Source: Falseniella ignava CCUG 37419
GTDB lineage: Bacteria; Bacillota; Bacilli; Lactobacillales; Aerococcaceae
Assembly (NCBI RefSeq): GCF_000301055.1
Contig: NZ_JH932300.1
Span: forward strand, 1 to 64,000
DNA: 64,000 bases
Reading direction: 5' to 3'
In this document: piece after piece, positions 1-64,000 of the stretch
Layout: every line of letters begins with the position of its first letter
Position numbering within the stretch: position 1 is the stretch's first letter
Made by a program: the position numbers and the translations under genes
Notes under the pieces: model-generated
What the model was told of the DNA's origin: nothing
Databases searched by the model: none
The model's input: the letters and a program-made list of their open reading frames with translations, nothing else

Positions 1-4462
<4,462 letters not shown>

Positions 4463-4537
4463 GAGTCAGTCAATTTAAGGAAACTTTTGGAAGAGATATT
4501 CAGTTTTGAGTGGACAAAGGTTCATTCAGATAATTTA

Positions 4538-4654
4538 GTGTGGTGATGGTTGCAAGAAGGACACACCTGTTCCCATCCCGAACACAGCAGTTAAGCTTCT
4601 TAGCGCCGATGGTAGTTGGACCTTGGGTCCTGTGAGAGTAGGTCGTCGCCACGC
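4538..4654 (+). rRNA. 5S ribosomal RNA
   Basis: A 5S gene of about 117 bases. The terminal stem GTGTGGTGATGG/GTCGTCGCCACGC and the central CCCATCCCGAACACAGCAGTTAAG block are clear. It lies about 75 bases after the 23S gene, in the usual 16S-23S-5S order. Confidence 0.96.
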
Positions 4655-4704
4655 TGAATTATATTAATTCATTTAAGAGAAGATCTGATCTTCAGTTGGA
4701 TGAT

Positions 4705-4777
4705 TCCGCCATAGCTCAGTTGGCAGAGCGCATGACTGTTAATCATGATGTCGTTGGTTCGAGCCCAACTGGCGGAG
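4705..4777 (+). tRNA. tRNA-Asn (GTT)
   Basis: A 73-base cloverleaf. Acceptor arm TCCGCCA pairs with TGGCGGA, followed by discriminator G. The anticodon loop CTGTTAA gives anticodon GTT, and the T-arm reads GTTGGTTCGAGCCCAAC. CCA is not encoded. It lies 50 bases after 5S and is probably part of the rRNA transcript. Confidence 0.97.
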
Positions 4778-4779
4778 CT

Positions 4780-5223
4780 TTTTATTCTAAGCCAGTCGAG
4801 CTTATTTTTTTTTGCTTAAAATTAAATTATCCTGTTGAAAATTATATTTTTATGAGTTGCGAGATTAAATTATTGTTTTTTGAACTGTTGAATTGGTTAG
4901 CTCGTATTTGATTTGACACAACTCCAGTGAAAAAATATAAATTGGTGAAAATGATTAGAAGCTCAACTTGACTAAAATCATCAAAAATACACCTTGCAAA
5001 CGCATACAAACGGTGGTAAATTATAGTTGGAAAAAGAACCAAACGCTTTTCTATACTTATAAAATCCGAAGACATCTTATTGGGTACTCTCTTTGTAGCG
5101 GCGAATGATCACTTTAAGCAGAGACTGTGCTAAGGCGTAAGAGATCTTCGGATTTACTGTTTACTTTACTCGTAAAATCAGGTATAATTATGTTGTTATG
5201 TGTTAATAAGCTACATCTTATTT
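4780..5223. other. spacer between two tRNA genes with a large inverted repeat
   Basis: No convincing gene lies in these roughly 440 AT-rich bases. An 11-base inverted repeat, AAATCCGAAGA at 5062-5072 and TCTTCGGATTT at 5145-5155, encloses about 70 bases. It can extend with a second helix (TCTTA/TAAGA) after a 2x2 internal loop, and a small inner hairpin AGCA/TGCT is possible. There is no U-tract after the right arm, so it is not an ordinary terminator. A leftover of a mobile element or a small structured RNA are both possible. Confidence 0.5.
5160..5188 (+). promoter_or_regulatory. predicted promoter of tRNA-Thr
   Basis: A perfect -10 box TATAAT at 5183-5188 sits 17 bases after a weak -35 TTTACT at 5160-5165. 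It is 36 bases upstream of the tRNA-Thr gene, so this tRNA probably has its own promoter rather than relying on rRNA read-through. Confidence 0.6.
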
Positions 5224-5296
5224 GCCGCCTTAGCTCAGTCGGTAGAGCGCTTCCATGGTAAGGAAGAGGTCGTCAGTTCGATTCTGACAGGTGGCT
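5224..5296 (+). tRNA. tRNA-Thr (GGT)
   Basis: A 73-base cloverleaf. Acceptor GCCGCCT pairs with AGGTGGC, with one G-T pair, and the discriminator is T. The anticodon arm CTTCC-ATGGTAA-GGAAG gives anticodon GGT. The T-arm is GTCAGTTCGATTCTGAC. CCA is not encoded. The accessory island with phage remnants begins just downstream. Confidence 0.97.
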
Positions 5297-5353
5297 TATT
5301 TTTATTCCAAAAAGGTTAAATAATATTTTTGAACTGTTATAAGCCCTATAAAT

Positions 5354-5394
5354 AACCCCACTCTATATCTTTTAGATAGGAGTGGGGTTTTTAA
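5354..5394 (+). terminator. Rho-independent terminator after tRNA-Thr
   Basis: Arms AACCCCACTC and GAGTGGGGTT are followed by TTTTT. The hairpin ends the tRNA transcript. Its A-rich other flank could also serve the convergent gene that ends at 5416. Confidence 0.85.
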
Positions 5395-5415
5395 AATGTG
5401 CAAATTTTCCTCGGC

Positions 5416-6045
5416 TTATTTTTTATTCAAATATACGTTCGATAGATTACTTACATCAATTTTGTATCCTTCTTCTAGCTTGAGTTCCATTTGATCTACG
5501 CCTCTGAACATATTTTCACCAAGAATTTCAGTGGTAACAAGGTATCCATCTTTATCAGTTACAAATACATTGCCAGACTGTTCTTTTTCTGTTGTCGCAA
5601 TATATGTACCCGGTTCAACGTCAATTCCAACAATCCAAAATCCTGCATGGATTTCTTCGTGCTTCTCCTCAGGACCAACCGGTGTAAAGGTGACTGAATC
5701 CAATCCTATAATTTCAATTTTTTCGCCCCCGGTCAGATACACCCTAATTTGTTCGACCCCACCGAAATGATTAAAGCCAAGCACTTCATTAAGAAGAAGA
5801 GTGGATTTATCTTTTTGGTATATCATTATATTTCCACTATCTTCTTCGTCTGATGGTTTAATATTATATCTACCTGGCTCAATATCTTCTCCTACGATCC
5901 ATTCTCCCGAAGAAAGTTCGGTGGGCTTGATATTTTGTGAAGAAGTGATTAATGCTTCATAATCTGTTAATTCTAATCCATATGCAACTGCAGAATGACT
6001 GTTAAATAAGCATACAAAAACTAACGTCAGTAACAATTTTTTCAT
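5416..6045 (-). CDS. secreted protein of two tandem repeat modules, function unknown
   Basis: The 209-residue product begins with a signal peptide: basic start MKK, a hydrophobic core to about residue 18, and a likely cut near A19-A21. The rest is two copies of a module of roughly 75-80 residues. Each begins with G-x-WIVG-x-D-(I/V)-EPG-x-Y, followed by SGN(I/V), a KD stretch, an (N/T)E(V/I)LG block and GV(E/D)Q. The repeated WIVG..EPG..Y core resembles small beta-rich repeats seen in Firmicute surface proteins, but I do not recognise a named function. The start is set by GAGGGA upstream of ATG. Divergence between the copies shows an old duplication. The gene is monocistronic and shares a terminator region with tRNA-Thr. 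Confidence 0.8.
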   Translation of the reverse strand: MKKLLLTLVFVCLFNSHSAVAYGLELTDYEALITSSQNIKPTELSSGEWIVGEDIEPGRYNIKPSDEEDSGNIMIYQKDKSTLLLNEVLGFNHFGGVEQIRVYLTGGEKIEIIGLDSVTFTPVGPEEKHEEIHAGFWIVGIDVEPGTYIATTEKEQSGNVFVTDKDGYLVTTEILGENMFRGVDQMELKLEEGYKIDVSNLSNVYLNKK

Positions 6046-6254
6046 AATAATCCCTCTTTCTATATAATCATCATCCCAATAACTTTTACTTAATCAATAG
6101 TTTCACCTCTATTATATTTATTTTGAAAGGTTCTATCAATTTTGATGATTTTTTTAAAGAACATATTATGTATTGGAAATAAGATTTATATTAGCCTGAC
6201 GGATACGAGGATTTTTTAGTCAGAAAAATTTTACCAATAAATCAAAACCCCGCT

Positions 6255-6449
6255 TTAATCAATGAGGTTATTTTTATGCAATGAAATAGAATAATTATAT
6301 AACTTTTCAACTGTAGAGAACTTGGCATTATCAATCGAAGACTTCCCATTTATAAGATCATTTACAGTCATATATGGAACGTTTGCTTCCTTAGAAATGC
6401 GATATGTAGATATATCAGAACGAAGTAAATCTTCAACTTCTTTTCTCAT
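6255..6449 (-). CDS. small helix-turn-helix protein
   Basis: The 64-residue product has a compact Xre/antitoxin-like helix-turn-helix: residues 14-40 read STYRISKEANVPYMTVNDLI then NGKS, with 'RISKEANV' as the first helix and 'YMTVNDLINGK' as recognition helix and wing turn. A well placed ribosome site (GGAAAGAGG, 8 bases) supports the start. Proteins of this size often repress their own small operon. It is the last of three overlapping short frames on this strand (6646 to 6255), which suggests one transcript. DNA-binding is inferred from sequence pattern only. Confidence 0.7.
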   Translation of the reverse strand: MRKEVEDLLRSDISTYRISKEANVPYMTVNDLINGKSSIDNAKFSTVEKLYNYSISLHKNNLID

Positions 6450-6585
6450 GTGATTGCCTCTTTCCTTCTTTTCTTATTATTTTTCCGATCGATGGTTGTT
6501 TGGCATCCAATTCTTCTTGAATAGTTTTAAAAATTTTATGATATAGCTCTATGATCTCAATAGAATCTGTATTAATCATCATCAT
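6433..6585 (-). CDS. possible 50-residue protein, unknown
   Basis: A short frame starting at a run of three ATG codons, MMMINTDSIEIIELYHK, with a helical, charged body and a basic tail. It has no good ribosome site of its own, but its first ATGs overlap the stop of the upstream 24-residue frame, so translational coupling is possible. Its end overlaps the start of the helix-turn-helix gene by 17 bases. Content is too short for a firm call, and it may be non-coding. Confidence 0.3.
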   Translation of the reverse strand: MMMINTDSIEIIELYHKIFKTIQEELDAKQPSIGKIIRKEGKRQSHEKRS

Positions 6586-6646
6586 TTTTATTAAAGGTCA
6601 ACCATGTTACTAGAAAACACAGCATTACGAAAATAATCTCTTTCAT
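6572..6646 (-). CDS. possible 24-residue hydrophobic peptide
   Basis: The frame reads MKEIIFVMLCFLVTW then LTFNKNDDD: one transmembrane-length hydrophobic stretch (residues 4-18) with a polar acidic tail. This is the layout of small Firmicute type I toxins and holin-like peptides. An AAAGG ribosome site lies 9 bases before ATG. The stop overlaps the next frame. It could be a membrane peptide of a toxin or regulatory cassette controlled by the helix-turn-helix protein two frames downstream. I know of no exact family match. Confidence 0.4.
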   Translation of the reverse strand: MKEIIFVMLCFLVTWLTFNKNDDD

Positions 6647-6879
6647 TGGAATTCAACCTTTTTATGGTTATGATTAGGAGTATAGGGCAGGGGTGATTAT
6701 GTGACGTTCTGTCATAGATATATCTGTCCACTTTACCTTATACTGTACTATTGAAATCATAGTTAACAATAATTACTTTATATAATGATAGCATAAGAAA
6801 TCTTATCAGAATAACAAAATTCATAAATCAAAAATAGGAGTACGTAGATTCCAAACAAAGAAAAGATAGGAAGATAGTT

Positions 6880-7098
6880 ATGGTGGATCCTTTTAAATAT
6901 AATAAATGGGAGAATCGCTTAAAAACAATAAAAATATTTTTAAAGGATGGAACAATTGATAAAGGAATATTTATTGAAGCTGATCCCGAATGTGACAATG
7001 GCGAAGGAGACGGATTTATTCTAGATGTTGATGGCGATACTACTGTTGGGAGATTAATACTTGGCAAAGATGTCGAAAGAGTAGAGTTTGAAGACTAA
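6880..7098 (+). CDS. hypothetical acidic protein
   Basis: The 72-residue product is strongly acidic in its second half (EADPECDNGEGDGF, DVDGD, ERVEFED). The first half has a basic, probably beta-strand pattern. A ribosome site AGGAAG stands upstream of ATG. No family is recognised. Its size, acidity and position just before decayed phage head and nuclease-toxin sequences are what one sees for immunity proteins, but that is inference only. The intervening stretch to 7200 holds no gene. Confidence 0.5.
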   Translation: MVDPFKYNKWENRLKTIKIFLKDGTIDKGIFIEADPECDNGEGDGFILDVDGDTTVGRLILGKDVERVEFED

Positions 7099-7199
7099 CG
7101 CTTAACTGCTCTGATAAGTGTTTTTTGGATTTTTGTCAAATAGGGTTGATAAAACACTTTTTAGGAATTAAGCTAACCTTTTGTAGCTTAATTCCATGA

Positions 7200-7295
7200 G
7201 TGAATGCCTCGCCTTTGCATCCACATTGTCATTGTACGATCGTGCCGAATGTAGATGGAGAACGTACTAAGTTAGATGAAATGTTAAAAGATTAG
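7200..7295 (+). pseudogene. C-terminal fragment of a phage minor head protein
   Basis: A frame of 31 codons, bounded upstream by a stop at 7197, reads NASPLHPHCHCTIVPNVDG and then a short polar tail ending KD. The S-P-x-HPxCxC-T-x-V-P pattern is the Cys/His tail that ends many Mu gpF/SPP1 gp7-like minor head (head morphogenesis) proteins. The bulk of the gene is gone. No gene is seen from 7296 to 7453. It is one of several signs that this island once held prophage DNA. Confidence 0.6.
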
Positions 7296-7453
7296 AAAAA
7301 AACTAAGTTGAATCTTAATTTGGACTTGGAGATGTTTACAAAATGGTTCCGGATAAGCATGAGATTCTTCAACTCATATCAGAAGATTATTGAACGGGGA
7401 TAAGTTTTACTCGTAAAAAGAAGGTTTGATAAAGTTTTAAGGATGGGGATCAA

Positions 7454-7768
7454 ATGCCTATTGAGACAATAAATGACAACCAAGATAGGTATTATCATAT
7501 AATTCGAGGACACAAACAAGAATTGTTTAGTGAAGATGCTATTGATTCCATTGTCGAAGCCTTAGTTAAAGCTGAAATGATATTTATAACCAAGGACTCT
7601 TTAGGACGAGATGCTAATTCCTATATAGGAACTCTTGGCTGATTTCCGTAGCTCGTTGTAACAAGAAGTGATATAATTACAGCATATACACCGAGCGAGA
7701 ACTATTTGAGAAATAATGTATTGAAAAAGGGGGAGAAAATCTATGATACCAACAATGCGCCTAACTGA
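7454..7768 (+). pseudogene. decayed nuclease-toxin-like gene (BECR-type pattern)
   Basis: The intact part (7454-7642, 62 residues, good GGATGGGGA ribosome site) reads ...RYYHIIRGHKQELFSEDAI... and ends at a UGA. Translation of the same frame past that UGA and a nearby UAG (7649-7651) continues as LVVTRSDIITAYTPSENYL, ending at 7768. An H-I-x-x-GH start, a central strand and a final I-I-T-A-Y-x-P motif are typical of the barnase/EndoU/colicin E5-D/RelE-like nuclease domains carried at the ends of phage head and polymorphic toxin proteins. Two point nonsense changes would explain the breaks. The frame overlaps the next gene by 26 bases, as toxin and immunity genes often do. Family assignment is by motif only. 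Confidence 0.5.
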
Positions 7769-8021
7769 TTACGAGCTAGATGATTCTATTGATGTTTTAG
7801 ACGTAATACTCGAATACCCTACAGGCGGATATACGGACGAGATCGAGCTTCCCGACGGAATTCATGCAGTTTGTAGATACCAGGTAGACAAAAACGACAT
7901 CTTAAATCGGATCGAGATTATTAATCCTACTGCGTTTATCGAATCTCCAGAAACAGATAATGTCGAAATCCAAGGTTGCAATGTAAAACAGTTGATATCT
8001 GAATTATCCGCAGAAGAATAA
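7743..8021 (+). CDS. hypothetical protein, possible immunity protein
   Basis: The 92-residue product is acidic, with a clear GGGGGAG ribosome site 7 bases before ATG. It shows alternating strand-like stretches (IDVLDVILEYP, HAVCRYQVDK, NRIEIINP) and no signal or membrane segment. It starts inside the 3' end of the decayed nuclease-like frame, the classic place for an immunity gene, and is itself intact. No family is recognised. The immunity role is inferred only from position, size and charge. Confidence 0.55.
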   Translation: MIPTMRLTDYELDDSIDVLDVILEYPTGGYTDEIELPDGIHAVCRYQVDKNDILNRIEIINPTAFIESPETDNVEIQGCNVKQLISELSAEE

Positions 8022-8040
8022 GCACTCACTCATCTGAACT

Positions 8041-8082
8041 GACCCCCGAAAGTTAGAGTTAGAAACTAACTTTATGGGGGTC
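8041..8082. terminator. strong hairpin, terminator or joined IS-end-like repeats
   Basis: GACCCCC pairs with GGGGGTC and AAGTTAG with CTAACTT. The loop is short. TTTTTTT follows at 8099-8105 on the plus strand, about 17 bases away. The TGACCCCC-x-AAAGTTAG arm is very like the terminal inverted repeats of IS3-family elements, here facing each other with almost nothing between. It lies between convergent genes and probably ends transcription. Confidence 0.6.
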
Positions 8083-8103
8083 ACCTCAGGAGTAGGGCTT
8101 TTT

Positions 8104-8628
8104 TTATTCCATATCTAATACCTTTAAGGTTGTGTCAAATAATGACTCTACTGACTTTTTATCAAATGTAAAAGTAGCAGAGAGGTGTTTTTCTGTTTTG
8201 TTAGGGAAAAAATTAGCTACAGTTAACAAGAAATCATCTGTTATTACAGATTCCGTCTTGACCTCTTCTGATGGCAGCCATTCTGGTCTAATAGCTTTAA
8301 CCATATGAGGTGTTAATTGCAATCCTACATGGTGCATAACATTCCTTAAATCTCTCTCATCCAAATGAAGAAATACGATTGACTCAATCTCATCATCGTT
8401 CTTGAGAATAACTCTTACTAAATCTTTTAGCATGTAAGAATCTTTTTCATCGAATTTTTCAAAAGTCCAATCTTCACTTTTCATATTATACATTAATCTG
8501 ATATTTGTTTTTGTTTGTTCAACGTCATGTTTATAAAGTACATACTTGTCATACTTTTTAAAATCAAATCCGACCAATGCAGTAAAAATAATCAGTATTA
8601 ATGTGCACTTTGATAACTTTCTTTGCAT
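8104..8628 (-). CDS. hypothetical membrane-anchored or secreted protein
   Basis: The 174-residue product has a basic start and a hydrophobic stretch at residues 8-21, either a signal peptide or an N-terminal anchor. A charged soluble domain follows. No lipobox, repeats or recognised catalytic motif is visible. AGGTGAAG precedes ATG. The gene lies 4 bases after the next unknown membrane gene (8633-8944) on the same strand, so the two are probably co-transcribed. Function unknown. Confidence 0.7.
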   Translation of the reverse strand: MQRKLSKCTLILIIFTALVGFDFKKYDKYVLYKHDVEQTKTNIRLMYNMKSEDWTFEKFDEKDSYMLKDLVRVILKNDDEIESIVFLHLDERDLRNVMHHVGLQLTPHMVKAIRPEWLPSEEVKTESVITDDFLLTVANFFPNKTEKHLSATFTFDKKSVESLFDTTLKVLDME

Positions 8629-8632
8629 AACT

Positions 8633-8944
8633 TCACCTAATATTCTTTTGTTTTTTCAAAAACTTTGTCGGGTAGGTGTACTCACTCGCCATAAGCGACT
8701 GGTGCAACGCTTCTTTGTATCTTAAAAATAGGAAAATAATTACGCAAGGTACTAACATTGCAACAGCACTAGTGAAGACTAATTCCATATTATAGCAATA
8801 ATAAATAAACGATGAATGACTAGTTGTGTAAACAATGCACCCAAGAATTGATATAATCAAGAAACGCATATAGAATACGTGATATATCATTGTTTTCTCT
8901 TTTATTTGTTCCGGATAATGATACCTCATCATATTTTTTAACAT
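8633..8944 (-). CDS. hypothetical small membrane protein
   Basis: A 103-residue protein with two membrane segments, about residues 26-48 (MRFLIISILGCIVY...) and 55-75 (FTSAVAMLVPCVIIFLFL). Both ends are polar and basic. The start chosen is ATG at 8944, with AGAAGAT just upstream. A TTG one codon earlier is possible. It is the upstream member of a two-gene unit with the anchored protein at 8104-8628. No family recognised. Confidence 0.65.
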   Translation of the reverse strand: MLKNMMRYHYPEQIKEKTMIYHVFYMRFLIISILGCIVYTTSHSSFIYYCYNMELVFTSAVAMLVPCVIIFLFLRYKEALHQSLMASEYTYPTKFLKKQKNIR

Positions 8945-9048
8945 CAATATCTTCTATAAAAAAAATCCCCATAATTCTTACGGAACCACTACCCAAACGA
9001 TTTCAACATTTGAAATGTCGTTCACAATAATATCGTCATAGCCTTTAT

Positions 9049-9582
9049 TTACTGAATTAAAGTGCAGTCCTTTACACCAATATTCATAGATTTACCGTCT
9101 ATAGTACCCTCAACTGTAATTTGATCACCTTTATTTAAAGATGATAGAGCGGAGCTATCTTTGAAGAAACATTGGACGGATAGTAGTTCAAATTCATCAC
9201 CACCGTTAATCGTGACATAAGTTTGTCCGAAGGTTTCCCCTATAGAGTCTACGATACCAGAAATTTTAGCTCGTTTACCTTTATATTGTTCATTTGCACG
9301 AACCTCGTTGGCGTCATAGTCTTCTAGAAGCTGAGTAGCAGATACTTCTATGATTGGCTCTTCTTCTAGAATTTCCTCTTTATTGTTTTCTGTTGGTTTC
9401 ACATCTGCAACGTTATTTTGTGAATTATTAGTTGTAGATGTATTGTCTGATCCTGAAAAATAATTCCCAATAAATCCAACTATTACCAATACCCCAATCA
9501 TAATGAGGATATTTTTTAAACATCCTCCTCTTTTTTTAATAACAACTTCTCGGCCATTTTCGTCATAGTATTTCTTAGCCAT
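9049..9582 (-). CDS. membrane-anchored OB-fold (tRNA_anti-like) protein
   Basis: The 177-residue product starts with a cytoplasmic MAKKYYDENGREVVIKKRG-type segment and a transmembrane helix at about residues 24-42 (ILIMIGVLVIVGFIGNYF). A Ser/Thr/Asn-rich linker follows. The C-terminal half (about 82-177) reads LLEDYDANEVRANEQYKGK...ISGIVDSIG...V.....G..ITVEGTIDG, the pattern of the OB-fold tRNA_anti-like domain common in Gram-positive prophages and envelope proteins. The ribosome site is GAGGAG. It follows the phage-type repressor gene by 16 bases on the same strand and is likely co-transcribed with it, as superinfection-type lysogeny-module proteins often are. Confidence 0.75.
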   Translation of the reverse strand: MAKKYYDENGREVVIKKRGGCLKNILIMIGVLVIVGFIGNYFSGSDNTSTTNNSQNNVADVKPTENNKEEILEEEPIIEVSATQLLEDYDANEVRANEQYKGKRAKISGIVDSIGETFGQTYVTINGGDEFELLSVQCFFKDSSALSSLNKGDQITVEGTIDGKSMNIGVKDCTLIQ

Positions 9583-9598
9583 TTATAATCTCCTCTTT

Positions 9599-10267
9599 CT
9601 ATAAAATTACTTTCCCGATAACTCTTACACCATCTTCAAAAATCATGTCTTCGAATTTACCGTTAATCGACCGAAGGATGACTTTCTCACCATTAAAGTA
9701 GAACTTCTTACAGGTCATTTCACCTCCTTTGATTTCAATAATTGCTACTTCACCATTTTCAACGATAGGCTGCTTTTTATAAAAGATGATTGAGTTCTTC
9801 TTAATAAGAGGTTCCATTGAATCTTCTTGAACTAACAATGCACCATCAGCTCCTTCAGGAACATTTGCTGAGACAGTGTCATACCACCTATCAACATATC
9901 TTACTGGTATGTCGGCTGCTGTTTGCCCGTAAACGTAAACGGATGATTCTTCGTTAACATTATTCTGTTCATCGAGTTGATGCTCAGCGAAGTTGTATAC
10001 AGTTCGCTGTCTATCAGGACTTAGTTGTTCATATACTTTTTGGATATCTGTCTTGTCAATGATTGGAGGAAAAAAGTAATCTAAGCTGACATTGAAATAA
10101 TCAGCTAATTTAAACAACTCATCTTGTCCGACTTTCCTTAGGCCATTCTCGTATCGGCTGATGCTTTGACGAGTGGTGCCTAATGCTTTCGCTAAATCTT
10201 CTTGTGTTTTCTTATTGGCTTCTCTTAACTCTTTTATTTTAAATCCGATAAATTTTGAAAGTTCCAT
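9599..10267 (-). CDS. phage-type CI/LexA-like repressor (Xre HTH + S24 peptidase)
   Basis: The 222-residue product has an N-terminal Xre helix-turn-helix (residues about 9-62, KIKELREANKKTQEDLAKALG then TTRQSISRYENG). A linker leads to a C-terminal S24 peptidase domain (about 115-222). The catalytic serine is in QEDSMEP and the partner lysine is probably in the MTCKKFYF strand. Such repressors bind operator DNA and undergo RecA-stimulated self-cleavage after DNA damage, holding a prophage silent. GAGGTG before ATG at 10267 sets the start, and an upstream in-frame ATG has no ribosome site. Here no integrase, replication or lytic genes remain, so it is an orphan of a degraded prophage. Confidence 0.85.
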   Translation of the reverse strand: MELSKFIGFKIKELREANKKTQEDLAKALGTTRQSISRYENGLRKVGQDELFKLADYFNVSLDYFFPPIIDKTDIQKVYEQLSPDRQRTVYNFAEHQLDEQNNVNEESSVYVYGQTAADIPVRYVDRWYDTVSANVPEGADGALLVQEDSMEPLIKKNSIIFYKKQPIVENGEVAIIEIKGGEMTCKKFYFNGEKVILRSINGKFEDMIFEDGVRVIGKVIL

Positions 10268-10297
10268 TATAAACACCTCATGTCTTGTATGAATCAT

Positions 10298-10596
10298 AGC
10301 ACAAATTGCTCCAATTTGGAAACGTTATTTGCATAGCAACTCATCGCGTTACCGAAATGGAACTTTAATATAATTTACATATAAGGGGTCAATAATTATG
10401 CTAACGAAGTTGTAATATTCAAGAAAGAACGTTTAGGAATGGTACAAGTAGAAAATTTTGAGAGCTATGTAATTTATTTAGCTCATTTTCAACAAACACT
10501 CACTCCATTCAGAGTGTTATTTTTATTCTCAAAATTAAATAAAATCCCAATTAAACAAGCTACCGAAGCACTCTGTCTTCAGTAGCTTGAATTATT
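10298..10596. other. intergenic region beside the repressor, possible gene remnant
   Basis: No intact gene. On the plus strand one frame without a start codon (about 10385-10580) reads NYANEVVIFKKERLGMVQV..., which loosely resembles the first residues of phage antirepressors. This is weak and it runs into a terminator hairpin. A second hairpin, AACACTC/GAGTGTT at 10495-10518, is followed by ATTTTTATT and could be a plus-strand terminator. The repressor promoter and operators should lie near 10268-10380, but no clear repeated operator was seen. Confidence 0.4.
10556..10589 (-). terminator. terminator of comEB
   Basis: Arms CAAGCTAC/GTAGCTTG and GAAG/CTTC form a long hairpin just past the comEB stop. 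On the minus strand it is followed by a T-rich run. Confidence 0.65.
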
Positions 10597-11079
10597 TTAC
10601 TGGTAATCGATGTTTTTGAGGTGGAGGGTTTTGATTTGTTCGAATAGATCCGGACTGAGTTCGTGTTTGGTCACTTGGATGTCGCATTCTTTGAACAAAT
10701 CAATAGCATTGGGGTCATTGCGGTAATCGTAGAGGTAATGAACTTTTTTAATGCCGGCTTGAATAATGACCTTCGAGCAATTATAACAAGGGAAATGCGT
10801 AATATAGATTTCTGCACCTTCGGTCGGAGTTCCCATCTTAGCGCATTGAATAACCGCATTCACTTCGGCATGGATGGTACGAATGCAGTGGCCGTCTACT
10901 ACAAAACATCCATGATCAATGCAGTGTGTTAGGCCGGATACTGAGCCATTATACCCTGTTGCCACAATCCGGTTATTTCTTACAATGACGGCTCCAACCA
11001 TCAGTCGGTCGCAGGTGCTTCGGGTTGAAATCACTAGACTTTGTGCCATAAAGTAATCTGTCCAACTAATCCGTTCCAT
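10597..11079 (-). CDS. comEB: dCMP deaminase family protein ComEB
   Basis: The 160-residue product is a zinc deaminase of the cytidine/deoxycytidylate family, converting dCMP to dUMP for thymidylate synthesis. Zinc-binding and catalytic motifs are visible: HAEVNAV (His ligand and proton-shuttle Glu) and PCYNCSK (two Cys ligands). TRSTCDRLMVGAVIVRNNRIVATGYNG is the usual substrate-binding start. In Bacilli this gene is called comEB from its place in the competence operon, although here it stands alone. GAGGTG 7 bases before ATG at 11079 decides the start, and an upstream in-frame ATG at 11124 lacks a site. Confidence 0.93.
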   Translation of the reverse strand: MERISWTDYFMAQSLVISTRSTCDRLMVGAVIVRNNRIVATGYNGSVSGLTHCIDHGCFVVDGHCIRTIHAEVNAVIQCAKMGTPTEGAEIYITHFPCYNCSKVIIQAGIKKVHYLYDYRNDPNAIDLFKECDIQVTKHELSPDLFEQIKTLHLKNIDYQ

Positions 11080-11220
11080 TTGCGTCACCTCATTTGATAA
11101 TCTTTTCGCTTTTAATTCTATCATGAATTCAAGTCAGTTATAAGTCTATTGATTGATATTGCTTCTCGATTCATCCTATGATTAAATAATGACAAGTACG
11201 AGCGATGAAGGAGAAATGAT

Positions 11221-12333
11221 ATGAAAGAACGGACATTAACGTTGTTGGAAGACATGTTGCGAATTCATTCGCCTAGCCGTCATGAGCATCAAATGACGGA
11301 ATATTTAGTGAAGTATTTGAATAACATAGGAGCCCGAGTCTACTTGCATGAAAATCAAGTTCAGTATGGTGGGGATTCGCCAGTGATTTTTGCCGAGATA
11401 TTGGGGACGCTCGATGCGCCACCCGTTACTTTAAATGCACATACCGATGTGATTGAGCCCAATGCGGAACTTAATATTATTAAAGATGGAAATCAATGGC
11501 GGACGGATGGCACAACGACACTTGGGGGAGATGATAAAGCGGGACTCGCCGCGATTCTCGGTGCCATAGATTATTTAAAACGCCACGCGATTCCCCATCG
11601 GACATTTTATTTAGTGATTACCCCTGGGGAAGAACAAGGAATGCTTGGTGCACGGCATACTAACTGGGAGGAAGTTGATGCTGAAATGACTTTGCCTAAA
11701 AATATGATCGTCTTTGATAATGCAGGCCGAGCTGACCGGGTCGCATACCAAGCGCCTTGTTCGTATCATTTCGAAGTGACAATTCATGGGCGAAAAGCCC
11801 ATGCAGGTATTGAGCCGGAAGCGGGGATCAGTGCGATCCAACTCGCAAGTCAGATTATTAGTGAACTGCCTTTACTTCGGATTGATGCGGACACCACCGC
11901 CAATATCTCGACCATTCAATCGGATTTTCCGACAAATGTGGTGCCGGATCGATGTACGTTTACCGGAGAAGTTCGGACGCAAAGTCAAGAACGTGCGGAT
12001 CAAATCCTAGCTCAATATGAATCAATCATCCAACAACAGGTAGGGGATTCAAAGCATTATGACTTTAAAGCAACGTTAGATTATCCAGCGTTGCGCTCAA
12101 AAGACGGAGGGGCGTTCGTTCAAGAGGTGATTGAAGCCTATCAAGCGATAGGTGTTCAGGCAAAGCCACAGATTATTGGTGGCGGATCGGATGCGAATTT
12201 CTTTGCGGCGCATGGATTTAATGCGGCGATTGTCGGTGTGGGGATGCAACAAGTTCACACGACAGAAGAATATTTAGAGATTGACCAATTACTCTTAACA
12301 ACGGAGATGTTAGTTCATTATTTAACTCAATAA
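11221..12333 (+). CDS. M20 family metallopeptidase, peptidase T-like
   Basis: The 370-residue protein is a di-zinc exopeptidase. Metal ligands fit NAHTDVIE (His-x-Asp), LGGDDKAG (bridging Asp), TPGEEQG (catalytic Glu pair), FDNAGRAD and the C-terminal HTTEEY His. The dimerisation lid is at about residues 185-290. The layout matches PepT-like and YqjE-like aminopeptidases, which release N-terminal residues from short peptides. AAGGAGAAATGAT precedes ATG. A second M20 gene follows 14 bases later, so the pair forms a peptide or acyl-amino-acid degradation operon. Confidence 0.9.
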   Translation: MKERTLTLLEDMLRIHSPSRHEHQMTEYLVKYLNNIGARVYLHENQVQYGGDSPVIFAEILGTLDAPPVTLNAHTDVIEPNAELNIIKDGNQWRTDGTTTLGGDDKAGLAAILGAIDYLKRHAIPHRTFYLVITPGEEQGMLGARHTNWEEVDAEMTLPKNMIVFDNAGRADRVAYQAPCSYHFEVTIHGRKAHAGIEPEAGISAIQLASQIISELPLLRIDADTTANISTIQSDFPTNVVPDRCTFTGEVRTQSQERADQILAQYESIIQQQVGDSKHYDFKATLDYPALRSKDGGAFVQEVIEAYQAIGVQAKPQIIGGGSDANFFAAHGFNAAIVGVGMQQVHTTEEYLEIDQLLLTTEMLVHYLTQ

Positions 12334-12347
12334 GGAAGAGAAAAGAT

Positions 12348-13547
12348 ATGAATCCAAAATTATTATTACAACTCGCACAACAAATCTTACCTCAAACCAT
12401 CCAATGGCGCAGAGCGCTACATCAAATGCCTGAAATCGGGCTGGAACTACCAAAGACGGTCGCTTATGTCTGCGGTGTATTAGATGAATTAGGCATTGAG
12501 TATGATTCACATTATGTTGAGGGCAATGGGATTGTTGCCTTAATTCATGGGGAGCGTCCCGCTAATAAAGTACTCGCTTTACGTGCGGATATGGATGGCT
12601 TACCAATTCAAGAGGACACGGGGTTGGATTTTGCCTCAACGAATGGCGCAATGCATGCGTGTGGGCATGATGCACATACTGCTGTTCTGTTGTCGGTAGC
12701 AGCGATTTTATCGCAACATCGCGATCAATTTGCAGGAACCGTCAAATTAATTTTCCAGCCGGGTGAAGAATATCCTGGTGGCGCTTTGCCGATGATTAAA
12801 GAAGGTGCGTTGGAAAATCCTCGGGTGACACGGATTTATGGCATGCATCAAGGGCAACTCGATAGTCAACAACCCGAAGGAACGATCGGCTTGATTGAAG
12901 GACCAATGATGGCTTCGATGGATCGATTCTTAATTGAAGTGCAAGGCAAAGGCTACCATGGAGCCTATCCGGAATTAAGTCATGATCCGATTGTCGCAAC
13001 CGGTCAACTGATCACCGCACTTCAAACGATTAAATCACGCAATATTTCAGCTTTTGATCCGTCAATCTTATCGATTACCCGTGTTCAAGGTGGCTTTAAT
13101 CAAAATATTATTCCCGATACCGTTGAGTTGGAGGGCACAGTCCGTACTTACAGCAATCAACTGAGAGAGAATATTCACCAACGGATTCAAGGGATTGCGG
13201 ATGGGATTGCGCAAGCATTCGATGTGCAATGCAAGGTCACGTATGATTACAAATACCCTGCCATTATCAATACGCCTGAAGCTGTTGAAGAAACCCATCA
13301 AGTGCTAGAAGAAGTTCTGGGCGAAGATGCATTATATACTTTGCCGCAACCTCTGATGTCTTCCGAGGACTTTGCTTTTTACCTAGAGGAAGTTCCAGGC
13401 GCGTTTATTTACTTAAGTAACCCTGGGCACATCGAAGGTCAATTCCACGGGCATCACCATCCAAAGTTCGATATTAACGAAGATTATCTCGAACTTGCCA
13501 TCCAAACATTTTTAGCTTTGACGTTGGATTATTTGAAGACTCCGTAA
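12348..13547 (+). CDS. M20D amidohydrolase (N-acyl-amino-acid / hippurate hydrolase-like)
   Basis: The 399-residue protein has the M20D signature: WRRALHQMPEIGLELPKT near the start, RADMDGLPIQEDTG, MHACGHDAHT (metal ligands), FQPGEEYPGGA (catalytic Glu), YGMHQGQ and the C-terminal SEDFAFYLEEVPGAFIYL and HHPKFDINE. The family removes acyl groups from amino acids (hippurate, N-acetyl amino acids, IAA-amino acids) and includes N-acetyldiaminopimelate deacetylase. The exact substrate cannot be told. Co-transcribed with the peptidase T-like gene. No terminator is seen before the LexA-box promoter at 13585-13632. Confidence 0.9.
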   Translation: MNPKLLLQLAQQILPQTIQWRRALHQMPEIGLELPKTVAYVCGVLDELGIEYDSHYVEGNGIVALIHGERPANKVLALRADMDGLPIQEDTGLDFASTNGAMHACGHDAHTAVLLSVAAILSQHRDQFAGTVKLIFQPGEEYPGGALPMIKEGALENPRVTRIYGMHQGQLDSQQPEGTIGLIEGPMMASMDRFLIEVQGKGYHGAYPELSHDPIVATGQLITALQTIKSRNISAFDPSILSITRVQGGFNQNIIPDTVELEGTVRTYSNQLRENIHQRIQGIADGIAQAFDVQCKVTYDYKYPAIINTPEAVEETHQVLEEVLGEDALYTLPQPLMSSEDFAFYLEEVPGAFIYLSNPGHIEGQFHGHHHPKFDINEDYLELAIQTFLALTLDYLKTP

Positions 13548-13584
13548 AATCAAGTGGATATTTCATTTGAGTTAATAAGGAGAT

Positions 13585-13632
13585 CTCCCACTTCCCTTAT
13601 CGAACGTTTGTTCGTATAATAAGAAGTGGGAG
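13585..13632 (+). promoter_or_regulatory. LexA (SOS) box, promoter and Shine-Dalgarno-masking repeat
   Basis: CGAACGTTTGTTCG at 13601-13614 is a near-perfect Gram-positive LexA box and directly abuts a -10 TATAAT at 13615-13620. A weak -35 TTCCCT lies 17 bases upstream. An inverted repeat, CTCCCACTTC (13585-13594) and GAAGTGGGAG (13623-13632), flanks the whole promoter. Its right arm is part of the ribosome site of the next gene. Transcripts starting at the SOS promoter (about 13627) lack the left arm, whereas read-through transcripts from the upstream operon would fold and hide the ribosome site. Confidence 0.8.
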
Positions 13633-13641
13633 GTGAAGTTG

Positions 13642-13986
13642 ATGCGTTCGATTCGATACTATGAAGGGCAGCGTTACTTTAATGTGAAGTCCTTTCTCAA
13701 GGAGAAAGGCTATAAAATCCAAACGGAATATCATCTTTTTAATGACCATATCCAAATCAAAGAGCGCTGGTGTGAGATATGGTCGCTTCACTTAGACTTG
13801 GGGGCGGAGAATTATTTGATCGTACGGCAAAAACAACCGCCTTATGCGGTCTATATTATTGATGTAGCGGGGACGATGATTACTTCGCAAGCGGTGAAGC
13901 AGTATATTGAGTCGGGGATTGTTCCAGAAGGTAGAGATTATCTTGAGGGGATTCCTCCAGAAGTGTACAATGGAGACAATCATTAG
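13642..13986 (+). CDS. hypothetical protein, first gene of a LexA-box operon
   Basis: The 114-residue product has no signal or membrane segment and matches no family I recognise. It is rich in aromatic residues, with strand-like stretches (ENYLIVRQKQPPYAVYIIDVAG) in the middle. It is not a YolD-like protein, although YolD genes are common SOS operon members. GGGAGGTG at 13628-13635 decides for ATG 13642 over an overlapping GTG at 13633. The LexA box above suggests induction by DNA damage. The class I amidotransferase follows after 26 bases. Confidence 0.7.
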   Translation: MRSIRYYEGQRYFNVKSFLKEKGYKIQTEYHLFNDHIQIKERWCEIWSLHLDLGAENYLIVRQKQPPYAVYIIDVAGTMITSQAVKQYIESGIVPEGRDYLEGIPPEVYNGDNH

Positions 13987-14012
13987 TATCAAGAGATTAG
14001 AAGAGGTGGAGC

Positions 14013-14750
14013 ATGAGAAGACCTATTATTGGTATTACGATGGATGTGGGTGCGATGCAAGCGAGTGGGACTTATACGGGGCTCACGGTGCATTATGCAC
14101 AAGCAGCCTTTGCGGAAGCCGTTGAAGCAGCGGGCGGGATACCGTACCTTATTCCTTTGAATGCCCAAGCTTATCTGAGTGAAGTGATCGAGTTAATCGA
14201 CGGATTGATCTTAATCGGTGGCAGTGATGTCGGGCCAATCCATTATCAACAACAGCCGCGCGAGAAGCTAGGGCCAATCAAGCCCGAACGTGATTTGAAC
14301 GATATTGAATTATTTAAAGCAGCAGTAGCAGCGCAAATACCAGTATTAGGAGTCTGTCGGGGGATGCAACTGCTGAACGCGGTCTTAGGTGGTACGTTGC
14401 ATCAAGATTTGTCAGAGAATCCGAACATCTCGATACAACATGATCAGAAGTCGGCGCCGAATGTTGTGACACATACGATTGAAGTAGAATCTCAAAGTTA
14501 TTGGAGTCGTCTCGTGACCGACCAAAGTTATGTGAACTCGTATCATCATCAAGTGATTGATCAATTGGCTCCGGGCTTGAAAGCAACGGTATTTAGTCCA
14601 GACCAAGTGATTGAAGCAGTGGAGAGTGAAGAAGAGGTGCCGCTCATTCTAGGCGTACAATGGCATCCTGAGACACTCTATCAAGATGCTTCAGATCAGT
14701 TAGCGATATTTCAAGATTTGATTCAACGAGCGAATCATTATCGCCAATAA
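14013..14750 (+). CDS. class I glutamine amidotransferase-like hydrolase (peptidase C26)
   Basis: The 245-residue protein fits the gamma-glutamyl-gamma-aminobutyrate hydrolase (PuuD-like) branch. It starts PIIGIT, has LIGGSDVGP and YQQQPREKLGPI, the nucleophile elbow VLGVCRGMQLLN (Cys), the GG.L.QD stretch and the C-terminal QWHPE (His-Glu of the triad). These enzymes cut gamma-glutamyl amides. AGAGGTGGAGC lies before ATG. It stands between the LexA-box unknown gene and queG with short gaps, so it is probably SOS-linked by co-transcription. The substrate is unknown. Confidence 0.88.
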   Translation: MRRPIIGITMDVGAMQASGTYTGLTVHYAQAAFAEAVEAAGGIPYLIPLNAQAYLSEVIELIDGLILIGGSDVGPIHYQQQPREKLGPIKPERDLNDIELFKAAVAAQIPVLGVCRGMQLLNAVLGGTLHQDLSENPNISIQHDQKSAPNVVTHTIEVESQSYWSRLVTDQSYVNSYHHQVIDQLAPGLKATVFSPDQVIEAVESEEEVPLILGVQWHPETLYQDASDQLAIFQDLIQRANHYRQ

Positions 14751-14766
14751 CGAGAGGGGGATGGGT

Positions 14767-15942
14767 ATGCAAGAAGCAGGCAATCAAACGTTCAAAGAAG
14801 CGATTCGCGCTTATGCGCACTCGATTGGCATTGATAAGATTGGCTTTACCCATGCAGAACCTTTTCTAGCGTTGGAACCGAAATTGCGTAAACAACAAGC
14901 GCTTGGTCATCAATCTGGCTTTGAGCACCCGGTCATTGAGGAGCGTATCTATCCGGAGTTGACCTTACCGAAGGCACAATCGTTCATTTCGATTGCGTTA
15001 GCCTATCCGAGTCGGCCGAAGCAACGGGTTGAGACACGAAAAGGGGAACCGCGGGGAAGTTTCGCGCGAGCCTCTTGGGGAATTGACTATCATCATATTT
15101 TGCGAGAGAAGTTAGCGTTATTGGTATCCTATATCGAACAATCAGCGGAAGATTATGGCATCGAAGCGGGGCAGATGGTTTCGATGGTTGATACGGGAGA
15201 ATTCTCGGATGTCTCAGTAGCTGCCCGTGCAGGGCTCGGGTTTATCGGGCGTAATGGCTTATTGATCTCGCGCGAATTCGGCTCGTATATGTATTTGGGG
15301 GAGATTCTAACATCAATTACCTTTGAGCCTGATCCACGGGTAGATTATGATTGCGGCGATTGTGACCGTTGCATTCGAGGTTGTCCAACACAAGCGTTGT
15401 TGGGGGATGGCAGTATGAATGCCAAGCGTTGTCTGTCGTATCAGACACAGACGAAGACGTTAATGCCTCGAGAATTTCGCAAGCCGATGGGACGGGTGAT
15501 TTATGGGTGCGATATTTGTCAGGTTATCTGTCCGTACAATCGTGGAATCGACGTTCATCACCATCCAGAGATGGAACCGGAAGGTGAGGTTGTCTTTCCA
15601 GAGCTGAAGCCAATGCTTAAGATGAGTAATCGTGAGTTCAAGGCGAAGTTTGGCCATCTGGCAGGGTCTTGGCGCGGTAAAAAACCACTGCAACGCAATG
15701 CCATTATTGCGTTGGCGAATTATCAAGAGATGACGGCAGTGCCCATCTTATTGGAATTGATAGAAGAAGACCCACGACCGGAGATTCGTGCCACTGCTGC
15801 CTGGGCGATTGGTGAGATGCCAGATCTAAAGGGAAATCAAGAAGTGATTCAACTGCTCAAACGGACTCGAGAACAAGAATCCGATTCGCTGATCCAAGCA
15901 GAATATGACGATGCGATTCACCAACTAGATATATATAAATAA
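14767..15942 (+). CDS. queG: epoxyqueuosine reductase QueG
   Basis: The 391-residue product catalyses the last step of queuosine synthesis, reducing epoxyqueuosine in tRNA with cobalamin and two [4Fe-4S] clusters. Seen in order: the N-terminal DUF1730 region, VDTGEFSDVSVAARAGLGFIG.NGLLIS, the ferredoxin motifs CGDCDRCIRGCP and CDICQVICPYN, and C-terminal HEAT-like repeats (IPILLELIEEDPRPEIRATAAWAIG-type) for tRNA contact. GAGAGGGGG lies 6 bases before ATG 14767. An ATG at 14761 is too close to it. A strong hairpin follows. Its place behind a LexA box is unusual. Confidence 0.95.
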   Translation: MQEAGNQTFKEAIRAYAHSIGIDKIGFTHAEPFLALEPKLRKQQALGHQSGFEHPVIEERIYPELTLPKAQSFISIALAYPSRPKQRVETRKGEPRGSFARASWGIDYHHILREKLALLVSYIEQSAEDYGIEAGQMVSMVDTGEFSDVSVAARAGLGFIGRNGLLISREFGSYMYLGEILTSITFEPDPRVDYDCGDCDRCIRGCPTQALLGDGSMNAKRCLSYQTQTKTLMPREFRKPMGRVIYGCDICQVICPYNRGIDVHHHPEMEPEGEVVFPELKPMLKMSNREFKAKFGHLAGSWRGKKPLQRNAIIALANYQEMTAVPILLELIEEDPRPEIRATAAWAIGEMPDLKGNQEVIQLLKRTREQESDSLIQAEYDDAIHQLDIYK

Positions 15943-15946
15943 AAAT

Positions 15947-15986
15947 AGACCGTTCGAACTGAGAAAGCTCAGGTCGAACGGTCTTT
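15947..15986. terminator. bidirectional terminator
   Basis: AGACCGTTCGA pairs with TCGAACGGTCT, with inner CTGAG/CTCAG. TTT lies on one side and an A-rich run on the other, between convergent queG and the HerA-like gene. Confidence 0.9.
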
Positions 15987-16021
15987 AAATTGTTGTGAAT
16001 TCGTTGCTGAATGATTCGTGA

Positions 16022-17539
16022 TTATTTATGGTTAAACATCCCGGTAATACCACGGGTAATGGCGCGTCCCATCTCGCGTCCAACCGCGCTCATCATATTC
16101 TTCGTAAAGCGATCCATTGGCGAGTCGCTGTTACGTTTGCGCTTCGGTTGGGCGGATTGCGTGACCGCTTCTTTCAATGTATCAAAGATTGAATCTTTTT
16201 GCGGTGTATCGAGCGGAACTTCGGAGACTTCGGCCGATTGACCGGCTTGAATTAAGGCTTCCTCTTGTTCCTTTACGAGTGCTTGAAGGACTTCATGGGC
16301 ACTTTCACGATTAATCATTTCACCGTATTTCTCCATGAAGTCAGATTGATTGATCACTTGTAATAGGCGGCTCGGCTCGATGGTGCCAATCTTACTCATC
16401 GGAGGATAAATAATTGCTTTCTCAACGGAAGTAGGTACCCCGTCCGAATCTAAGACAGAGACGACGGCTTCTCCGACTTGTAAGTCTTGGATAACGCGCG
16501 GTAAGTCCATTGAGTCGTCCTGACGGAACGTTTCGGCCACACTTTGGATCGTTCGGATTTCTTTTGGCGTATAGGCACGTAGACCGTGTTGGATCCGGTG
16601 TCCTAGTTGACTGCTGACCGAATCGGGTAGGTCGGTTGGGTTTTGGGTGACGAAGAAGACGCCAATCCCTTTAGAACGAATTAAACGAACGACTTGCTCA
16701 ATTTTGTCAACTAATGCTTTCGGGGTATCTTTGAATAAAGAGTGTGCTTCATCAAAGAAGAATACCATTTTAGGTTTGTCTAAGTCGCCAACTTCAGGCA
16801 GCTGTTCAAATAATTCCGAGAGTAACGCGAGTAAGACTGTCGAATACAAGATTGGCTGGTTATAGAGCTTGATGGCGTTGAGAATATGGATATACCCACG
16901 TCCTTGCTCGTCGGTTGAGAAAAAGTCGTCCAACTCAATGGCAGGTTCGCCAAAGAATTGTTGACCGCCTTGATTTTCAAGCACTAAGATACTGCGTAAG
17001 ATGACACCGATTGACGCTTTGGAGATATTGCCATAATGTCCGCTAAGCTCTTTGGCATGTTCGCCGACATAATTCAACATAGCGCGCAAGTCCATTAAGT
17101 CGATTAATAGAAGCCCTTGCTCATCAGCTACGCTAAAGACAATATTTAATATGCCTGCTTGCGTCTCATTCAGGCCGAGCAGTCTAGCAAGTAAGATTGG
17201 ACCCATTTCCGATACCGTCATTCGTAATGGAATTCCCGACTCTCCGCTAACATCCCATAGGTGGACTGGGAACCCTTGAGGCTCGTAGTCGTCATAGTGG
17301 GTAGCTTTGAGGCGGTCTTCAAGCCCTTCACCTGAATTCGCATCGACAATACTCATAATATCGCCTTTAATATCGGATAGAAATACTGGAATTCCGGCTT
17401 GGCTGAGTTGTTCGGCTAACACTTTTAAGGTGATGGTCTTACCCGTCCCGGTCGCACCGGCGATAATGCCGTGACGATTGAGCTTATCGGTATGCAACGC
17501 GATAGGGTGGGTACTGTAACCTAGCTTAATTTGTGCCAT
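16022..17539 (-). CDS. HerA-like/YjgR-type ATPase (DUF853)
   Basis: The 505-residue protein belongs to the HerA/FtsK-like ATPase superfamily, YjgR branch. Walker A GATGTGKT is at residues 28-35, an early SDIKGD follows, Walker B is KMVFFFDEAHSLF, and the sensor stretch is IGVFFVTQNPTDLPDSV. The arginine-rich C-terminus ends GREMGRAITRGITGMFNHK. It is probably a hexameric DNA-dependent motor, but the physiological role of this branch is unknown. AAGGAGGT precedes ATG. The M24 peptidase lies 25 bases upstream on the same strand and may share the transcript. Confidence 0.88.
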   Translation of the reverse strand: MAQIKLGYSTHPIALHTDKLNRHGIIAGATGTGKTITLKVLAEQLSQAGIPVFLSDIKGDIMSIVDANSGEGLEDRLKATHYDDYEPQGFPVHLWDVSGESGIPLRMTVSEMGPILLARLLGLNETQAGILNIVFSVADEQGLLLIDLMDLRAMLNYVGEHAKELSGHYGNISKASIGVILRSILVLENQGGQQFFGEPAIELDDFFSTDEQGRGYIHILNAIKLYNQPILYSTVLLALLSELFEQLPEVGDLDKPKMVFFFDEAHSLFKDTPKALVDKIEQVVRLIRSKGIGVFFVTQNPTDLPDSVSSQLGHRIQHGLRAYTPKEIRTIQSVAETFRQDDSMDLPRVIQDLQVGEAVVSVLDSDGVPTSVEKAIIYPPMSKIGTIEPSRLLQVINQSDFMEKYGEMINRESAHEVLQALVKEQEEALIQAGQSAEVSEVPLDTPQKDSIFDTLKEAVTQSAQPKRKRNSDSPMDRFTKNMMSAVGREMGRAITRGITGMFNHK

Positions 17540-17564
17540 AAGTCATGACCTCCTTCTAATTAAT

Positions 17565-18653
17565 TTAATGGTCTGATAAATCCGGATTAATAATAAGTAA
17601 TTCTTTGGTAAAGTGATTTAACACTTCGCAACCATCTTCGGTAACAGCAACTAAGTCTTCAATTCGGACTCCAAAGTTATCTGGTAAATAAACACCGGGT
17701 TCAATCGAGAAGACTTGGTTGACTTGGCATGGTTCTTCATTGAATTTAGAGACATCACCCGCTTCATGTGCCTCTTGTCCGATAAAGTGTCCTAAGCGGT
17801 GAGTGAAGTATTTGCCGTAACCTGCGCAATCAATGTGGCGACGAGCGGTTTGGTCGATTTCGCAAAGAGGTACACCTGGCTTCACCGCTTCAATGGCTGC
17901 TTCATTCGCATGCTTCACCACGCGATAAACTTCTAGAGCTCTTGGGCGGGGCGTGCCAACACAGATGGTCCGTGTCATATCAGACGCGTATCCTTTATAG
18001 AGACCGCCGATATCAATAATCACCAGGTCACCTTGCTTTAAGGTTGCATCCCCATTGACGTGGTGCGGGTCTGATCCATTAGCGCCGTAGGCAATAATTG
18101 GTTCAAAAGAGACGCTCTCGTGACCTGTTTCAGCGTAGAGTTGCTTCGCATAATCGGCCATTTCGCGTTCACTTAATGGGTCTTCTTCTAATTTCTTAAT
18201 GACTTGCGCCATGACTTGGTCGTTTAATCGTGAAGCTTCGCGCATAATCGCAAGTTCTTCTTCAGTCTTAATTGCACGTAAGCCGTCGATTAAGTCGGTA
18301 CGATCTACCGGTTGTAGATTTGGTTTGGCTTGCATTAAGCGTAGTAAGAAATGACTAGGCCAATATTTATCGATACTTGTTACCCCATCAAGTAGATGTT
18401 CTGCCATCGCTTCAACCGCTGGTTCGCCGTCGTGATAGGTCACTACGTTGACACCTTCCAGATGTTGATAAGGAGGGAACAAGTCATTCAAAATCAATGT
18501 CAGTGGGCCTTCCACCGGCACGATCAGTGCTAAGAGACGTTCGCCGGGGTCCGTATGGTATCCGGTTAAGTAGCGAATACTGTAAGGATCCGACACAATC
18601 ATGTTCGCAACATTTGCTGCTTGCATCGCTTCGGTCAATCGTTTCAAATTCAT
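17565..18653 (-). CDS. Xaa-Pro aminopeptidase/dipeptidase, M24 family
   Basis: The 362-residue product has an N-terminal creatinase-like domain (about 1-125) and a pita-bread catalytic domain. The five metal ligands can be read from VIIDIGGLYKGYASDMTR (two Asp), HRLGHFIGQEAHE (His), FSIEPGVYL (Glu) and GVRIEDLVAV (Glu). It removes residues next to proline in peptides (PepQ/PepP). GAGAAGGAGA stands before ATG. Promoter-like sequence lies toward the divergent gene at 18777. Confidence 0.92.
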   Translation of the reverse strand: MNLKRLTEAMQAANVANMIVSDPYSIRYLTGYHTDPGERLLALIVPVEGPLTLILNDLFPPYQHLEGVNVVTYHDGEPAVEAMAEHLLDGVTSIDKYWPSHFLLRLMQAKPNLQPVDRTDLIDGLRAIKTEEELAIMREASRLNDQVMAQVIKKLEEDPLSEREMADYAKQLYAETGHESVSFEPIIAYGANGSDPHHVNGDATLKQGDLVIIDIGGLYKGYASDMTRTICVGTPRPRALEVYRVVKHANEAAIEAVKPGVPLCEIDQTARRHIDCAGYGKYFTHRLGHFIGQEAHEAGDVSKFNEEPCQVNQVFSIEPGVYLPDNFGVRIEDLVAVTEDGCEVLNHFTKELLIINPDLSDH

Positions 18654-18776
18654 TTGATATTCTCCTTCTCAAGTTGGATTCACTTTCTATATCTATCTAT
18701 AGTATAATGAATAAGCAATCTGATTACTATTTAAATTGTTGATTTTTTACTTTGTCCATCTAAAGGAGCTTCACTA

Positions 18777-19385
18777 TTGAGAAGATTATCGTTAGAGACT
18801 CGGCGTCAAATCATCCGTGTTACGACCATTCTAGGAGTGATTTTGACCATCGTAGGGTCTATTTATATTAGCCGCTCTCCAATGTTTAAACCTGGAGGGG
18901 AATTTGAGGCACTCTTACGCCGGATGGGTGTTTTTGCACCGGTTTTATTTATCTTAGTTCAAACAAGTCAAATTATTTATCCAATCATTCCGCTCGGATT
19001 AACCAATGTGATTGGGGATTTAATTTTCGGGCATTTAGGTGGTTTTGTATTAAATGCGACTGGGATGATTATCGGATCAGGGATTAACTTCCATCTTGGG
19101 CGCAAATACGGCGAAGCCTTTGTGCGCGCCTTTGTGTCGGATTCGGATTTCGACCGGTATATTCAGAAGATGAATGAAGGGGAAGGGTATCGCCGATTAT
19201 TGAAGATTGGTTTTATTGCACCACTGTTCCCGGATGATATTTTTTGTATGATTTCAGGGATGTCTGATATGACGTTTAAAGAATTTATGGGTTACGTGAT
19301 CAAGTATCGTCCAGCTTCGATGTTCTTGTATACATATATTGTTTCGAATGTGATTCAATTTATTTATCAATACATTCACCGTTAA
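18777..19385 (+). CDS. TVP38/TMEM64 (VTT/DedA-like) membrane protein
   Basis: The 202-residue product has about five hydrophobic segments. The VTT core reads [44 protein letters not shown], with its re-entrant loops, followed by [26 protein letters not shown]. This family is thought to move lipids across membranes. The start is TTG at 18777, set by AAAGGAG 8 bases upstream. yidD begins 11 bases after its stop, so both envelope genes are probably on one transcript running into cdaA. Confidence 0.87.
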
Positions 19386-19396
19386 GGAGTGCTCGG

Positions 19397-19690
19397 ATGG
19401 AAAAATTATTTATTAAATTAATTCATGGCTATCAACGCTATATTTCCCCAGGGTTACCGCCAAGTTGCCGTTATCATCCGAGTTGTTCGAACTATATGAT
19501 TCAAGCAATTCAAAGACATGGCATGTTAAAAGGAGTGGTCATGGGGACGGCTCGAATTATTCGATGCAATCCATTTGTCAAAGGGGGCATCGATTATGTC
19601 CCCGATTACTTTACGATCCATCGGAATCCACTCTCACCGGAAGAACAACATGAAGTTGAATTGGCTAGGATGATGAACCAAAAATTGTGA
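19397..19690 (+). CDS. yidD: membrane protein insertion efficiency factor YidD
   Basis: A 97-residue protein with the family core [49 protein letters not shown] and DYVP. YidD assists YidC/Sec-dependent membrane protein insertion and has an amphipathic start. Three conserved cysteines ([13 protein letters not shown] and RCNP) are present. AAGGAG precedes ATG. It ends with UGA, showing that UGA is a normal stop in this genome. Confidence 0.95.
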
Positions 19691-19719
19691 TATAATATGG
19701 AGAACGAATTGAGAAGAAA

Positions 19720-20583
19720 GTGGGTGTGATTGTGCAAGAATTTATTTCGCAATATATAACGGACCAACCACTCATCCGTCTATTAGACATTTTAGTGGTT
19801 TGGTATTTAATTTATTTGCTCCTGATGAATGCTCGCGGCAGCCAAATTATGAACTTACTTAAAGGGGTTGGTATTATTATTACCGCGAAGTTCATTACGG
19901 GACTGATAGGTCTACATACAGTCGACTGGCTTATAGGACAAGTACTGTCATGGGGGGTTGTCGCTTTAATTATTTTATTCCAACCCGAACTGCGTCGCGC
20001 GCTTGAAGTGATTGGACGGGACTTATTCCGCAATAAGCGCTATACCAAAAATGCCAGCGTCAAGATGATTGAAGAGCTAGAAAAGTCTCTATATTATATG
20101 TCGCGCCGGAAGATTGGGGCGCTGATTTCAATTGAAGGAACGGACTCGCTAGAAGAGTATGTTGCGACAGGCATTCCATTGAAAGCAGAGACGAGCAATC
20201 AGTTGTTGATTAATATCTTTATTCCAAATACTCCACTTCATGACGGGGCTGTAATTATTAAAGATTTCAAAATTATGGCAGCGTCTTGTTACTTGCCACT
20301 CTCAAATAGCACCCATATTCCGAAAGAATTAGGGACACGTCACCGTGCAGCAATCGGCTTAAGTGAATTAACCGATGCGGTAACCTTAATTGTTTCTGAA
20401 GAGACGGGCGATATTAGTATCGCAGTAGGTGATGAATTATATCGAGGGGTTCAAGGGGAAGAATTAACAGACTTATTGGTGAAATATTTATATACTAACG
20501 ATGAAGAAGCACAGGAAACCTTATGGAATCAAATTATTAGCTTCCTAACTGTTCCGATGAAAGGAGGCAATCGAAATGATTGA
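19720..20583 (+). CDS. cdaA: diadenylate cyclase CdaA
   Basis: The 283-287-residue product makes cyclic di-AMP from two ATP. It has three N-terminal membrane helices (about 18-90) and a DisA_N/DAC domain with the catalytic DGAVII and RHRAAIG motifs (LHDGAVIIKDFKI; LGTRHRAAIGLSE). Cyclic di-AMP controls potassium, osmolyte and cell-wall balance. GTG starts at 19720, 19726 and 19732 are all possible, and a clear choice cannot be made from the GA-rich ribosome site. The cdaA-cdaR-glmM order is the conserved Firmicute arrangement, with an 8-base overlap to cdaR. Confidence 0.95.
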   Translation: MGVIVQEFISQYITDQPLIRLLDILVVWYLIYLLLMNARGSQIMNLLKGVGIIITAKFITGLIGLHTVDWLIGQVLSWGVVALIILFQPELRRALEVIGRDLFRNKRYTKNASVKMIEELEKSLYYMSRRKIGALISIEGTDSLEEYVATGIPLKAETSNQLLINIFIPNTPLHDGAVIIKDFKIMAASCYLPLSNSTHIPKELGTRHRAAIGLSELTDAVTLIVSEETGDISIAVGDELYRGVQGEELTDLLVKYLYTNDEEAQETLWNQIISFLTVPMKGGNRND

Positions 20584-21547
20584 TAAATTTTTAAAGGACC
20601 GACGAGGGGCCGCGGGTGTCTCCTTAATCATTGCGATTTTCCTCTATTTATTTGTAGCTTCGGAGAACAACGCTTTGCGTTTCCAACGAGCAGCGAACCA
20701 ACAATTTGCGAGTGTCAATGTGACTGAGACACTCTCCAATGTTCCGGTTGCGGTCGGTGAAATCGATGAAGGGCAATTTATTAGTGGCTTACCAGAATCT
20801 GTACAAGTCCGACTAACTGGACCACGGAACGTGATTAATCAAGTTATTGATGGCAATCTAATTGTTATGACTGAAGATCTTAAGGGGAAATCCCCGGGGA
20901 ACCAATATATTCGTCTTGTATTACCGGATTTACCTTCTTCCGTTGATTACCAGATCACACCGTCACAGCGTTATGTAAAAATTTCGACGATTAAATCTCA
21001 ATCTTTAACGGTAGGTTATGAATTAGATCCAGAGCTGGTAGCAAATGGACTTGAAGTTAAACAAGTGACTCTCGCTCCGAAACAAGTGACTTTAACCGGG
21101 GACGAAGATGTTATTAATCAGATCAGCCGAGCGTACATTTATATTACGCGCTCTGAGCGCATGAATGAGTCTTTTACAGATAAGTATCAGATTCGGGTGG
21201 TGAATCAGCAAGGCGAAGTGTTAGACGTCAATGCAGACATTACAGAATTAGAAGCCCAAGTGGAGATTGGTCGACCAAGTAAGAAAGTTGATTTAACGGT
21301 GGTACCATTTGGTGAGAATCCAAATCGTTATCGGTATACGTATCAACTGCAAGAACCGAGTCAAGTAGAAATTGTCGGTAATCGTGCGACGCTCGATATT
21401 ATCGATCAACTCGACTTAGTTGTCGATGTCACAGGTATTACGCAAAGTGGTGACGTGGACGCAGAAATCCAATTGCCACGTGGCGTGGAATTAGTTGAGG
21501 ACCTCAATCCTACGATTCACGTCGAAGTAGAACCAATTAGTGAGTAG
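20576..21547 (+). CDS. cdaR: CdaA regulatory protein CdaR (YbbR domains)
   Basis: A 323-residue protein with a single N-terminal membrane anchor (about 13-31, GVSLIIAIFLYLFVA) and an extracytoplasmic part of about three to four YbbR repeats. Each ends in a typical L-x-P-x-x-V-x-(V/L)-x-G pattern (SGLPESVQVRLTGP; LAPKQVTLTGDEDVI; QEPSQVEIVGNRATL). CdaR binds CdaA and modulates cyclic di-AMP production. AAAGGAGGC precedes ATG, which overlaps the end of cdaA. Confidence 0.93.
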   Translation: MIDKFLKDRRGAAGVSLIIAIFLYLFVASENNALRFQRAANQQFASVNVTETLSNVPVAVGEIDEGQFISGLPESVQVRLTGPRNVINQVIDGNLIVMTEDLKGKSPGNQYIRLVLPDLPSSVDYQITPSQRYVKISTIKSQSLTVGYELDPELVANGLEVKQVTLAPKQVTLTGDEDVINQISRAYIYITRSERMNESFTDKYQIRVVNQQGEVLDVNADITELEAQVEIGRPSKKVDLTVVPFGENPNRYRYTYQLQEPSQVEIVGNRATLDIIDQLDLVVDVTGITQSGDVDAEIQLPRGVELVEDLNPTIHVEVEPISE

Positions 21548-21580
21548 CACATTAAGTGATGAATATAAAGGAGAAACAGA

Positions 21581-22951
21581 ATGGGTAAATATTTTGGAAC
21601 AGATGGCGTCAGAGGAGTAGCTAACACCGAGCTCACACCGGAACTAGCATTCAAGCTTGGGCGCGCAGGAGGGTATGTATTAATCCAACATACGAGTGAA
21701 GAAGAGTTGGCTGACCATGCACCACGCGTTGTTGTGGGAAGAGACACACGTATTTCAAGTCAGATGCTTGAAGCGGCGTTGACAGCAGGGTTATTATCCG
21801 TTGGAATTGAAGTGATGCATTGTGGTGTTATTCCAACACCAGGAATTGCTTTTTTAACGACAGATTTAGGCGCCTCAGCGGGCGTGATGATTAGTGCATC
21901 ACACAACCCAGCTCAAGATAATGGCATCAAATTCTTTGGCCGAGATGGCTTTAAATTATCTGATGATCAAGAATTAGAGATTGAAGCTTTGCTCGATACT
22001 GAAGAAGATACCTTGCCGCGCCCAACTGCCGCAGGATTAGGGACGATCGATGATTATCCAGAAGGCAGTGGTCGTTACGTAAGACATCTACAATCTACCG
22101 TACCGGGTGACCTGGCTGGATTGAAAGTTTGTCTCGATGCTGCCAATGGAGCAACCTCTCCGGTGGTTAATCAATTATTTGCGGATTTGGAGACAGACTT
22201 CCTTACAATGGGTGACCGTCCTGATGGCTTAAATATCAATGACAAAGTGGGTTCAACGCATCCTGAAGCCTTACAAGCGATGGTTATCGAGAAGGAAGCA
22301 GATGTTGGTTTAGCTTTCGATGGAGACGGAGATCGAGTGATTGCAGTGGACGAACAGGGCCAAATTGTGGACGGCGATGCAATCATGTTCATTTTAGCGA
22401 AGTATCTAAAGGAGCACGGTCGATTAAATGAAGATACCGTCGTATCTACCGTGATGAGTAATATCGGTTTCCATAAAGCGTTAGAAGCTGAAGAGATGAC
22501 AGCTGTAGAAACTCAAGTAGGGGATCGCTATGTAGTGGAAGCAATGCGCGAAGGTGGCTATAACCTCGGGGGTGAGCAATCCGGGCACGTTATTTTAATG
22601 GATTACAATACAACTGGAGATGGTCTTTTAACAGGCATTCAATTATTAAGTGTCATGCGTGATACCGGGCGTAAGTTATCAGAATTAGCCGCTGAAGTGA
22701 CGATTTATCCTCAAAAGCTCGTCAATATTGCGGTGCATGATAAGCGAACTGTAATGGATCAACCGGAAGTGCAAGAAATTATTCGCCAAAAAGAACAACA
22801 ACTTCAAGGGCAAGGCAGAATCTTAGTCCGCCCAAGCGGTACGGAAGCGATCGTTCGCGTGATGGCTGAAGCGCCAACCGATGAACAAGTCGATGACGTT
22901 GTCGATAAAATCGCAGATGTCATTCGTCAGACATGTGGCTTAGAAGAATAA
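21581..22951 (+). CDS. glmM: phosphoglucosamine mutase GlmM
   Basis: The 456-residue enzyme converts glucosamine-6-phosphate to glucosamine-1-phosphate for UDP-GlcNAc and cell-wall synthesis. It shows GTDGVRG at the start, the active phosphoserine loop [10 protein letters not shown], the metal loop AFDGDGDR, the sugar-binding GGEQSGH and the phosphate-binding [11 protein letters not shown]. It completes the conserved cdaA-cdaR-glmM operon, linking cyclic di-AMP to wall precursor supply. glmU of the same pathway is at 54988, and nagB, which drains the pool, is at 31191. Confidence 0.97.
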
Positions 22952-22978
22952 GAAAATAATAAATTTAACAAAAATATT

Positions 22979-23022
22979 AAGCTGGGAAGGATGCTCGAAA
23001 AGAGCTTGCTTTCCAGCTTTTT
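22979..23022 (+). terminator. terminator of the cdaA-glmM operon
   Basis: AAGCTGGGAAG and CTTTCCAGCTT form the stem, with inner GCTC/GAGC, followed by TTTTTG. It separates the operon from the grd-type locus. Confidence 0.88.
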
Positions 23023-23076
23023 GAGTGGAAACTCTTCCAAAAAATAGCGATTTTTGGAAATGTTTTTCATGAATTA

Positions 23077-23134
23077 TTATCAAATGTTAGAACTCTAACA
23101 TTTGATAACGATTACATGTGGCATACTGTAGTCA
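23077..23134 (+). promoter_or_regulatory. CRP/FNR-type operator and predicted grd promoter
   Basis: A perfect 14-base inverted repeat, TTATCAAATGTTAG at 23077-23090 and CTAACATTTGATAA at 23095-23108, has a 4-base centre. It contains TGTTA-N6-TAACA with AAA/TTT flanks, the same layout as the CRP consensus TGTGA-N6-TCACA. A -10-like CATACT lies at 23122-23127. A start at about 23134 puts the palindrome centre at -41.5, the class II activator position. The only CRP-family gene in the window is at the far end of this locus (28633). The pairing of the two is inference. Confidence 0.7.
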
Positions 23135-23159
23135 AGGTTATGGAAGAGAGGTTCGACTT

Positions 23160-23531
23160 ATGAAGGAGCGTCAAGTTGCGATCATTTCTAACAATCGATT
23201 AATTCAAGATCGTTTTGAAAACGTTATTAGTATTGATGGCGACTTTCGGGATGTATTACTTAAGGTGAGAGATTATATTCACCTTAATTACCGGCCGGTT
23301 ACGCATCCCCTTCCTTCTTCGAGTCGAATGTTTCTTTCACCGATACGTACAATTATTTTAACAAAAGGAATGCTTAGCGATTCAATTGAAGTAATTGAAA
23401 GTTCAATCCAAAAGTATGACACTACACTTGGAGAGCGTCAGCCGGATTGGGCGCATCGTGAAGATTATGAGTTGATCGATGCCGAACTCTTCCAATCTTC
23501 TCTTGCAGAGATAGGCTATCTCTTTAGTTAA
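23160..23531 (+). CDS. grdX: GrdX family protein
   Basis: The 123-residue product matches the GrdX pattern known from clostridial glycine-reductase operons: an initial (I/V)ISNN start, a central strand, then DVLLKVRDYIHLNYRPVTHPLPSS and IRTIILTK. GrdX has no known biochemical role but is a reliable companion of Grd genes. ATG 23160 with AGAGAGG upstream is preferred over an upstream in-frame GTG at 23118. It is the first gene of the locus, behind the CRP-type palindrome, and is followed by the amidase after 67 bases. Confidence 0.85.
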   Translation: MKERQVAIISNNRLIQDRFENVISIDGDFRDVLLKVRDYIHLNYRPVTHPLPSSSRMFLSPIRTIILTKGMLSDSIEVIESSIQKYDTTLGERQPDWAHREDYELIDAELFQSSLAEIGYLFS

Positions 23532-23598
23532 GGTGATGTACAAGAAGTAACTGTTGATTACATGTCTTAAAATAATAAAAATACGGAGGTTTGCAACA

Positions 23599-24357
23599 AT
23601 GGCTGAAAACAAAGATTACAAATTCGTAGATGAGTATGGTTTTAATGAAGAAGCACTTAAAGAAGCATTTGCTGAAGCGCGTCGTATTTATAAAGAGCGT
23701 GGATTCATGCGTGAGATGGGTGTAGGTAAAGCACCTGCAATCACAACAGTTGACATGGCTAAAGCGTGGATGTCTGAAGGACACCCATTCACATGTAACC
23801 ATGCGGAAGAAGTATGTGCGAATGCACTGAAAGTTCTTAACGCAGCTCGTAAATCAGGAGTGCCAATTTTCCATACAACGACAGGTTATGTAGGAACTGA
23901 ACAATGGGATCTTCCTCGTTGGGATGAGAAAATTCCTATGCACTCATTAGATATTAACTCTCACTGGATGGAAATTGATCCGAAATTAGAACCAAGACCA
24001 GAAGAGCCAGTGATTCACAAAAAGTTTGCATCTAACTTCTTTGGTACTCACTTAGCATCAACCTTAACTTACTTAGGTGTTGATACGGTAATCGTTATGG
24101 GTGCTACAGCTTGTGCATGTGTACGCCATACTGCGATGGATTCTACAGGATATGGATTCAAGACATTAATTCCTGAAGGAACAATTGGAGACCGTGTACC
24201 AGGTGTTATCGAGTGGAACTTATTCGATATCGAAGCTAAATTCGGTGACGTATGGCCAGTAGACAAAGTGGTTGAATACTTAGAAGGTATCGACCCATCT
24301 GTATACCGCCGTCCAGAGCGTCGTGACGAAGAAAAAGTTAAAGCTGTTGACGCATAG
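23599..24357 (+). CDS. N-carbamoylsarcosine amidase-like cysteine hydrolase
   Basis: The 252-residue protein is of the isochorismatase-like superfamily. The catalytic triad is visible: Asp52 (ITTVDMAKAW), Lys141 or Lys142 (HKKFASNFFGTHL) and Cys174 (GATACACVRHTAMDSTGYGF). The C-V-R-H-T block is the mark of N-carbamoylsarcosine amidase, which splits N-carbamoylsarcosine into sarcosine, CO2 and ammonia. Related enzymes act on N-carbamoyl-D-amino acids or ureidoacrylate. Its neighbours, a hydantoinase and a sarcosine/glycine-type reductase, make N-carbamoylsarcosine or N-carbamoylglycine the most likely substrate. ACGGAGGT lies 8 bases before ATG. Confidence 0.87.
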   Translation: MAENKDYKFVDEYGFNEEALKEAFAEARRIYKERGFMREMGVGKAPAITTVDMAKAWMSEGHPFTCNHAEEVCANALKVLNAARKSGVPIFHTTTGYVGTEQWDLPRWDEKIPMHSLDINSHWMEIDPKLEPRPEEPVIHKKFASNFFGTHLASTLTYLGVDTVIVMGATACACVRHTAMDSTGYGFKTLIPEGTIGDRVPGVIEWNLFDIEAKFGDVWPVDKVVEYLEGIDPSVYRRPERRDEEKVKAVDA

Positions 24358-24402
24358 TTAAGCCGTATTACCAATCGGTAATCAATGCTAAGGAGTGAAA
24401 TA

Positions 24403-25819
24403 ATGGGATTATTAATTAAAAATGGCCGAATCGTTACTCCTACGTCAGAATATATTGCAGATATCTTAGTTGAAAATGAAAAAAATTGAGTTAGTCGGTG
24501 AAAATATCCCAGAAGATGGTCATGAAGTTGTCGATGCCTCCGGGAAATATGTATTTCCTGGAGGGGTTGATAACCATGTTCATATGGGACCATTTGATAC
24601 CTATGGCTTTGAGACATCCCATGCTGCACTAGTAGGGGGGACTACGACATTAGTTGACTTTGCCCCTCAAGACAAGGGCAAGGGTGTTATCGAGTCGATG
24701 CATCGTCATAAAGACGAAAAAGCAGATGGGATTGCATCAGTAGACTATTCTTTCCATGGAATGGTAATGGATACTTCTGAAGCTGTTTTAGATGAAATAC
24801 CAAAAATGGTAGAAAATGGCATTGTCAACTTGAAATTTTTCATGGCATACAACGGAACACCTTTCCACGTTGAAGATGACTTAATCTTCAAGGCGATGCA
24901 GCTCTGTAGAGATCATGGGATTACTGTGATGACTCACTGTGAAAATGGCGACATGATTGAAGTGTTGGTCGACGAATTACATGCAATGGGGCAAAAAGCA
25001 CCAATTAACCATTCATACTCTCGTCCACCGCTAGTTGAAGATGAAGCGACACAACGCGCGATTTATTTAGCAGAGATGGCAGATTGTCCTCTGTTCGTCG
25101 TTCATGTTACTTCTAAAGGGGCGCTGAAGAACTTAGTCAGGGCAGCTCGCGAAGGTAAAGATGTTTATGGAGAAACGTGTGCGCATTATTTAACATTAGA
25201 TGAATCATTCTTCTTGAAAGATAATTTTGAAGGAGCCAAATATGTTTGTGCGCCTGCTTTAAGAACGAAAGACCACTTAGAAGCTTTATGGAAAGCGGTG
25301 AAAAATGACGAGCTTAAAGCGATTTCGTCAGACCATGCCGCAGTCGTAGGTGGTTTTGAAGCGAAGAAAAAGGGTATCGATGATTTTGCGAAGATTCCTA
25401 ACGGAGCACCAGGTATGCAAGATCGACTTCATATGATCTGGACTCAAGGTGTTGAAAAAGGCAAAATTACGCCTCAAGACTTTGTGCGCTTATGTATGGA
25501 GAACCCAGCTAAAATTTGTGGAATTTATCCTCAAAAAGGAGCGATCTTACCGGGATCTGATGCAGATATCTTAATTTGGGACCCTGAGTATGAAGGCGTT
25601 ATTACTCACGCGAATAGCTATGAAGGAACCGACTACGCATTGTATGAAGGTTTCGAACAAAAAGGTCGTGCAGATAAAGTATATCTTCGCGGAAACCTTG
25701 TTGCTGAAAAAGGTGAGTTCGTAGGTGAAAAAGGTACAGGTAAATATATCGAACCTAAACCATACGCTTTATGTTATCAAAATTATAAACCTAAAGAAGA
25801 TAAAAGAATTAGAGCATAG
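24403..25819 (+). CDS. hydantoinase/dihydropyrimidinase family, apparent frameshift at A7
   Basis: The enzyme is a zinc amidohydrolase opening cyclic ureides (hydantoin, N-methylhydantoin, dihydropyrimidines) to N-carbamoyl amino acids. The true start, ATG 24403 with AAGGAGTG, gives MGLLIKNGRIVTPTSEYIAD and runs into a stop. The body continues one frame over from about 24480 (a TTG at 24470 is the formal start there). The two join at seven A's at 24479-24485. With six A's the protein reads VENEKIELVGENIPEDG without a break, about 471 residues. Metal motifs are DNHVHMG, carbamylated Lys in NLKFFMAYNG, THCENGD, FVVHVTSKGAL and SSDHAAV. The shift may be a real mutation, slippage-corrected expression or a sequencing error. 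Confidence 0.88.
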
Positions 25820-25842
25820 TGCTCAATTCAAGCATACAGAAA

Positions 25843-25878
25843 AGAAGGGGGATTGTTTCGGCAATTCCTCTTTTATAA
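25843..25878 (+). terminator. hairpin between hydantoinase and the component B genes
   Basis: Thirteen pairs with several G-T wobbles, AAGAAGGGGGATTG against CAATTCCTCTTTT, and a 6-base loop. The T-run is partly inside the stem and continues TTTTATAAT. It may attenuate read-through into the reductase genes or be an mRNA processing hairpin. TATAAT at 25874 could also be a -10 box. Confidence 0.5.
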
Positions 25879-25903
25879 TCAGATAAATTGAAGAGGTGAT
25901 AAG

Positions 25904-27187
25904 ATGAAGTTAGAGCTACAAGAAATTGTAATTAATGATGTAAAATTTGGTGATCAAACAGCAGTACAAGACCAAACATTAATCATTAATCAAACAGAAA
26001 TGGCGGAGTATTTAGCAAAAATAGATTATGTTAAAGAAGTCACCATTGATCTGGCTCGTCCAGGCGAACGCGTTCGGATTATTCCGGTAAAAGACTGTAT
26101 TGAGCCACGCTATCGTGTCGATGGCGAATCGTCATTCCCAGGTGTGACTGGTCCTGCAGAACAAACAGGTGACGGCGTCACGAAAGTGATGAAAAATGTA
26201 GCGGTCGTAACTGTAGGGGACATTGTTGGTTTCCAAGAAGGGATTATCGATATGTGGGGCGAAGGGGCCAAATGGACACCATTTTCTAAAACATTGAATG
26301 TGGTTGTTGATATCGTACCTGAAGAGGGAATCGAGCCACATGTTCATGAGGAAACGTGTCGAATCGTGGGACTGAAGGCCAGTGAATATTTAGGTCGAGT
26401 GCTAAAAGAACATGAACCTGACAATGTTAAAGTTTATGAAGTCGAAGACCTTGTAACAGGATTAGATAAACATAAAGGACTACCACGCGTAGCTTATGTG
26501 CAAATGATGATTGCTCAAGGCTTACTTCATGATGGGTACGTCTATGGTGTCGACATTAAGAATTCATTGCCAACCTTACTGAATCCTCTGGAAGAAATTG
26601 ACGGTGCAGTGATTTCCGGGAACTGTGTGGCAGCCTGTGATAAAATCACAACTTACCAACATCAAAATAATGCGGTAGTCAAAGAATTACTTGAACTTCA
26701 TGGCAAAGAGCTTAACTTCGTTGGACTCATTGTGGTACCAGAGTTGACTACCCTTGATGGAAAATATCGTACGCGAGATTTTACTGTGAAGTTATGTAAG
26801 ATGCTTGAAGTAGATGGGGTTATTATCTCTGAAGAAGGATATGGTAATCCAGACTCAGACTTAGTTATGATTTGTGAAGGCGTTGAACAAGCTGGAATTA
26901 AGTCCGTATTAATTACCGACGAATGTTCAGGTTGGGATGGTGATTCACAACCATTAACAGATACGAAAGAAGAAGCTGTTGCTGTTATCTCAACAGGTAA
27001 CGTGTCGCATCTAGTGCATCTAGAAGCCGCTGAGAGAGTCTTAGGAGACGAGAATGCGGTTGCTAACTTAGCTGGTGGTTGGGAAGGTAGCTTAGCTGAA
27101 GATGGTACGATGACCGTTGAGCTAAACGCCGTCATCGGAGCCACGTCTGAAATAGGTTATCATAACTTAACCGTAGAAGAAGTGTAA
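25904..27187 (+). CDS. glycine/sarcosine/betaine reductase component B, alpha/beta proprotein (GrdE/GrdG-like)
   Basis: The 427-residue product matches the proprotein of component B along its length: LARPGERVRIIPVKDCIEPR, VVTVGDIVGFQEGIIDMWG, TPFSKTLNVVVDI, ARLxGLKASEYLG-like, QGLLHDGYVYG, AVISGNCVAACDKITTYQHQNN, DGVIISEEGYGNPD and EIGYHNLTVEE at the end. Family members are cut before the Cys of the SGNC motif (Cys241 here), which becomes the pyruvoyl group that forms a Schiff base with the amine substrate. GAGGTGAT precedes ATG. The partner selenoprotein starts 12 bases later. Neighbours favour sarcosine as substrate. Glycine or betaine cannot be excluded by sequence reading alone. Confidence 0.93.
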   Translation: MKLELQEIVINDVKFGDQTAVQDQTLIINQTEMAEYLAKIDYVKEVTIDLARPGERVRIIPVKDCIEPRYRVDGESSFPGVTGPAEQTGDGVTKVMKNVAVVTVGDIVGFQEGIIDMWGEGAKWTPFSKTLNVVVDIVPEEGIEPHVHEETCRIVGLKASEYLGRVLKEHEPDNVKVYEVEDLVTGLDKHKGLPRVAYVQMMIAQGLLHDGYVYGVDIKNSLPTLLNPLEEIDGAVISGNCVAACDKITTYQHQNNAVVKELLELHGKELNFVGLIVVPELTTLDGKYRTRDFTVKLCKMLEVDGVIISEEGYGNPDSDLVMICEGVEQAGIKSVLITDECSGWDGDSQPLTDTKEEAVAVISTGNVSHLVHLEAAERVLGDENAVANLAGGWEGSLAEDGTMTVELNAVIGATSEIGYHNLTVEEV

Positions 27188-27198
27188 GGAGGTGTCAC

Positions 27199-28497
27199 AT
27201 GAAAAAAGTATTATACTATGTTAACCAGTTCTTTGGACAAATCGGGGGTGAAGATCAAGCCCATATCGAACCACGACTTGTAGAAGGAACCGTGGGTCCT
27301 TCAATGGCCTTTTCGAATATGTTAGAAGGTGCGGAAGTCTCACATACGATTATTTGTGGGGATAACTACTTTAATGAAAATAAAGAAGCCGCTATGAAGT
27401 TTGTGCAAGATGCATTTGAGGAGGTTCAACCTGATCTAGTCGTTGCAGGTCCTGCATTCAATGCGGGACGTTACGGTATGGCGGTTGCAGGGGTAGCTGA
27501 AGCGCTTAAAGGTAAAGTGCCGATTTTGACTTCCATGTATGAGGAAAACCCTGGGGTTGATGCGTGTCGTTCCATTGCATATATTGTTCCAACTGGAGAG
27601 TCCGCAGCAGCGATGCGAAAAACATTGCCTGCTTTAGCCGAATTAGCGAACAAAATTCTAGCAGGTAAAGCGGTCAAAGCCAAGGAAGATGGCTATATGC
27701 TTCAAGGACGCCGCTTGACAATTCATGCGGAAGATATTGGGGCTCGACGCGCAGTCAATATGTTGGTAAAACGTTTCAAGGGAGAAGAATTTGAGACAGA
27801 ACTACCAATGCCAGAATTTGATTATGTGGATCCGGCAGCACCGATCGCTGATCTATCGAAGGCCACGATTGCACTTGTAACGACCGGGGGGATGGTTCCG
27901 AATGGAAACCCTGATCACTTACAATCTGCTTCAGCCCAAAAATGGGTAAAATATGATGTTTCAAGCTTAGATGAACTGAAAGGTGTCTATCAAACTGTTC
28001 ACGGTGGGTTTGACCCTGTCTATGCTAATGAACGTGCTGACCGTGTGGCGCCACTGGATGAATTGAAGCGTCTCGAAAAAGAAGGCAAGATTGGCAAAGT
28101 GTTTGAATACTTCTATTCAACAACGGGAACTGGGACATCGGTTGCGAACTCTGAAAAGTTTGGTCAAGAAATTGGGAAGGAATTGAAAGAATCCGGAGTT
28201 GATGGCGTGATTCTAACTTCCACTTGAGGGACCTGTACACGTTGCGGAGCAACGATGGTAAAAGAAATCGAGCGGTACGGGTTACCGATCGTCCATATGG
28301 CAACGATTACTACGATTTCAGAATCAGTTGGAGCTAACCGAATTGTTCCAACGGTAGCAATACCTTACCCGGTGGGTAATCCTGAATTAGGCACGAATGA
28401 AGACCGTCAGGTGCGCGATGAGCTTGTTGAACGAGCAGTAGAATCATTGGCCACTGCAGTTGAAAAACCTACGGTTTTCCAAAAAGCGAGCCATTAA
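27199..28497 (+). CDS. selenoprotein component B gamma subunit (GrdB/GrdF-like), in-frame UGA = Sec343
   Basis: Read through the UGA at 28225-28227, the 432-residue product is full length. It starts VLYYVNQFFGQIGGEDQ, has IICGDNYFNEN, VAGPAFNAGRYG, SMYEENPG, VTTGGMVPNGNPD and TTGTGTSVANS. The active site is TSTUGTCTRCGATMVKEIE, where family members have Sec-x-x-Cys-x-x-Cys. The C-terminal SVGANRIVPTVAIPYPVGNP is intact. The enzyme reductively cleaves the bound amine (sarcosine to methylamine), forming a carboxymethyl-selenoether on component A. A hairpin suited to Sec insertion follows the UGA. A gene caller ending at the UGA would truncate it to 342 residues and miss the active site. AAGGAGGTGTCAC precedes ATG. 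Confidence 0.94.
28228..28259 (+). promoter_or_regulatory. predicted bacterial SECIS element of the component B selenoprotein
   Basis: A 6-base perfect stem, CGTTGC at 28240-28245 and GCAACG at 28249-28254, closes a GGA loop. A lower helix, ACC (28231-28233) with GGT (28257-28259), flanks an internal loop. The loop starts 19 bases after the UGA, with G's at its tip, within the range known for SelB-binding hairpins. Confidence 0.75.
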
Positions 28498-28512
28498 TTT
28501 ATTTGATTTTCG

Positions 28513-28546
28513 ACCTCTTAAATGCGGTGCATTTGAGAGGTTTTTT
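28513..28546 (+). terminator. terminator of the grd-type operon
   Basis: Thirteen-pair hairpin, ACCTCTTAAATGC and GCATTTGAGAGGT with GGT loop, followed by TTTTTT. Confidence 0.93.
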
Positions 28547-28569
28547 GTATAGAAAAATTATTTGATTGA

Positions 28570-28583
28570 TGAAAACGTTTTTG
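28570..28583 (+). promoter_or_regulatory. possible CcpA (cre) site before the Crp-like gene
   Basis: TGAAAACGTTTTTG matches 12 of 14 positions of the cre consensus TGWAARCGYTWNCW and overlaps a TTGATA that could be a -35 box. This suggests, weakly, catabolite control of the regulator. Confidence 0.35.
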
Positions 28584-28632
28584 ATATATTGTAAAGTATA
28601 AAATAAATATTATGAAAGGCAGGAGTACTAGA

Positions 28633-29301
28633 ATGTATAAAGAACTACTTGATTTTCATATATTTGAAGGCATCTCTGAACAATCGAAAGAGAGAATCAT
28701 GAAAATTCCGATTCTTTATAAAGAATATGAAGCGGAAGAAATAGTTTCTTTTTTTGGAGAAGAGCTTAAATATATTCATTTTATTTTAAAAGGTACTTTA
28801 AAAACAACAGAGTATTCCATTCAAGGAAGAGAAATCGTCTCGTCATATTATCCTAAACGAAGTATCTTCCCATTTTACTTACTTTATTCTGGTGCTCAAA
28901 CTCAGCCTTACAATATCACTTGCTTTAAAGATGCTCAGGTCATCCATGTCCCTGCAACATGACTCGACAAAGTGATCCGGGACGATCCACAACTTATGTT
29001 GAATATCATAAAATTCATCTCAGAATACTGTTATTATAACAAACGAGTAATTCGAACTACGATATATTCAAAGGTAATTGAACGTCTTGCCTTTTGGTTA
29101 CTCACTTCTAATGAAATAGCCCCGAACAAGATTCTTATGCCGGGAACGCAGGCCGTGTTTGCGGATATACTTCAAACATCCCGCTCGACATTGAATCAAG
29201 AGTTACAAAAATTAAAAGAGGTAGGTGCTATTTCAGTTAAAGGCTCCTATATTTCAATCCATAATCGAGAATATTTAGAAAAGATCATTGGAGACGCTTA
29301 G
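28633..29301 (+). CDS. Crp/Fnr-family regulator with in-frame UGA at codon 110 (candidate selenoprotein)
   Basis: ATG 28633, with GGCAGGAG 8 bases upstream, is the best start. Read through the single UGA (28960-28962), the frame is open for 222 residues with normal Crp layout. The N-terminal beta-roll (about 10-105) is followed by the helix start VPAT-U110-LDKVIRDDP and a dimerisation helix to about 155. The C-terminal winged helix-turn-helix reads GTQAVFADILQTSRSTLNQELQKLKEVGAIS (171-201). Both halves keep family pattern, with no shift or other stop. Cys97 and Cys133 could partner U110 in a redox switch. A SECIS-like hairpin follows the UGA. The alternative is a simple nonsense mutation splitting the gene. 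Confidence 0.8.
28972..28990 (+). promoter_or_regulatory. SECIS-like hairpin after the UGA of the Crp-like gene
   Basis: GTGATC (28972-28977) pairs with GATC-CAC (28984-28990) with one bulged C, closing the loop CGGGAC. The loop starts 16 bases after the UGA, and its G's are at 17-19 bases, against 19-20 in the neighbouring grd gene. Short hairpins arise by chance, so this is supportive rather than conclusive. Confidence 0.5.
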
Positions 29302-29332
29302 TACAAGCAACAATCAAAAACTGTCAAATATT

Positions 29333-29371
29333 AAAACCTAGCAACTTGACTATACAAGCTGCTAGGTTTTT
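29333..29371 (+). terminator. terminator of the Crp-like gene
   Basis: AAAACCTAGCA pairs with TGCTAGGTTTT, with an inner CTTG/CAAG helix, and ends in TTTTT. It also lies just past the end of the convergent AraC gene and can serve both. Confidence 0.92.
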
Positions 29372-29395
29372 GTGTGTCTTCGTATTACTAAGAGG

Positions 29396-30235
29396 TTAGC
29401 TGTTTTTCTTACGGTGACGCTCACCGAAGCCTAATAAGCTATAGCGTTTACGGTATTCCGTAGGGGTACAATGATTGGCTTCTTTAAAGGTCTTAGTAAA
29501 GTGAGAAGGTGAGTGGAATCCAACCATATCTGAAATATCTGAAACTTTAGTATCGGTCTGTGATAAGAGGCGTTCGCCTTCTTGAAGTCGTACATGAATT
29601 AAATAATCAATGGGTGAAAGACCTGTCTTCTGTTTGAACAATCGGATTAAGTAGTACTTATTAATACCGACTAATTCTGAAAGTTGAGACAGAGTGATTT
29701 TGTGCATGTAGTTTTCACTAATAAAATCAAGCAATTTATCGATATCATCGTGCTTTATCTTAATGCTGGCATCTTTAATCGATAAGCTATCATTGCGTAA
29801 GATATGAACGAGCATTGATTCAGTTATTTTTCGTAAAATCATATCCGTTCCGCGGAATGGATTGGCTTGTTCGAGTACTGCCAATTCGAGGTAATCACGA
29901 ATAAGTCCTGACTCATCTATAGAGGTAAAGACGGCTTGTTTTGAGTTAATATCATTGCTAGAAGTAAATAAAATTCCCTGAAGGGTAATCATCGTGCAAT
30001 CAATATTCCGAATAGCTTTGAGATAAACTTCTGTTTGCGGGTTGACAATTAATATTCCACGTTTAGCTAAATCCCCGCTCAACCCACTATCTTCGTAGCT
30101 CGCTGCTCCTTTGTTGATATAGCAGATAATCACATTGTCGTCCGAGTAAATTCGTTCGACATCTCCTACCGAGATAGCGGTATGCTCAACCGACTGTAAA
30201 TTAATCGATGATGAACTAATGTTAGAGATATACAT
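29396..30235 (-). CDS. AraC-family transcriptional regulator
   Basis: The 279-residue protein has an N-terminal sensing domain with strand-like stretches (about 1-170). The C-terminal pair of AraC helix-turn-helices (about 180-270) reads LSQLSELVGINKYYLIRLFKQKTGLSPIDYLIHVRLQEG then VSDISDMVGFHSPSHFTKTFKEANHCTPTEYRK. The ligand is unknown. It is convergent with the Crp-like gene and has its own AAAGGAG ribosome site. It could act on the grd-type locus or on nagB, but nothing in the sequence decides. Confidence 0.9.
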   Translation of the reverse strand: MYISNISSSSINLQSVEHTAISVGDVERIYSDDNVIICYINKGAASYEDSGLSGDLAKRGILIVNPQTEVYLKAIRNIDCTMITLQGILFTSSNDINSKQAVFTSIDESGLIRDYLELAVLEQANPFRGTDMILRKITESMLVHILRNDSLSIKDASIKIKHDDIDKLLDFISENYMHKITLSQLSELVGINKYYLIRLFKQKTGLSPIDYLIHVRLQEGERLLSQTDTKVSDISDMVGFHSPSHFTKTFKEANHCTPTEYRKRYSLLGFGERHRKKNS

Positions 30236-30352
30236 CGATTCGCTCCTTTCTATATATTATATTCGTTTCATTTAAACTATATATCCATAATATAATGATA
30301 TTATAAAAATGAACCTCTATCAACAAATTTTTTCAAAAAATATAAAAATTTT

Positions 30353-31207
30353 TTATCGCAAATTTATTTTGTTTCGCTTGCGATACTCCGTTGGTGTTAA
30401 GTGGTAAGTCCGCTTAAAGTAAGTTGCAAAGTAACTTTTTGAATGAAAACCGGATTCGTCTGCAATTTGTTGGACTGTAAGAGAAGAATTTCGAAGTAGG
30501 TTGCAAGCATGTTCAAGACGCAATTGAATCCAGTATTCTTGGGGAGAATAGCCTGTCTCGGCCTTAAATTGCGTCGAAAGAAACCAAGAGCTTCGCTGTA
30601 TATGATTCGCAACTTCTTGAATCGAAAGATCCGTCCGAAAATGATGATGAATATATAGGGTAGCTTGGTGGATTAATGGGGATAATGAGGGAAGATTAGG
30701 TTCTGAGTCATGAGTCCAATAACTAAGTAAGTGGTTGAAGACCATCGTTTGAAGTGTTTCAGTATTAGGAATATGTCTCAGATGATTGAGCGACTCGATT
30801 GATTTATGTAGAAGCATATCAAGGCCTTGAGAATGTTGAGAAGGGAGTATGGTAACGAAAGAAGTGTCAAAGGCTAGCATCGGTTGCGTCGGTGATTGGA
30901 GTTCGAAAGTCCAAATAACGTAGTTTAGTGGAGAATTCAGAGTAGTTTGTATTTTGTATCGCTGGTGCGGATTTATCCAGAAGGCTTGGGGATGGATGAC
31001 TTGAGTGGATTGATTGATCGTGTTGAGTAATCCAGAACCTCGAAGAATATAAAGTAATTGGTAATCTGTCGATTGAATCCACCGTGTCTGGTAGTCATCC
31101 GGAAGATGAAACTCACGATGACTCAATTTAATAACCAACGGATCAGTAGCTGCAGCATGATATGAACTGCAGCCATTGATCTGATGTGTACTAATTAACT
31201 CGCTCAT
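30353..31207 (-). CDS. AraC-family transcriptional regulator
   Basis: The product of 284 residues from ATG 31207 (296 if an overlapping upstream ATG at 31243 is used) has a cupin-like N-terminal domain and a C-terminal AraC DNA-binding pair: SIQEVANHIQRSSWFLSTQFKAETGYSPQEYWIQLRLEHA, then VQQIADESGFHSKSYFATYFKRTYHLTPTEYRKR. Neither start has a strong ribosome site, and the gene begins inside the 3' end of nagB, so translational coupling to nagB is likely. It may therefore sense an amino sugar or control its use, which is inference from position. It differs clearly from the AraC gene just downstream, so it is not a recent duplicate. Confidence 0.87.
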   Translation of the reverse strand: MSELISTHQINGCSSYHAAATDPLVIKLSHREFHLPDDYQTRWIQSTDYQLLYILRGSGLLNTINQSTQVIHPQAFWINPHQRYKIQTTLNSPLNYVIWTFELQSPTQPMLAFDTSFVTILPSQHSQGLDMLLHKSIESLNHLRHIPNTETLQTMVFNHLLSYWTHDSEPNLPSLSPLIHQATLYIHHHFRTDLSIQEVANHIQRSSWFLSTQFKAETGYSPQEYWIQLRLEHACNLLRNSSLTVQQIADESGFHSKSYFATYFKRTYHLTPTEYRKRNKINLR

Positions 31208-31919
31208 AATTTTCTGAGTTGAGTTGGCTGGCGGCGGCTTCATCTAAGAGAATGTAACAATCTGGGTGGTTTTGTAAGATACTGGCGGGAACTGCCTCAC
31301 TAACAGGTCCTTCAACGGTATCGTAGATGGCTTGTGCTTTATTTTCACCAAATGCCAGTAAAATAATCTTTTTCGCACTCATAATGGATTGGATTCCCAT
31401 TGAGTAAGCTTGTTTAGGGACATCTTCCATCCGTTCGAAGAAGCGTTGGTTGGCTTGAATGGTTGATTCGGTCAGGTCAACTAAGCTTGTTTTCGAATTA
31501 AAGGATGTCCCAGGTTCGTTAAAGCCAATATGCGCATTTTGTCCGATTCCTAAAATTTGCAGATCAATCGGGTTGTCTTCAATTAATTGGTCATAACGCG
31601 CCGTTTCTTGAAGCGGGTCGGTATTCGTCCCATCTGGTAAGTAATGATGTGCAAAGGGTTTTGCATGAAAGAGTTGTTCATTCATATAGTAAGCGTAGCT
31701 TTGAGGGTGATCGGCGCTCAGCCCGTAATATTCATCCAAGTTGATCGATGTTGCTTGTGTAAAGTCCAAGTCAGACTCACGTAGCAGTTGATACAGTGGC
31801 TCAGGTGTCGAACCAGTCGCTAGACCAAAGGTTGTGGCCCCGTCTTTTAAGGCTTGTTCAAACTGATTGTAAGCATATTGCGCAGCAGATTGAGCATTAT
31901 CGAATACGATGACTTTCAT
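31191..31919 (-). CDS. nagB: glucosamine-6-phosphate deaminase NagB
   Basis: The 242-residue enzyme converts glucosamine-6-phosphate to fructose-6-phosphate and ammonia. Motifs: LATGSTPEPLY, SINLDEYYGLSADHPQSY, LPDGTNTDP, LGIGQNAHIGFNEPGTSFNS and YSMGIQSIMSAKKIILLAFGENKA. GGAGGT precedes ATG. It overlaps the following AraC gene by 17 bases. It opposes GlmM and GlmU at the branch between amino-sugar use and wall synthesis. Confidence 0.95.
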   Translation of the reverse strand: MKVIVFDNAQSAAQYAYNQFEQALKDGATTFGLATGSTPEPLYQLLRESDLDFTQATSINLDEYYGLSADHPQSYAYYMNEQLFHAKPFAHHYLPDGTNTDPLQETARYDQLIEDNPIDLQILGIGQNAHIGFNEPGTSFNSKTSLVDLTESTIQANQRFFERMEDVPKQAYSMGIQSIMSAKKIILLAFGENKAQAIYDTVEGPVSEAVPASILQNHPDCYILLDEAAASQLNSENYERVN

Positions 31920-32136
31920 AAAATACCTCCTATAGTAATTCGCTGTAGTTATATCATAACGCGAAAAAAAGCGAGCGACAATTATTTTTTTATGACGGTG
32001 TTATCTTTGTGAAGTAACTTTTATTGATATTATATTAGCATCATAAGACAAAACGATTAAATCACTACCCAAACTCGGGAAATATGCTAAAATAAGACTA
32101 CATATAATCCAATAAATTTAAGGAGGTGGGCTTAAA

Positions 32137-32808
32137 ATGTTCAAGGATAGAAAATTTCACAAAGTCGTTAAACCGTTCGTTCTATTGCTGGCGATCATAT
32201 GTGGTTTAAATGCGGTCGATATCAATCGTGTGACTGGCGCGAGTGTGTTGACGAAGCGACCGTTGGTTTTGCAGGCATTGACAAGTACCACCCAAGAAAC
32301 AACGACCAAATCTGATGAAACGACTGAAGAATCAGTAAAAGAAGAGGAGGAAGGGTCAGAAGAGTCAACGTCTTCCGAAGAACCCTCGACGGAACTCCCC
32401 CCACCACCCGATCCACCTCAAACACAACCAGATTCTACTACGACGACAACAACTGTAGAAGAGATTGTTACTGAGAGTACGGAAGAAACAAGCGAAACAA
32501 CAGAAGTTCAAACAACCGAAGAAGAGACGGAGACTACGACGAAGGAAGCCGATAAAGTAAAAAAATCAGCGCCGGTTAATCGAGTACCATCGAGCCGTCC
32601 GACCATTTCAATGGTTGCGAAGAAAGTACCATCGAATTTAACGGATTTGCAACGATTTTGTCATTACACTCAATTAGCGCTATTAAGCCAGCAAGAGGTG
32701 ATGAAGTTAGGTTCACCGGCTTATATTCCACCGATTGTCGGAACGCTGATTAATGAGGGGTTAAATTGGCTTGCCACAAATGAAATTTATTTCTCAACGA
32801 ACGATTAG
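32137..32808 (+). CDS. secreted Thr/Glu-rich protein, unknown
   Basis: The 223-residue product has a signal-like start (basic to residue 13, hydrophobic about 14-26). A long low-complexity stretch (about 50-145) of Thr, Glu and Ser with a short PPPPDPPQ element follows. A compact C-terminal domain of about 55 residues (LTDLQRFCHYTQLALLSQQEVMKLGSP..) ends the protein. The low-complexity part looks like an exposed spacer. No sorting LPXTG motif is present. AAGGAGGTGG precedes ATG. Its composition resembles the secreted protein encoded at 33612. Confidence 0.75.
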   Translation: MFKDRKFHKVVKPFVLLLAIICGLNAVDINRVTGASVLTKRPLVLQALTSTTQETTTKSDETTEESVKEEEEGSEESTSSEEPSTELPPPPDPPQTQPDSTTTTTTVEEIVTESTEETSETTEVQTTEEETETTTKEADKVKKSAPVNRVPSSRPTISMVAKKVPSNLTDLQRFCHYTQLALLSQQEVMKLGSPAYIPPIVGTLINEGLNWLATNEIYFSTND

Positions 32809-32848
32809 GAATTAGCGATTGGATTCGCCTTAAGCGTTCGTTTTTTTG
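32796..32848 (+). terminator. terminator overlapping the stop of the Thr/Glu-rich gene
   Basis: AACGAACG (32796-32803, inside the last codons) pairs with CGTTCGTT (32835-32842). An inner GCGA/TCGC hairpin is present and TTTTTTT follows. Confidence 0.75.
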
Positions 32849-32893
32849 ATGCGGTATGATAGAATATGGGTACGAATCAATCAAGGAGGACCT

Positions 32894-33610
32894 ATGACAA
32901 TACGAGCGATTATCTTCGATAAAGATGGCACACTGATCTCGGCCACACAGGCCTGGTCGATTCCTTCAATCCAAGCGACAGACTATTTGTTAAATCAATC
33001 GGACCTTGCGGAAGCGAAGCAGCAAGAGATTGCGAAGTTAGCAGGGATCGAACACGATCAATTGCAACCGAATTCGCTTTTTTTAGCAGGGAGTATTCGC
33101 GATCAGGCGCAGTTCTTCGCTGAATATGTCCCACTGGATTGTCAAGAAATCGAGCAAATTCTCGTAGATTACTACTATCAGTTTCAACAACAAGAATTAA
33201 GCGATGCATTAATTGAGCCGGGAGTGATAGATTTATTGCAAACACTCGCACCGCATTATCATATTGGTTTAATTACCAATGACCATTATCTACTAACCCA
33301 TCATATGTTAGAGGAACTGAAGTTACTTGATTATTTCGATTTTATTGGCTGTGCGGATCAATACGGTCCCAAGCCGAATCCTCAGGCATTGCATGAATTT
33401 TCCCGGCGTTTTGACATTGGGTTACATGAAATGGTCTATGTCGGGGATTCTCAATTAGATATGGCCTATGGTAAGTGGACGCGCGCTTCGATTGCGTACG
33501 ATCCCACAGGGCAAGCGGATTATTTAAGTGATGCTGATTACCAATTACGTCATTTTAGTGAATTACCCTTAGTCATTGATGCAATCGATGAAGAAGATCG
33601 GAGGAAATAA
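32894..33610 (+). CDS. HAD-family hydrolase (phosphoglycolate phosphatase-like)
   Basis: The 238-residue protein has HAD motif I AIIFDKDGTLI (nucleophile Asp), motif II LITND, motif III near KPNPQALHEF and motif IV VYVGDSQLDMAYG. An inserted helical cap lies at about residues 15-100. This is the Gph/PGMB subclass, acting on small phosphate esters, substrate unknown. Start ATG 32894 is fixed by AAGGAGGA. An earlier in-frame start at 32846 lies in the terminator. The next gene begins one base after the stop. Confidence 0.88.
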   Translation: MTIRAIIFDKDGTLISATQAWSIPSIQATDYLLNQSDLAEAKQQEIAKLAGIEHDQLQPNSLFLAGSIRDQAQFFAEYVPLDCQEIEQILVDYYYQFQQQELSDALIEPGVIDLLQTLAPHYHIGLITNDHYLLTHHMLEELKLLDYFDFIGCADQYGPKPNPQALHEFSRRFDIGLHEMVYVGDSQLDMAYGKWTRASIAYDPTGQADYLSDADYQLRHFSELPLVIDAIDEEDRRK

Positions 33611-33611
33611 T

Positions 33612-34724
33612 ATGAATAAAACAATCAAAAAATGGCTAATATGCTTGACGGTGCTAGCGCTCCTTCCCGTTACAAGTATTAAAGCCGATAATTTAACGCC
33701 AATTAAACGAATTGAGTGGAAAGGGTCGAATTCGGAAGCGTCCACAGAGGAACCGTCAACGGATTCGGAAGAGACGATGGAAGCGGAGGAATCTCCTGAA
33801 GGTGAACAAGAAAGAACAGATTCAGCTGAGGAATTATCGACCGACCAAATTAGTCATGAGAGTCCTTTAGAATTTGTTAAAACATTAAGTCGCGTGAAGC
33901 AACGTAGTTTGGAGTATGTTTCATTTGCTAAGGGTGAAGAGACGATGAGCCTCTTATCACATACGTTACATAAAGATGGCGACCGTTACTTTATTGCGCA
34001 AGTCTATCCGCCATTCTTACCTTATACTCAATATGTTGAAAGTGATCGTCAATCGATTCAACAAGCATACCTGTCAATTGATGAGTTAAAAGCTTATGCA
34101 GCCGACGCACTGGAACAACAGCCTCAAATTTATCAAGAGAGTCCGGTCGCGCAACTTCACGACTTCTTCCAGCAGAACGAAGCAGCACCTGACTTAAGTG
34201 ATAAGTGTTTGGTCATCGATCCACAAAATAGCCGACTCGGTCCAATTGTAATGGATATGTTCACGATTGAGACCTTCCTGATGGATGTGATCGAAGAGTG
34301 GTTAGCCTATGACTCCGTCAACGAGGCTTTTATGGAGACGGAATTAGGGATCCAAGTTGATATTCATGGAGCGAACGGTGAATTATTCAACCAAATTGCA
34401 CAAGAACGTATGAGTAATTACCCAGGCATCGAGTCCTTTATGGAACAATTCAGCCAAGGTATCGCCGGTACATTAATGATTAACTATGATAAAAACCTCC
34501 TTGGATTAGGATTGATTGCAGAAGCTACGGATGAATTAGTAACGGGTTCTGAAATATACCTTGAAGCATCTGAAGATGCGCTCCCACCTTTTACAGCGGA
34601 TCAATTAATGACAACTGACCAATTCAATGAGCTGGTAGGTTTTGATGTATTAAAAGAAGTGAATGAATTCGAAGCGGGCTTAACCGCCGATCAATTTGTG
34701 CCAGTAGAGGAGAGTGGTGAATAA
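33612..34724 (+). CDS. secreted protein with acidic linker, unknown
   Basis: The 370-residue protein has a signal peptide (basic MNKTIKK, core WLICLTVLALLPVTSI, likely cut near KA-D). A Ser/Glu/Thr linker of about 50 residues (EASTEEPSTDSEETMEAEESPEGEQ) leads to a folded domain of about 270 residues. No lipobox or recognised motif. GGAGGAAATAAT precedes ATG. It overlaps the CPBP protease gene by one base (TAATG), so the two are coupled. It could be a substrate or partner of that membrane protease, by neighbourhood only. Confidence 0.78.
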   Translation: MNKTIKKWLICLTVLALLPVTSIKADNLTPIKRIEWKGSNSEASTEEPSTDSEETMEAEESPEGEQERTDSAEELSTDQISHESPLEFVKTLSRVKQRSLEYVSFAKGEETMSLLSHTLHKDGDRYFIAQVYPPFLPYTQYVESDRQSIQQAYLSIDELKAYAADALEQQPQIYQESPVAQLHDFFQQNEAAPDLSDKCLVIDPQNSRLGPIVMDMFTIETFLMDVIEEWLAYDSVNEAFMETELGIQVDIHGANGELFNQIAQERMSNYPGIESFMEQFSQGIAGTLMINYDKNLLGLGLIAEATDELVTGSEIYLEASEDALPPFTADQLMTTDQFNELVGFDVLKEVNEFEAGLTADQFVPVEESGE

Positions 34725-35473
34725 TGAAATTAGGATCTATGAAAGCGCCTTGGGGGGACCAAGTTAAAGGTAGTTGGTGGAAAGCTTTATTAATTGTCAT
34801 CGTCTATTTTGTTTTGCGTGTGATGTTTGAATCTTGGATGTATGCTCAAGGAGCCTTAAAAGTTACTGCAGAACCGACACTCGATATGTTACAAGACCCC
34901 GAATTTTTGGGGCAAGTCTTCCAAGTAACTCAAGTGGAAAGTGTTGTTGGGGGCATTCTTTTAACATTATTCGTGATTGGTGTCAGTTATAAAGTTGGCT
35001 TCCGTTTCTTCCAATTTAAGACAATGAATTGGAAAAATATCTTGCAAGCTTTAGGGATTTATCTAGGATTTTTTGCACTTCAAATCGCATGGGGTGCACT
35101 AGTGACCCAAGTTGCCCCAGAATATACCCAACCTGATAATCAAACGCTTGTCCAAGAGATGGTCGGTAATATGAACTTAATTTATGCCTTTATTACGGTC
35201 GTAATTATTGCCCCTATCGTCGAAGAATATTTATTGCGTGGGTTGATTATGAAGTATATCTTCACCTATACACCTGCGCTGGGCTTTATTGTCTCTTCAA
35301 TTATTTTTGCCCTATTACATTCACCCGCTAATTGGATTGATTTTACAACCTACTTTATTCTTTCTGCTTGTTTAGCTGGAGTGTACTGGTATTCACGTCG
35401 ATTAGAATATTCTATCTTTTTACATATGGTACAAAACTTGATTGGATTCTTAACGATTATTTCCATGAGTTAG
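34724..35473 (+). CDS. CPBP family intramembrane metalloprotease
   Basis: The 249-residue protein has about six to seven membrane helices and the Abi/CPBP (Rce1-like) motifs: VIIAPIVEEYLLRGLIMKYIF (Glu-Glu and Arg), IFALLHSP (His) and the final helix with FLHMVQNLIGFLT (His, Asn). The family includes CAAX-type proteases and bacteriocin self-immunity proteins. Start ATG overlaps the previous stop. Its target is unknown. Confidence 0.9.
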   Translation: MKLGSMKAPWGDQVKGSWWKALLIVIVYFVLRVMFESWMYAQGALKVTAEPTLDMLQDPEFLGQVFQVTQVESVVGGILLTLFVIGVSYKVGFRFFQFKTMNWKNILQALGIYLGFFALQIAWGALVTQVAPEYTQPDNQTLVQEMVGNMNLIYAFITVVIIAPIVEEYLLRGLIMKYIFTYTPALGFIVSSIIFALLHSPANWIDFTTYFILSACLAGVYWYSRRLEYSIFLHMVQNLIGFLTIISMS

Positions 35474-35516
35474 TGAGTCAGTGCTTCAAGTTTTTTAAAA
35501 TGAAAGGGGGAGTTCG

Positions 35517-37082
35517 ATGTTTAAAGCAGATAAAGCACCGATGATTCGTGCTGGTATCTTAGGTATATTATTTGTGTTACAAATCATCTGGTTTATTATG
35601 ATTGCAACTTCTGTTATCGAATATTTCTCCTTACTTTCGATGTTATTGCAACTAACTTCGATTTTTGTCACGTTATATTTAATTGTTAAGGATGAAAATC
35701 CTGCTTATAAGGTAACTTGGCTTGTCGTATTGTTTATTGTGCCATTGTTTGGGACCGTCTTATATTTGTTAATCGGTAACAAACGTCCCGCCCGATGGAT
35801 TCGTCGCCGAATCGAATATCAAGAACAACATCACATGCACGGTCTAGCCGAAGTTCCTGATATTAATGGCGTCCTTAAGCATAAAGATCCACTCTTAGCC
35901 GGGATCAGTCACTATGTCCGTCAAGTGTCGAATATGCCACTCTACCCGCTCACCGATGTCAAATATTATCCGGTCGGCGAAGCGGTGATGGAGGATTTAT
36001 TAAGAGATTTAAATGACGCGAAAGAAACGATTTTTATTGAGTTCTTTATTGTTTCCCATGGGAAAATGTTCGATCAAATCTTTGAAATATTGATTCGTAA
36101 GGCACAAGAGGGGCTGGACGTGCGTTTCTTATACGATGGTTTTGGGGCGTTAACACGATTACCAGAAAACTTTGTAGAACAATTGGAGCGTTATGGTATT
36201 AAGGGGGTAAAATTTAACCCTGTCCGTCCATTCCTCTCGATGGTTTATAATACACGTGATCACCGAAAATTTATCATTGTTGATGGCAAGATTGGTTACA
36301 CAGGTGGAATGAACTTGGCAGATGAATATATTAACGTTGAAGAGCGCTTTGGCTACTGGAAAGATAATATGATCCGTGTGGAAGGGCCAGTAGTTTGGTC
36401 GATGACCAATCTTTTCCTTAATATGTTCAATGCAGATTATCCCATTGACGAATCTTACTTACCTTATCGCGATGAGACTTATTTTGAGCAAATGGAAGCC
36501 TTCGCAAATGATGAAAGTGTTTTGGAAAATTATCAAGGTGGATTTGTTCAAACATTTGGAGATACGCCCTTAGATAATGAACAAATTGGTGAGAGTGTCT
36601 ACCGCGAAATATTAGGACAGGCTACCGATTATGTTTATATTTATACTCCTTATTTAGTGATATCCTATGAGATGCAAACCGCGATGCAGTTAGCAGCGAA
36701 ACGCGGTGTAGAGGTCATCTTATTAACACCTGGAATTCCAGATAAAAAATTAGTCTTTCGGGTGACCCGCTCGTATTATCGTCCGTTACTGGAAGCGGGG
36801 GTCAAAATTTATGAGTATACCCCAGGATTTTTACATGCGAAGACCTTTGTGTCAGACGACGTGATTGCTACAGTAGGAACGATTAATTTAGATTATCGTT
36901 CCTTATACTTACATTTTGAATCGAATACGCTGTTGTACCATCATCCAGTTATCCATTCGATTCGGGAAGATTTTGAGCAGACATTGCTTCTCAGTCGTGA
37001 AGTAACATTGGATGATATAAAAGTTGGTGTGTTTGGTGGTTTATGGAATGCAATATTAAGATTAGGTGCACCGTTGATATAG
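35517..37082 (+). CDS. cls: cardiolipin synthase
   Basis: The 521-residue protein has two N-terminal membrane segments and two phospholipase D motifs: DHRKFIIVDGKIGYTGGMNLADEY (first HKD) and HAKTFVSDDVIATVGTINLDYRSL (second HKD). It condenses two phosphatidylglycerol molecules to cardiolipin. Typical length for Firmicute Cls. GAAAGGGGG precedes ATG. Confidence 0.95.
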   Translation: MFKADKAPMIRAGILGILFVLQIIWFIMIATSVIEYFSLLSMLLQLTSIFVTLYLIVKDENPAYKVTWLVVLFIVPLFGTVLYLLIGNKRPARWIRRRIEYQEQHHMHGLAEVPDINGVLKHKDPLLAGISHYVRQVSNMPLYPLTDVKYYPVGEAVMEDLLRDLNDAKETIFIEFFIVSHGKMFDQIFEILIRKAQEGLDVRFLYDGFGALTRLPENFVEQLERYGIKGVKFNPVRPFLSMVYNTRDHRKFIIVDGKIGYTGGMNLADEYINVEERFGYWKDNMIRVEGPVVWSMTNLFLNMFNADYPIDESYLPYRDETYFEQMEAFANDESVLENYQGGFVQTFGDTPLDNEQIGESVYREILGQATDYVYIYTPYLVISYEMQTAMQLAAKRGVEVILLTPGIPDKKLVFRVTRSYYRPLLEAGVKIYEYTPGFLHAKTFVSDDVIATVGTINLDYRSLYLHFESNTLLYHHPVIHSIREDFEQTLLLSREVTLDDIKVGVFGGLWNAILRLGAPLI

Positions 37083-37108
37083 TATATAGATGAGAGAGGA
37101 TGTATTAA

Positions 37109-38107
37109 ATGAAGTGGGAAGATTTACGACGCAGTCAGAACGTTGAAGATCGACGTGGACAAAATAGCTCACCCTTTAACCGTCGGAGGCCAGGTGGTTC
37201 ATACCGCATGCCAGGAGGGTCTGGCGGACTCGGTGGAGGCGGGTTATTCGGTTTAATTCGATTATTATTGATGCTACCTGGGATGGGACGGATTGTATTA
37301 TTAATTATTGGCGGGATGTTACTTTTCCAATTTTTTGGTGGGCTCGGCTTGGGTGATTCTTCGCAACATTCTCAACCGAATTCGGATTATCGTACCCAAC
37401 AAGTCGATCGCAATAATGCTTCCGTCAATCGAGATCAAATCGATTCAGGTGAAATTAGCGACCAAGACTATGAATTTATGACACGTGTGTTAGGAAGTAC
37501 CGAAGATTTTTGGCACGAAATATTTCAATCAGAAGGCCGTTCGTATCGCGAGCCGCAACTTGTTATTTACGAACGTGGAACCATGACGGGTGGGTGTGGG
37601 ATTGGTCAAGCCCAAGCGGGACCATTTTACTGTCCAGCCGATGAGACGGTCTATATAGACTTATCATTTTGGGAACAATTGTCCCAACGCTTCGGGGCAC
37701 CCGGAGATTTCGCACAAGCGTATGTCTTGGCCCATGAAGTAGGACACCATATTCAAAATGAATTAGGTATTATGGATGAATATCAGAGAGCACGTCGTCG
37801 TTTGTCAGAACGAGAAGGGAATGCGTTAAACGTCCGACTCGAACTTCAAGCCGATTATTTTGCCGGAGCATGGGCTAAATATGCGGAAGAATTAGGTATT
37901 TTAGACGAAGGGGATATCGAAGAAGCTCTTCAAGCTGCATTTGCAGTAGGAGATGATACGATTCAAGAGCAAACCTATGGGCGAGTCGTTCAAGACAGCT
38001 TTACTCATGGAACTGCTGAGCAGCGTCAAGCGTGGTTTATGGAAGGGTACCGCTATGGTGATTTAGCTCACAGTGATACTTTTAATCGAAGATTAAGCAA
38101 TGAATAA
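37109..38107 (+). CDS. neutral zinc metallopeptidase (YpfJ/KPN_02809 family)
   Basis: The 332-residue product begins MKWEDLRRSQNVEDRRG, typical for the family. It has a Gly-rich stretch and one membrane helix (about 55-75, LLMLPGMGRIVLLIIGGMLLF). An extracellular peptidase domain carries GGCGIGQAQAGPFYCPAD and VLAHEVGHHIQNELG (HExxH zinc site). ELQADYFAGAWA holds the third ligand. Substrate unknown. AGAGAGGATG stands before the start. It is 26 bases after cls. Confidence 0.92.
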   Translation: MKWEDLRRSQNVEDRRGQNSSPFNRRRPGGSYRMPGGSGGLGGGGLFGLIRLLLMLPGMGRIVLLIIGGMLLFQFFGGLGLGDSSQHSQPNSDYRTQQVDRNNASVNRDQIDSGEISDQDYEFMTRVLGSTEDFWHEIFQSEGRSYREPQLVIYERGTMTGGCGIGQAQAGPFYCPADETVYIDLSFWEQLSQRFGAPGDFAQAYVLAHEVGHHIQNELGIMDEYQRARRRLSEREGNALNVRLELQADYFAGAWAKYAEELGILDEGDIEEALQAAFAVGDDTIQEQTYGRVVQDSFTHGTAEQRQAWFMEGYRYGDLAHSDTFNRRLSNE

Positions 38108-38132
38108 TTATAACGTATAGGAGATGGAAGGT

Positions 38133-39476
38133 TTGAAGTCACAGCAACATTGGCACCGCGGATTGATTTTAAGTCTTTTCGGCGCACTCATGGTTATTGT
38201 GTATCTTTATGGTATGGTCTGGGTGCCCTCTTATCAAGAGCGTGTTGCAAAAGCGGAGTTAGCATTAGAAGAATTGTGGCAAAATCCTCAAGGGGAATTA
38301 CCTGTTTTGCGTGAGGATGTGGATGAACAAACCTTGCATCAGATTTATTCGGAGCTAGTTAAGTTAGCACCCGAAGAATATACGCAACTTGTTCCCTCTT
38401 ATGAGGAGGCTTTCGAGCAGTTAACGTTTCGTCAGTGGTCAGATTCAGTATTACGATTGACTGTACAGGATGGCGCTTTGAAAATTGATGTGCAAGCGGA
38501 TGTGAACGATCAACAAATTCTTCAGTTACAACAAAAAGCTCAAAATGTTTTAACGCAACATTTGGATCAATGGGAAGCAGTTTTTGAATCAGCACGACAC
38601 CAATTGCGTGAAATGGAGTCAGGTCTCGCATACTTAGGTGAATATGAATCGAGCGTAACTTATTCACGAGATAACTTGAACGACGCATTGGAGTTATTGA
38701 ATAGAGCAAGTGATTATCTTGAACCTTGGTTGGATCAAACTTATCTTGCTTCTTACTTGGATCAATATCAGCATCAATTGGGTTTGTTTGCGGATTATCT
38801 CGTTAAGGAGTATCAAGTTGATTCTTATACGGAAGCAACAATGTTACAAATCCAAGAGAACCCAGCGCTATTTACGTTATTGGATGGGACACCGCTCCAT
38901 CAACGTCCGAAGATTGCACTGACTTTTGATGATGGGCCTAATGAAGAATTTACACCGCAAATATTAAATATCTTAAATCAATACGGGGCTAAAGGAGTTT
39001 TCTTCGTTTATGGGGCGTATGTTGAACAGTTCCCTGATATGGCGCGGCGCATTATTAACGAGGGGCATTTGATTGGGAATCATTCTTATAGCCACCCGAA
39101 TTTCGATGACATATCCGACGAGGAGGTCTTACAACAAATCAATTGGACGCAAGAAATTGTTGAGGAAGCGACAGGTTATCTTCCAACAATGTATCGAATG
39201 CCTTTTGGAGCGGGTGGATTGAGAGTAGTCCAGTTGTTACCTGAGTTAACGTCAATCACTTGGAATTTAGACTCATTGGATTGGCAGCTCCAAGATGCGC
39301 AAGCAATTTTTGATCGGGTCATCCCGATGTTAAGTAATGATACGTTACTTTTAATGCATGATACGAGTCAAACATCGGTCGATGCATTGGCACTCCTAAT
39401 GCCAGTATTGGTGGAGCGAGGCTATGAATTTGTCTTCCCTGATCAATTAATTTATCAAAATCGTTATTATGAATAA
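38133..39476 (+). CDS. membrane-anchored polysaccharide deacetylase (NodB domain)
   Basis: The product of about 447 residues has an N-terminal membrane anchor (LILSLFGALMVIVYLYGMVWV). A helical and beta region runs to about 250, followed by a NodB domain: IALTFDDGPNEEFTPQIL (metal Asp), GNHSYSHPNF (metal His pair), YRMPFGAGG and LLLMHDTS. It probably deacetylates peptidoglycan or another wall glycan, as PgdA does, giving lysozyme resistance. The start chosen is TTG 38133, 9 bases after AGGAG. The in-frame ATG at 38124 is too close to it. Confidence 0.9.
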   Translation: MKSQQHWHRGLILSLFGALMVIVYLYGMVWVPSYQERVAKAELALEELWQNPQGELPVLREDVDEQTLHQIYSELVKLAPEEYTQLVPSYEEAFEQLTFRQWSDSVLRLTVQDGALKIDVQADVNDQQILQLQQKAQNVLTQHLDQWEAVFESARHQLREMESGLAYLGEYESSVTYSRDNLNDALELLNRASDYLEPWLDQTYLASYLDQYQHQLGLFADYLVKEYQVDSYTEATMLQIQENPALFTLLDGTPLHQRPKIALTFDDGPNEEFTPQILNILNQYGAKGVFFVYGAYVEQFPDMARRIINEGHLIGNHSYSHPNFDDISDEEVLQQINWTQEIVEEATGYLPTMYRMPFGAGGLRVVQLLPELTSITWNLDSLDWQLQDAQAIFDRVIPMLSNDTLLLMHDTSQTSVDALALLMPVLVERGYEFVFPDQLIYQNRYYE

Positions 39477-39479
39477 ACG

Positions 39480-39528
39480 AATCCCTCTAAAGGTTCAGGC
39501 AAAAAGAGAATCTTTAGAGGGATTTTAT
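39480..39528. terminator. bidirectional terminator
   Basis: AATCCCTCTAAAG pairs with CTTTAGAGGGATT, with a T-rich run downstream. It lies between convergent genes. Confidence 0.88.
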
Positions 39529-39530
39529 CA

Positions 39531-40169
39531 TTATTCGTAAAGTGAACTCATTGAAAAGAGTGAATAAGTCGATGTACCTAAATGGTATGGAATTAAGTAG
39601 TCATGTGTTTCATCATAATAGCTGATCATAACTAAACGATTGCCAATCATTGATAGTGCCGTATTCATTAAGTGGACGTCACTCGAATCGACTTTGGCTT
39701 CGGCTTCCGGATAAGTGTGCGGAACGACAATTCGAACCACATATTGACTAGTATTATTTAATTGCATGGTCACTTGATCAACGGTAGCTTCAAGTTGCTT
39801 TAATTGCTCGTCTTCGGCTAATGTTTTCTGGATTCTTTTTAAGATAGGTTTAGAGACCGGTTCGAGATTATTATCTTGTTCATCTTCTGGCACATCTTCG
39901 ATAAAGTAAGCATTGACCGCTTCACGTACTTCACCAATCGGAATTTCATCAGGGAGTTGGGTTGGGGGTACAGATAAGTTATTATCAACAATCTCACCAA
40001 ATACATTCTCATATTCTTTATTAGGAATTTTGTTGCCAGTACCCAGACTATCAATATCAATACCAGATTGAGCGGCTTGGTCGTCTTGAGCAGGATCGTC
40101 GTTATTAGACCCAAACCAACTACATCCAGTCATTAAAATCGTTAAGATGAGTAAGGTTATTCGTTTCAT
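39531..40169 (-). CDS. putative lipoprotein, unknown
   Basis: The 212-residue product starts MKRITLLILTILMTGCSW: a basic start, hydrophobic core and lipobox-like MTGC. This is followed by an acidic linker (NNDDPAQDDQAAQSG) and a mixed domain. AAAGGACTG 8 bases before ATG 40169 sets the start, and a longer frame upstream lacks a site. No known domain recognised. Confidence 0.8.
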   Translation of the reverse strand: MKRITLLILTILMTGCSWFGSNNDDPAQDDQAAQSGIDIDSLGTGNKIPNKEYENVFGEIVDNNLSVPPTQLPDEIPIGEVREAVNAYFIEDVPEDEQDNNLEPVSKPILKRIQKTLAEDEQLKQLEATVDQVTMQLNNTSQYVVRIVVPHTYPEAEAKVDSSDVHLMNTALSMIGNRLVMISYYDETHDYLIPYHLGTSTYSLFSMSSLYE

Positions 40170-40351
40170 ATAAATCAGTCCTTTATTTATTCGTAGTTGC
40201 ATTGTAACAAGGAATGCAGCGAGATACCATAACAACTGTGTATCATTTTGGCGAAATCTTGACATCTTTTAAAGTGATGTTTATTTTTCTAAAATGCTGG
40301 TTGCAATTAATATTTATCATGGTATTATGTCATAAGACAATAAGGACTTTT

Positions 40352-40425
40352 AAGGTAATCCCGTGAGGTTACTAAGGTCACCCGTTGATTTAAAGCCCTT
40401 ATTCTCAAAAAATAGGGGCTTTTTG
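40352..40425 (+). promoter_or_regulatory. PyrR-type attenuator before the uracil permease
   Basis: The leader contains TAATCCCGTGAGGTTACTAAGG (40355-40376), matching the PyrR-binding anti-antiterminator pattern (loop with GTGAGG, downstream AAGG). It is followed by a terminator hairpin AAAGCCC/GGGCTTT (40392-40422) with TTTTT. PyrR with UMP would favour termination, lowering permease expression when pyrimidines are plentiful. Confidence 0.75.
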
Positions 40426-40455
40426 TGTGCAATCAGCTCCGTGAGGAGAGAGAAA

Positions 40456-41757
40456 ATGGAAAATATTCAAACGACTAATCAGACGAAGATGTTACTAGAT
40501 GTAGATGATAAGCCGAAATTATTACCGGGCTTACTACTTAGTTTCCAACATGTCTTTGCGATGTTTGGGGCGACAGTTCTCGTCCCCTTAATTTTAGGGC
40601 TATCCGTATCGACTGCATTATTAGCCAGTGGTGTCGGTACGCTAATTTATATGATTTTGACACAATTTAAAGTGCCAATTTATTTAGGGTCAAGCTTTGC
40701 TTATATTAGTGGTATGGCGCTCGCGATTGAACAGATGAATGGTGATATTAGTGCCGCCCAAACGGGAATTATGATGGTCGGACTTGTCTATGTCTTAGTC
40801 AGTGTTTTAATTAAATTTATTGGCGTCGAGTGGATTAACTACTTATTCCCACCGATTGTGATTGGTCCAATGATTATCGTGATCGGGTTAGGTCTTTCAG
40901 CCACCGCCGTTTCCAATGCAGGGTTGGCGCAAGACGGGGATTTACGTAATGTACTTGTAGCGATTGTAACTTTTGCAGTAGCGGCTTTAGTCACTTCAAA
41001 AGGTAAAGGTTTTATTCAAGTTATTCCATTCTTAATTGCGATTATCGTCGGTTATATCTTCGCCTTGGCGCTTGGTTTAGTTGACTTGTCACCGGTTGCT
41101 GCAGCAAATTGGATTCAATTGCCAGAATTCAGTCTTCCTTGGGGAGAGGGAGCTGGTAGTTACCGCTTCTACTTCGGTCCTGAAGCTTGGGCGCTCGTTC
41201 CAATTTCATTTGTAACGATTGCAGAGCATATGGGAGACTCAATGGTTATTAGTGAAATTACCGGCCGCAACTTCTTGGAAAATCCAGGACTTGACCGTAC
41301 AATCTTGGGGGATGGCGTTGCGACATTTGTGTCAGCGTTTATTGGTGGTCCTGCCAACACTACTTACGGTGAAAACACAGGTGTCATTGGGATGACCCGC
41401 GTGGCGAGCGTCTCAGTAATTCGAAATGCAGCGATTATTGCGATTTTATTAAGCTGTCTAGGCAAATTTACCGCCTTAGTCTCTACTATCCCATCAGCAG
41501 TGCTAGGAGGAATGTCTATTCTTCTATACGGCGTAATTGCAAGTAACGGTCTGAAAGTGCTTATTACAAATCGCGTTGACTTTGCACATACACGTAACTT
41601 AATTATTGCGAGTGCAATGTTAGTTATCGGGCTTGGGGGTGCAGTACTAAATATCGGAGGCGTGTTGATGATTTCAGGGACTGCTCTCAGTGCGATTGTT
41701 GGGGTTATCTTAAATATAGTCTTACCTTATGAGACTTTAGCAGACGCGAATAACTAA
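40456..41757 (+). CDS. uracil permease (NCS2 family)
   Basis: The 433-residue transporter has about 12-14 membrane helices and NCS2/UraA signatures: LLSFQHVFAMFGATVLVPLILGLS, the YLGSSFAYI substrate-site segment, FVTIAEHMGDS and GGPANTTYGENTGVIGMT. It imports uracil with protons. ATG 40456, after GAGGAGAGAG, is the start. An upstream in-frame start lies within the attenuator. Gene and PyrR leader together indicate the pyrP/uraA role. Confidence 0.93.
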   Translation: MENIQTTNQTKMLLDVDDKPKLLPGLLLSFQHVFAMFGATVLVPLILGLSVSTALLASGVGTLIYMILTQFKVPIYLGSSFAYISGMALAIEQMNGDISAAQTGIMMVGLVYVLVSVLIKFIGVEWINYLFPPIVIGPMIIVIGLGLSATAVSNAGLAQDGDLRNVLVAIVTFAVAALVTSKGKGFIQVIPFLIAIIVGYIFALALGLVDLSPVAAANWIQLPEFSLPWGEGAGSYRFYFGPEAWALVPISFVTIAEHMGDSMVISEITGRNFLENPGLDRTILGDGVATFVSAFIGGPANTTYGENTGVIGMTRVASVSVIRNAAIIAILLSCLGKFTALVSTIPSAVLGGMSILLYGVIASNGLKVLITNRVDFAHTRNLIIASAMLVIGLGGAVLNIGGVLMISGTALSAIVGVILNIVLPYETLADANN

Positions 41758-41776
41758 TTTATTCATAATTTTTGTG

Positions 41777-41804
41777 AAAGCATCTCGTTGAGGTGCTTTT
41801 TTTA
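41777..41804 (+). terminator. terminator of the uracil permease gene
   Basis: AAAGCATCTC pairs with GAGGTGCTTT, loop GTT, then TTTTTT. Confidence 0.9.
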
Positions 41805-41901
41805 ATGGAAATAATTTCATTAGTAAGGCATTGAACTCCTCAATAAATACAACACTATGATATAATATGATCAAGAAATATTAAGGTAGGAGGAAAATAT
41901 T

Positions 41902-42600
41902 ATGCCTTACTCTTATTATGGATTTGATGCAACTTATTTATTAGTTTTAATTGCGATGGCGATTGTAGGTTGGGCCCAGTTTAAAGTAAAATCGACATTT
42001 AATAAATACGACCAGTTGATGACCGAGCACCAGGTGACAGGCCGACAAGCTGCAGAATTTATATTACAACAATCAGGGATTACAAATGTGCGCGTTGAGC
42101 CAGTTGCAGGACATTTAACCGATCATTATGATCCAAGAAATAAAGTTTTACGTCTATCTGAGGCAACCTATCAAAATACTTCAGTGTCCGCGGTAGCCGT
42201 TGCTGCGCACGAGTGTGGACACGCCTTGCAAGATGCACAAGATTATAAATTTATGCGTGTAAGAGCTGCATTAGTGCCAGTTGTCAATCTAGGATCCACA
42301 ATCGCAATGCCATTGATTTTAATTGGTTTTCTGATGCAAATAGTAGGCCTCATTCAATTGGGCATTCTAGCTTTTAGCTTGGTCTTGTTATTCCAACTTG
42401 TCACGTTGCCAGTTGAATTTGATGCGAGTCGCCGCGCGATTGAAATTTTAGGTCAAGGACATATCTTTACTGAAGCAGAAGTTCAACCTGCGAGAAAAGT
42501 ATTGCGTGCAGCAGGCTTTACCTATGTCGCGGCAAGTTTAAGTACATTGTTCCAAATCGTCCGCTTCATCCTATTATCTAACCGTTCAAATCGTAATTAA
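41902..42600 (+). CDS. membrane zinc metallopeptidase (YugP-like)
   Basis: The 232-residue protein has an N-terminal helix, the zinc motif VAVAAHECGHALQDAQDYKF (HExxH) and two central membrane helices. The conserved LPVEFDASRRAIEIL segment provides the third ligand. This is the family usually named zinc metallopeptidase or YugP; its substrates are unknown. TAGGAGGAAAATATT precedes ATG. A TATAAT -10 lies near 41862. The 243 bases after it hold an imperfect repeat (CTAACCC/GGGTTAG, about 42660-42692). Confidence 0.9.
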   Translation: MPYSYYGFDATYLLVLIAMAIVGWAQFKVKSTFNKYDQLMTEHQVTGRQAAEFILQQSGITNVRVEPVAGHLTDHYDPRNKVLRLSEATYQNTSVSAVAVAAHECGHALQDAQDYKFMRVRAALVPVVNLGSTIAMPLILIGFLMQIVGLIQLGILAFSLVLLFQLVTLPVEFDASRRAIEILGQGHIFTEAEVQPARKVLRAAGFTYVAASLSTLFQIVRFILLSNRSNRN

Positions 42601-42843
42601 TCGAATTAAAATAAATGAAAAAAGTTTCAGGTGTAGCTTAATTATCGATGGTTGATAAGGTCTAACCCTTGTAATACCAAGGGGTTAGGCCATCACAGAG
42701 TGGATTCGAAAAGGAACACATGAATGATTCTTCCTTTGACTATTAAAAGTCTCTGATTAATAATGTGTTATGTTTGAGCGCCGGAACGAGGTAAAAATTC
42801 TGCGCTCATCAATCATTAAAATTTGAAATAGGAGGAATCATTA

Positions 42844-43953
42844 ATGATGAAAAAAATTATCAAAATGATGGCAGCATTCAGCTTAATGTTAAGCCATCTT
42901 GTATTGCCAACTGCGTCAGCTCAAGAAGGAATGGATATTGTAACAACGATTTATCCAGTCTATTATCTAGCTAAGCGTATTGCGCAACCCGATGCAAATA
43001 TTACAATGTTAGTGCCAAGTGGTGGCGATGCGCATGGTTATGAACCAAGCACACAAGATGTAGTTAAAATTCAAGAGGCAGATATGTTTATTTATCAAAG
43101 CCAAGAAATGGAATTCTTTATGCAAGCAATGGCGCCGGTCTTAGAGGATGGCGAGGTAACCGTGGTGGAATCCGTTGAAGGGTTACAACTTCTGAAAGGT
43201 TCAGATGACCACGACCATGATCACGACCATGACCACGACCACGATCACGACCATGACCACGACCACGATCACGACCACGATCATGACCACGATCACGACC
43301 ATGACCACGACCATGACCACGACCACGATCACGACCACGATCACGACCACGATCATGACCATGACCATGACCATGACCACGACCATGACCACGATCACGA
43401 CCACGACCACGATCATGACCACGACCACGGACATACGCACGAATGGGATCCTCATAGCTGGTTATCACCTAAGTTTTATGCAGAACAAGCTAAAGTTGTA
43501 ATGGAAGCATTGATCGCGAAAGATCCTGAAAATGAAGCAGGTTACCGTGAACGTACTGAAGCATTAATTGAAGAATTGAATGAATTAGATCAACACTACC
43601 ATGAAGCGTTAGAATCATTAGAAGATCGTCGCATTGTTGTACAACACCCAGCATTTGGCTACTTGGCTCATGAATATAATCTAGAGCAAATCGGTATTAC
43701 TGGCTTATTAACGAATAGCGATCCAAGTGCTGAAACAATGGCAGAAATGATTGAATTCATTAAAGAAAATAATATTAAAGCAATTTATGTAGACCCAGCA
43801 ATGCCAACAGAGGTTTCAGAAGCGATTGCTAATGAAGCAGGCGTAGAAGTTCGTCCATTGCGTACTTTAGAAACAATTTCACAAGAAGAGAGTGCAGAAG
43901 GACTGGACTATTTCGATTTAATGAATGAGAACTTAGCTTCTTTAACAAAATAA
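42844..43953 (+). CDS. adcA: zinc ABC transporter substrate-binding protein with very long His-Asp repeat
   Basis: The 369-residue ZnuA/AdcA-type protein captures zinc outside the cell for AdcCB. It has a signal peptide cut near SAQ-E and the cluster A-I lobes (VTTIYPVYYLAKRI, LVPSGGDAHGYEPSTQDV with the first His ligand). The His-rich loop has grown to residues 123-195, strictly alternating: 37 His and 36 Asp. HTHEWDPHSWLSP, HPAFGYLAHEY and YVDPAMPTE follow with the further ligands. Typical loops in the family hold far fewer His. GGAGGAATCATTA precedes two tandem ATG codons (42844/42847). It heads the adcA-adcC-adcB operon. Confidence 0.95.
   Translation: MMKKIIKMMAAFSLMLSHLVLPTASAQEGMDIVTTIYPVYYLAKRIAQPDANITMLVPSGGDAHGYEPSTQDVVKIQEADMFIYQSQEMEFFMQAMAPVLEDGEVTVVESVEGLQLLKGSDDHDHDHDHDHDHDHDHDHDHDHDHDHDHDHDHDHDHDHDHDHDHDHDHDHDHDHDHDHDHDHDHDHDHDHDHDHGHTHEWDPHSWLSPKFYAEQAKVVMEALIAKDPENEAGYRERTEALIEELNELDQHYHEALESLEDRRIVVQHPAFGYLAHEYNLEQIGITGLLTNSDPSAETMAEMIEFIKENNIKAIYVDPAMPTEVSEAIANEAGVEVRPLRTLETISQEESAEGLDYFDLMNENLASLTK
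43207..43428 (+). repeat. hexanucleotide tandem repeat encoding (His-Asp)n
   Basis: About 37 copies of the six-base unit GAYCAY in a row, varying only at the third codon positions (C or T). The variation is irregular, so the array is not a perfect microsatellite. The repeat leaves long artefact frames open on both strands. Confidence 0.95.
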
Positions 43954-43986
43954 CTTTTTAATAATTTGACCCTGGAGAGTGATCGA

Positions 43987-44679
43987 ATGGCAATTTTAAA
44001 AGTAAATAATCTCGCATTCTCCTATGGGGAAGAGCGAGTCTTACATGATATTAACTTCCAAATCGATTCGGGAGAATTTATTATATTAACCGGTGAGAAT
44101 GGTGCAGCCAAGTCAACATTAGTTCGCCTAATATTGGGGCTTTTACTGCCTGAATCCGGAACGGTTGAATTGCAACCAACGAATGATCAAGGCGAGCCGC
44201 TGCAAATCGGCTATGTCCCACAGGACGTCACAGTCTTTAATAACGGCTTTCCAAGTACGGTTCAAAAATTAGTAGAGTCAGGGCGTTATCCGCAAGGACG
44301 TTGGTTCAAACGACTGACAGACGAAGATCATGCGCATGTCGATCGCGCTCTGGAATCGGTCGGGATGGCACACTTAAGAAATCGCAAGGTTGGAGATCTA
44401 TCCGGTGGGCAAAAACAACGGATTAATATCGCACGGGTCTTCGCGCAAGACCCGGATTTCTTTATCTTAGATGAACCGACAACAGGAATGGATGTAGCTT
44501 CACGCAAGTCATTCTATCAATTGTTGAATCATAGTAGTAAGGTTCACCACAAGACTATTTTGATGGTGACGCATAGCGATAGTGAAATGGAAGGATTATA
44601 TGACCGTGAGATTTATTTAACGCGTGAGAAAGGGGTGGAGTGGCGATGCTTCAATACCAATTCATCCAACGAGCATTAA
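43987..44679 (+). CDS. adcC: zinc ABC transporter ATP-binding protein
   Basis: The 230-residue ATPase drives zinc uptake. Walker A is GENGAAKST, with Ala in place of the usual Gly before Lys, a form I recall from AdcC proteins of lactic acid bacteria. The signature is DLSGGQKQR, Walker B is FFILDEPTTG and the switch His is in MVTHS. CTGGAGAG precedes ATG 43987. An earlier frame start at 43966 has no site. Its 3' end overlaps adcB by 34 bases. Confidence 0.93.
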   Translation: MAILKVNNLAFSYGEERVLHDINFQIDSGEFIILTGENGAAKSTLVRLILGLLLPESGTVELQPTNDQGEPLQIGYVPQDVTVFNNGFPSTVQKLVESGRYPQGRWFKRLTDEDHAHVDRALESVGMAHLRNRKVGDLSGGQKQRINIARVFAQDPDFFILDEPTTGMDVASRKSFYQLLNHSSKVHHKTILMVTHSDSEMEGLYDREIYLTREKGVEWRCFNTNSSNEH

Positions 44680-45446
44680 TTGCGGGTGTAGCCTTATCCT
44701 TTATTACCCCGATTTTAGGCTTATTATTAATTTTGCGTCGTCAGTCACTCTTGTCCGATACTTTATCGCATGTTTCCTTAGTTGGGGTGGCACTTGGCTT
44801 ATTACTAAAATTCAATCTAACAGTGTCCACCATTATTGTCGTTGTCATCGCGTCGATGTTACTGGAGTCGATGCGACGGATGTATCGCAACTTTTCAGAA
44901 GTCTCAATTGCGGTGATGATGTCAGGTGGAATGGCTTTAGCCTTGGTTCTATTAAGTCTTTCAACGAGTGCTTCATCAGTTCAAATTGATAAGTACCTTT
45001 TTGGGACGATCTTACTTATTACGCAACAAGAAGTCTATTTATTGATTGGCCTAGCAGTGATTGTTGTCATTCTTTATGCAATCTATCATCGGATTTTGTA
45101 TGTGATGAGCTTTAACGAAGATACGGCACATACGAGTGGGTTGCCCGTACAGTTTATTTCGATGGCTATTTCAGTTATCAATGGCATTGTGATTAGTTTG
45201 ATGATGCCGATTGTCGGAGCTCTGTTAGTATCGGCCTTAGTTGTGATTCCAGCGGCAACGTCGATTAGTATTTCTAAGAGCTTTAATCAAGCGATTGGAA
45301 TTGGAATTGTGATTAACTTAATCGGTATCATTGGAGGAATTATTTCATCATTTTATTTTGATACTCCTCCAGGAGCGACGATTACACTCTTCTTTATTGT
45401 AATCTTTGTGGTGACATCCCTGATCAAAAATCAATTTACCGATTAA
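44646..45446 (+). CDS. adcB: zinc ABC transporter permease
   Basis: The 266-residue membrane protein has about eight helices and ABC-3 family features: GVALSFITPILGLLLILRRQSLLSDTLSHVSLVGVALG, and ALLVSALVVIPAATSISISKSF near the end. It forms the channel for AdcA-delivered zinc. GGGGTGGAG lies 5 bases before ATG 44646. A GTG at 44640 is too close. A terminator follows directly. Confidence 0.93.
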   Translation: MLQYQFIQRALIAGVALSFITPILGLLLILRRQSLLSDTLSHVSLVGVALGLLLKFNLTVSTIIVVVIASMLLESMRRMYRNFSEVSIAVMMSGGMALALVLLSLSTSASSVQIDKYLFGTILLITQQEVYLLIGLAVIVVILYAIYHRILYVMSFNEDTAHTSGLPVQFISMAISVINGIVISLMMPIVGALLVSALVVIPAATSISISKSFNQAIGIGIVINLIGIIGGIISSFYFDTPPGATITLFFIVIFVVTSLIKNQFTD

Positions 45447-45455
45447 CAAATTCTT

Positions 45456-45480
45456 AAAAGCCTCCTTCGGGAGGTTTTTT
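45456..45480 (+). terminator. terminator of the adc operon
   Basis: CCTCC-TTCG-GGAGG with a stable UUCG tetraloop, followed by TTTTTT. Confidence 0.93.
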
Positions 45481-45552
45481 CTTGTTAATTGGGAGAAGTT
45501 CGCTATAATAAGTAAGGTATTTCAGATGAAGAGAGAATAAGTAGGTGATTCA

Positions 45553-46908
45553 GTGAATAAGAATATCAATTTATTGGAAGGTAACATTAAATCCACCTTA
45601 TTGCGCTTGTCCATTCCTTTAGCATTAACGGCATTTATCCAAATCGCTTACGGATTTGTTGATATGTTATGGATTGCGAAATTAGGAACCAATGCCGTTG
45701 CAGGAGTCGGTATCGCAGGCTTTGTCTTCTGGATTGCGAACTCGTTAGCATTGATACCTAAGATTGGGATGGGGGTTTATGCTTCGCAGGCTTATGGTTC
45801 AAATCATAAAGATGAGACGATTCGTGTAATCAACAACGGACTTCTACAGGCACTCATCTTAGGCCTTCTATTTACGCTGTTCTCCTTAGCCGTACGTAAT
45901 GTATTTATTGAGTTTTATCAATTGGGGATGGAAGCAGAGCAAAGTGCTAAGGAGTATATGACCATTGTCGCTTCGGCTATGTTGTTATTTTTTGTGAATC
46001 CCATTTTGACGCAATCTTTTACATCGTTAGGAAATTCTTTTACACCTTTTGTTATTAATACGATTGGTTTAGTTGCGAATATGATATTAGATCCCGTACT
46101 TATCTTTGGTTTTGGGACGATTGAACCGCAAGGTGTTGAAGGGGCGGCTTGGGCAACCGTATTGAGTCAATTATTTGTTTTCTTTGCTTTTATTTTAACA
46201 ATTCTTATTGAAAATGGGCTTTTAAGACGTGCGATTACACGGATTACCTTACGTTGGGATTGGCAAGTTGCAATCTTCAAGTTAGGAATTCCAGCTGCTT
46301 TATTAAGTGGTTTTCATGCGAGTATTTCGATGGTCTTAAATCGTTTTATGTCTGGGTTCGGTCCGACACCCGTGGCAGTTACGTCCATTGGTTCTCAAAT
46401 AGAATCCATTTCGTGGAACACTTCGGAAGGGCTACAAGTTGGGATTCAGGCATTAGTGGCCCAAAACTTTGGAGCTGGAAATGCTAAACGTGTTATCGAA
46501 AGTATTCGCGAATCCTTTAAGCTAATCTCAATGATTGGCGTCATCGCCACGATTGTTTTAGTAGTATTTAGCGAAGGCTTGTTTACGATGTTTATGCCAC
46601 ATGATCCGGAAGCAATTCGTCTAGGAAGTATTTATTTAATCATCTTAGGACTATCCCAAGCCTTTATGAGTATTGAGATTGGTTTGGCAGGAGCGTTTAA
46701 TGGCTTATCGGATACTCGAACGCCGGCTTTAATCGGCGTGATTTTGAACCTATTCCGTATTCCAATTTCGCTAGTGCTAATGCCAATACTTGGTGTTATC
46801 GGGGTTTGGATTGCGATGAGTTCGACGTCGATTGCAAAAGGGGTCGTATCGATGTACTTACTGCGTTGTAAAGTCAATCGAATGGAATGGTTAATTGAAA
46901 ATCGATAA
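45553..46908 (+). CDS. MATE family efflux transporter
   Basis: The 451-residue protein has 12 predicted helices in two repeated halves. It shows MATE features: LLRLSIPLALTAFIQIAYGFVDMLWIAKLGTNAVAGVG near the start, and FKLGIPAALLSGFHASISMVLNRFMSGFG opening the second half with TSIGSQIESISWNTSEGLQVGIQALVAQNFGAGN. It exports drugs or cations in exchange for Na+ or H+. The start is GTG 45553, with TAGGTG upstream. Substrate unknown. Confidence 0.9.
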   Translation: MNKNINLLEGNIKSTLLRLSIPLALTAFIQIAYGFVDMLWIAKLGTNAVAGVGIAGFVFWIANSLALIPKIGMGVYASQAYGSNHKDETIRVINNGLLQALILGLLFTLFSLAVRNVFIEFYQLGMEAEQSAKEYMTIVASAMLLFFVNPILTQSFTSLGNSFTPFVINTIGLVANMILDPVLIFGFGTIEPQGVEGAAWATVLSQLFVFFAFILTILIENGLLRRAITRITLRWDWQVAIFKLGIPAALLSGFHASISMVLNRFMSGFGPTPVAVTSIGSQIESISWNTSEGLQVGIQALVAQNFGAGNAKRVIESIRESFKLISMIGVIATIVLVVFSEGLFTMFMPHDPEAIRLGSIYLIILGLSQAFMSIEIGLAGAFNGLSDTRTPALIGVILNLFRIPISLVLMPILGVIGVWIAMSSTSIAKGVVSMYLLRCKVNRMEWLIENR

Positions 46909-46928
46909 AAGAAATTGAAGTTATAGAG

Positions 46929-46958
46929 GGACATTTCATTTTTTGAAATGTTCTTTTT
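46929..46958 (+). terminator. terminator of the MATE gene
   Basis: GACATTTCA pairs with TGAAATGTT(C), followed by TTTTTATTTT. Confidence 0.8.
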
Positions 46959-47121
46959 ATTTTCAGAAAAATCCTGCAATCTTAAGTGGATAGATCTTTT
47001 TTCGCTTTTTAAATTTACCTTATTTTTACGCTTAATTTACGCTATATTTACATCTTGAAACTATAATGAAAATGGGTTATGAAACTGGTAACTCAGACAA
47101 GAATAAATTTGGAGGAAAAGA

Positions 47122-48408
47122 ATGAAGAAATTTATTAAAAAAGCTATCTCTCTAGCAATGGTTGCAATGACTTCTTTATCAATGATACCTGGCGGTGTAA
47201 CAGCATCTGCTCAAGAAAAAGTCCAAATTAACTATTGGCATGTTAATGCAGACACCCAAGGTGGTAAAACCGTCGATGAATTGGTCAAAAAATTCAATGA
47301 ATCACAAGATGAAATTGAAGTTGTGGCAACATTCAATCCAGATATGTATAAAGGCTTAATGCAAAACATGCAAGCAGCAGTTGCGGGCGGTAACACCCCT
47401 GACGTTGTACAAATCGGATGGGCTTTTGTGGATTATTTCTCTGAAAACTTTGAATATAACACACCTCAATCTATTATCGATCAATTTGATGCTGAAAACA
47501 AAAATTACTTGGAAGATAATTTCTTAGAAAACGTATTGGATCTAGCAGTAAATAAAGACGGTGAGTTAGTCGGGTTACCTTATTCAATCTCGAACCCTGT
47601 TTTATACATTAATAAGGATTTATTAAAAGAAGCTGGATTAGATGAAAATGGACCTAAAACATGGGAAGAAGTTCGTGAATTCGCTAAGACAGTGAAAGAG
47701 CAAACAGGCAAATATGGTTTCTATCTACAACAACCTGCAGATAATTGGGCAACACAAGCTTTGCTAGAATCTAATGGTGCTAACTTTATTGAAGAAGGTA
47801 AAGCAGCTTTTGCTTCACCAGAGGGGATTGAAGCTTATAAGTTATGGGCTGATATGGTAAATGAAGACCAAACAGCCGTTAATCTACCTTGGGACCAAGG
47901 GGTCCAAAGTTTTATCCAAGGTGAAGTTGCGATGTTATTTACAACGATTGCTCAAAGAACCAATGTTCAGTCAAATGCACAATTTGATGTCGCAACGATT
48001 ACTGCACCTTCATGGGGAGACAAAGATATTCGCATCCCTGCCGGAGGCGCGATGCTAGTCTTAACGTCACAAGATGAAGCTAAAAAAGAAGCAACTTTGA
48101 AATTTATGAAATTCTTATACGAAAATGAAAATGTATTAGCTTGGACTGAAGGAACGGGATATGTACCATCAACAGCTACTGTTAAAGATTCAGATGAGAT
48201 GAAAAAATTCTTGGAAGAAAACCCAATGATGGAAGCTGCGATGGTTCAAATGGACAAAGTGAATAAATGGGCTTCATTCCCTGGTCAAGCGGGCTTAGAA
48301 GCTGAGCAAATGTTATTAGATATGCGTGATGCAATTTTAACAGGTAAGAAGACTGTCGAAGAAGCATTACCTGAAACGCAAGAGGCCATTAATAACTTAC
48401 TTAACTAA
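47122..48408 (+). CDS. ABC transporter extracellular solute-binding protein (family 1)
   Basis: The 428-residue protein has a signal peptide (MKKFIKKAISLAMVAMTSLSMIPGGVTASAQE). It is an UgpB/MalE-like binding protein: INYWHVNADTQGGKTVDELVKKFN, AAVAGGNTPDVVQIGW, GLPYSISNPVLYINKDLLKEAGLDE and AMLFTTIAQRT. It has no lipobox, unusual for a Firmicute binding protein, so retention may depend on an uncleaved signal. GGAGGAAAAG precedes ATG. It is followed by a hairpin and then a phosphoesterase, two permeases and an ATPase, all on this strand. A sugar, glycerol-phosphate or glycerophosphodiester is a likely ligand. Confidence 0.9.
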   Translation: MKKFIKKAISLAMVAMTSLSMIPGGVTASAQEKVQINYWHVNADTQGGKTVDELVKKFNESQDEIEVVATFNPDMYKGLMQNMQAAVAGGNTPDVVQIGWAFVDYFSENFEYNTPQSIIDQFDAENKNYLEDNFLENVLDLAVNKDGELVGLPYSISNPVLYINKDLLKEAGLDENGPKTWEEVREFAKTVKEQTGKYGFYLQQPADNWATQALLESNGANFIEEGKAAFASPEGIEAYKLWADMVNEDQTAVNLPWDQGVQSFIQGEVAMLFTTIAQRTNVQSNAQFDVATITAPSWGDKDIRIPAGGAMLVLTSQDEAKKEATLKFMKFLYENENVLAWTEGTGYVPSTATVKDSDEMKKFLEENPMMEAAMVQMDKVNKWASFPGQAGLEAEQMLLDMRDAILTGKKTVEEALPETQEAINNLLN

Positions 48409-48433
48409 TTTATTTGTTCAAATATTACTTATA

Positions 48434-48470
48434 AGAAAAGTCCTTGGGTTGCCAATGACTTTTCTTTTTT
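48434..48470 (+). terminator. intra-operon terminator or stabilising hairpin
   Basis: AGAAAAGTC pairs with GACTTTTCT, with an inner TTGG/CCAA helix, then TTTT. It probably gives more binding-protein mRNA than permease mRNA. Confidence 0.82.
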
Positions 48471-48487
48471 AGAAAGAGGTATAAAAA

Positions 48488-49318
48488 GTGAAAATCCTAC
48501 ATTTATCCGATACGCATTATACACGTGACATCGATGATCCTGAATTAAAGCCTGTATTGGACGCGCAAGTTCCCCTAGAGAAGAAATTCAATCAGATTTT
48601 AGAGCATGAAAACTTAGATACCTTTGATTTGGTGATGGTAACGGGAGATATTGTTCACGAAGGGACACCGGAAGATTATCGAACGATTAAAAATTTAATC
48701 GAAAGAACTTTTTCCCCGCTGCCGATTTATTTTTGCTTAGGAAATCATGACCGCAAGCCGGTATTTTACGAAGGGATGACTGGTGAGTCAAAGGATGCTA
48801 ATTATGATTATGATTTTGAAATGGATCATTTCCATATTATTGTGCTCGATACGGCAAAGAATTATTCTCACAGTGGCATTTTAGACTCCACACAGATAGA
48901 GTGGCTTGAACGAACAATGGCAAAAAATAATCATAAGAAATTAATTTTTCAACACCATCCAATTATTGGGGGAATTTATTTCGATCAGTTTACGATGGAA
49001 GAACCGGATGAAGTTTTGCATTTGTTAAATAACCCCAACGTGGTTGGAGTCTTTACGGGACATACCCATTCGCCGGCAATCAATATTTATCAGCATTTAA
49101 AGCAATACACAACTTATGCCGTAAGTTTTGGGTTGGAGAAAGTAAAGGATGGGACCCAACATTTTACAGATACTTGTGGCTATTCTGTCATCGAGTATCG
49201 CGATGATTCCGGACTGACTGTTGCGCCACGAATTATTCAGCCGGCATATCAAATTTTAAAAACAACCAATCCAAACCAAATGAAAGAACTAAATAGTACC
49301 TATGAGTTTGAAGATTAG
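48488..49318 (+). CDS. metallophosphoesterase (CpdA/GpdQ-like)
   Basis: The 276-residue enzyme shows the full calcineurin-like set: LHLSDTHYTRD (metal Asp, His), VTGDIVHEG, LGNHDRK, FQHHPIIGG and FTGHTHSPA. It has no signal peptide, so it acts in the cytoplasm. Relatives hydrolyse cyclic AMP or glycerophosphodiesters. Its place inside an UgpB-like uptake operon suggests that it cleaves the imported phosphodiester. GTG start with AAAGAGGT upstream. Permease follows after 8 bases. Confidence 0.9.
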   Translation: MKILHLSDTHYTRDIDDPELKPVLDAQVPLEKKFNQILEHENLDTFDLVMVTGDIVHEGTPEDYRTIKNLIERTFSPLPIYFCLGNHDRKPVFYEGMTGESKDANYDYDFEMDHFHIIVLDTAKNYSHSGILDSTQIEWLERTMAKNNHKKLIFQHHPIIGGIYFDQFTMEEPDEVLHLLNNPNVVGVFTGHTHSPAINIYQHLKQYTTYAVSFGLEKVKDGTQHFTDTCGYSVIEYRDDSGLTVAPRIIQPAYQILKTTNPNQMKELNSTYEFED

Positions 49319-49326
49319 GAGATAAA

Positions 49327-50214
49327 ATGAAAAATAAATCAATATTTAATTTAAAAGCTTTCGTATTTTTATTCCCTACCTTGCTTGTTTTTGGAATGTT
49401 TTTAGTATGGCCATTAATTTACACCGTCTATTTAAGTTTTTTTAAATGGAATATGATTTCTAAAAACAAAGTGTTTGTGGGGTTCGAAAATTATTTAACA
49501 ATCTTTAAGGATAGCAGTACGAAGCAAATTTTAATGAATTCATTTTGGTATATTTTTTGGATTATTATATTTGCAGTCTGTCTACCCTATATTATGGCAT
49601 TCGTCTTAAATTATCTTCTTCCAAAATTTATCGATGCCTATAAAGCAATTTTATTTGTACCTGCTGTCATGTCCTTAGTGGTTGCGTCGGTGTTATTTAC
49701 TTGGATACTTAATCCTATTTCTGGACCGGTCGCTTTAATCTTACGTCAGGTAGGGATTTCGATGCCGTTTTGGTCTAATAGTGAAGGCTGGGTTATTTTC
49801 GTCATTGCTTTAATCGTTTCTTGGAAAGTATTTGGCTATAATTTCATTTTGTTATTTGCAGCTATTTCAGGGATTAGCAAAGAACTCATAGAATCAGCTA
49901 AAATGGATAATATTTCTAATGGGCGTATCTTTTTTAAGATTATTTTACCCATCTCATCTGCAACGGGGATTTATGTGTTAATTATGGCAATTGTGCAGGC
50001 GCTTCAGTATGTCTTTACACCGATTGCTGTATTAACTCAAGGCGGGCCCGATGGGGCAAGTTCCAATATTATTTACGAATCCTACCGCCAAGGATTCGAA
50101 ATGTTTAATACAGGACGCTCAGCTGCTCTTTCAGTCATCACATTATTAATCTGTGTAATCTTATTATTGATTGAATATGTCTTTGTGGAAAGAAGGGTTT
50201 ATTATGAAAACTAA
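49327..50214 (+). CDS. ABC transporter permease (UgpA/MalF-like)
   Basis: The 295-residue protein has six helices and the permease EAA loop ELIESAKMDNISNGRIFFKIILPISS. LVFGMFLVWPLIYTVYLSFFKWN is the usual first helix. TTAGGAGAT precedes ATG. The next gene overlaps by 11 bases. Confidence 0.92.
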   Translation: MKNKSIFNLKAFVFLFPTLLVFGMFLVWPLIYTVYLSFFKWNMISKNKVFVGFENYLTIFKDSSTKQILMNSFWYIFWIIIFAVCLPYIMAFVLNYLLPKFIDAYKAILFVPAVMSLVVASVLFTWILNPISGPVALILRQVGISMPFWSNSEGWVIFVIALIVSWKVFGYNFILLFAAISGISKELIESAKMDNISNGRIFFKIILPISSATGIYVLIMAIVQALQYVFTPIAVLTQGGPDGASSNIIYESYRQGFEMFNTGRSAALSVITLLICVILLLIEYVFVERRVYYEN

Positions 50215-51028
50215 AAACAAAAAATATATTTTTTGGCATATTCCCTTTATTTTCTTAATGGTTATTTCGCTGTATCCGATCGTCTTTGGGATTAGTAATT
50301 CGTTTAAAACGTTACAAGATGCGTATCATACGATTTTGCAGTTGATTCCAAGGAATCCAACGTTAGAAAATTTTAAGTATCTATCGGAATCATTGCCAAT
50401 CGTAAAAATAACGATAAATACTTTTTTCATTGCATCTGTCACGACCTTAGTTCGCTTGACTATTTCATTTTTGGCTGCCTATGCCCTCACGTTCTTTAAA
50501 TTCACGGGAAAAAGATTATTATATTTTGCGTTAATTTCTACGATTTTTATTCCCTTTACGGTAATTATGATTCCTAATTATTTGATGATGTCTGAATACA
50601 AATTATTAAATAATAATTGGGGTGTAATTTTGCCACAGTTGGCAGACGCAACAGGTATCTTCTTGCTCGTGCAGACGATGCGCCAAATACCAAAGCCGAT
50701 TATTGAGGCAGCTAAAATTGATAATATTTCAGACTTGCAAATTATTAAAGGGATTGTCCTTCCGATAACACGGCACGCACTATTCTCAACAGGGATATGG
50801 TATTTTATTACGACTTGGAACGAATATGTATGGCCACGTTTAATATTAAACAAAGTAGAGAATTATACCTTGCCGATTGCGATTCAAAACTTCATTTCAG
50901 CAGAAGGTGGAACAAACTTTACGGTTGCAATGGCTGTGACGGTCATTACGATTATTTTCCCATTAGGATTGTATTTAATCTTCCAAAAATATATTATCGG
51001 AAGCTTTTCCTCATCGGGTATTAAATAG
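50204..51028 (+). CDS. ABC transporter permease (UgpE/MalG-like)
   Basis: The 274-residue protein has six helices, with the EAA loop PIIEAAKIDNISDLQIIKGIVLP. Together with the previous gene it forms the channel heterodimer. ATG 50204 with AGAAGGG upstream is preferred to a longer frame from 50171. ATPase gene follows after 12 bases. Confidence 0.92.
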   Translation: MKTKNKKYIFWHIPFIFLMVISLYPIVFGISNSFKTLQDAYHTILQLIPRNPTLENFKYLSESLPIVKITINTFFIASVTTLVRLTISFLAAYALTFFKFTGKRLLYFALISTIFIPFTVIMIPNYLMMSEYKLLNNNWGVILPQLADATGIFLLVQTMRQIPKPIIEAAKIDNISDLQIIKGIVLPITRHALFSTGIWYFITTWNEYVWPRLILNKVENYTLPIAIQNFISAEGGTNFTVAMAVTVITIIFPLGLYLIFQKYIIGSFSSSGIK

Positions 51029-51040
51029 TAGGAGGCAATT

Positions 51041-52126
51041 ATGACAGGAATAAAATTAGAAAATGTATCTAAAAGCTATGGTAATACTGAAGTAATCCAT
51101 GAGATGGATTTAGAGATTAATGCTGGGGAACGGGTGGTTTTCTTAGGTCCTTCAGGATGTGGTAAATCCACGACGCTTCGAATGATAGCTGGGTTAGAAT
51201 CTATTACATCTGGTAAGTTATACTTAGATGGGGAAGATGTAACAAATTTGGAGAGCGGAAAGCGAGATATTGCGATGGTTTTCCAAAATTATGCTTTGTA
51301 TCCTAATATGACAGTTAAAGATAATATTACTTTCGCATTAAAAGCGAATAAAGTCGAAAAAAAGGAAATTGAAAGACGTCTTCAAAAAGCGCTTGAAATG
51401 TTAGACTTAACCCAATATCAAGATCGACTCCCAAAAGATTTGTCAGGGGGGCAAAGACAAAGGGTAGCCTTAGCCAGAGCCATCGTCAAACGCTCTAAGT
51501 ATTTTTTACTGGATGAGCCACTCTCAAATCTTGATGTGACTTTACGACAATCAGCGCGGAATCAATTGATTGATATCCACGATGAATATCATCAGACTTT
51601 TATTTATGTTACACACGATCAAGTAGAGGCAATGACCCTAGGACACAGGATCGTCTTAATGAATAAAGGTAAAATACAAATGGTTGGGACGCCGGAAGAA
51701 GTCTATAATCAACCTAAGAATGTATTTACAGCTTCTTTTATCGGAACACCTAAGATGAATTTACAACCCGTGAGTTGGCGTGACAATCATCTGCTCATCG
51801 GTTCTCAAGAGTTAGAATTAAATAGCGAATGGTTGCAATACCTCAATGACTTCTCGGAGAAAGACTATATTATCGGAATTAGACCGGAACACATTAGCAT
51901 CTCAAAAGAGCCTTCAGAGAATTCGATTCATGCTGTAGTTAAAATGACAGAAAATCTAGGACCGAATTATGCCGTTTATGTCGAGACAAAGTCGACCGAA
52001 TGGGTTGTCATTAGCTCAATTCGAGATTGGGAAAAAGGGGATTCAGCGCATATTCACTTTGATGTGAATAAAATCCATCTATTTAACAAAACGACCGAAG
52101 AAAATATTGGTTATCCTAACAAATAA
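51041..52126 (+). CDS. ABC transporter ATP-binding protein (UgpC/MsmK-like)
   Basis: The 361-residue ATPase has Walker A GPSGCGKST, signature DLSGGQRQR, Walker B YFLLDEPLSNLD and switch His YVTHDQVEAMTLG. A C-terminal OB-type regulatory domain (about 235-355) is typical of MalK-type sugar transporters. TAGGAGGCAATT precedes ATG. It closes the transporter operon. Confidence 0.94.
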   Translation: MTGIKLENVSKSYGNTEVIHEMDLEINAGERVVFLGPSGCGKSTTLRMIAGLESITSGKLYLDGEDVTNLESGKRDIAMVFQNYALYPNMTVKDNITFALKANKVEKKEIERRLQKALEMLDLTQYQDRLPKDLSGGQRQRVALARAIVKRSKYFLLDEPLSNLDVTLRQSARNQLIDIHDEYHQTFIYVTHDQVEAMTLGHRIVLMNKGKIQMVGTPEEVYNQPKNVFTASFIGTPKMNLQPVSWRDNHLLIGSQELELNSEWLQYLNDFSEKDYIIGIRPEHISISKEPSENSIHAVVKMTENLGPNYAVYVETKSTEWVVISSIRDWEKGDSAHIHFDVNKIHLFNKTTEENIGYPNK

Positions 52127-52160
52127 GTTAAAATGAGAGAAATTAAAAATCTAGCATCAA

Positions 52161-52203
52161 AAATACCAAGGTCATTGAATGGAGTTCAATAACCTTGGTA
52201 TTT
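52161..52203. terminator. bidirectional terminator
   Basis: AAATACCAAGGT and ACCTTGGTATTT with inner ATTGAA/TTCAAT. It serves the ABC operon and the convergent lyase gene. Confidence 0.93.
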
Positions 52204-52224
52204 ATTATATCTTTTATGAAGAAA

Positions 52225-53538
52225 CTATCGACTTAAATAAGCCTTCATCACTTCTTGTGGAACAAGTGCACCGCCCGTTGCCCAACAGAGATGGGTAATC
52301 GATTGGGGGCTCGCAATCCCTGCTTGCTGAATATAATGTTGCATGCGTTGACCAACTTTACTGTCAACTTGATGGAGTTGGTCTATCGCAGCAAAAGTCG
52401 AACAGGCGGAAGGTTCGATTTGGATGGACTCGGTTTGATTTAATAATTTCATGTCGTCAAAGAGGGTGGCATCTTCAACGGTCATAATGCCTGCTATCAA
52501 AGAATCCATCAGCTGACCGATAAAGCTTGAAGGACGTCCTACAGCGAGGCCATCCGCTTCGGTTCGACCATCAATACCGACATCTTGAACACTAATATTT
52601 CCGTACTGCTCCGTTATCATGCCGATTAACATACTCGGCGCATGGGTAGGTTCGATAAAGAAAATATGGCAAGCGTCACCGAACAATCGTTTGAGTCCGT
52701 AGGCGACACCCCCTGGTGAGCCTCCAACACCGCAAGGTAAGTAAACAAATAAGGGATGTTCTATATCGACGGGCACGGCTTGTGCTTCAAGCTGCTTTTG
52801 CAAACGCAAGGCTGCAACAGCATAGCCCATAAATAATTGGAGAGACTGTTCGTCATCGATGAAGTAGCTATATGGATCTGATTCGGCCGCTTTTCGTCCT
52901 GTTTCAACAGCAAGGGTAAAGTCGCCTTCGTATTCTTCGACTTGAACGCCTTTGCTGCGGAGTAAATCTTTCTTCCACCCTTGGGCATCGCGTGACATAT
53001 GAACAATGACCTTAAATCCAAGTGCGGCAGCGCTAATACCAATCGAAAGACCTAAGTTACCGGTTGATCCGACTTGTAGCGTATATCGATGAAAGTATTG
53101 ACGTACTTCTGGTTTGGTTAAAGCAATATAATTATCTTGAGGTTGGATAAAGCCGGCCTCTAGAGCGAGTTGCTCAGCAAAATATAACACTTCATAAATT
53201 CCACCGCGTGCTTTAATCGATCCAGCCACCGCCAGGTGTGAATCCATCTTCAAATAGAGCGGGGCATTGAGTTGAATGGCTCGGGCAAAACGGTCAATTC
53301 GACGCAGTTCGGATTCAATTATCCCATCTTGTTGTTTGGTCTCGGGGAAGTAATGAGCAATTAATGGAGCAAATCGCTCTAATCTTGCGTTAGCAGCTTG
53401 AATATCTTCAAGTTGATAGGGTAATCTGGTCCACAAATTTTGAGTATCACTTTGTAACTTTGGATTGAGCCACAGCGTAGGCTCGAGATTGATTATCTCC
53501 GTCAATTCAGGATGTTGGGCGATAATTGAATTAAGCAT
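52225..53538 (-). CDS. dsdA: D-serine ammonia-lyase
   Basis: The 437-residue PLP enzyme turns D-serine into pyruvate and ammonia. PLP lysine is in GSIKARGGIYEVL, and the phosphate cradle is VGSTGNLGLSIGI. Other family blocks are LPCGVGGSPGGVAYGL, EPTHAPSMLIGM, DGLAVGRPS and EPSACSTFAA. ATG 53538 is set by GGAGGGTTC, and an in-frame ATG at 53553 precedes that site. It is transcribed away from the ArsC-like gene. Confidence 0.93.
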   Translation of the reverse strand: MLNSIIAQHPELTEIINLEPTLWLNPKLQSDTQNLWTRLPYQLEDIQAANARLERFAPLIAHYFPETKQQDGIIESELRRIDRFARAIQLNAPLYLKMDSHLAVAGSIKARGGIYEVLYFAEQLALEAGFIQPQDNYIALTKPEVRQYFHRYTLQVGSTGNLGLSIGISAAALGFKVIVHMSRDAQGWKKDLLRSKGVQVEEYEGDFTLAVETGRKAAESDPYSYFIDDEQSLQLFMGYAVAALRLQKQLEAQAVPVDIEHPLFVYLPCGVGGSPGGVAYGLKRLFGDACHIFFIEPTHAPSMLIGMITEQYGNISVQDVGIDGRTEADGLAVGRPSSFIGQLMDSLIAGIMTVEDATLFDDMKLLNQTESIQIEPSACSTFAAIDQLHQVDSKVGQRMQHYIQQAGIASPQSITHLCWATGGALVPQEVMKAYLSR

Positions 53539-53657
53539 GTTGAACCCTCCCATAATAATATTTTGTAATTCGTAACAAAATGGTTACGCTTTGATTCTTC
53601 AACTATGATTATAGCTTACTTTTTGATACACTGGAATTACTAAGGAGGAGACAGAAA

Positions 53658-54017
53658 ATGAAAGTTACTTTTTATGAATATCCGAAGTGTTCGACCTGCC
53701 GCAATGGCAAAGCTTTTCTTGAAGCGAATGGTGTTGAGGTTGAGGCAATCGATATGATAAAACAACCTCCGTCTGTCAAAACGTTGCAACAAATTATTGA
53801 AAAATCAAACCTGCCGATTCAAAAATTCTTTAATTCCCGCGGGATGAAGTACAAAGAGTTGGGCTTAAAAGATAAACTCAATCAATTAACAGATATAGAA
53901 AAGATTGAACTTTTAAGTTCCGACGGAATGTTGATTAAGCGTCCACTCGTTGTAAGCCAAGAGGATGTTGTCCTTGGATTTAAAGAAGCAGATTACCAGC
54001 AGGCTTTTTTGTCGTAA
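53658..54017 (+). CDS. ArsC/Spx-family thioredoxin-fold protein
   Basis: The 119-residue protein has the redox motif YPKCSTCRNGKAFLEANG (C-x-x-C at 10 and 13). The family body continues IIEKSNLPIQKFFNSRGMKYKELGLKDKL and MLIKRPLVV. This fits the ArsC-like/YusI group, between arsenate reductases and Spx regulators. It lacks Spx's RNA polymerase-binding features as far as can be seen, so a thiol reductase role is more likely. AAGGAGGAG precedes ATG. Confidence 0.88.
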   Translation: MKVTFYEYPKCSTCRNGKAFLEANGVEVEAIDMIKQPPSVKTLQQIIEKSNLPIQKFFNSRGMKYKELGLKDKLNQLTDIEKIELLSSDGMLIKRPLVVSQEDVVLGFKEADYQQAFLS

Positions 54018-54065
54018 TTCGTGAACGATACGAGACTAAAGTGAAATGATAATGGAGGAAATCAA

Positions 54066-54932
54066 GTGGTAGCAGGGCATAGATATAAACCGAAGAGAAA
54101 TGAACGCATTGTCTATATTTCGCAATATTTAGTCGACCGACCGAGTCAATTAGTTAATTATCAAACCTTTATGGACCATCTAAATTGTGCTAAAACATCT
54201 GTTAGTGAAGATTTATCTTTAATAAAATTAGTCTTTGAGCAACAACGACTTGGAACGATAAAGACCTTTCCAGGGGCTTCAGGTGGCGTAGTCTATTACC
54301 CAATTGTTCATCCGGAAGAACAGCGTCAAATTGGTGAGAAATTAATGGAGATGTTATCCAAAGGACACCGTATTTTACAAGGTAACTATATTTATCTTGG
54401 GGATATTTTACAAAACCCTAATATTGTTGATCGAATTGCGAGGTTAATGGCTTCGCGCTATATCTATGAACAAGTTGATGCAGTTATGACTATGGAATCG
54501 AACGGGATTGGGTTGGCGACATTAGTAGCCCGTTATTTGGATGCGAAATTTATCTTTGCGCGGACCGGGAAAACCACTTCTCGCGAAGCTACCCGCTCAG
54601 TAGAATTTGTCTCAGGTTCTTACCACAAAGTCGGTCGGATGGAGCTTGAAGAAAGTCAACTTGAAGCCAAAGAGCGCGTCTTAATTGTCGACGACTTTAT
54701 CCGAAATGGTGGGACATGCCAAGGGATGATAGATTTAGTTAAGGCATTTGATGCAAAACTTGTCGGGGTTTGTGTCGTAGGAGAAAATCCCGCACCGGAT
54801 ATCGTGCGCACCTTAGCGTTTGATTCATTAGTGAGCATCAATCTCGCATTCAACGAAGAAAGTCGACAATATGAATTAGAATTGGCCTTAGGCAGTCTTT
54901 TTGAAAAAAAGTCAGAACCTACCATAGATTAA
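54066..54932 (+). CDS. purR: pur operon repressor PurR
   Basis: The 288-residue protein has an N-terminal winged helix (about 1-75, RIVYISQYLVDRPSQLVNYQTFMDHLNCAKTSVSEDLSLIK). The phosphoribosyltransferase-like domain carries the PRPP loop RVLIVDDFIRNGGTCQGMIDL. It represses purine genes, relieved by PRPP. The start is GTG with GGAGGAAATCAA upstream. It stands before glmU and prs, so the PRPP sensor is beside the PRPP synthase gene, a known Firmicute arrangement. Confidence 0.95.
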   Translation: MVAGHRYKPKRNERIVYISQYLVDRPSQLVNYQTFMDHLNCAKTSVSEDLSLIKLVFEQQRLGTIKTFPGASGGVVYYPIVHPEEQRQIGEKLMEMLSKGHRILQGNYIYLGDILQNPNIVDRIARLMASRYIYEQVDAVMTMESNGIGLATLVARYLDAKFIFARTGKTTSREATRSVEFVSGSYHKVGRMELEESQLEAKERVLIVDDFIRNGGTCQGMIDLVKAFDAKLVGVCVVGENPAPDIVRTLAFDSLVSINLAFNEESRQYELELALGSLFEKKSEPTID

Positions 54933-54987
54933 AGGATATAAAAGACGTATAATGTGATAGGCCAGTAAAAACACAAGGAGTGTTGGG

Positions 54988-56358
54988 ATGAATAAACGAA
55001 TGGCGGTAGTGCTAGCTGCAGGCAAAGGCACCCGTATGAAATCAAATCAATTAAAAGTTTTACATAAAATTAACGGTATTACGATGATTGAACATACCGT
55101 TCGAGCAGTTCGCAAAGCAGGGGTAGATCAAGTTGTCACAATTATCGGGACCGACGGCGAAGAAATTCAACAAGTTTTAACCGGTCAAAGTGAGTGTGCA
55201 ATTCAAGAAAAACAACTTGGTACAGCGCATGCGGTCTTACAAGCGAAGTCAATCTTAGAAGGACAGCCCGGAACAACGTTAGTGGTTAACGGCGACGGTC
55301 CACTCTTAACCGGCGAGACGTTAGAGCGATTGTATGATTTCCACGAACAATCAGGCGCATCGGGGACGGTCTTAACAGCGATTGCCTCATTACCGAATGA
55401 TTACGGTCGGATTGTCCGAGATGAAGCAGGTAACGTTCAAAAAATTGTTGAAACTAAAGACTGTGATGAAAAAGAAATACAAATTACGGAAGTTAACTCA
55501 GGTGTATTTATTTTCGGCAATCAGAAGCTCTTTGAATTGTTAGATCAGGTTGATAATAATAATGCTCAAGGCGAATATTATTTACCCGACGTGATTGGCT
55601 TATTACAAGGACGCGGTGAAATGGTCAAAGCATATGTGACGGAGCAATTTGATGAAATTATTGGGATCAATGACCGTCAACGCTTAGCAGAAGTGACCCG
55701 TATTATGAATCAACGCATTATGGATCAGCATATGGATAATGGGGTAACTTTTGTTTTACCAGAGTCTACTTATGTTGAAGTCGACGTTGAAATTGGTAAC
55801 GACACAGTGATTGAACCAGGCGTTCAGTTAAAAGGGAAGACACGTATCGGCTCAAATTGTACGATTGGAGCACATAGTGTAATTGAAGATAGTCAACTTG
55901 GTGATGAAGTCGTTGTTCGCCAATCGGTTATTGAGTTGAGTCAGATCGCCCAACAAGCGACGATCGGTCCTTTTGCGCATTTAAGACCTGAAACGGTATT
56001 AGACGAAGGCGTTCATATCGGTAATTTTGTCGAAGTGAAGAAAAGCGAATTAGGTGCCCATACGAAAGCGGGCCACTTAACCTATATTGGAGATGCAACG
56101 ATTGGTAGAAATGTGAATATTGGTTGTGGTACGGTCATCGCAAACTATGATGGTAAGAAAAAGCATCACAGTACTATCGGTGATGAATGCTTTATCGGAT
56201 CTGGTTCAGTGATTGTATCACCTGTACAAATCGGTAATCATGCGGTTACTGCAGCGGGATCAACCATCACAGAAGATATGCCAGATGAGAGTCTCGGTAT
56301 TGGTCGTGTTAGACAGACGACAAAATCTAATTTTTGGCAAAAATTTATGCAAAAATAA
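54988..56358 (+). CDS. glmU: bifunctional GlmU (uridyltransferase/acetyltransferase)
   Basis: The 456-residue enzyme makes UDP-GlcNAc from GlcN-1-P. The N-terminal uridyltransferase has [11 protein letters not shown] and the UTP site; the Mg ligand is near VVNGDGPLL. From about residue 250 there is a left-handed beta-helix of hexapeptide repeats with the acetyltransferase site ([47 protein letters not shown]). AAGGAG precedes ATG. prs follows after 17 bases. Confidence 0.97.
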
Positions 56359-56375
56359 TTATTGGGAGGAAAAAA

Positions 56376-57347
56376 ATGAGTAATCGTTTTATCGATGATC
56401 CAAGATTTAAGTTGTTTTCGCTGAGTTCAAATGAACCGCTCGCAGAGAAAATCGCTGATGCATTAGGCGTTAAGTTAGGTACGATTAATTTAACCCAGTT
56501 TGCAGATGGAGAGATCAAGTTAAATGTTGCTGAGAGTATTCGAGGTAGCCATGTCTACATCGTGCAGTCTACATCAAACCCAGTCAATGAACACTTGATG
56601 GAATTATTAATTGCCATTGATGCGTGCAAGCGTGCGAGCGCTCGAACCATTAATGTGGTGATGCCATATTATGGATATGCTCGTCAAGAACGTAAGACGC
56701 AGTCTCGCGAGCCAATTACCGCAAAATTAGTTGCTAACATGCTAACATCTGCCGGGGCAACGCGCATGGTAACCTTAGATCTTCACGCAGCACAAATTCA
56801 AGGATTTTTCGATATACCAATGGATCACTTGCTCGCATCGCCTTTAATTGCGAGCCACTTAATGAATGATGGTTTATATGGTGATGATGTGGTTGTAGTT
56901 TCTCCAGACCATGGTGGGGTGACCCGTGCACGTAAGTTAGCGGAATTCTTAAAATCACCGATCGCGATTGTTGACAAACGTCGACCTAAAGCGAACGTCG
57001 CTGAAGTGATGCATATTGTTGGGGATGTTAAAGGCAAACGCTGTATCATTATCGATGATATGATCGATACGGCAGGTACGATTACTTTAGCATCACAAGC
57101 ATTATTAGATCAAGGTGCTACCGAAGTTTATGCTTGCTGTACTCACCCTGTTTTATCAGGGCCCGCAATTGAGCGCCTCGAAGCTTCTCCAATTAAGAAG
57201 GTTATGATTACAGACTCAATTCTTCTACCAAAAGAAAAAGAGCTTGATAAGATTGAACAAATTACGGTTGCGAAGTTAGTGGCTGAAGCCTTACTGCGCA
57301 TTCATGAAGATCGTTCAGTAAGTCCACTCTTTGATGAGAAATTTTAA
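56376..57347 (+). CDS. prs: ribose-phosphate pyrophosphokinase
   Basis: The 323-residue enzyme makes PRPP from ribose-5-phosphate and ATP. Motifs: [61 protein letters not shown] and the PRPP loop [16 protein letters not shown] 56376 is set by GGGAGGAAAAAA. A longer frame starts inside glmU. PRPP feeds purines, pyrimidines and PncB. Confidence 0.97.
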
Positions 57348-57371
57348 GGTAAGTTTACGAATACGAATTTC

Positions 57372-57403
57372 AAATCCACTTAGCTTGCGCTGAGTGGTTT
57401 TTT
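57372..57403 (+). terminator. terminator of the glmU-prs operon
   Basis: CCACTTAGC-TTGC-GCTGAGTGG, then TTTTTT. Confidence 0.92.
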
Positions 57404-57504
57404 AGTGATTTAAAGAGTTTTTAAGTCCATTTCTTCAGGGTCTAGCATTTTAAAGCTTGAATCAGTATAATAGATGAGAATCCAAAGCTTGGAAGGAGGA
57501 TACT

Positions 57505-58899
57505 ATGTTTAAGAAAGCCGAATGGAATACGCTGTTGCGTCTGGCAGTTGTCATTGTTAGTTCTCTAATCGCGTTAGGCAGTATGTATCTAAGTTTTTAC
57601 TTACGTTTTGCTGGGAATATTCCATATCGAAATTACAGTGCATTTCAAGCGAATTATTTGTGGATTGTAGTTGGTTTTATTGTTATTAATTTTCTTTTTG
57701 GGACATATGTTTTTTACAATAAAAATTTATTAGATTTGTTTTATTTTACGATGTTGAGCGAATTGGCATTAACGTGCTATATTATGGTATTGATATATGC
57801 ACGCAGTCGTTTAACGTTTCCACGTTCGGTTTTACTGATTAACTTTGTTTTAGGGACTTTTATTTTATTTATTTATAACGCGATTGTCTATATGATTTAC
57901 CAGAAAGTTCGCGGTCATAAGCGGGTGATGATTGTCGGGGAAAATGAACGTGTATTAGAGGCTGTACGCAACTTTGATGCGATGAAAAATCAGCGCCACC
58001 AAGTTACCCACGTTATTCTTTCCAATTATTTATCGAATATTAAAGCTTACGCTTCGGAAGTGGATATTGTCTATATGACCGGACAGATCGATGAAGCTGT
58101 TCGAACGAAAGTATACGAATATTTGATGCAAGAGAGTAAGAAATTATTTTTAAGTTCAGAGTTTGAACACTTAATGATGTTGAATGCCAATGTGATGAAC
58201 TTTGATGACGAGAGTGTTCTGGAAATATCGAACTTTGAGATTAATCCTGAAGAAGCGGTGTTGAAACGTGCTTTCGATTTGATTGTATCAGTCGCATTGC
58301 TAATTGTTACTTCACCAATTATGTTAATTACGGCAATTTTAATTAAGTTGGATTCTCCAGGGCCGATTTTCTATAAGCAGGAGCGCATTACTAAGGGGGG
58401 GCGTCACTTTAATATTTTGAAGTTCCGTTCGATGAGTGCAACCGCAGAAAGAGAATCAGGTCCCGTCTTAGCGACAAAGGATGATGCCAGAATTACTCGC
58501 GTGGGCCGGTTTATTCGCTCGACGCGGATTGATGAGTTGCCACAGTTAATCAATGTTTTGAAAGGTGATATGTCGCTTGTAGGGCCCCGTCCGGAACGTC
58601 CATTCTTCGTAAAACAATACGCAGAGCAAAACCCGTACTATACGCTACGTCACAATGTGCAAGCCGGGATTACAGGCTATGCACAAGTCTACGGCAAGTA
58701 TAGTTCAGATTTTAATCGTAAATTAAACTTTGATTTGCTATATATTAAGAACTATTCGTTAGCATTTGATTTTAAATTATTATTTAGAACGACAAAAATT
58801 TTATTTGATAAAGTCTCTTCGCGAGGGTTTGAAGAAGAAGTCGAACGAGTGGAAGATGAGTGGCAAGATTATGAAGATCAAATGACGATTATTAAATAA
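57505..58899 (+). CDS. undecaprenyl-phosphate sugar phosphotransferase (WbaP-like)
   Basis: The 464-residue protein has four to five N-terminal helices and a nucleotide-binding-like middle domain (RVMIVGENERVLEAVRNFD). The C-terminal sugar transferase domain reads KRAFDLIVSVALLIVTSPIML, PGPIFYKQERITKGGRHFNILKFRSM, RIDELPQLINVLKGDMSLVGPRPERP and GITGYAQVYGKY. It puts the first sugar phosphate on the lipid carrier for capsule or exopolysaccharide. No other capsule genes lie beside it, so it is a stand-alone initiator here. Start set by AAGGAGGAT. Confidence 0.93.
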   Translation: MFKKAEWNTLLRLAVVIVSSLIALGSMYLSFYLRFAGNIPYRNYSAFQANYLWIVVGFIVINFLFGTYVFYNKNLLDLFYFTMLSELALTCYIMVLIYARSRLTFPRSVLLINFVLGTFILFIYNAIVYMIYQKVRGHKRVMIVGENERVLEAVRNFDAMKNQRHQVTHVILSNYLSNIKAYASEVDIVYMTGQIDEAVRTKVYEYLMQESKKLFLSSEFEHLMMLNANVMNFDDESVLEISNFEINPEEAVLKRAFDLIVSVALLIVTSPIMLITAILIKLDSPGPIFYKQERITKGGRHFNILKFRSMSATAERESGPVLATKDDARITRVGRFIRSTRIDELPQLINVLKGDMSLVGPRPERPFFVKQYAEQNPYYTLRHNVQAGITGYAQVYGKYSSDFNRKLNFDLLYIKNYSLAFDFKLLFRTTKILFDKVSSRGFEEEVERVEDEWQDYEDQMTIIK

Positions 58900-58921
58900 A
58901 GAATACGAATGATACTATTTG

Positions 58922-58952
58922 ATGATACTAATCATTTTAGTATCATTTTTTT
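58922..58952 (+). terminator. terminator of the sugar transferase gene
   Basis: TGATACTA (58924-58931) pairs with TAGTATCA (58938-58945), then TTTTTTT. A second copy of the left arm, GATACTA at 58911, could compete for pairing. Confidence 0.85.
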
Positions 58953-58999
58953 ATGAAAAGCGTATACTAAAATTATCAATCAACGAAGGAGAGATTGCT

Positions 59000-60163
59000 A
59001 TGATGAAAAAGATGAAAAAATGGCTCGTAGTTGGCTTGTTAGGCTCAAGTATCGGTATGGGTACCTTAGGTCAATCCGTTCATGCTGAAACAGATTGGCA
59101 GAGTATTTACGAAGAACTTGTTGAAACAAGCATGGAACTTCAACCTACCTCTGGAACTTATCAATTAACAGCAAACTTAGTTGGAGCGGATGAACTTAGC
59201 GTTAATGGCGATGTAGATGGTGCATTCAAATTTACAACCGAACCTTTAACGGCTCAAGGGAACGTAACAATTAAAGGGCTAGTGAACCCACCAGCATCTG
59301 AAGAAGACGCAGAACCGCAAAATATTGATTTTACAGGTGAAGCAATTTATGTCGATGACACTGTTTACTATAATACAGGTTTTGAATGGGAAGTCATCAA
59401 TTTCGATGGATTTGAAGAGCAATTCGCTGAAATTTTCGATCAAATCAAGGACATGCAAGGACAAACTCCTGAAGACTGGGAACTCGTACAACAACTGTAT
59501 GATTTTGAAGAAACTGATACAGAATACATCATGACATTAAAAGACGATGTAAGTTATGAACAAGTTCTTGAAATGATTGACTTGGAAGAATTAAAAGAAC
59601 AATCACGTAAAAATACTGAAGAGATGATTGAAGAAATCGAACAAGCCATCGAAGAAGCGCGTCAAGAAGCAGAAGAAGCCGGGGAAGATCCCGAAGAATT
59701 TGTTGGACTCACAGAAGAAGAAAAACAAGAAATGCTTAACAGTGCGACTGAAAATATTGAAGAGCAAATTAAGTTAGGTATTCAAGCTTTAAAAGATGCG
59801 GAAATTCATTACGATAAAGAAACAAAACGAATGACTTACACACGCATGGAAATTGAGCTTGATGGTCCAGCTATTCGTGAAGTTATGGAAGAGGTTAATG
59901 GTATGACCGAAGAAGAGTCAGCGGTCTTGGATGAATTCAAACTTATGTTAACACTTGAAATTCATATTGATCCAGAATTCCAAGGAGGTCCAATTACAGC
60001 ACCAACGCTTGGATCATCTGTTGAAAATGAAGCAGCTGACGAATCTGAAGAAGTATCTGAAGAAGCATCAGAAGAAGAGCCAAGCGATGAATCTATTGAA
60101 GAGACTGAGGCGGAATCATTAGAAGAAACAGAAGCGGCTGAAGAAGAAACAAGTGCAGAATAA
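59000..60163 (+). CDS. secreted protein with acidic tail, unknown
   Basis: The 387-residue protein has a signal peptide (MMKKMKKWLVVGLLGSSIGMG...SVHA, cut before E) and a long beta/alpha domain. A charged coiled-coil-like helix (about 215-255, LEELKEQSRKNTEEMIEEIEQ...EEARQEAEEAG) follows. The C-terminal tail of about 45 residues is Glu/Ser/Ala-rich. The fold pattern (antiparallel strands around substrate-cavity-like region) recalls LppX-type lipid-binding proteins, but this is not secure. It has no lipobox or wall-sorting motif. AAGGAGAG precedes tandem ATG codons. Confidence 0.75.
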   Translation: MMKKMKKWLVVGLLGSSIGMGTLGQSVHAETDWQSIYEELVETSMELQPTSGTYQLTANLVGADELSVNGDVDGAFKFTTEPLTAQGNVTIKGLVNPPASEEDAEPQNIDFTGEAIYVDDTVYYNTGFEWEVINFDGFEEQFAEIFDQIKDMQGQTPEDWELVQQLYDFEETDTEYIMTLKDDVSYEQVLEMIDLEELKEQSRKNTEEMIEEIEQAIEEARQEAEEAGEDPEEFVGLTEEEKQEMLNSATENIEEQIKLGIQALKDAEIHYDKETKRMTYTRMEIELDGPAIREVMEEVNGMTEEESAVLDEFKLMLTLEIHIDPEFQGGPITAPTLGSSVENEAADESEEVSEEASEEEPSDESIEETEAESLEETEAAEEETSAE

Positions 60164-60190
60164 GTCACGTAAATTATAAAAAGTTTTATC

Positions 60191-60219
60191 AAACCCCATG
60201 TCGAGGCATGGGGTTTGTT
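60191..60219 (+). terminator. terminator
   Basis: AAACCCCATG pairs with CATGGGGTTT, loop TCGAGG, then GTTT. Confidence 0.88.
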
Positions 60220-60303
60220 TAATGTCTTACGATACTAATTTAGTCAAACAGTATTAGAATGTGATACAATGACCGTAATATAATATAGATAAGAGGTAGA
60301 ACT

Positions 60304-61797
60304 ATGACGACATATTATCCATGCGATGACAGCTTTATGCTGCATACAGACTTATATCAAATCAATATGGCGATGACCTACTGGGCGGAAGGGATTCAAG
60401 ATAAGGAAGCTGTTTTTGAAGGTTATTTTCGTTCTAACCCATTCGAGAGTGGGTATGCTATTTTTGTTGGCTTAGAGAAAATGATTCGATATCTATCTAA
60501 TCTGAAATTTACCGAAAGTGATTTAGATTATTTAAGAAGCACCGAACTATTCCCAGAAGAATATATTCAATATTTAGGGGAGTTAGAGTTCAAGCTATCC
60601 GTCCGAAGTTTTGTTGAAGGCGAGTTGTGCTTTGCCAATGAGCCTCTCATTCAAGTACAAGGTCCGTTACTTCAGTGCCAATTAGTTGAGACGGCGTTGT
60701 TGAATATTATTAACTACCAAACATTAATTGCGACGAAAGCTGCCCGAATCCGGTATGTATCTGGACCGAAAGCAGGGATTGCGGAATTCGGAAGTCGTCG
60801 AGCACATGAATTTGATGCAGCAATCTGGGGAACGCGTGCTGCTTATATCGGTGGCTTTAACTCTACAAGCAATGTTCGAGCGGGTAAGTTATTTGGTATG
60901 CCAATTTCTGGAACACACGCCCACTCTTTAGTTCAAGCTTATCGCGATGAGTACGAAGCGTTTAAAGCCTATGCTGAAACACATAAAAATGTCGTCTTTT
61001 TAGTCGATACCTATGACACACTAAGATCTGGCGTGCCAAATGCAATCCGTGTGGCTGATGAAATGGGAGACCGTATCAACTTTATCGGTGTTCGGATTGA
61101 CTCCGGAGATATTACTTATCAATCAAAACATATTCGCGAGATGTTAGATGAGGCAGGTTATCCAGATGCGCATATCATTGCATCGAATGATTTGGATGAA
61201 TTGACGATTCTAAACTTAAATATGCAAGGAGCCAGGGTAGATGATTGGGGAATTGGCACCAAGCTAATTACTGCCTATGATCAACCCGCTCTAGGTGCAG
61301 TCTATAAATTAGTAAGTATCGAAGACGAAACTGGTCAACTAGTCCCAACCATGAAAATCTCAAGTAATGCCGAAAAAATTACAACCCCAGGTGTTAAACA
61401 AGTTTGGCGGATTATTAGTAAAGAAACAGGAAAAGGTGAAGGTGATTATATTACCTTTGAAGATGCGGATCCAAATGAACAAGATTCGCTCTTTATGTTC
61501 CATCCAACGTATACATACATTAATAAAACGGTTGAGAATTTTGAAGCGAAGCCGATGCTTCATCAAATATTTGATAATGGGAAGTTGGTATATGACCAAC
61601 CTGATTTAGATACAATTCGTTCTTATGCGCAAGCTAACTTAGAATGGTTGGATGACGAACATAAGCGTGTTTTAAATCCAACGCCATATCCAGTAGACTT
61701 GTCCCAAGAATTATACGATGAAAAAATGAATAGCATTCGAAAAATTCAAGCAGAAGTCAACCAACGTGTCCAAGCGATGCAACAAGCTAAGGAGTAG
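60304..61797 (+). CDS. pncB: nicotinate phosphoribosyltransferase
   Basis: The 497-residue enzyme joins nicotinate and PRPP to nicotinate mononucleotide. Motifs: [53 protein letters not shown] (with the phosphorylated/active His), [23 protein letters not shown] and [22 protein letters not shown] precedes ATG. nadE follows after 8 bases, so this is an NAD salvage operon. Confidence 0.96.
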
Positions 61798-61805
61798 GAG
61801 TAAAC

Positions 61806-62633
61806 ATGAGACCATTACAACAAGAAATTATCCAACAACTTCAAGTTCAACCGATAATTGATCCAGCTAACGAAGTTCGTCGGACGATTGATTTCTTAAA
61901 ACAATACCTCAAACGTCTCCCCGGGCTGAAGACGTATGTCTTAGGTGTCAGTGGTGGCCAAGACTCCACTTTGGTAGCGAAATTAGCACAATTAGCAGTG
62001 GAAGAATTGCGCCAAGAGACCCTAGATACGGCATACCGATTTATTGCAGTTCGCTTACCCTACGGCGTACAACTGGATGAGGAAGACGCACAATTAGCGC
62101 TTGATTTTATTCAAGCCGATGAAGTATTAACGATTAATATTAAGTCCGCTACGGATCAATTGGTTGAAGAATTAACACAAAATGAAGTCGTGATGACGGA
62201 CTTTAATAAAGGGAATATTAAAGCGCGTCAACGGATGATTGTACAATATGCGATTGCGGGAGCGCGTCAAGGGGTTGTACTTGGGTGTGATCATGCAGCT
62301 GAAAATGTGACCGGATTCTTTACCAAATTTGGCGATGGTGCAGCGGATTTAATGCCATTGTGGCGCTTAACGAAATCGCAAGGTGCCCAGATGTTGCAAT
62401 ATTTAAATGCTAATGAGCGCCTCTATACTAAAGTTCCGACCGCAGATTTAGAAGATCTCCAACCGCTACAATCGGATGAGGAAGCACTTGGAGTAACTTA
62501 TCGTGAAATTGATGCGTATTTACATGGAGAAGCCATTGCGGAAAAAGCGGCAGAACGGATTGAAAGTTTATATCTAGCGAATCAACATAAGCGACATATG
62601 CCGATTACAATTTTTGATGATTTTTGGAAATAA
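61806..62633 (+). CDS. nadE: ammonia-dependent NAD+ synthetase
   Basis: The 275-residue enzyme amidates nicotinate adenine dinucleotide to NAD+. Motifs: the PP-loop [71 protein letters not shown] and LEDLQP. It has no glutaminase domain, so it uses free ammonia. GGAGTAGGAG precedes ATG. Confidence 0.96.
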
Positions 62634-62714
62634 TAGCTAAATCGATGCTCTAGTTCATATTGAGTTAATTTAACGGTGATATGATGGGGGTATAATCGAG
62701 GAGGCGAATTAAAA

Positions 62715-63587
62715 ATGCCAAAAACGGCTTATATTATTGATAGCACTGCCACCATATCAGATACCTTAAGAGCGCGGCCTGACGTCTATGAAGTGCCGCT
62801 CTCACTTATTTGGGATGATGAAGTGATTCAAGATACATCGGATCCTTCAGCGCTTCAATTATTTTACCAACGTTTAGCTGATTCGGATACGTTACCAACG
62901 ACATCTCAACCAGAGCCCTACCAATGGGCCGCTTGTCTTGATGAGATTGTAGAACAAGGCTATCAGCAAGTCTTAATGATTTCAATGGCCAAAGGATTAA
63001 GTGGAACCTATCAAACAATGCAAATGATTGCTTCAGAATACCAGTCGAAGTTGACCATTCGGGTGGTAGATTCAAAGCGCGTATCTTTTGTCATGGAACG
63101 GATGTTAATGGATGCGATTGAATTAGAAGCGAAGGGATGGGAACTTGATGCCATCGTCGAACAACTCGAGTGGTTTGCAGCGCAATCTGAAGTGTATGTC
63201 GTGATTCCACATCTTGAAAATTTAGTTAAAGGCGGACGTTTAAGTAAGGCGGGCGCTTTTATTGGTGGCCTATTACAAATTCATCCGATTGTCTACTTTA
63301 CTTCTGACTCGAAGGTAGATATTTTTGAAAAACAGCGGACACTCAAACGCGTATATCAACGCTATTTACAAATTGTTGATGACGCCGTTGAGAAATACGA
63401 ATCAGGTATTGAAGTAGGTCTGGCGCATGGGGATAACTTGGCTGATACGGAATGGCTCAGCCAACAAATCAAACAAAAATACCCCCATATTTCGATTCGA
63501 ACAGGCTATTTATCACCTGTAATCGGAACACATGGAGGTAAAGATTGTATGGGGTTAGGTATTTTGCCTATCTTACCTAAGAATTAA
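62715..63587 (+). CDS. DegV family fatty-acid-binding protein
   Basis: The 290-residue protein has DegV features: AYIIDSTATIS at the start, VPLSLIWDDE, LPTTSQPEP, VLMISMAKGLSGTYQTM, VVDSKRVSF, HLENLVKGGRLSKAGAFIGGLLQIHPIV and a C-terminal TGYLSPVIGTHGGKDCMGLG. DegV (FakB) proteins carry fatty acids to the kinase FakA. GAGGAGGCG precedes ATG. Its stop overlaps the convergent yigZ-type gene by 11 bases. Confidence 0.93.
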   Translation: MPKTAYIIDSTATISDTLRARPDVYEVPLSLIWDDEVIQDTSDPSALQLFYQRLADSDTLPTTSQPEPYQWAACLDEIVEQGYQQVLMISMAKGLSGTYQTMQMIASEYQSKLTIRVVDSKRVSFVMERMLMDAIELEAKGWELDAIVEQLEWFAAQSEVYVVIPHLENLVKGGRLSKAGAFIGGLLQIHPIVYFTSDSKVDIFEKQRTLKRVYQRYLQIVDDAVEKYESGIEVGLAHGDNLADTEWLSQQIKQKYPHISIRTGYLSPVIGTHGGKDCMGLGILPILPKN

Positions 63588-64000
63588 TTTCTTCAAGCTG
63601 GGCCGCAGGAATACGGACTTGTTGGATATGGATGGGATTAATAATACCTTGTCCATGAGTTAGATTATTAATTTGTTGCGTAAAATCTGCTAAATTATGT
63701 GGAAAGAGTGCAAGTTGATAGCGCACTTGTTCAGTATATTCAGTATTGATGATTTGAATGGGTTGAGGAGCATCAACGCTTAAGTAGTGAAAGACCGTAT
63801 CGTTATGTTCATAAGCAATCGATAATTCGATAATTTGCTGATCAACTTGAGCTACAATCGTAGCATGGTCTAACGCCGAACTAACACTGCTACTATACGC
63901 ACGAATTAATCCACCAGCCCCTAATTTAACGCCACCAAAATATCGTACACAGACAGCCATAATATGATTTAAATTATTTTTTTGCAAAACTTCAAGCATT
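63577..64000 (-). CDS. YigZ/IMPACT family protein, 5' end outside window
   Basis: About 140 C-terminal residues are present. They include the IMPACT core MAVCVRYFGGVKLGAGGLIRAYSSSVSSALD, followed by the DUF1949 C-terminal domain (IIELSIAYEHNDTVFHYLS...). The family resembles the IMPACT translation regulators; its bacterial role is unclear. The frame is open to the window edge, so the start lies beyond. Confidence 0.9.
   Translation of the reverse strand, partial: MLEVLQKNNLNHIMAVCVRYFGGVKLGAGGLIRAYSSSVSSALDHATIVAQVDQQIIELSIAYEHNDTVFHYLSVDAPQPIQIINTEYTEQVRYQLALFPHNLADFTQQINNLTHGQGIINPIHIQQVRIPAAQLEEINS

Follow-up and report, generated by a model that had tools for sequence, protein, structure and literature searches.

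A candidate selenocysteine-containing Crp-family activator beside a selenium-dependent reductase operon in Falseniella ignava

Gene organization of the grd locus

We analyzed a window of 64,000 nucleotides from Falseniella ignava CCUG 37419 (contig NZ_JH932300.1, positions 1 to 64,000), which contains a reductase (grd) operon followed by a Crp-family gene with a single in-frame UGA codon (Table 1). The operon opens with a grdX-like gene; since position 23118, where its frame begins, lies upstream of the predicted transcription start, the ATG at 23160 is probably the genuine start. The best NCBIfam model for the grdE/grdG-like subunit was sarcosine GrdG, and the best specific model for the grdF/grdB-like selenoprotein was sarcosine GrdF, although both matches fell below the strict cut-off. 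Collectively, the operon would encode component B of a glycine/sarcosine/betaine-type reductase together with an isochorismatase-family amidohydrolase and a hydantoinase, acting on a presumed substrate. This gene set matches the anaerobic route from N-methylhydantoin through sarcosine to acetyl-phosphate in Clostridium sp. FS41 (PMC4417704), and this route and the operon context suggest that the isochorismatase-family product is probably an N-carbamoylsarcosine amidohydrolase. The region 23160-28497 reads as a full N-methylhydantoin/sarcosine-type reductase operon; few of the searched Facklamia/Aerococcus-family genomes carry both the regulator and the operon.

The first-pass annotation had placed the Crp-family gene (hereafter crp) just downstream of a selenoprotein gene, and this arrangement was confirmed: grdF and crp are separated by 135 bases (28498-28632) that include a strong terminator. 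An AGGAG sequence at 28621-28625 precedes the crp ATG at 28633. Directly downstream of crp, on the opposite strand, lie two AraC-family-like regulator genes in tandem (29396-31243).

Table 1. Features of the grd-crp locus in window coordinates
Feature	Position	Strand	Evidence
Operator TTATCAAATGTTAGAACTCTAACATTTGATAA, palindrome 30/32; core AATGTTA-N6-TAACATT at 23083-23102	23077..23108	.	Motif scan
Predicted -10 element CATACT, first base 29.5 bp from operator center	23122..23127	+	Offset common to eight promoters
grdX-like gene, first of operon	23160..23531	+	NCBIfam GrdX 1.6e-30 on 23118 frame
Isochorismatase-family amidohydrolase, probable N-carbamoylsarcosine amidohydrolase	23554..24357, start uncertain	+	Pfam Isochorismatase 1.8e-23
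Hydantoinase/dihydropyrimidinase family, probable N-methylhydantoin amidohydrolase (substrate inferred)	24470..25819	+	TIGR02033 9.6e-138, above cut-off
grdE/grdG-like reductase component B subunit	25904..27187	+	Pfam Gly_reductase 8.7e-185
grdF/grdB-like selenoprotein, Sec UGA 28225-28227	27199..28497	+	TIGR01918 8.3e-183, above cut-off
Intrinsic terminator between grdF and crp	28512..28542	+	14-pair stem, loop of 3, T-run
Candidate crp promoter TTGATT-17-TATATT, TG before -10	28562..28590	+	Consensus match only
Crp-family activator gene with in-frame UGA	28633..29301	+	Reading frame, Pfam, structure model
In-frame UGA, codon 110, proposed selenocysteine	28960..28962	+	Frame, homologue comparison, six-frame scan
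SECIS-like hairpin: apical stem GATC/GATC, loop CGGGAC, G at +17 to +19	28964..29002	+	Minimum-energy fold

A Crp-family regulator interrupted by a single UGA

As originally described, the crp gene is intact except for the TGA at codon 110 and would specify 222 residues if this codon is read. A six-frame scan of the 64-kb window for TGA codons flanked on both sides by at least 60 open codons returned only three candidates, namely crp, grdF and an unsupported frame at 5768. Both Pfam domains of the crp product, cNMP_binding (residues 30-117) and HTH_Crp_2 (150-218), scored above the gathering threshold. A stop at codon 110 would therefore delete the DNA-binding domain, in line with the initial reading.

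The structure model of the product (pLDDT 87) matched CRP, FNR and NtcA structures with a Foldseek probability of 1.00. In this model, the UGA codon falls within helix B, a short segment (108-117) immediately preceding the dimer helix (119-142), which corrects the earlier placement of Sec110 at the start of the dimer helix. Cys133 lies within the dimer helix, and Cys97 is separated from helix B by the length of strand 95-107, about ten residues of extended chain. Given this distance, the direct pairing of Sec110 with Cys97 that had been proposed appears unlikely.

The protein shares the sensor beta-roll, dimer helix and Crp-type helix-turn-helix of CRP, FNR, NtcA and HcpR, and differs from this family in the UGA within helix B. 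It contains no cysteine before residue 97 and hence lacks the FNR-type N-terminal Fe-S cysteine cluster, and its scores fall far below the cut-offs of both the FNR model (31 bits versus 228) and the CRP equivalog PRK11753 (24.9 bits versus 266). Judged by these scores, the regulator is best placed as a member of the Crp/Fnr superfamily that is neither FNR nor CRP proper. Unlike CRP, FNR, NtcA and HcpR, it is apparently dedicated to one selenium-dependent operon.

A conserved predicted operator with class II geometry precedes the grd operon

Upstream of the operon, the motif scan identified a palindromic operator whose core, at 23083-23102, is the sole exact match in both the window and the whole genome. 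The same operator, with 0 to 2 mismatches, stands 5′ of the operon in F. lactis, Aerococcus, F. hominis, Anaerococcus and the genomes G525, G457 and G460. Across eight promoters, a -10-like hexamer occurs at a fixed offset of 29.5 bp, with 33 of 48 positions matching TATAAT versus at most 26 at any other offset. This spacing puts the operator at about -41.5 of the predicted promoter, which is the operator position of class II Crp-type activators at CRP-dependent promoters. The TGTTA-N6-TAACA pattern also shares its N6 spacing with CRP sites.

On the basis of protein family, gene neighborhood and co-occurrence, we infer that the Crp-family protein binds this operator. The suggestion that the regulator switches the reductase genes is accordingly strengthened by a predicted operator upstream of the operon and by its class II geometry. 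An exact operator core in the window leads one to expect a functional regulator, and retention of the operator in both genomes whose crp gene contains a UGA (see below) argues that both regulators work.

The other Crp protein found in the window genome (L002, 21% identical) was considered as the operator's regulator and rejected; in the region of its recognition helix it carries TTPESISRKFKEL, unlike the RSxLNQEL that is common to the window and F. lactis regulators. Sites with two mismatches were about as frequent genome-wide as those of a reversed control pattern, so no wider regulon is claimed, and a one-mismatch site (G000:C1:124096) was discarded as a target because it lies in front of a transposase-like ORF.

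Some homologues carry UGA or cysteine in the same helix

To identify relatives of the regulator, we searched 77 genomes of the window's own family. In addition, a single-sequence scan of genome contigs found no relative and an alignment-based scan found eight; a scan of viral contigs yielded none. The homologue nearest to the window protein, at 52% identity, comes from Facklamia lactis DSM 111018 (L022:8001-8663). It contains exactly one in-frame stop, again TGA, which in a gap-free alignment corresponds to window residue 114, four codons downstream of the window UGA. On the structure model, a single turn of helix B separates the two UGA codons.

Phylogenetic analysis placed the window and F. 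lactis regulators as sisters (support 94/90), with those of G525 (L089), Aerococcus and F. hominis forming their sister group. Within the latter, column 114 is occupied by Cys (TGT) in Aerococcus sp. HMSC062A02 and L089, and by Ile in F. hominis, which lacks both Cys and Sec in helix B and has kept the operator. In other family members, column 114 holds a hydrophobic residue, which is Ile or Val in almost every case. At column 110, close relatives carry E, Q, G or P, and none of the homologues has Cys. A UGA or Cys in homologues, which the first reading had asked about, is thus seen at the F. lactis position, column 114, and not at the window's own column 110. Cys97 and Cys133/134 are conserved within the clade.

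Identity between the window and F. lactis proteins amounts to 60% after the UGA versus 44% before it. Such conservation makes a long-decaying gene unlikely, although a very recent stop could still fit.

Selenocysteine machinery and a SECIS-like hairpin

Both SelB and tRNA-Sec exceeded their cut-offs in all nine tested genomes with close homologues; in two genomes whose relatives of the regulator are all remote, both fell short. In the window genome (G000), SelB reached 338.7 bits (cut-off 242) and tRNA-Sec 70.3 bits (cut-off 47), and UGA-containing grdA and two grdB-type genes were found. These hits fit the assertion that this cell decodes UGA as selenocysteine.

A hairpin with a G-rich loop had also been noted after the UGA, and it reappeared in the minimum-energy fold of the 45 bases 3′ of this codon, as a structure of about 39 nt whose apical loop, CGGGAC, starts at +16. 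Its G residues lie close to the GG that the genome's own grdA and grdB elements have at +18 (grdA) and +19 (grdB). Hairpins of this energy with GG in the same register were found for 1.2% of background codons and 2.1% of synonymous shuffles, by a criterion chosen once the sequence had been inspected. In F. lactis, the hairpin is short and has a GUU loop; about 9% of background codons reach its level. Fold energy over the 45 bases after the UGA set neither the two UGA genes nor true SECIS elements apart from shuffles (grdF z = -0.6) and, since it fails on the latter, was dropped as a test.

The UGA is probably read as selenocysteine

Taken together, these genomic features make it probable that the crp UGA is read as selenocysteine, in a working Crp-family activator. 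The gene resembles known selenoprotein families in its UGA followed by a SECIS-like hairpin, its Sec machinery, its relatives with Cys at column 114 and its grd neighbor.

Within this reading, Sec might serve purely as a chemical site that senses redox state, a metal or a selenium compound, with no gating of translation. This is a sub-case of the selenocysteine reading, and our judgements of the two overlap; taken by itself, we regard it as rather unlikely. It draws on the Cys that Aerococcus and G525 carry at column 114, exactly where F. lactis has UGA, and on the conservation of Cys97 and Cys133/134 in the clade. Against it, the window UGA stands at column 110, which is usually polar, and not at 114; F. 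hominis manages without a helix-B thiol; and, on the model, Cys97 is remote from helix B along its strand.

A competing account would be that both UGAs are recent, independent nonsense mutations and that the genes are decaying or yield truncated regulators. The unequal positions of the two UGAs and the unremarkable F. lactis hairpin would fit such an origin, as would the one further stop found among 24 aligned homologues. This stop, a TAG at column 113 and three columns from the window UGA, occurs in a distant paralogue, L096 (G414, L108:7699-8340), which adjoins isochorismatase/hydantoinase genes; its sister L100 has Glu at this column. Pyrrolysine was rejected as an explanation for the TAG, as no PylS (pyrrolysyl-tRNA synthetase) scored above cut-off in G414. 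The paralogue therefore shows that a stop in helix B can arise without Sec, which is the main caution attached to our reading. Nevertheless, nonsense mutation would have to strike once in each of two sister lineages, both of them Sec-decoding, produce UGA each time and fall within 4 of about 215 codons. It would also leave aside the Cys carried by relatives in the affected helix, the lack of frameshifts, the better conservation of the half after the UGA, and an operator kept in both genomes and near-perfect in the window. We therefore hold this alternative to be improbable.

Ordinary leaky read-through, or production of the C-terminal domain by reinitiation after the UGA, would likewise need no Sec. 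The window UGA is followed by C, and UGA followed by C is a leaky stop context; moreover, both genes have an in-frame GTG or ATG four to five codons past the UGA. No Shine-Dalgarno-like sequence precedes these starts, however, and neither route explains the Cys in relatives or the occurrence of the UGA genes in Sec-decoding genomes beside selenoprotein genes, which renders this account very improbable. A split crp gene was rejected similarly, as no ribosome-binding site was seen at the downstream starts and the 45 codons that follow the TAG of L096 include no start codon. A one-base sequencing or assembly error at the window UGA, where a single base change would restore a sense codon, is hardly credible given that UGA recurs within helix B in another genome that was sequenced independently.

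A possible selenium gate in translation

If codon 110 is decoded as selenocysteine, full-length activator would be made only when charged Sec-tRNA is at hand. The completed protein would then bind the grd operator as a dimer, recruit RNA polymerase in class II fashion and turn on the selenium-dependent reductase operon, so that expression of the operon would be confined to conditions in which its selenoproteins can be synthesized. Recoding of UGA in E. coli depends on adequate selenium and attains no more than 30-40% (PMC4513850); by analogy, the level of full-length activator would follow the selenium supply. A selenol or thiol in helix B may also make the protein responsive to redox state or to a ligand, and Sec110 itself might respond to redox state or selenium, as first suggested.

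The shift of the UGA between columns 110 and 114 favors the gate, and the Cys-containing relatives favor a chemical role of Sec. F. hominis shows that neither the gate nor a sensor residue is essential to the family. On balance, we advance only tentatively, with somewhat less than even confidence, the fuller proposal that this is the first Sec-containing DNA-binding transcription factor and that it acts as a selenium gate, a feed-forward AND gate in translation.

Nearly every bacterial selenoprotein known to date is a redox enzyme. Among the 119 prokaryotic selenoprotein families in Table 1 of a 2026 inventory, none is a regulator of the Crp or another helix-turn-helix type, and the sole "regulatory" entry is the FmdB family protein (PMC13188914). 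Our full-text search of open-licence papers also found no Sec-containing regulator of the Crp or any other helix-turn-helix type, which agrees with the initial statement that no Sec-containing Crp/Fnr regulator is known. A parallel exists in HrsM/LysR_Se, a selenium-responsive transcription regulator with a link to selenium-dependent gene expression (PMC9312934); it is selenium-linked like the window regulator, but it belongs to the LysR family, and that paper does not describe it as a Sec-containing protein.

A Sec-containing activator of a Sec-dependent operon, if confirmed, would extend selenocysteine to gene control and provide a simple form of bacterial selenium sensing, through a regulator impossible to complete without selenium. 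The operator, the Cys-containing relatives and F. hominis, which has neither residue, make a direct comparison possible.

Regulator neighborhoods in related genomes

The regulator adjoins the grd operon in most genomes examined. The F. lactis orthologue is the sister gene of the window crp and resembles it in its single UGA, operon and operator, and differs in the column of its UGA (114) and its weaker hairpin. It also stands behind a transporter-like gene, 12 bases beyond the grd cluster, whereas the window crp comes after a terminator. Directly upstream of the F. lactis grd operon (L022:1682-3441) lie genes for a corrinoid (B12-binding) protein and a URO-D-family methyltransferase-like protein, a pair that suggests a link to methylated amines. 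In Aerococcus sp. HMSC062A02, a second grdX-grdE-grdF-type set (L023:8753-11778, reverse strand) faces the first across the Crp gene. In Lagierella massiliensis and Mediannikoviicoccus vaginalis (L025, L028), a close relative of the regulator stands beside arginine-deiminase-type genes instead of a grd operon, which suggests a changed regulatory target.
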